Assembly (NCBI RefSeq): GCF_020217185.1
Contig: NZ_JAIWNX010000277.1
Location: 1-17,876 of the forward strand
Length of the DNA stretch: 17,876 nucleotides
Direction of reading: 5' to 3'
From: Asticcacaulis sp.
Lineage (GTDB): Bacteria; Pseudomonadota; Alphaproteobacteria; Caulobacterales; Caulobacteraceae
Below the pieces are notes generated by a model, which saw only the letters and a program-made list of their open reading frames with translations, had not been told where the DNA came from and searched no databases. Below are positions 1 through 17,876 of this stretch, piece by piece (within the stretch, counting starts at the first letter, position 1; each line of letters starts with the position of its first letter). Position numbers and translations under genes: made by a program.

Positions 1-103
1 CTCCGTTTCTCTTCTCCCTTGCGGGCGAAGGTGGCCTGAAAGGCCGGATGAGGGGGAAACAACGGCTCCACCTTAACCCAGCCCTCTCCCTCAGGGGAGA
101 CGG
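1..103. repeat. Intergenic palindromic repeat running into the glycosyltransferase 3' end
   Basis: Three short inverted repeats lie one after another. CTTC-x-CCC pairs with GGG-x-GAAG around 11-30 with one mismatch. GGCCT-gaa-AGGCC follows at about 34-46. TCTCCC pairs with GGGAGA at about 85-100 around a short TCAG-like loop. The last hairpin contains the stop codon (91-93, minus strand) of the neighbouring glycosyltransferase, so the C-terminal residues of that protein are encoded by the repeat. Similar CTCCC/GGGAG repeats are common between genes in alphaproteobacteria; I recall the type but cannot name this family. The last hairpin may also serve as a weak terminator, although no T-run follows it on the minus strand. 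No gene was seen in 1-90. Confidence 0.5.
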
Positions 104-1080
104 GGAGCCTGATGAGATACCGTCAATGTGGTCTGAACGGCCTCATACACCCGGTTTACGCTGAGGTCGAGCATATGACACAGCGCCTGATCGAGATTCG
201 GGTCCTGAGCGCGAATTTCTTCGAAATGCCGCGGCGTGCGCAGAATATGCACATTCTGGCCCAGCGGCGCCTCAACCCGATCATCTGAGGGGCCGTAGAG
301 CCCGAAACTCAGAACATTGGCGGCCGCCGCCAGATGCAGCCAGATATCATCATTGCCAATAAACACATCGGCCTGACGCAGGCAGGCATAGGCGGTCAGC
401 GGGTCGAGCTTACCCGTCAGTTCAATCACACGGGCCTTGGGTGCGGCCATGCGCAGGGCCGTTGCGGCTTCGCGGTCGCTTTCGTGCCCCAGTATCAGCA
501 GACGCGCCCCTTTCAGTGGACCATCTTCGTTCATCAGGCGCGTCGCCAGCACCGAAAAGCGCTCCGCCGGCCATTGCGCGCCCTGCCAGCGCGCGCCGGG
601 CGCGATGGCCAGCAAAGGCCCCTCCTCACCGGGTGTGTCATCGAGAAAGAACTCCGCCCCCACGGCCCGCGCTTCGGCCACATGCAGCCACGGCAGTTCG
701 GGCTTTTCGAGCTTGAGCAGGCGCGACGCGGTGATCACCGGGTGTTCGTCTGTGTGCTGATCCGGCGCGATGGCACGGGTCTTTGCATTGAGAAAACGCG
801 ACCACAGGGTCGGGCCCGTATCGAGCAGCAGCCCCCATTGGCGCTGCCGCAGTTGCCACCACAGTTTCAGCCCCGCCATGGAGACAACTGCCCAATCAAA
901 AGGGATGATCGCCTCGATATGGCTGAAATCGGCAAACAGGGCGGCGCTGTCGCTGCGCGTGATCAGGGTCACGGCCGCGTTCGGCACTTCTTGCAGCAGG
1001 CGCGCCAGAACCCCACCTAGAGCCAGAGCCCTTTTCGGTTCCTCAAGCGCGACGATCAGGATCGGAAACGGACGGCTCAT
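91..1080 (-). CDS. Glycosyltransferase family 9 (heptosyltransferase-like) protein
   Basis: A 329-residue cytosolic protein with the two-domain layout of GT9 enzymes, which move sugars from nucleotide-sugar donors onto LPS core or other envelope glycans. The C-terminal half carries the recognisable donor-domain pattern. There is a PGARWxxxxWPxxRF stretch near residues 161-175. A GKLDPLTAYACLRQADVFIGNDD stretch (roughly 223-245, named here only by its key residues) is followed by HLAAA and LYGPSDD (about 249-267). This matches the usual GNDSGxxHLAAA...FGP arrangement, with Ser replaced by Asp. The N-terminal GD motif, which supplies a catalytic Asp in characterised heptosyltransferases, reads GG at residues 22-23. 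The exact reaction is therefore unclear and activity may be altered. It is divergent from the ygfZ-like gene with only 39 bp between starts. Substrate unknown. Confidence 0.75.
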   Translation of the reverse strand: MSRPFPILIVALEEPKRALALGGVLARLLQEVPNAAVTLITRSDSAALFADFSHIEAIIPFDWAVVSMAGLKLWWQLRQRQWGLLLDTGPTLWSRFLNAKTRAIAPDQHTDEHPVITASRLLKLEKPELPWLHVAEARAVGAEFFLDDTPGEEGPLLAIAPGARWQGAQWPAERFSVLATRLMNEDGPLKGARLLILGHESDREAATALRMAAPKARVIELTGKLDPLTAYACLRQADVFIGNDDIWLHLAAAANVLSFGLYGPSDDRVEAPLGQNVHILRTPRHFEEIRAQDPNLDQALCHMLDLSVNRVYEAVQTTLTVSHQAPRLP

Positions 1081-1097
1081 GCTACATACCCTATCCC

Positions 1098-1102
1098 GAA
1101 TC
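1098..1102. promoter_or_regulatory. GANTC (CcrM) site in a 39-bp divergent promoter
   Basis: A single GAATC lies in the very short gap between the divergent glycosyltransferase and ygfZ-like starts. CcrM, encoded in this same window, methylates GANTC, so promoter function here could respond to methylation state. No convincing -35/-10 pair or Shine-Dalgarno was seen for either gene in this gap. A single site could be chance. Confidence 0.3.
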
Positions 1103-1119
1103 TATGGCTCACAGCAAAC

Positions 1120-1929
1120 ATGACCGACCTTATTGCTCTTTCGCATCGTGCCCTGATCGCCCTGAGCGGCCCCGACTGGGGAAAGTTCCTCAATGGCCAG
1201 ACGACCATTGACGTGGAAACCATCTTCGACGCCGTCGCCGCCGGAGAGAACAAGCCCTTATATTATGGCGCGTTCCTGACCCCGCAAGGCAAGCTGAGCG
1301 CCGATGTGTTCATCTGTCCACGGGATTCGGATACCGTATGGATAGATGTCGATGCGGGGGTGCGCGACGAACTGTTCACCCGGCTGAATATGTTCAAGCT
1401 GCGGGCGAAGGTCACCCTGTCCAAACCCGAGGCGCAGGTCTATGCCTCTGTGTCCGAGGGATTGCCCGACCCCCGCGCACCGGGGCTTTATCGCGCCTAC
1501 GGGACGTTTGAGGCGACGGGAGACCTCACGACCTACACGGAGTATCGTCTGACGCAGGGCGTGGCCGAACCGGGGCTCGACTTCCCCAAAGACTATCTCT
1601 ACCCCATCGACATCAATATGGACCTGATCGAGGCCATCGACTTTAAAAAAGGCTGCTTTGTCGGTCAGGAAACGACATCCCGCATGAAGCGGCGCGGCAC
1701 GATCAAGAACCGCCTGATCCCCCTGAGCCATACCGGTGCCTTCGCTTTCGGCAGCGAAGTCCTGTTGGGCGAGCGTCGCGCCGGGGAGATTCTGGCCTCC
1801 GCCAATGGCAAGTCGCTGGCCCTGATGCGGCTCGACCGGCTGGACGGTGATCTGACCTGCGAAAGCGACCCGGTCCGCCTCGCCGTCCCCGACCGGTTGA
1901 CCCCGCACCTCAAAGCGGCTGAAACCTGA
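1120..1929 (+). CDS. ygfZ: YgfZ/GcvT-like folate-binding protein
   Basis: 269 residues. The family hallmark K-G-C-F-V-G-Q-E is at residues 177-184, with the conserved Cys at 179, followed by R-x-x-R-G-T as usual. YgfZ/IBA57 proteins use tetrahydrofolate to help build or maintain [4Fe-4S] clusters, for example those of radical-SAM enzymes. They resemble the T protein of glycine cleavage but are not aminomethyltransferases. Length is slightly short compared with E. coli YgfZ and normal for alphaproteobacterial members. The ATG at 1120 has no clear Shine-Dalgarno. Just after the stop, CACGGG (1930-1935) and CCCGTG (1949-1954) can form a hairpin before the next gene. The MutY encoded downstream is itself a 4Fe-4S protein, but no direct link is implied. 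Confidence 0.9.
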   Translation: MTDLIALSHRALIALSGPDWGKFLNGQTTIDVETIFDAVAAGENKPLYYGAFLTPQGKLSADVFICPRDSDTVWIDVDAGVRDELFTRLNMFKLRAKVTLSKPEAQVYASVSEGLPDPRAPGLYRAYGTFEATGDLTTYTEYRLTQGVAEPGLDFPKDYLYPIDINMDLIEAIDFKKGCFVGQETTSRMKRRGTIKNRLIPLSHTGAFAFGSEVLLGERRAGEILASANGKSLALMRLDRLDGDLTCESDPVRLAVPDRLTPHLKAAET

Positions 1930-2000
1930 CACGGGTTTCATTTGCCAGCCCGTGCGGCTGCGGTTATCGTCAGACACCACTCACGGCCAAAGGGACCCCC

Positions 2001-2570
2001 ATGTTCAGCTTCGATCTGATGTTTCAACCGCTGAAGCGCTATTTCGATTTTCAGGGCCGCGCCCGTCGTTCGGAATACTGGTTGTTTTATCTGTTTCAGG
2101 TTGTGGTCAGCCTCTTCCTGAACATTGTGCAGATGTCGGGCGGGCTGGTCGCGGGCCTTGCCGCCGGTCTGGCCCTGATTTTCGGACTGGGCGTTCTCAT
2201 CCCCTCCATCGCCGTGGGTGTGCGCCGTTTCCACGATACCAACCGCACCGGCCTGTGGATTCTGTTCTATCCGGCGGTCATGATCGTGTCGCTGATCCTC
2301 ACCCTTGTCTTTGCCGCGGATGCCGTGGCCCAGATGGGGCAGAACTTTCAGAACCTTGATCCTTCAAGCCTCGAATCGGGCGACGCGCAGGCCAATATGG
2401 CCGTTTACAGCGCCATGGCCCCCATCGCGCTCTATGTGCTCCTGCCCACCTGGCTGGCCAGTCTGGTGACACTATGGTTCCATGTGCAGGATGGCACGCC
2501 CAACGCCAACCGCTTTGGCCCGGACCCTAAGGGGCGGGGCGTTACCGAAAGCGTGGCCGCCACCTTCTAA
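2001..2570 (+). CDS. DUF805 family inner-membrane protein
   Basis: 189 residues with the landmarks of DUF805: an N-terminal F-x-G-R-A-R-R-S-E-Y-W segment (about 18-28), then hydrophobic spans at roughly 29-46, 50-72, 85-110 and 133-158. A V-R-R-F-H-D-T-N-R-T-G segment after the second span and a C-terminal G-T-P-N-x-N-R-F-G-P-D-P tail complete the pattern. The function of this family is not established. An AGGGA six bases before the ATG supports the start. It sits 71 bp after ygfZ and just before rnhB on the same strand, so a loose operon is likely. Confidence 0.88.
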   Translation: MFSFDLMFQPLKRYFDFQGRARRSEYWLFYLFQVVVSLFLNIVQMSGGLVAGLAAGLALIFGLGVLIPSIAVGVRRFHDTNRTGLWILFYPAVMIVSLILTLVFAADAVAQMGQNFQNLDPSSLESGDAQANMAVYSAMAPIALYVLLPTWLASLVTLWFHVQDGTPNANRFGPDPKGRGVTESVAATF

Positions 2571-2600
2571 GCCTCAGCGGAATCGGGTATGGAGCCATCC

Positions 2601-3197
2601 ATGCCCGATTTTACGTTTGAGTCTCAGTTTGACGGTCTGGTCTGTGGGGTCGATGAGGCCGGACGCGGCCCCTGTGCCGGGCCCCTGTGCGTGGCCGCCG
2701 TCATCCTTGACCCGGCGCGCATCCCGGCGGGCATAGCCGACTCAAAAAAACTCACAGAAAAACAGCGATTTGCGCTAGAACCTGAAATAAAGTCGGCCGC
2801 TCTGGCGTGGTCGGTGATCGAGATTTCCGCCGCCGATATCGACTGCCACAACATCCTTAAGGCGACGATGATGGGCATGACGCAGGCTGTCGAAGCCCTC
2901 AGCCCGCAGCCCATCCACGCCCTGATCGACGGCAATCGCTGCCCGCCGCTGGCCATACCCGCCACGGCGGTGGTCAAGGGCGACGACAAATCCCTGTCCA
3001 TCGCCGCCGCCTCGATCCTCGCCAAGACGGCGCGCGACCGCATCATGATCGAGATGGACGCCCTCTATCCCGCCTATGGCTTCAAATCGCACAAGGGCTA
3101 TCAGGCCGAAGCCCATATCACCGCCATCCGCCTGCATGGCCCCTCGCCCATCCATCGCCTGAGTTGGGCCACGGTACGCTCGGTTCTTATGGTCTGA
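2601..3197 (+). CDS. rnhB: Ribonuclease HII
   Basis: RNase HII nicks RNA-DNA hybrids and single ribonucleotides left in DNA. Four acidic catalytic residues are visible, numbered from the upstream ATG at 2589: D22 and E23 in G-V-D-E-A-G-R-G, D114 in I-D-G-N, and D150 in T-A-R-D-R. The family block K-G-D-x-K-S...A-A-A-S-I-L-A-K is also present. I place the start at 2601 because GGAG at 2591-2594 sits six bases before it and actually overlaps the upstream in-frame ATG at 2589. The protein is then 198 residues, a usual size. A GAATC and a GAGTC lie near the start. From memory rnhB and ccrM are often close neighbours in alphaproteobacteria; here a minus-strand gene intervenes. Confidence 0.95.
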   Translation: MPDFTFESQFDGLVCGVDEAGRGPCAGPLCVAAVILDPARIPAGIADSKKLTEKQRFALEPEIKSAALAWSVIEISAADIDCHNILKATMMGMTQAVEALSPQPIHALIDGNRCPPLAIPATAVVKGDDKSLSIAAASILAKTARDRIMIEMDALYPAYGFKSHKGYQAEAHITAIRLHGPSPIHRLSWATVRSVLMV

Positions 3198-3240
3198 TAT
3201 CCATCGCCTATATATTCGATAGATTAAGCCCCTGATGACC

Positions 3241-4068
3241 TTAATCCCACCAGAAAACCCACCAGCGCTGCGCCATTAGACACGCGGCCAAAATGGAAAT
3301 CTCACTCACGCCCTGATCGACAATATCAGGGCAGTAGCGATACATCTCCTTTGCCAAGGCAAGCGCCTTCTCACGGCTATCCAAAGGCTTGGGCACCCGC
3401 AAATTGAGCACATCGCCGCTCATGCCGATCAATTCAGCTCCGAAACGTTCATTCCATGACCGCAATGCAGCCACCTGAACGTCAGGCATTGGACAAGCGT
3501 TCCATCCACCCCATTTCATATAGGCCGGCACCTCCGAACCCGTCTTTGTCGGAACCAAAACGATATGGACCGTTTTAAAAGACCTACCTGTCAGAATATC
3601 AGTCGCAACACTCAGGCCGGCCTCATCAGGAAGCGATCCGGTTGGCCATTCTCCCATCATTGCTTCAATGTCTTGGTCTGCCAGAGCGTTATCTTGCGTT
3701 TTCAATACCTCCGGAAAGTGTATAGCGTTCGCGCTCTTTAAAATTTGAGAGGGGGTTTGTGCGCTTTCCGGCATTGCTTCCGTGTTGCCCCCACGATCAG
3801 CGACAAAGCGGCCAGCGATATTCATCAAGTCTTCGTCGCCACCTAACACAACCGGATAACCTCGCCCGGCCGCTTTGAGCTTTGTCCAGTTCTCAAGGGC
3901 CTTATCGCCTGGCACGCTGACGATCTCATAAGGGAATGCCGCCATCACTCTTGCTTTGTAAGCCGCAGCGTCCGTTGATCCGGGCTCAGACGCTGAGACC
4001 GGTTTGCAACCTATGAGACCCGCCGCTCCCAGTACGGTGAGCACCGAGCGCCTTGTTGTTCGATACAT
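3241..4068 (-). CDS. DUF4253-like predicted Tat/lipoprotein
   Basis: About 275 residues. The N-terminus T-T-R-R-S-V-L followed by L-I-G-C looks like a twin-arginine signal joined to a lipobox, which predicts an exported, lipidated protein. The C-terminal half resembles DUF4253: P-A-Y-x-K-W-G-G-W-N-x-C-P, then a W-x-E-R-F-G-A-E-L segment, then C-P-D-I-V-D-Q-G, ending in W-W-x-F-W-W-D. The N-terminal part has A-L-E-N-W-x-x-L-K-A-A-G-R-G-Y-P-V-V-L-G. Biochemical role unknown. I start at the second ATG (4068) because GGGGG (4076-4080) lies seven bases ahead; an earlier ATG at 4086 precedes that site. The last 120 bp are 63/120 G+C by hand count, lower than the flanking genes, hinting at later arrival. 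It is convergent with rnhB and divergent from ccrM. Confidence 0.7.
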   Translation of the reverse strand: MYRTTRRSVLTVLGAAGLIGCKPVSASEPGSTDAAAYKARVMAAFPYEIVSVPGDKALENWTKLKAAGRGYPVVLGGDEDLMNIAGRFVADRGGNTEAMPESAQTPSQILKSANAIHFPEVLKTQDNALADQDIEAMMGEWPTGSLPDEAGLSVATDILTGRSFKTVHIVLVPTKTGSEVPAYMKWGGWNACPMPDVQVAALRSWNERFGAELIGMSGDVLNLRVPKPLDSREKALALAKEMYRYCPDIVDQGVSEISILAACLMAQRWWVFWWD

Positions 4069-4106
4069 GCGATTTCCCCCTGTCATCCGAGTTCATAGAA
4101 CAAAAC

Positions 4107-4216
4107 GAATCCAAAACTGAGTCCTAAAAGACTCACCCCCAGAAAATTGAGTCAAATGAGACTCGCCCGATTCGCCGCGAGTCAAGTTGTAACTTTTTAT
4201 TAACCCCACAGGATTC
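4107..4216. promoter_or_regulatory. Dense GANTC array in front of ccrM
   Basis: Eight GANTC sites occur in 110 bp, starting at 4107, 4119, 4130, 4149, 4160, 4169, 4179 and 4212. About 0.4 would be expected by chance at equal base frequencies. The unit GAGTC-N6-GACTC is present twice (4119-4134 and 4149-4164), exactly 30 bp apart, inside an imperfect 30-bp tandem repeat (4113-4142 and 4143-4172; 20 of 30 positions match). A GATTC-N5-GAGTC pair follows at 4169-4183. CcrM methylates GANTC, so this region can plausibly act as a methylation-sensitive switch for ccrM, for the divergent lipoprotein, or for both. The sites and the repeat are seen directly; the regulatory role is inferred. Confidence 0.75.
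4189..4205 (+). promoter_or_regulatory. Candidate CtrA box upstream of ccrM
   Basis: GTAA at 4189-4192, seven bases, then TTAACC at 4200-4205. This fits the CtrA consensus TTAA-N7-TTAA with one mismatch in the first half-site. CtrA is known to activate ccrM late in the cell cycle in Caulobacter. The box lies about 70 bp before the ccrM start and between two of the GANTC sites, a sensible promoter position. No binding evidence is available. Confidence 0.55.
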
Positions 4217-4271
4217 TAACCTGTCTTTTCTTACCGGCCCACAGAAGCGGGCCGCCACGATCCGGGGTTAA

Positions 4272-5401
<1,130 letters not shown>

Positions 5402-5448
5402 AACCAGAACGTACCGCGGCAGGCGGCATCGTCTATTTTCAATGAACA

Positions 5449-5480
5449 ACAAAGCCCGGTCGAAAGGCCGGGTTTTGTCT
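5449..5480 (+). terminator. Rho-independent terminator after ccrM
   Basis: An 11-bp stem joins 5449-5459 and 5468-5478, with the core CCCGG/CCGGG, one G-T pair, and A/T pairs outside it. The loop is eight bases and includes GAAA. The TTTT lies in the closing arm. It is placed to end the ccrM transcript. Confidence 0.75.
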
Positions 5481-5605
5481 ATTTTGCGACTAGAGCGATG
5501 TGCGGAAAAGTGTAAGCGGTTTCCGCAAAAACATCGCTACAAAACAGAAACTTAGAGCGAAATGACGCTTCCACCTAAAATCATTTCGCTCTAAAGTCGC
5601 AATAT
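5481..5605. repeat. MITE-like element with two hairpins and terminal inverted repeats
   Basis: The ends ATTTTGCGACT (5481-5491) and AGTCGCAATAT (5595-5605) are inverted copies with 10 of 11 matches. Inside, hairpin 1 pairs TGCGGAAA (5501-5508) with TTTCCGCA (5520-5527) and, outside that, AGCGATG (5494-5500) with CATCGCT (5532-5538). Hairpin 2 pairs TTAGAGCGAAATGA (5552-5565) perfectly with TCATTTCGCTCTAA (5581-5594). Both hairpins begin with an AGAGCGA-type sequence. No ORF or target duplication was seen. It fills most of the 307-bp gap between ccrM and the next gene. Repeats of this look are scattered in many alphaproteobacterial genomes, but no second copy was seen in this window. Confidence 0.65.
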
Positions 5606-5694
5606 TGATCGTTTCCGCTTGATTTTGAAATAATCTGCGCGTTTAATCATCTGACAAATAAACGGCGCAAAGCCGTAACCACGGGAACGTCAGG

Positions 5695-7110
5695 ATGATT
5701 ACGCACACTCTTCGCCGATGGGCAGTGGCCTTGACTGTCTGCGCCGGTCTGGGGCTGATCGCCTCATCGGCCAATGCGCAGCAAAGCCGCAAGGAAATGC
5801 TGGCCGCCGAAGCCGCTGCCGAAAACGTCAAGACCGTCAGCAAGCTGGTGCAGACCTTTGGTCTGCCCTGCGAAGTGACCGAAGCCACGGTCCCTGCTGC
5901 CGCCGAAGCCACGGTCGATGGCAAGAGAGTCGCCATCGAAAGCTTTGAAGTCGCCTGTAAGAACCAGCGGGGTTACCTTCTTTACATGGCCAAAAAGGCG
6001 CCGTTTGGCGATCCGATGGACTGCCTTGAAGCCGCCGCCATAGCCAAGACCTCCCCCGGCAGTCCGGTGTGCAAGTTACGCGGCAATCGCGTGGCGCACT
6101 ACTGGCTGGGCGACACCGCCAAGTCGAAGATCCCGGCCTGTCAGATCGCAGGCGCGCGCTTTATCCGTGCCGACGCCACGAAAAACAGCGAAACCTACGA
6201 AATTGGCTGTAAAAATACGGCGGGTGGTATCTTTACGGTGCCCACCTGGAAGGCCAGCGACCAGACGGTGGGTTTCCTCAACTGCCTGAAAACCGCCGAC
6301 ACGGCTCTGAAATGCGAACTGACGACGCCGGAGCTGTTGCCGCAAACCGTCGGCGCGCTGGTGCGCAAGAATGCCCCGGACTGCACGTTGAACAATGCGC
6401 GGTTTATCGGTGCCACCAAGGACGCCGAATATTACGAAGTGGGCTGTGAAGGTAAGCCGGGCTTCGTGCTGGTCACCGATCTCGACACCCAGTTCAAGGG
6501 CAAGGTCGGCTGTGACAAGGCAGCGAATATTGGCGGTTGTAAGTTCACCGATGCCGCCGCTCTGGCTGCCGCCGGTAAGGCCAAGCAGGACGAGGCCAAG
6601 GCCAAATATAAGGACGCCTATGCGCAGGCGCTGAGCGCGGCCGGCATTGCCTGCACCATCGAAGACTTCCGCCGTATTGGCCGCGATACCACCAACCGCG
6701 ACCTGGCCGAATTCAAATGCCCGGAAGCGAAGACCGGGCTGATCGCCCTGATCCCCGATGCGGGCAAGGAGGGCAAACTTGAAACCTTCGACTGCTTCGG
6801 AGCCGCCGTTCAGAAGACCGACTGCGCCTATATGAGCCGGGATCAGCTCAAGGCATACCTGCAAACCCTCAGCGCCAATCATAAGTCGATCAAGGCCGAC
6901 TGTGTGATCGGCGAGGCCCGCTACGCCTTTGAAAACAACGGGCAGGTGGTGCTGGAAATCGCCTGTACCAACAAGCGCGGCTATATTGCCGTCCTCAACA
7001 AGGCTCGCACGGCCCTCAATCCCGCCGTGCCCTGCCATGTCGCCGCCACCAATCCCGGCGTGCCTGAAAAGTGCACGATCGCCGGCAATGGCAGCAACAC
7101 CGCGGGATAA
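5695..7110 (+). CDS. Secreted protein made of five four-cysteine repeats
   Basis: 471 residues; not a family I can name. Residues 1-28 form a signal peptide (basic start, hydrophobic core, A-N-A before Q29), so the protein is periplasmic or outside the cell. The mature part has exactly 20 cysteines in five groups: 59/88/110/126, 149/172/197/207, 230/251/273/282, 320/342/367/377 and 403/424/447/460. Spacing is regular: 21-29, 22-25 and 9-16 residues. Each unit shares the pattern C-x-I/L-x-x-A-R-F/Y ... Y/F-E-V/I-x-C-x-x-x-x-G-Y/F-x-x. The even cysteine count suggests two disulfides per unit. An alanine- and lysine-rich stretch (288-315) separates units 3 and 4. A terminator follows. An ACGGC/GCCGT hairpin (5662-5676) lies in the leader; GGGAA eight bases ahead may serve as ribosome site. 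Confidence 0.8.
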   Translation: MITHTLRRWAVALTVCAGLGLIASSANAQQSRKEMLAAEAAAENVKTVSKLVQTFGLPCEVTEATVPAAAEATVDGKRVAIESFEVACKNQRGYLLYMAKKAPFGDPMDCLEAAAIAKTSPGSPVCKLRGNRVAHYWLGDTAKSKIPACQIAGARFIRADATKNSETYEIGCKNTAGGIFTVPTWKASDQTVGFLNCLKTADTALKCELTTPELLPQTVGALVRKNAPDCTLNNARFIGATKDAEYYEVGCEGKPGFVLVTDLDTQFKGKVGCDKAANIGGCKFTDAAALAAAGKAKQDEAKAKYKDAYAQALSAAGIACTIEDFRRIGRDTTNRDLAEFKCPEAKTGLIALIPDAGKEGKLETFDCFGAAVQKTDCAYMSRDQLKAYLQTLSANHKSIKADCVIGEARYAFENNGQVVLEIACTNKRGYIAVLNKARTALNPAVPCHVAATNPGVPEKCTIAGNGSNTAG

Positions 7111-7152
7111 CCGCTCCGGTTTTCAGTAAGCGTACCTCGTGAACCCTCCCCT

Positions 7153-7183
7153 TGCCCCGCCTTCACCGGCGGGGCATTTTTTT
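7153..7183 (+). terminator. Strong rho-independent terminator
   Basis: TGCCCCGCC (7153-7161) pairs perfectly with GGCGGGGCA (7168-7176) around a six-base loop, followed by seven T (7177-7183). It ends the five-repeat protein transcript. The T-run touches the mutY stop codon on the other strand; in the minus direction the hairpin is not followed by T. Confidence 0.9.
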
Positions 7184-8321
7184 ATCTGAACTTCAACGCC
7201 TTGGCAAACGCAGTGGGCAGCGATTTCACCTCTGCCCAACTTAAACCCTGATAAGCATTATGCTGACGCAAAAACGCCGTCATATCGTCTGCGCTCAGTA
7301 CCACCCGCCAGACCTGCTGGTTCAAGGCAAAGTGCGTAAAAACGTGCGCGTAGCTGCCGAGATATTCCCACGCCTGATTTCCACAGTCGAGCGACGGGAA
7401 GACGATTTCCCCCTCGCTCCATCTCTCTGAACGCCACTCCAGATGCGGCAGGCCCAGCATCCCGCCCAGCAGGCCCTTTTCCGGGCGACGTTCGACCACA
7501 AACCCGTCTTCTGACGTGATCAGAAAGGCCACGCCGTGCCGCACGGGTTTCGGGGCTTTGGCGGCCTTTAGGGGATAGACCTCCGGCTGGCCTTCGGCAA
7601 AGGCGGCGCAATCTTCACGCAACGGGCAGATCAGGCAGGACGGCGATTTGGGGCGACAGACGCTGGCCGACAGGTCCATCAGCGCCTGCGGCCAGTCGCG
7701 CGCGCGGTCTTCGCGCACCCAACGCGCCGCCAGTTCGCGCAACAGAGGCCGCGCCTGCGGCACAGGTGTTTTGACGGCATTGAGGCGGCTCATCACCCGC
7801 TCGATATTGCCATCGACCACATTGGCGGCCTTTCCAAACGCAAAGGCCATCACCGCTGCCGCCGTATAGGGGCCGAAACCCGGCAGTTTCAGCAAGGCCG
7901 CCTCATCCGCCGGAAAAACGCCGCCATGTTCGCTGACCACGGCCCGTGCGCATTTGAGCAGGTTGCGCGCCCGCGAATAGTAGCCCAGCCCCGCCCATTC
8001 GGCCATCACCCGCTCATCGGGCGCGGCGGCCAGATCGACCACGCTTGGCCACAGGGCGGTGAATTTTTCAAAATAGGGCGTGGCGTGCGGCACGGTGGTC
8101 TGCTGAAGCATCACCTCCGACATCCACACCCGGTACGGATCGGCCTTAAGCGCGGCCCCCGGCCCTTCGCGCCAAGGCAAAACGCGCGCATTGCGGTCGT
8201 ACCAGTCCAGCACTCTCTGACGCGCAGGCGAGACATCGGCCTCAGTACACTCTGCCTGTCGCGCATCTGATTCCAAAAACCGCTGCACACTTTTTGGGAT
8301 GCGCTTTATACTCAACACCAT
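7182..8321 (-). CDS. mutY: A/G-specific adenine glycosylase MutY
   Basis: 379 residues. MutY removes adenine mispaired with 8-oxoguanine. Visible landmarks in order: W-M-S-E-V-M-L-Q-Q-T with the catalytic Glu; the helix-hairpin-helix L-P-G-F-G-P-Y-T-A-A-A-V; V-V-D-G-N-I-E-R-V with the catalytic Asp; and the [4Fe-4S] ligands C-x6-C-x2-C-x5-C. The C-terminal part is the NUDIX-like domain that recognises 8-oxoG (G-V-A-F-L-I ... L-L-G-G-M-L-G-L-P). The N-terminus is about 25 residues longer than typical. No ATG occurs between residue 1 and the core, so either the ATG at 8321 (AGG nine bases ahead) or a GTG at codon 12 is the start. The ATG overlaps the start of the divergent DUF721 gene within CATG. 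Confidence 0.93.
   Translation of the reverse strand: MVLSIKRIPKSVQRFLESDARQAECTEADVSPARQRVLDWYDRNARVLPWREGPGAALKADPYRVWMSEVMLQQTTVPHATPYFEKFTALWPSVVDLAAAPDERVMAEWAGLGYYSRARNLLKCARAVVSEHGGVFPADEAALLKLPGFGPYTAAAVMAFAFGKAANVVDGNIERVMSRLNAVKTPVPQARPLLRELAARWVREDRARDWPQALMDLSASVCRPKSPSCLICPLREDCAAFAEGQPEVYPLKAAKAPKPVRHGVAFLITSEDGFVVERRPEKGLLGGMLGLPHLEWRSERWSEGEIVFPSLDCGNQAWEYLGSYAHVFTHFALNQQVWRVVLSADDMTAFLRQHNAYQGLSWAEVKSLPTAFAKALKFR
8284..8312 (+). promoter_or_regulatory. Candidate promoter for the DUF721/dsbA-like operon
   Basis: TGCACA (8284-8289), 17 bases, then TATACT (8307-8312). The -10 is close to consensus; the -35 matches four of six bases. The start point would fall at or next to the ATG at 8320, which predicts a leaderless transcript. 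It lies inside the 5' end of mutY if that gene uses the ATG at 8321. Moderate to low confidence. Confidence 0.35.
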
Positions 8322-8880
8322 GAAACGTGACCTGCCGTCCTATGAAGAAGCCGTGCGCATCCTGCGGACCACGCGGACGCGCCGTGCGCCGCAGCCGACG
8401 CCGCCCGTCAACCGACAGATAGCGCCGATGATGAAGGCACTCAATGAACGATTTGAAGCCTATGACACCGGGGCGGGCCGTCTCAAAAGCCGCTGGCCGG
8501 AGATTGTCGGCGATACGGTGGCGCGCATTACCGAACCGGTGAAGGTCATCCGTGCCCGGCCCGGCGCCAGGGCGGGCGGCACGCTCGATCTGCGCGTCGA
8601 AGGGTCGTTTGCTTCGGTTATTCAGCATCAGAGCCGCGTCATTCTCGATCGCGTCAATCTGTTCCTGGGGGCGGGTACGGTCGAACGCCTGCGCCTCATT
8701 CAGGGGCCGGTGCAGAAGGTCGCGCGTCCGGTGCCGCCGCCCGCCCCCAAACCCCTGAGCGCCGCCGAAGAACTGGCCTTGCAGGAAAGCGTGAAGGCCG
8801 TAGCGGATGAAAAGCTCAGGCGCGAACTGCTGCGACTGGGCCGTTCGGTGCTGCTCAAGGACCGTGCCCGACGGAAGTAA
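8320..8880 (+). CDS. DUF721 protein, DciA-like helicase-loading factor
   Basis: 186 residues from the ATG at 8320. The central region R-L-K-S-R-W-P-E-I-V-G-D-T-V-A-R-I-T-E-P ... L-D-L-R-V-E-G-S-F ... I-Q-H-Q-S-R-V-I-L-D-R-V-N is the DUF721 pattern. DUF721 includes DciA, which interacts with the replicative helicase DnaB in bacteria that lack DnaC or DnaI. A DciA role is likely but not proven by sequence alone. The C-terminus is Pro/Ala-rich, then basic (ending R-A-R-R-K). An earlier in-frame ATG (8299) exists; 8320 matches the expected K-R-x-L-P-S start better. No Shine-Dalgarno is visible, consistent with a leaderless message. It is followed after 86 bp by the first dsbA-like gene. Confidence 0.8.
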   Translation: MKRDLPSYEEAVRILRTTRTRRAPQPTPPVNRQIAPMMKALNERFEAYDTGAGRLKSRWPEIVGDTVARITEPVKVIRARPGARAGGTLDLRVEGSFASVIQHQSRVILDRVNLFLGAGTVERLRLIQGPVQKVARPVPPPAPKPLSAAEELALQESVKAVADEKLRRELLRLGRSVLLKDRARRK

Positions 8881-8966
8881 CTTGCCAAAGGCCACGCTCT
8901 CGCCGTAGGAAGTCGGGATAAGGCCAACAGACGCCTGATCCAGATTCTCACATAAGGGCCCGATCC

Positions 8967-9602
8967 ATGCACCTGACCCGTCACACCCTCGTTCGCGGCG
9001 CGCTTATGGCTGCCGCTGCTTTCGGTACACTCGCCCTCGCCGCCTGTGGCGGCAGCCAGACGAACGCCGGGGCCGACGACATGGTTCTGGGCAAGGCCGA
9101 CGCCCCCATCACCCTTGTCGAATACGCCTCGGTGACCTGCACCCACTGCGCCGCCTTCAACGAAAAGGTTTTCCCGACGGTGAAGGCCAAATATATCGAC
9201 ACCGGCAAGGTGAAGTACATCTACCGCGAATTCCTCACCCCTCCGGCGGACGTCTCGGCAGCGGGCGTTCTGGTGGCGCGCTGCGCCGGCAAGGACAAGT
9301 ATTTCGAGGTGATCGACGCCATCATGCGTTCGCAGCAGGAACTGTTCACTACGGGCGACGCCAAGGGCATCCTCAAGCGCGTGGCCAATTCGGCCGGCCT
9401 GTCCGACGAGGCCTTTGCCAAGTGCGTCAACGATCCGAAGGGTCTGGAGCGCATCCAGACCAATATGGAAAAATACGCCAAGGCCGACAATATCACCGGC
9501 ACCCCGACCCTGATCATCAATGGTCAGAAGTTCGAAGGCGACTATACCAGCGTCGAAGCCTTCACGGCCGCGCTCGACAAAGCGCCTGCCGCGAAGAAGT
9601 AA
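8967..9602 (+). CDS. DsbA-family thiol oxidoreductase, lipoprotein (copy 1, active)
   Basis: 211 residues. The signal ends in L-A-A-C (Cys27), a lipobox, so it is likely anchored to a membrane in the periplasm. The thioredoxin-fold catalytic motif is C-T-H-C at 58-61 and the cis-proline loop is G-T-P-T with Pro180. A second cysteine pair (106 and 153) is placed as in alphaproteobacterial DsbA proteins that hold an extra structural disulfide. The expected job is to introduce or shuffle disulfide bonds in exported proteins. AAGGG eight bases before the ATG supports the start. The stop is two bases before the next ATG, so the genes are co-transcribed and probably translationally coupled. Confidence 0.88.
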   Translation: MHLTRHTLVRGALMAAAAFGTLALAACGGSQTNAGADDMVLGKADAPITLVEYASVTCTHCAAFNEKVFPTVKAKYIDTGKVKYIYREFLTPPADVSAAGVLVARCAGKDKYFEVIDAIMRSQQELFTTGDAKGILKRVANSAGLSDEAFAKCVNDPKGLERIQTNMEKYAKADNITGTPTLIINGQKFEGDYTSVEAFTAALDKAPAAKK

Positions 9603-9604
9603 AC

Positions 9605-10297
9605 ATGCCTGCGCCATCTGGCCCCAATCCAGCGAATAGCCTTTTAGCCAGAAAATGGCGCAAGTGCCTCGCTGGATTGTGCGTTGGAACGATACTTTTT
9701 TTGCCCACTCCTCTTGTGGCTCAGCCGCAGATACCCGCGATCAGTCCGGAAGATATGAGCCTTGGGCGTTTGAACACACCCGTAACTTTGATCGTCTATG
9801 GTTCGATAACCAGCGCTCACTTCGCTCAGTTTTACAGAGAGGTTTTCCCGGAGCTGGACAAAGCGTACATCCGGCAGGGCCAAGTAGAGTATATTTTCAG
9901 AGAATATCTTACCCCTCCCAGTGATATATCGGCTGCCGGAATGATGATGGCGCGCTGCACGGGCAAAGACAGGTATTTCAAAACCCTCGCGCGGTTGATG
10001 AATTCACGGAGTGAAATCCTTGCCGCAGAAAACCCCATCGTCATTGTTCGTCGCATTGCACGCCAGTCTGGTCTTTCCGATCACAATTTTGAAACCTGCA
10101 TTAATGACCCTACTTCTCTCAAACGTATGACCGCAGCGGAAACCCACCTATCTGAAATGCCCGCAGATATTAACATGCCCTATCTCTTCATAAATGGTGT
10201 GCTGTTTACCGGCGACTCGACTGATTTCGACGCCGTAGCCGCCGCCATAGATGAAGCGATATCCAATCCGTTACCGGACCAAAGGACCCAGCCATGA
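9605..10297 (+). CDS. DsbA-like paralogue without catalytic cysteines (copy 2, redox-dead)
   Basis: 230 residues from the ATG at 9605, two bases after copy 1. Residues 17-39 form a signal peptide ending A-Q, without a lipobox. The protein aligns end to end with copy 1, for example F-R-E-Y-L-T-P-P-S-D-I-S-A-A-G and A-R-C-T-G-K-D-R-Y-F. At the active site it reads S-A-H-F (70-73) where copies 1 and 3 read C-T-H-C. The second pair (Cys118, Cys165) and the loop proline (Pro192, preceded by Met) remain. It cannot do thiol-disulfide exchange by the usual route but could still bind peptides or copy partners. Hand-counted 60-bp samples give 27/60 and 26/60 G+C, against 36/60 in copy 1 and 39/60 in copy 3. 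The frame is intact, so it is not an obvious pseudogene. Its stop overlaps the next start (ATGA). Confidence 0.85.
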   Translation: MPAPSGPNPANSLLARKWRKCLAGLCVGTILFLPTPLVAQPQIPAISPEDMSLGRLNTPVTLIVYGSITSAHFAQFYREVFPELDKAYIRQGQVEYIFREYLTPPSDISAAGMMMARCTGKDRYFKTLARLMNSRSEILAAENPIVIVRRIARQSGLSDHNFETCINDPTSLKRMTAAETHLSEMPADINMPYLFINGVLFTGDSTDFDAVAAAIDEAISNPLPDQRTQP

Positions 10298-10989
10298 CCG
10301 CCACCGTTCGTCGCCTTTATGATCGTGCCCGCCGCGCGCCCTTCTGGCAGCAGGCCGTGGCGGTCTTTCTGCTGGCGGTGCTCACCACCGCCCTGTTCAG
10401 CGTGGCCGCCAACGCCCAGAGCACGGGAAAAGCCAAGGTCGCCCCTCTGAAAGAGATGACCAAGGGCGCGGCCAATGCCCGTGTGACCGTGGTCGAATAT
10501 GGCTCGGTCACCTGCACCCACTGCGCCCACTGGTACACCACCAACTGGCCCAAGTTCGAGCGCGACTACATCAAGACGGGCAAGGTAAAGTACGTCTATC
10601 GCGAAGTCGCCACCAACCCGGCTCAGATGGCCTTTGGCGTCTATATGCTGGGCCATTGCGCCGCGGATAAGTCCAACTGGCTGGGCCAGAAGGGTGGCAC
10701 AAAGGCCTATTTCACCGTCATCGACGGCTTCTTCGCCGCTCAGTCGAAAATCTACGAAACGGGTGAAGCCGAACCGGTCTTCCGCTCGCTGGCGGCCAAG
10801 GCGGGCCTGAATCAGAGCGAAGCCGACAACTGCCTGAAAAACGAGGACCTGTTCAAGGCGATCTCCGCCCGCATGGAGACCAATATGGCCAAGGACGGCG
10901 TCGAGGGCACCCCGACCTTCTTCGTCAATGGTAAGCGCGTCGAAAGCGACTATGCCGCCATCGAAGCCGCCATCAAGGCCGTGAAGTAA
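10294..10989 (+). CDS. DsbA-family thiol oxidoreductase (copy 3, active)
   Basis: 231 residues. A basic N-terminus of about 20 residues is followed by a hydrophobic segment (21-40) ending A-N-A-Q, so it is exported or anchored by an uncleaved helix. C-T-H-C is at 74-77, the cis-proline motif G-T-P-T at 205-208 (Pro207), and the second cysteine pair at 122 and 180. It is more distant from copy 1 than copy 2 is: the R-E-V-A-T-N-P-A-Q-M-A-F-G segment replaces the L-T-P-P-x-D form, and an insertion rich in Lys/Gly follows Cys122. The start overlaps the copy 2 stop by one-base shift (ATGA), with AAAGGA seven bases ahead lying inside copy 2. That arrangement predicts coupling. Confidence 0.88.
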   Translation: MTATVRRLYDRARRAPFWQQAVAVFLLAVLTTALFSVAANAQSTGKAKVAPLKEMTKGAANARVTVVEYGSVTCTHCAHWYTTNWPKFERDYIKTGKVKYVYREVATNPAQMAFGVYMLGHCAADKSNWLGQKGGTKAYFTVIDGFFAAQSKIYETGEAEPVFRSLAAKAGLNQSEADNCLKNEDLFKAISARMETNMAKDGVEGTPTFFVNGKRVESDYAAIEAAIKAVK

Positions 10990-10995
10990 GCGGGC

Positions 10996-11916
10996 TCAAA
11001 GGGGCTCGCGCACCTGATAGCCGCGGGCCCGCAAGCCGGACACGAGCCGGTCGTCATTGATCAACATACCTATAGGCAGGATCAGCACGCTCCGCTTCGA
11101 ACCGCTCATCGCCTTTTCGATCACCGCGATCGTGTCGCCACTGACCCGCGCCGACAGGTCCGCGCCCAGTCCCTGAAGACAGTCGCCCTTCGGGCCATTG
11201 CGCCAGATCGGTTTGAGCCGCGCCACATCGCCAGAGGCCCAGGCCTTGGTGACCATCGGCACATTGGGAATATCGTAATCGAGGGAGTCGAGCGTCATCG
11301 TCAGACAGCGACGGCTCTCCTCGGCATCAATGGCTGCAATCTGGTTCAGCAGTGGCTTGGCTTCATAGCTGGCCACCGCGCGCACCTTCACCTTCTTCTT
11401 TTTGGCCACCTTGCTCAGGCGATCCACAACCGCCGAAGATGAATAGCCGTATTTCCGGTTGATCTTCATGGACAGACGCATCCCGGCCCACAGCGGCTTG
11501 TCCTTCTCTATATCGTTCGTTTTGATGCCATAACGCCGGGCCGTAGCCTGAAACCGCGCATATTCAGCTTCGGGCAGCACGTCTTTTAACGTCGTGCGCC
11601 CCGGTAAATCCTTGTCCTTCATCAAACGAAAAATAAGCGACACGCCTCCGCTCGCCGTCGGCGGCGTGTACAGGGTTTCGGCCCCGGTCAGTATGTTCTC
11701 GATGCGCGTGCTGTCCCATCCCGCCTTACCCTCAATTTGGGCAGAGCCGATGATCCACACCACCTTATCGTCGCGCACCACCTTCCACAGGGCGGGTCCG
11801 GGCAGGCGTTTGACCACCGTGACATCGGTCGTGCTCCAGATAGCATCGTCCTGTGCCCACGCCGTGATCGGACCGAGAACCACAAAAGCCAGCGTCAACA
11901 GGATTTTCGTCTTCAT
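10996..11916 (-). CDS. TraB/GumN-like protein lacking the metal-binding histidines
   Basis: 306 residues from the ATG at 11916, chosen because GGAGGG lies just ahead; ATGs at 11919 and 11937 are alternatives. Signal peptide: K-T-K, hydrophobic core, A-W-A before Q22. The layout resembles TraB/GumN (TIKI-type) proteins: L-W-K-V ... V-W-I-I-G near the start, R-R-x-G-I in the middle, and a closing G-x-R-A-R-G-Y-x-V. Family members carry two G-x-x-H motifs thought to bind the catalytic metal. Here the first is G-S-A-Q (57-60), and the second position reads I-G-M-L-I near 282-286. It may be a catalytically dead relative, or a distant family. It is convergent with the third dsbA-like gene, with a six-base gap. 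Confidence 0.65.
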   Translation of the reverse strand: MKTKILLTLAFVVLGPITAWAQDDAIWSTTDVTVVKRLPGPALWKVVRDDKVVWIIGSAQIEGKAGWDSTRIENILTGAETLYTPPTASGGVSLIFRLMKDKDLPGRTTLKDVLPEAEYARFQATARRYGIKTNDIEKDKPLWAGMRLSMKINRKYGYSSSAVVDRLSKVAKKKKVKVRAVASYEAKPLLNQIAAIDAEESRRCLTMTLDSLDYDIPNVPMVTKAWASGDVARLKPIWRNGPKGDCLQGLGADLSARVSGDTIAVIEKAMSGSKRSVLILPIGMLINDDRLVSGLRARGYQVREPL

Positions 11917-11973
11917 CATCCCCTCCATCCCTTGCATCTATCGGTGGTAGGTTGGCGGAAGGGCGAAAATAGG

Positions 11974-12002
11974 GCAAGGGACAGAGGGATTGCGCCCCTT
12001 GC
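11974..12002. repeat. Short inverted repeat upstream of smc
   Basis: GCAAGGG (11974-11980) and CCCTTGC (11996-12002) are perfectly complementary around a 15-base loop. It lies between the divergent TraB/GumN-like gene and smc. It could be part of a promoter or operator, or chance in GC-rich DNA. Confidence 0.3.
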
Positions 12003-12048
12003 GGGCCTCCCCACCCTCGCTCTAATAAGAAGCCTTTAGGCAAAAGCG

Positions 12049-12083
12049 TTAAAGCCCATTAACCTTTACATCTCGTCTGATTC
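12049..12083 (+). promoter_or_regulatory. Possible cell-cycle control region of smc
   Basis: TTAA (12049-12052), six bases, then TTAACC (12059-12064) resembles a CtrA box, but the spacing is six rather than seven. A GATTC (CcrM site) follows at 12079-12083, about 20 bp before the smc start. Both motifs suggest cell-cycle timing of smc, but the off-consensus spacing keeps this tentative. Confidence 0.3.
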
Positions 12084-12103
12084 GCTATTCCTCCGGTCCC
12101 TGC

Positions 12104-15100
12104 TTGCAATTCCAACGGCTGAAACTTTCCGGCTTCAAGTCCTTCGTCGATGCGTCTGAATTTCGCATCGAACCCGGACTGACGGGCATTGTTGGCCCCA
12201 ATGGCTGCGGCAAGTCGAACCTGCTGGAAGCCCTGCGTTGGGTGATGGGGGCGACCTCGGCCAAGGCCATGCGCGGTGCCGGCATGGAGGACGTGATCTT
12301 TGCCGGATCGGACAAACGCCCGGCGCGCAACTGGGCCGAAGTCACGCTCACCATCGACAATTCGGCCCGCCTCGCCCCTCAGCCCTTCACCGATCAGCCC
12401 GTGCTCGACATCGCCCGTCGCATTGATCGTGGTCAGGGTTCGATCTACAAGGTCAATGGCAAGGAGGTGCGTGCGCGCGACGTGCAGCTTCTGTTTGCCG
12501 ATGCTTCGACCGGGGCCAACTCCCCGGCCCTGGTGCGTCAGGGGCAGATTTCCGAGCTGATCGCCGCCAAACCGCAAAACCGCCGCCGCGTCCTCGAAGA
12601 AGCCGGGGGCGTGTCGGGCCTGCACACCCGCCGTCATGAGGCCGAACTGCGTCTGCGCGCCGCCGAGGCCAATCTGGCGCGGCTGGACGATATTTCGCGT
12701 GAACTGGACAGCGCCCTGTCGCGGCTAAAACGCGAGGCGCGGCAGGCCGACAAATACAAGAAGATTTCCGCCGAAATCCGCGCCTTGCAAAAGGCCATTC
12801 TGCACGCCCGATGGCTGGAGGCGCTGGCTGTGTTTCAGTCCACGACGGGCGAAATGCACACCCTGTCGCAGGCCGTCGAAGAGACGACGCGCGAAGCCGC
12901 CACCGCTCAGGTTCACGCCCTTAAAGCCGCCGAGGCCATACCGCCGCTGCGCGAAGAAGAAGCCATAGCGGCGACCGTCAACCACCGCCTAAGCATCGAG
13001 AAAGAACGCCTCGACCTCGAAGCCCAGCAGGCGCAAGCCGAGATAGAGCGGCTGAAAAACGACCTGCGCCGTCAACAGGCCGACCATGCGCGCGAGTTGG
13101 AACTGGCGCGCGACGGTCAGGCCCAGATTGAACGCCTGACCGAGATGCTGGCGCGCGTGCGCGAAGAGATCAAAGACGCCCCGTCGCGCGAACCGGAACT
13201 GAAGGCCGCCGTGCTGATGGCCGAGGGCGAGCGCGTCGAGGCCGATCAGCGCATTGAGGAACTGGCGGCCGAACTGGCTGCCCTGACCGAGCGGCAAAGG
13301 CTGGAGGCCACGCGCCTGAAAGAGGCGCAGACCCGCTTTGAGCGCCTGCTGGCCCAGACCAATCAGGCCGAGCGCGAAAAACAGGCGCTGGGTGTGTTTG
13401 ATCACGCGGCGCTGGAGACGGCGCGACAGGCAGCCGACACCGCGCAACAAACGCTGGACGCCGCGCGTGCCGAGGCCGAAGCGCTGGAAGGCGAGCGGGT
13501 GGCGGTGGTCAATGCCGAGGCTCAGGCACGCAAAAGTGCGCGCGACCTCGAAGACCGGCTGGGGCGGCTGACGGCCGAATCGCGCGGTCTGGCGCAGATT
13601 CTGAACGCCAATACCGCCAAGGGTAAAAGCCCGTTACTGGACGCCGTGCGCGCCGAAAAAGGCTATGAACTGGCGCTGGCGGCGGCCCTGGGCGACGATC
13701 TCAATCTCGGCCTGTCGAAGCGCGGGGCGCTCGACGCGCTGGCCTTCTGGGCTGAGGATTTCGATTCGCAGGCCGTGCTGAGCGATCTGTCGGCGCTGGG
13801 GGTCACGCCGCTGACGCAATACGTCAGTGCCCCGCCCGCCCTGTCCTTGCGCCTTTCAACCATTGGCGTGGTCGATCAGGCCGAGGGCGACCGCCTTCAG
13901 GCACACCTGCCCGTGGGCGCGCGGCTGGTGTCGAAAGAGGGCGATCTGTGGCGCTGGGATGGGCTGATCGTGCGCGCCAAGGCCCCTAAGCCAGCCGCTG
14001 TGCGTCTGGCCCAACGCACCCGCTTCGACGAACTGGAGGCCGAAATCGACGCGCTCAAGCCGGAGCTTGAGGCCGCGCAAACCGCGCTGAAAAGCGCCGC
14101 CGACGCGCAACGCCGCTTTGAAGATCGTCTTCGTCAGGCGCGCACCCGCCTGCCCGAACTGGAACGCGATCTGCGCACCAAAACAGCTCAGGCCGATGAG
14201 CTGGGCCGCCGCCAGACGCAGTACGAAACGCGCATGGAGGCGCTGGACGGCAGTATCAAACGTCTGCGCAGCGATCTGGGCGAGGCCAAGACCGCCTATG
14301 AGGCGCTGGCCGACGCGCAATCGACGCCGGAAACGCTGGACGCCCTGAACGACGCTCTGGTTGAGGCGCGCAACCTCGCCAATAGCCGGCGTCAGGCCGT
14401 GCTGGCGGCACGGTCGGCGCTGGACGACGACGCGCGCAACCGGCAGCAACGCGAATCGCGCGAACGCAATCTGAGCCGCGACCTCAGCGACTGGACGCGA
14501 CGCCACGGCGAATCGGGCAGCCGCGTCGAAAAGCTGACGCGCGAACAGGAAATGACTCTGGCGGCGCTGGCCATAGCCGAGGCCGCGCCCGCGACGTTTG
14601 AAACCCGCCGTCTCAGCCTGCTCGATTCGCTCGCCTCCGCCGAAAAGCGCCTGTCCGAGGCGCGCGACGCGCTGGCCTTGGCCGAAACCGCCAAACGCGA
14701 GGCCGATGCCGAGGAAAAGGCGCGCGAACAGGCGGCGGCGCAGGCGCGCGAACACCGCGCCGGGGCGCTGGCCCGACTGGAGGCCGCGACCGCCCGCAAG
14801 GCCGAGATCGAAGCACAAATCCTCGATCAGACGCAGGACACACCGGAAGCGCTGGGCCAGCGCCTGAAAGAAGAGGCCATCGCCACGCCCTCAGATGCCG
14901 CCGGCGCCGAAGCCTTGCTGTCGGGGCTGGAAAAGGAGCGTGATCTTCTGGGCGCGGTCAATCTGCGCGCCGAAGAAGAGGCGACCGAGTATCAGGAACG
15001 GCTGGAAGGCATCAGCCGCGAACGGCTCGACCTGACCACAGCCATTGGTAAGCTGCGCGACGGGATCGACGAACTGAACGCCGAAGGCCGTGAACGCCTT

Positions 15101-15568
15101 CTGGCGGCGTTTGACGTGATCAATGAACACTTCAAGACGCTGTTTGTCGCCCTGTTTGGGGGCGGCTCGGCGGAGTTGCGGCTGGTCGAATCAGACGATC
15201 CGCTGGAGGCCGGGCTGGAAATCTATGCCTGCCCGCCGGGCAAGCGCCTTTCGACCATGAGCCTGATGTCAGGCGGCGAACAGGCCCTGACCGCGACGGC
15301 GTTGATTTTTGGCGTGTTTCTGGCCAATCCGGCCCCGGTTTGCGTGCTGGACGAAGTCGATGCGCCGCTCGATGACGCCAATGTGGATCGCTATTGCCGG
15401 CTGCTCGATGAAATGCGCACCCGCACCCAGACGCGCTTTATCGCCATCACCCACAATCCGGTGACCATGGCGCGCATGGACCGCCTGTTTGGCGTGACCA
15501 TGGCCGAACGCGGCGTCTCACAACTGGTCAGCGTCGATCTGAAGGCCGCCGAGGCGCTGGTCGCCTGA
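12104..15568 (+). CDS. smc: Chromosome segregation protein SMC
   Basis: 1154 residues, full length for bacterial SMC, the core of the SMC-ScpAB condensin that organises and helps separate chromosomes. The N-terminal head has Walker A G-P-N-G-C-G-K-S (31-38). Long Ala/Glu/Arg-rich coiled coils occupy about 165-500 and 650-990, flanking a hinge (about 510-640) with the family-like Y-E-L-A-L-A-A-A-L-G. The C-terminal head has the signature S-G-G-E-Q (1056-1060) and Walker B L-D-E-V-D with Asp1083 and Glu1084. The start is TTG (12104): the reading MQFQRLKLSGFKSF matches the family start, and no in-frame ATG or GTG is near upstream. No purine-rich ribosome site precedes it. scpA and scpB are not in the window. 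Confidence 0.96.
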   Translation: MQFQRLKLSGFKSFVDASEFRIEPGLTGIVGPNGCGKSNLLEALRWVMGATSAKAMRGAGMEDVIFAGSDKRPARNWAEVTLTIDNSARLAPQPFTDQPVLDIARRIDRGQGSIYKVNGKEVRARDVQLLFADASTGANSPALVRQGQISELIAAKPQNRRRVLEEAGGVSGLHTRRHEAELRLRAAEANLARLDDISRELDSALSRLKREARQADKYKKISAEIRALQKAILHARWLEALAVFQSTTGEMHTLSQAVEETTREAATAQVHALKAAEAIPPLREEEAIAATVNHRLSIEKERLDLEAQQAQAEIERLKNDLRRQQADHARELELARDGQAQIERLTEMLARVREEIKDAPSREPELKAAVLMAEGERVEADQRIEELAAELAALTERQRLEATRLKEAQTRFERLLAQTNQAEREKQALGVFDHAALETARQAADTAQQTLDAARAEAEALEGERVAVVNAEAQARKSARDLEDRLGRLTAESRGLAQILNANTAKGKSPLLDAVRAEKGYELALAAALGDDLNLGLSKRGALDALAFWAEDFDSQAVLSDLSALGVTPLTQYVSAPPALSLRLSTIGVVDQAEGDRLQAHLPVGARLVSKEGDLWRWDGLIVRAKAPKPAAVRLAQRTRFDELEAEIDALKPELEAAQTALKSAADAQRRFEDRLRQARTRLPELERDLRTKTAQADELGRRQTQYETRMEALDGSIKRLRSDLGEAKTAYEALADAQSTPETLDALNDALVEARNLANSRRQAVLAARSALDDDARNRQQRESRERNLSRDLSDWTRRHGESGSRVEKLTREQEMTLAALAIAEAAPATFETRRLSLLDSLASAEKRLSEARDALALAETAKREADAEEKAREQAAAQAREHRAGALARLEAATARKAEIEAQILDQTQDTPEALGQRLKEEAIATPSDAAGAEALLSGLEKERDLLGAVNLRAEEEATEYQERLEGISRERLDLTTAIGKLRDGIDELNAEGRERLLAAFDVINEHFKTLFVALFGGGSAELRLVESDDPLEAGLEIYACPPGKRLSTMSLMSGGEQALTATALIFGVFLANPAPVCVLDEVDAPLDDANVDRYCRLLDEMRTRTQTRFIAITHNPVTMARMDRLFGVTMAERGVSQLVSVDLKAAEALVA

Positions 15569-15587
15569 GGCAACCGACCAAAGTCTT

Positions 15588-15609
15588 AAGCCCCGCCGAA
15601 AGGGGGCTT
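15588..15609 (+). terminator. Hairpin after smc, probable terminator
   Basis: AAGCCCC (15588-15594) pairs perfectly with GGGGCTT (15603-15609), 20 bp after the smc stop. There is no T-run after it. A second hairpin follows immediately, GCAAACC (15610-15616) with GGTTTGC (15628-15634). Together they could end smc transcription or protect its 3' end. Confidence 0.5.
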
Positions 15610-15643
15610 GCAAACCATTGTTACAAGGGTTTGCCGCGATAAG

Positions 15644-15702
15644 GCCCCGCACGGGAAACGAATTTTCGCAAATAGTGATGCCCTGTAGTCTTTGCACGGG
15701 GC
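15644..15702. other. Inverted-repeat region between smc and atpI
   Basis: GCCCCG (15644-15649) and CGGGGC (15697-15702) are perfectly complementary and enclose smaller matches such as CGAA/TTCG and GGG/CCC. This could fold as a branched RNA of about 59 bases in the leader of the ATP synthase operon. No known riboswitch or small RNA was recognised, and chance pairing is possible. Confidence 0.25.
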
Positions 15703-15732
15703 AATTAGATCAACTTTATGTCATCGGCTTGC

Positions 15733-15758
15733 TTGACCTTTGCGGTCTGTCCGATTAG
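15733..15758 (+). promoter_or_regulatory. Candidate promoter of the ATP synthase F0 operon
   Basis: TTGACC (15733-15738) is followed after 14 bases by GATTAG (15753-15758). Spacing and -35 are in the range described for the housekeeping sigma factor of Caulobacter; the -10 match is poor. It leaves a leader of about 60 bases before atpI. Confidence 0.3.
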
Positions 15759-15821
15759 GTTCCGCGCCGTCCGAAGGGGGATATTTGTCTGTGTGCGAAT
15801 GTCCTTCCGAAAGGTCCGAAT

Positions 15822-16115
15822 ATGAATAATGACCCCGATCATGAGACTTCGTCGAAGCTGGACGACCTCGAACGGCGGCTTAATGCCATTGAGCAGAAGA
15901 AGCGCCGCAAAGAGACCGACCACCCCGAAAGCGAAGCGGGCGCCGGAAAGGGCTATCAGGCTCTGGGCGAACTTCTCGGTGGCATTTTCATCGGACTGGG
16001 GGCTGGCTGGCTGAGTGACGAATACCTGCATACGCGCCCTTTCGGCATTATTGTCGGCGCGATTGTCGGTCTGGTTGCCGGGGTCTATGCCGTCGCCCGC
16101 AGCGGACGTCGTTGA
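15822..16115 (+). CDS. atpI: ATP synthase accessory protein AtpI
   Basis: 97 residues. A charged, probably coiled N-terminal part (1-45: K-L-D-D-L-E-R-R-L-N-A-I-E-Q) is followed by two membrane helices, about 48-63 and 72-90, with the family-like G-x-x-x-G-G-x-F-I-G-L-G-A-G-W. AtpI helps assemble the c ring, and in some bacteria is linked to magnesium supply; it is not a stable enzyme subunit. AAAGG seven bases before the ATG supports the start. It opens the F0 operon 52 bp ahead of atpB, the usual alphaproteobacterial order. Confidence 0.9.
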   Translation: MNNDPDHETSSKLDDLERRLNAIEQKKRRKETDHPESEAGAGKGYQALGELLGGIFIGLGAGWLSDEYLHTRPFGIIVGAIVGLVAGVYAVARSGRR

Positions 16116-16167
16116 GATTTTCAGGGCCCTTTGGTCCATCGCTATTTGAATTGATGAGGTAGGGCTT

Positions 16168-16929
16168 ATGGCCGATCCGTTGCACCAGTTTCAGATCCAG
16201 AAGGTCGTCGAACTGCCGACCATCGACGTCGCTGGTGTCCCCGTTGACCTGTCGATCACCAATTCCGTTCTGGCCATGCTGATCGGTGTGGGCTGCGTGG
16301 TGCTGTTCTTCGCTCTGACCACGGCGCGCGCCTCGATCATTCCGGGCCGTTTTCAGGTGATGGCCGAAGGCCTGTTTGGCCTGATCGACGACCTGTCTGA
16401 GTCCATCATCGGCCACGAAGGCCGCGCCTTCTTCCCGTTCGTGTTCACGCTCTTTCTGTTTATCCTGAGCTGTAACCTTGTGGGGATGACCACCTATTTC
16501 ACCGCGACGTCACAACTGGCGGTCACCGCCATGCTGGCCATCCTTACCATCGGTACGGTCATCGTCGTCGGTTTCATCAAGAACGGTTTCGGCTTCTTCA
16601 AGCTGTTCATGCCTTCGGGCGTGCCGCTGCTGATCCTGCCGATCCTTATCCCTATCGAAATCATCTCCTTCCTGATGCGCCCCATCACCCTGACGCTGCG
16701 TCTGTTCGGCAACATGGTCGGCGGTCACATCGTGATGAAGGTGTTCGCGGGCTTCATCGTGGCTCTGGCCTCGGCGGGTGCGCTCGGCTATCTCGGCGGT
16801 TTTGTGTCGCTGACGGCGGTCGTGGCCCTGACGGCGCTGGAATTCCTGGTGGCCTATCTGCAAGCCTTCGTCTTCGCGGTGCTGGCCTGCGTGTACCTCA
16901 ATGACGTGGTGAACCTGCATCACCACTAA
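16168..16929 (+). CDS. atpB: F0F1 ATP synthase subunit a
   Basis: 253 residues with five to six membrane helices. Subunit a forms the two proton half-channels beside the c ring. The essential arginine is Arg178 in L-R-L-F-G-N-M, followed by V-G-G-H. The N-terminus D-P-L-H-Q-F-Q-I and the segment F-F-P-F-V-F-T-L-F-L-F-I-L-x-x-N-L-V-G are typical. The C-terminus ends L-N-D-V-V-N-L-H-H-H, as in related species. GAGG and AGGG lie 5-9 bases ahead of the ATG. Confidence 0.97.
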   Translation: MADPLHQFQIQKVVELPTIDVAGVPVDLSITNSVLAMLIGVGCVVLFFALTTARASIIPGRFQVMAEGLFGLIDDLSESIIGHEGRAFFPFVFTLFLFILSCNLVGMTTYFTATSQLAVTAMLAILTIGTVIVVGFIKNGFGFFKLFMPSGVPLLILPILIPIEIISFLMRPITLTLRLFGNMVGGHIVMKVFAGFIVALASAGALGYLGGFVSLTAVVALTALEFLVAYLQAFVFAVLACVYLNDVVNLHHH

Positions 16930-16980
16930 GTCATCACCTTACCTTACGTTTATCCTCTTCTTCCTACGGAGTTAAAGTCT

Positions 16981-17205
16981 ATGGACGCTTCTGCTTACAA
17001 GTTCCTCGGCGCGGGTCTGGCCATGCTGGGTATGATCGGTGCCGGTATCGGTCTCGGTCTGCTGTTCGGCAACTTCTTCCAGGGCGCGCTGCGCAACCCG
17101 TCGGCGGCCAAGTCGCAACAGACCAACCTCTTCATCGGTATGGCCCTGACCGAAGCCCTCGGCATTCTGGCGTTCGTTATCGCCATCATGATCCTGAACG
17201 GCTAA
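16981..17205 (+). CDS. atpE: F0F1 ATP synthase subunit c
   Basis: 74 residues, two membrane helices joined by the R-N-P loop (38-40). Helix 1 has the packed G-A-G-I-G-L-G series (20-26). The proton-carrying carboxylate is Glu58 in helix 2 (A-L-T-E-A). No residues typical of sodium-binding c subunits were seen, so proton coupling is expected. GGAG nine bases ahead supports the start. The stop codon runs straight into a hairpin, and the 178-bp gap to the next gene is much wider than the others in this operon. Confidence 0.97.
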
Positions 17206-17226
17206 TCCTGCTTTCGCGGGCAGGAT
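17205..17226 (+). terminator. Hairpin at the atpE stop, possible attenuator
   Basis: ATCCTGC (17205-17211) pairs perfectly with GCAGGAT (17220-17226) around an eight-base loop. The left arm begins at the last base of the atpE stop codon. It has no T-run. A role in stabilising the atpE 3' end is plausible. Confidence 0.45.
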
Positions 17227-17263
17227 CGCCGCAGGCGTTCGCCCGACGAAGACCGGACTTTCG

Positions 17264-17302
17264 ACGGATCAGGCTGGCGTCACAGTCTGATCCGTTCGTC
17301 TT
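17264..17302 (+). terminator. Second hairpin between atpE and b' gene
   Basis: ACGGATCAG (17264-17272) pairs perfectly with CTGATCCGT (17287-17295), nine bp around a 14-base loop, and TCGTCTTT follows. It may cause partial termination after atpE, leaving less message for the peripheral-stalk genes, of which fewer copies are needed than of subunit c. Confidence 0.45.
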
Positions 17303-17383
17303 TACGCGCATCTTCAAACGCTGCGCGCCTGTCAAAACAGACCCATAGTCCGTGCCTGTGGCCCGGATCAAAAGGATCAAATC

Positions 17384-17876
17384 ATGAGCGTAACCGCAAG
17401 CCCCGCGGCCAGCGAGACGAGTGCCGAGGCACCCGTGACCACGGTGGCCACGCTTGAGCCCATCGCCGAAGCCACCGCTTCTGCCGAAGCGGCTCACGGC
17501 GACGCCCACACCACCTCTACCGGCCACGGCGAAGACCACGCTTCCGGCGGCCTGCCGCAGTTCCAGACGGAACACTGGGCGGGTCAGATGGTGTGGCTGG
17601 TCGTCATCTTCACCGTCCTGTTCATCCTGATCGCCAAGGTGTTCGCCCCTCGCCTGCGCAACGTCATCGACACGCGCGGCGCTACGATCGCCGAAGATCT
17701 GGCCAATGCCCGCGCCATCCGCGACGAGGCCGAGGCTCAGGCCAAGGACGCGGCCGCTGAAACCGCGGCGGCCCATGCCGCTGCCCGCAAGCTGGCCGCC
17801 GATGCCAAGGCGAAAGCGGCGGCTGAAATGGCTGCGGCTCAGGCCAAGGAAGACGCCCGTCTGAACGGCATTCTGG
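17384..17876 (+). CDS. atpF2: F0F1 ATP synthase subunit b' (cut by window end)
   Basis: 164 codons are present before the window ends; no stop is reached. G-L-P-Q-F (56-60) followed by a membrane helix (about 66-86) and then a long Ala/Glu/Lys-rich helix is the pattern of the b' peripheral-stalk subunit of alphaproteobacteria and phototrophs. The first ~55 residues are an Ala/Thr-rich extension with a histidine cluster (His38, 42, 48, 52), longer than typical b'. AAGGA seven bases before the ATG supports the start. The gene for subunit b (atpF) would be expected next, outside the window. Confidence 0.9.
   Translation, partial: MSVTASPAASETSAEAPVTTVATLEPIAEATASAEAAHGDAHTTSTGHGEDHASGGLPQFQTEHWAGQMVWLVVIFTVLFILIAKVFAPRLRNVIDTRGATIAEDLANARAIRDEAEAQAKDAAAETAAAHAAARKLAADAKAKAAAEMAAAQAKEDARLNGIL

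Follow-up and report, generated by a model that had tools for sequence, protein, structure and literature searches.

A conserved palindromic pair of GANTC sites in a dense GANTC array upstream of ccrM in Asticcacaulis

According to an excerpt of PMC2217572, CtrA activates ccrM of Caulobacter crescentus only when the DNA is hemimethylated, and an excerpt of PMC3973325 counts ccrM itself as 'most probably' affected by methylation. The motif TTAA-N7-TTAA is attributed to CtrA in the part of PMC4287350 that was covered. Excerpts of three further papers describe GcrA as a dimer recruited by methylated GANTC (PMC3667746), give its extended motif as YGAKTCK (PMC7987155), and report that C. crescentus ftsZ is activated by methylation of a conserved CGACTC (PMC3708114). 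At C. crescentus promoters shielded by MucR, such as P169 with its four GANTCs, the reading of several sites depends on a protein that competes with CcrM (PMC5172544, in part). MucR has no consensus motif in the covered part of PMC7987155, whereas an exact palindrome is fixed at the locus described here. Restriction of CcrM synthesis to a short period is central to the alphaproteobacterial cell cycle, and the protein reading methylation at ccrM is not settled in the parts of the literature covered. The promoter type is known, and promoters rich in GANTC have precedents (up to six sites at ctrA, four at P169). The same parts of the literature hold no earlier description of the palindrome, of a dense array at ccrM or of an element shared with ftsZ.

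The ccrM locus of Asticcacaulis resembles the methylation-controlled, CtrA-activated promoter of C. crescentus in the gene itself, in a CtrA-box-like element and in a leader-proximal GANTC, and Caulobacter-like genomes often have the same palindrome. Compared with the Caulobacter-type promoter, Asticcacaulis adds the conserved sites S1, S4, S6 and S7 (Table 1) and has up to eight GANTCs instead of two to four. With the GcrA–CcrM target promoters (ctrA P1, mipZ, ftsZ and ftsN) it shares a GANTC in a cell-cycle promoter, and some Asticcacaulis ftsZ genes carry the element. In the excerpted literature those targets depend on one GANTC or a few close to the core of the promoter, whereas here a palindromic pair lies well upstream. 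In the Dam/SeqA system of enterobacteria, clustered GATC targets of an orphan adenine methyltransferase lie before cell-cycle functions, and the array is similar in being a cluster of such target sites ahead of a cell-cycle gene. However, no SeqA-like reader is known for GANTC, and no link to the origin was found here, since the sole candidate proved to be ftsZ. In synthetic CcrM memory circuits (PMC5458116), methylation-sensitive zinc-finger repressors reportedly control the CcrM gene. As proposed here for Asticcacaulis, these circuits place a CcrM gene under a methylation-sensitive operator; they are engineered, whereas the Asticcacaulis arrangement is natural and its reader is a proposal.

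The window (the whole stretch of DNA analysed, 17,876 nt) has eight GANTCs within 4107–4216, with starts at 4107, 4119, 4130, 4149, 4160, 4169, 4179 and 4212 (S1 to S8). The earlier note, made from the sequence alone, had reported eight sites in 110 bp in front of ccrM, at about 18 times the random rate, with GAGTC-N6-GACTC occurring twice, 30 bp apart. All eight sites and both copies were located, and the stated rate is correct against a uniform-base expectation of about 0.41 GANTC per 110 bp. The window overall contains 35 GANTCs where shuffled sequences would give 72, so the cluster occurs in a stretch that is generally depleted of the motif. A sample of the same genome (208,960 bases, without the contig of the window) has 1.565 GANTCs per kb, and the array exceeds this density about 48-fold. 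The note had proposed a check for equally dense clusters elsewhere. None appeared in samples of about 627 kb in all: the maximum for any other 110-bp stretch was three GANTCs in 226,836 bases of the same genome (20 of its 320 contigs, that of the window among them), and the relative G068 likewise had no more than three in 400,000 sampled bases. In the 3.44-Mb assembly GAGTC-N6-GACTC has two copies, both at this locus, compared with six matches of the reversed control pattern. A general enrichment of GANTC-N6-GANTC doublets was ruled out, because genome-wide they numbered 17 against 23 for the reversed control.

Table 1. Features of the ccrM upstream region and its neighbours in the window.
Feature	Position	Strand	Remarks
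Divergent DUF4253 protein, lipoprotein-like N-terminus	3241..4086	-	Pfam DUF4253; outside the conserved unit
AT-rich conserved left flank GAACAAAACGAATCCAAAAC with site S1 (4107)	4098..4117	none	
Core palindrome TGAGTC-N6-GACTCA	4118..4135	none	Proposed operator; CcrM sites S2 (4119) and S3 (4130), centres 11 bp apart
Site S4, GANTC, central base variable	4149..4153	none	18/25 genomes with alignment gaps closed
Second GAGTC-N6-GACTC (S4 + S5)	4149..4164	none	Arose with the 11-bp insertion
Site S6, GATTC, invariant	4169..4173	none	25/25 genomes, central T throughout
Site S7, GAGTC	4179..4183	none	19/25 genomes, central base variable
CtrA-box-like element GTAA-N7-TTAA	4189..4203	+	Sequence likeness to TTAA-N7-TTAA
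Leader-proximal site S8, GATTC	4212..4216	none	22/25 genomes, central base variable
ccrM, orphan GANTC adenine methyltransferase, 370 aa	4275..5387	+	Pfam N6_N4_Mtase and RAMA

The closest solved structure to the encoded methyltransferase is PDB 6pbd, Modification methylase CcrMI (E 8e-187). S8 lies 63 bp ahead of the start codon, and the CtrA-box-like element is placed between S1–S7 and S8. This element has one mismatch in the window, and a subclade of six genomes has the exact motif; the resemblance is one of sequence. A scan of 4060–4290 for the sigma-70 consensus found no promoter.

ccrM was found in all 25 genomes of the Asticcacaulis set, which includes the genome of the window, with matches split in two pieces in G114 and G149. 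In the approximately 275 bp before the gene, every one of them has between four and eight GANTCs (mean 6.9): eight in six genomes, seven in 13, six in four, five in one and four in one. The corresponding means are 1.6 at eight loci and 1.4 at 16 further loci (L035–L050) of other Caulobacteraceae, 2.75 at 60 mostly Rhodobacteraceae loci, and 3.3 at 18 loci of the Caulobacter-like group g22, which were partly picked for carrying the palindrome; the loci within these groups may share species. A low number of GANTCs before ccrM is common, and the dense array is a genus trait of Asticcacaulis. The comparison of upstream regions in relatives, which had been suggested as a check, thus found the array conserved in 25 of 25 genomes. 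The earlier statement that the Caulobacter ccrM promoter has far fewer sites is supported by the means of 1.4 to 1.6 in other Caulobacteraceae, although 11 of the 18 Caulobacter-like loci have four sites.

In an alignment of the 25 upstream regions the conserved block extends from about 4098 to 4221. S3 and S6 are intact in 25/25 genomes, S2 in 23/25, S8 in 22/25 and S7 in 19/25; S1 is intact at the aligned columns in 19/25 and shifted by one base in three more. Among intact sites the central base is constant at S1, S2, S3 and S6, whereas at S7 and S8 it differs between genomes with GA and TC retained. The 11-bp insertion that gives S5 and the second palindrome is present in just 4/25 genomes (G000, G042, G104 and G109), so the 30-bp tandem is recent and not ancestral. 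Both GAGTC-N6-GACTC copies are intact in 2/25 genomes. The weight placed earlier on the duplication of the palindrome, which is lineage-specific, is not supported.

The core palindrome stands out within the array. Its arms, TGAGTC and GACTCA (12 columns), have a mean pairwise identity of 0.974 across the 25 genomes, whereas the six columns of the spacer have 0.453. For comparison, the value is 0.71 for the array as a whole, 0.609 for fourfold-degenerate third positions of ccrM (150 codons) and 0.417 for the 57 bp upstream of the array. Arms that are fixed around a spacer that is free are the footprint of a protein operator. The palindrome has the signature of an operator, and we propose that a protein binds it. 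The cluster is genus-wide and has the structure of an operator, and the suggestion that it is an operator for a protein binding GANTC in some methylation state is still the preferred, though tentative, one. The array might also act as the graded methylation sensor or timer that the note suggested.

The array is tied to ccrM. Upstream of it lies rnhB, on the same strand, in 15/25 genomes by a motif test, and other sequence in the rest. The window itself has the divergent DUF4253 gene there, and this stretch is replaced in most relatives. The array keeps its place beside ccrM whatever lies upstream, so there is no support for the divergent lipoprotein as its target. The proposal that the array also serves this gene was rejected for that reason and because the stretch above the array is not conserved (0.42).

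The palindrome is also present before ftsZ in part of the genus. TGASTC-N6-GACTCA was found before ccrM in 22 of the 25 Asticcacaulis genomes, before ftsZ in six and once elsewhere (G145 C3:94401), whereas its reversed control had one match across all 25 genomes. The ftsZ copies are two overlapping ones each in G029 and G137 and one each in G145, G119, G114 and G014. The G029 and G137 site is flanked by FtsZ and FtsA (Pfam), and with these neighbours the idea that the extra palindrome there marks a replication origin was rejected. A GANTC doublet one helical turn wide precedes ftsZ in 7/24 genomes (G029, G137, G114, G145, G014, G124 and G119, with G124 lacking the outer T); none was found in the other 17 of the 24 genomes examined, the genome of the window included. 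G149, where the match was incomplete, was left out of this comparison. The ftsZ upstream region of the window's genome (L188) is a GANTC-rich division promoter with four GANTCs, two of them 7 bp apart (GATTCCTGATTC), and the conserved CGACTC. The narrower pattern GAGTC-N6-GACTC occurs in eight places away from ccrM in the genus, and two of these are at ftsZ.

Palindrome matches were present in at least 66 of 299 Caulobacteraceae genomes and in at least six of 22 genera, and outside Asticcacaulis they fell mainly in g22 among the matches listed. We call g22 Caulobacter-like because CcrM of one of its genomes (G096) is 356/358 identical to PDB 6pbd, which we take to be the Caulobacter enzyme. 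Several g22 species have the palindrome before ccrM, for example TTTTGAGTCTGATCAGACTCAAAA; it was found at 9/18 g22 ccrM loci, which is not a frequency, since the set was selected in part for carrying it. Either the palindrome may predate the Asticcacaulis array, or it may have been acquired separately. Two branches of the family thus have a strongly conserved 18-bp element ahead of ccrM, and some species have it ahead of ftsZ as well.

The position of ccrM on the chromosome differs between the two groups. With hemE as the presumed origin marker and each contig treated as a complete circle, ccrM lies in the ter half in all four Asticcacaulis genomes placed, at 91, 93, 77 and 72% of the ori–ter distance in G068, G094, G042 and G133 (G133 has a broken hemE that falls under its cut-off), whereas it lies at 20% in both Caulobacter-like genomes placed (G096 and G130). 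GC skew was checked in G068 alone, where it turns between the 1.0 and 1.2 Mb samples, in agreement with hemE at 1.04 Mb. Late replication would make hemimethylation of the promoter brief and place it near the end of S phase. Because its ccrM is in the ter half, unlike in the two Caulobacter-like genomes checked, Asticcacaulis would be a useful second model.

We tentatively favor the view, at slightly less than even confidence, that the array is an elaborated methylation-controlled ccrM promoter, in which a dimeric reader of GANTC methylation acts at the palindrome, with GcrA as the best candidate. The CtrA-box-like element and the leader GANTC would be the inherited core of the promoter. Upstream of this core, the palindrome offers two CcrM sites one helical turn apart, and a dimeric methylation-reading protein, possibly GcrA, would bind there with the aid of the flanking GANTCs and set the timing and strength of ccrM firing. 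Passage of the fork through the late-replicating ccrM would leave the array hemimethylated so that ccrM can fire, and CcrM would then re-methylate the array and end the period of firing. What is observed is the array with its conservation, the operator-like footprint and the link to ccrM and, in some clades, to ftsZ; which protein acts, how the sites are methylated, whether control is positive or negative and when it operates are inferred.

Some of the evidence is consistent with reading of methylation. The arms are conserved and the spacer is not, and across the 25 genomes the element is almost confined to ccrM and ftsZ. S7 and S8 vary in the central base and retain GA and TC, a pattern that would be expected of sites that matter through their methylation. 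GcrA is encoded in 24/25 Asticcacaulis genomes, that of the window included, and the lower-strand half of the window palindrome (TGAGTCT) fits YGAKTCK. Other evidence argues against a reader of the GcrA type. The upper half (TGAGTCC) misses this motif. G099 has the array but no GcrA match in the genome search, and the control of that search also matched Sulfolobus acidocaldarius. Known GcrA control acts near -10 and -35, whereas the palindrome is about 70–80 bp upstream of S8. In intact S2 and S3 sites the central base is fixed, as would sooner be expected of a factor that simply recognizes the sequence. The absence of the one-turn doublet at ftsZ in the window's genome and 16 others of 24 also counts against it. 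GcrA control of ccrM is inferred to have been lost in Brevundimonas and freshwater relatives (excerpt of PMC7987155), and no row of the top-50 hypomethylated C. crescentus sites in the covered part of PMC5172544 (Table 1) names ccrM; both points weigh against the GcrA-type view.

The invariant central bases of S2 and S3 lead to a rival explanation, a dedicated dimeric repressor or activator that reads TGAGTC-N6-GACTCA as sequence and either competes with CcrM or is altered by methylation, giving a feedback switch on ccrM. We regard this as a serious possibility, though not as the probable one. The spacers in Caulobacter-like genomes are purine–pyrimidine symmetric (for example TGATCA and CGATCG), which is typical of a dimeric operator, and GAGTC-N6-GACTC is confined to this place in the window's genome. 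Such a factor would, however, have few other targets and would serve almost ccrM alone, and the ftsZ copies read TGACTC-N6-GACTCA, in which the central base is not inverted. Moreover, no regulator gene was found beside other palindrome copies among ten proteins from five loci, where the neighbours were rho with an alcohol-dehydrogenase-like gene, flagellins, a glycosyl hydrolase, a CcrM-like methylase and a glycosyltransferase. It is also conceivable, but unlikely, that the array has no cognate reader and that the dense GANTCs work by way of CcrM, for which they would be a sink or a slowly filling methylation counter near its promoter, or through methylation-dependent DNA shape. In favor of such a role, a high site number is kept in 25/25 genomes, with six to eight sites in 23/25 despite gains and losses; selection is nevertheless uneven, and a pure count of sites does not predict arms at 0.974 within an array at 0.71.

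Two explanations without a regulatory protein carry still less weight. We consider it very improbable that the palindrome serves as a terminator of transcription or forms an RNA hairpin in the rnhB–ccrM interval, although terminator-like calls were made on the minus strand at 4135–4118 and 4164–4149 (three in the region against 0.2 in shuffles), the strand folding z is -3.25, and the palindrome follows the stop codon of rnhB or rho in some Caulobacter-like genomes. Against it, the arms are fixed in sequence and not in pairing, while fourfold sites are 61% identical; the stem would have three G–C pairs only; the sense strand in the window has no T-run, the T-rich tail being on the minus strand only; and the palindrome is kept in 10/25 genomes without rnhB directly upstream (motif test). 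A chance cluster without function might be imagined from excerpts of two papers, in which GANTCs are over-represented in alphaproteobacterial intergenic DNA (PMC3973325) and up to six of them lie within 300 bp of ctrA in Caulobacterales (PMC8116508). With a Poisson expectation of about 3e-6 comparable clusters per genome and conservation in 25/25 genomes, chance is already refuted for practical purposes.

The preferred reading of a methylation-controlled promoter with a dimeric reader can be extended, more doubtfully, to the family. A paired-GANTC operator one helical turn wide may be a distinct cis-element of Caulobacteraceae, at which a dimeric reader would sense the joint methylation of both halves and couple ccrM (in some lineages ftsZ as well) to the completion of replication. 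Growth of the array together with the ter-ward position of ccrM might then have produced a sensor of replication completion in Asticcacaulis.

Further paired sites were seen apart from ccrM and ftsZ. In the covered part of PMC5172544 (Table 1), the persistently unmethylated C. crescentus GANTCs 738020 and 738031, at CCNA_00681/CCNA_00682, have the spacing of the palindrome halves described here, exactly 11 bp. Another intergenic GAGTC-N6-GACTC is common to two sister species of Asticcacaulis (L173, G029:C1:280273; L176, G137:C29:9353), and the L173 copy lies between aminotransferase and glycosyltransferase genes. An identical GANTC triplet, GAATCACAATTCGATTCATCTGTGAATC, occurs at eight places in G104 and two in G052 and resembles part of a repeated or mobile element.

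In g22, TGAGTC-N6-GACTCA starts with the TGA stop codon of rho at 13 loci (L284, L285, L288, L290, L292, L296, L297, L301, L302, L307, L309, L311 and L314), where Pfam served to identify rho in L285 and the common 3' end of the gene at the other loci. This copy precedes a G+C-rich terminator-like hairpin, and its arms are constant while its spacer varies between species. Two palindromes 22 bp apart lie between two flagellin genes at L299:2563–2602, and one lies upstream of a flagellin gene at L293:2499–2516. On the 3' side of ccrM in the window (5490–5600), two successive inverted-repeat-like elements, AGCGATGT...ACATCGCT and AGAGCGAAATGA...TCATTTCGCTCT, were recognized by eye.
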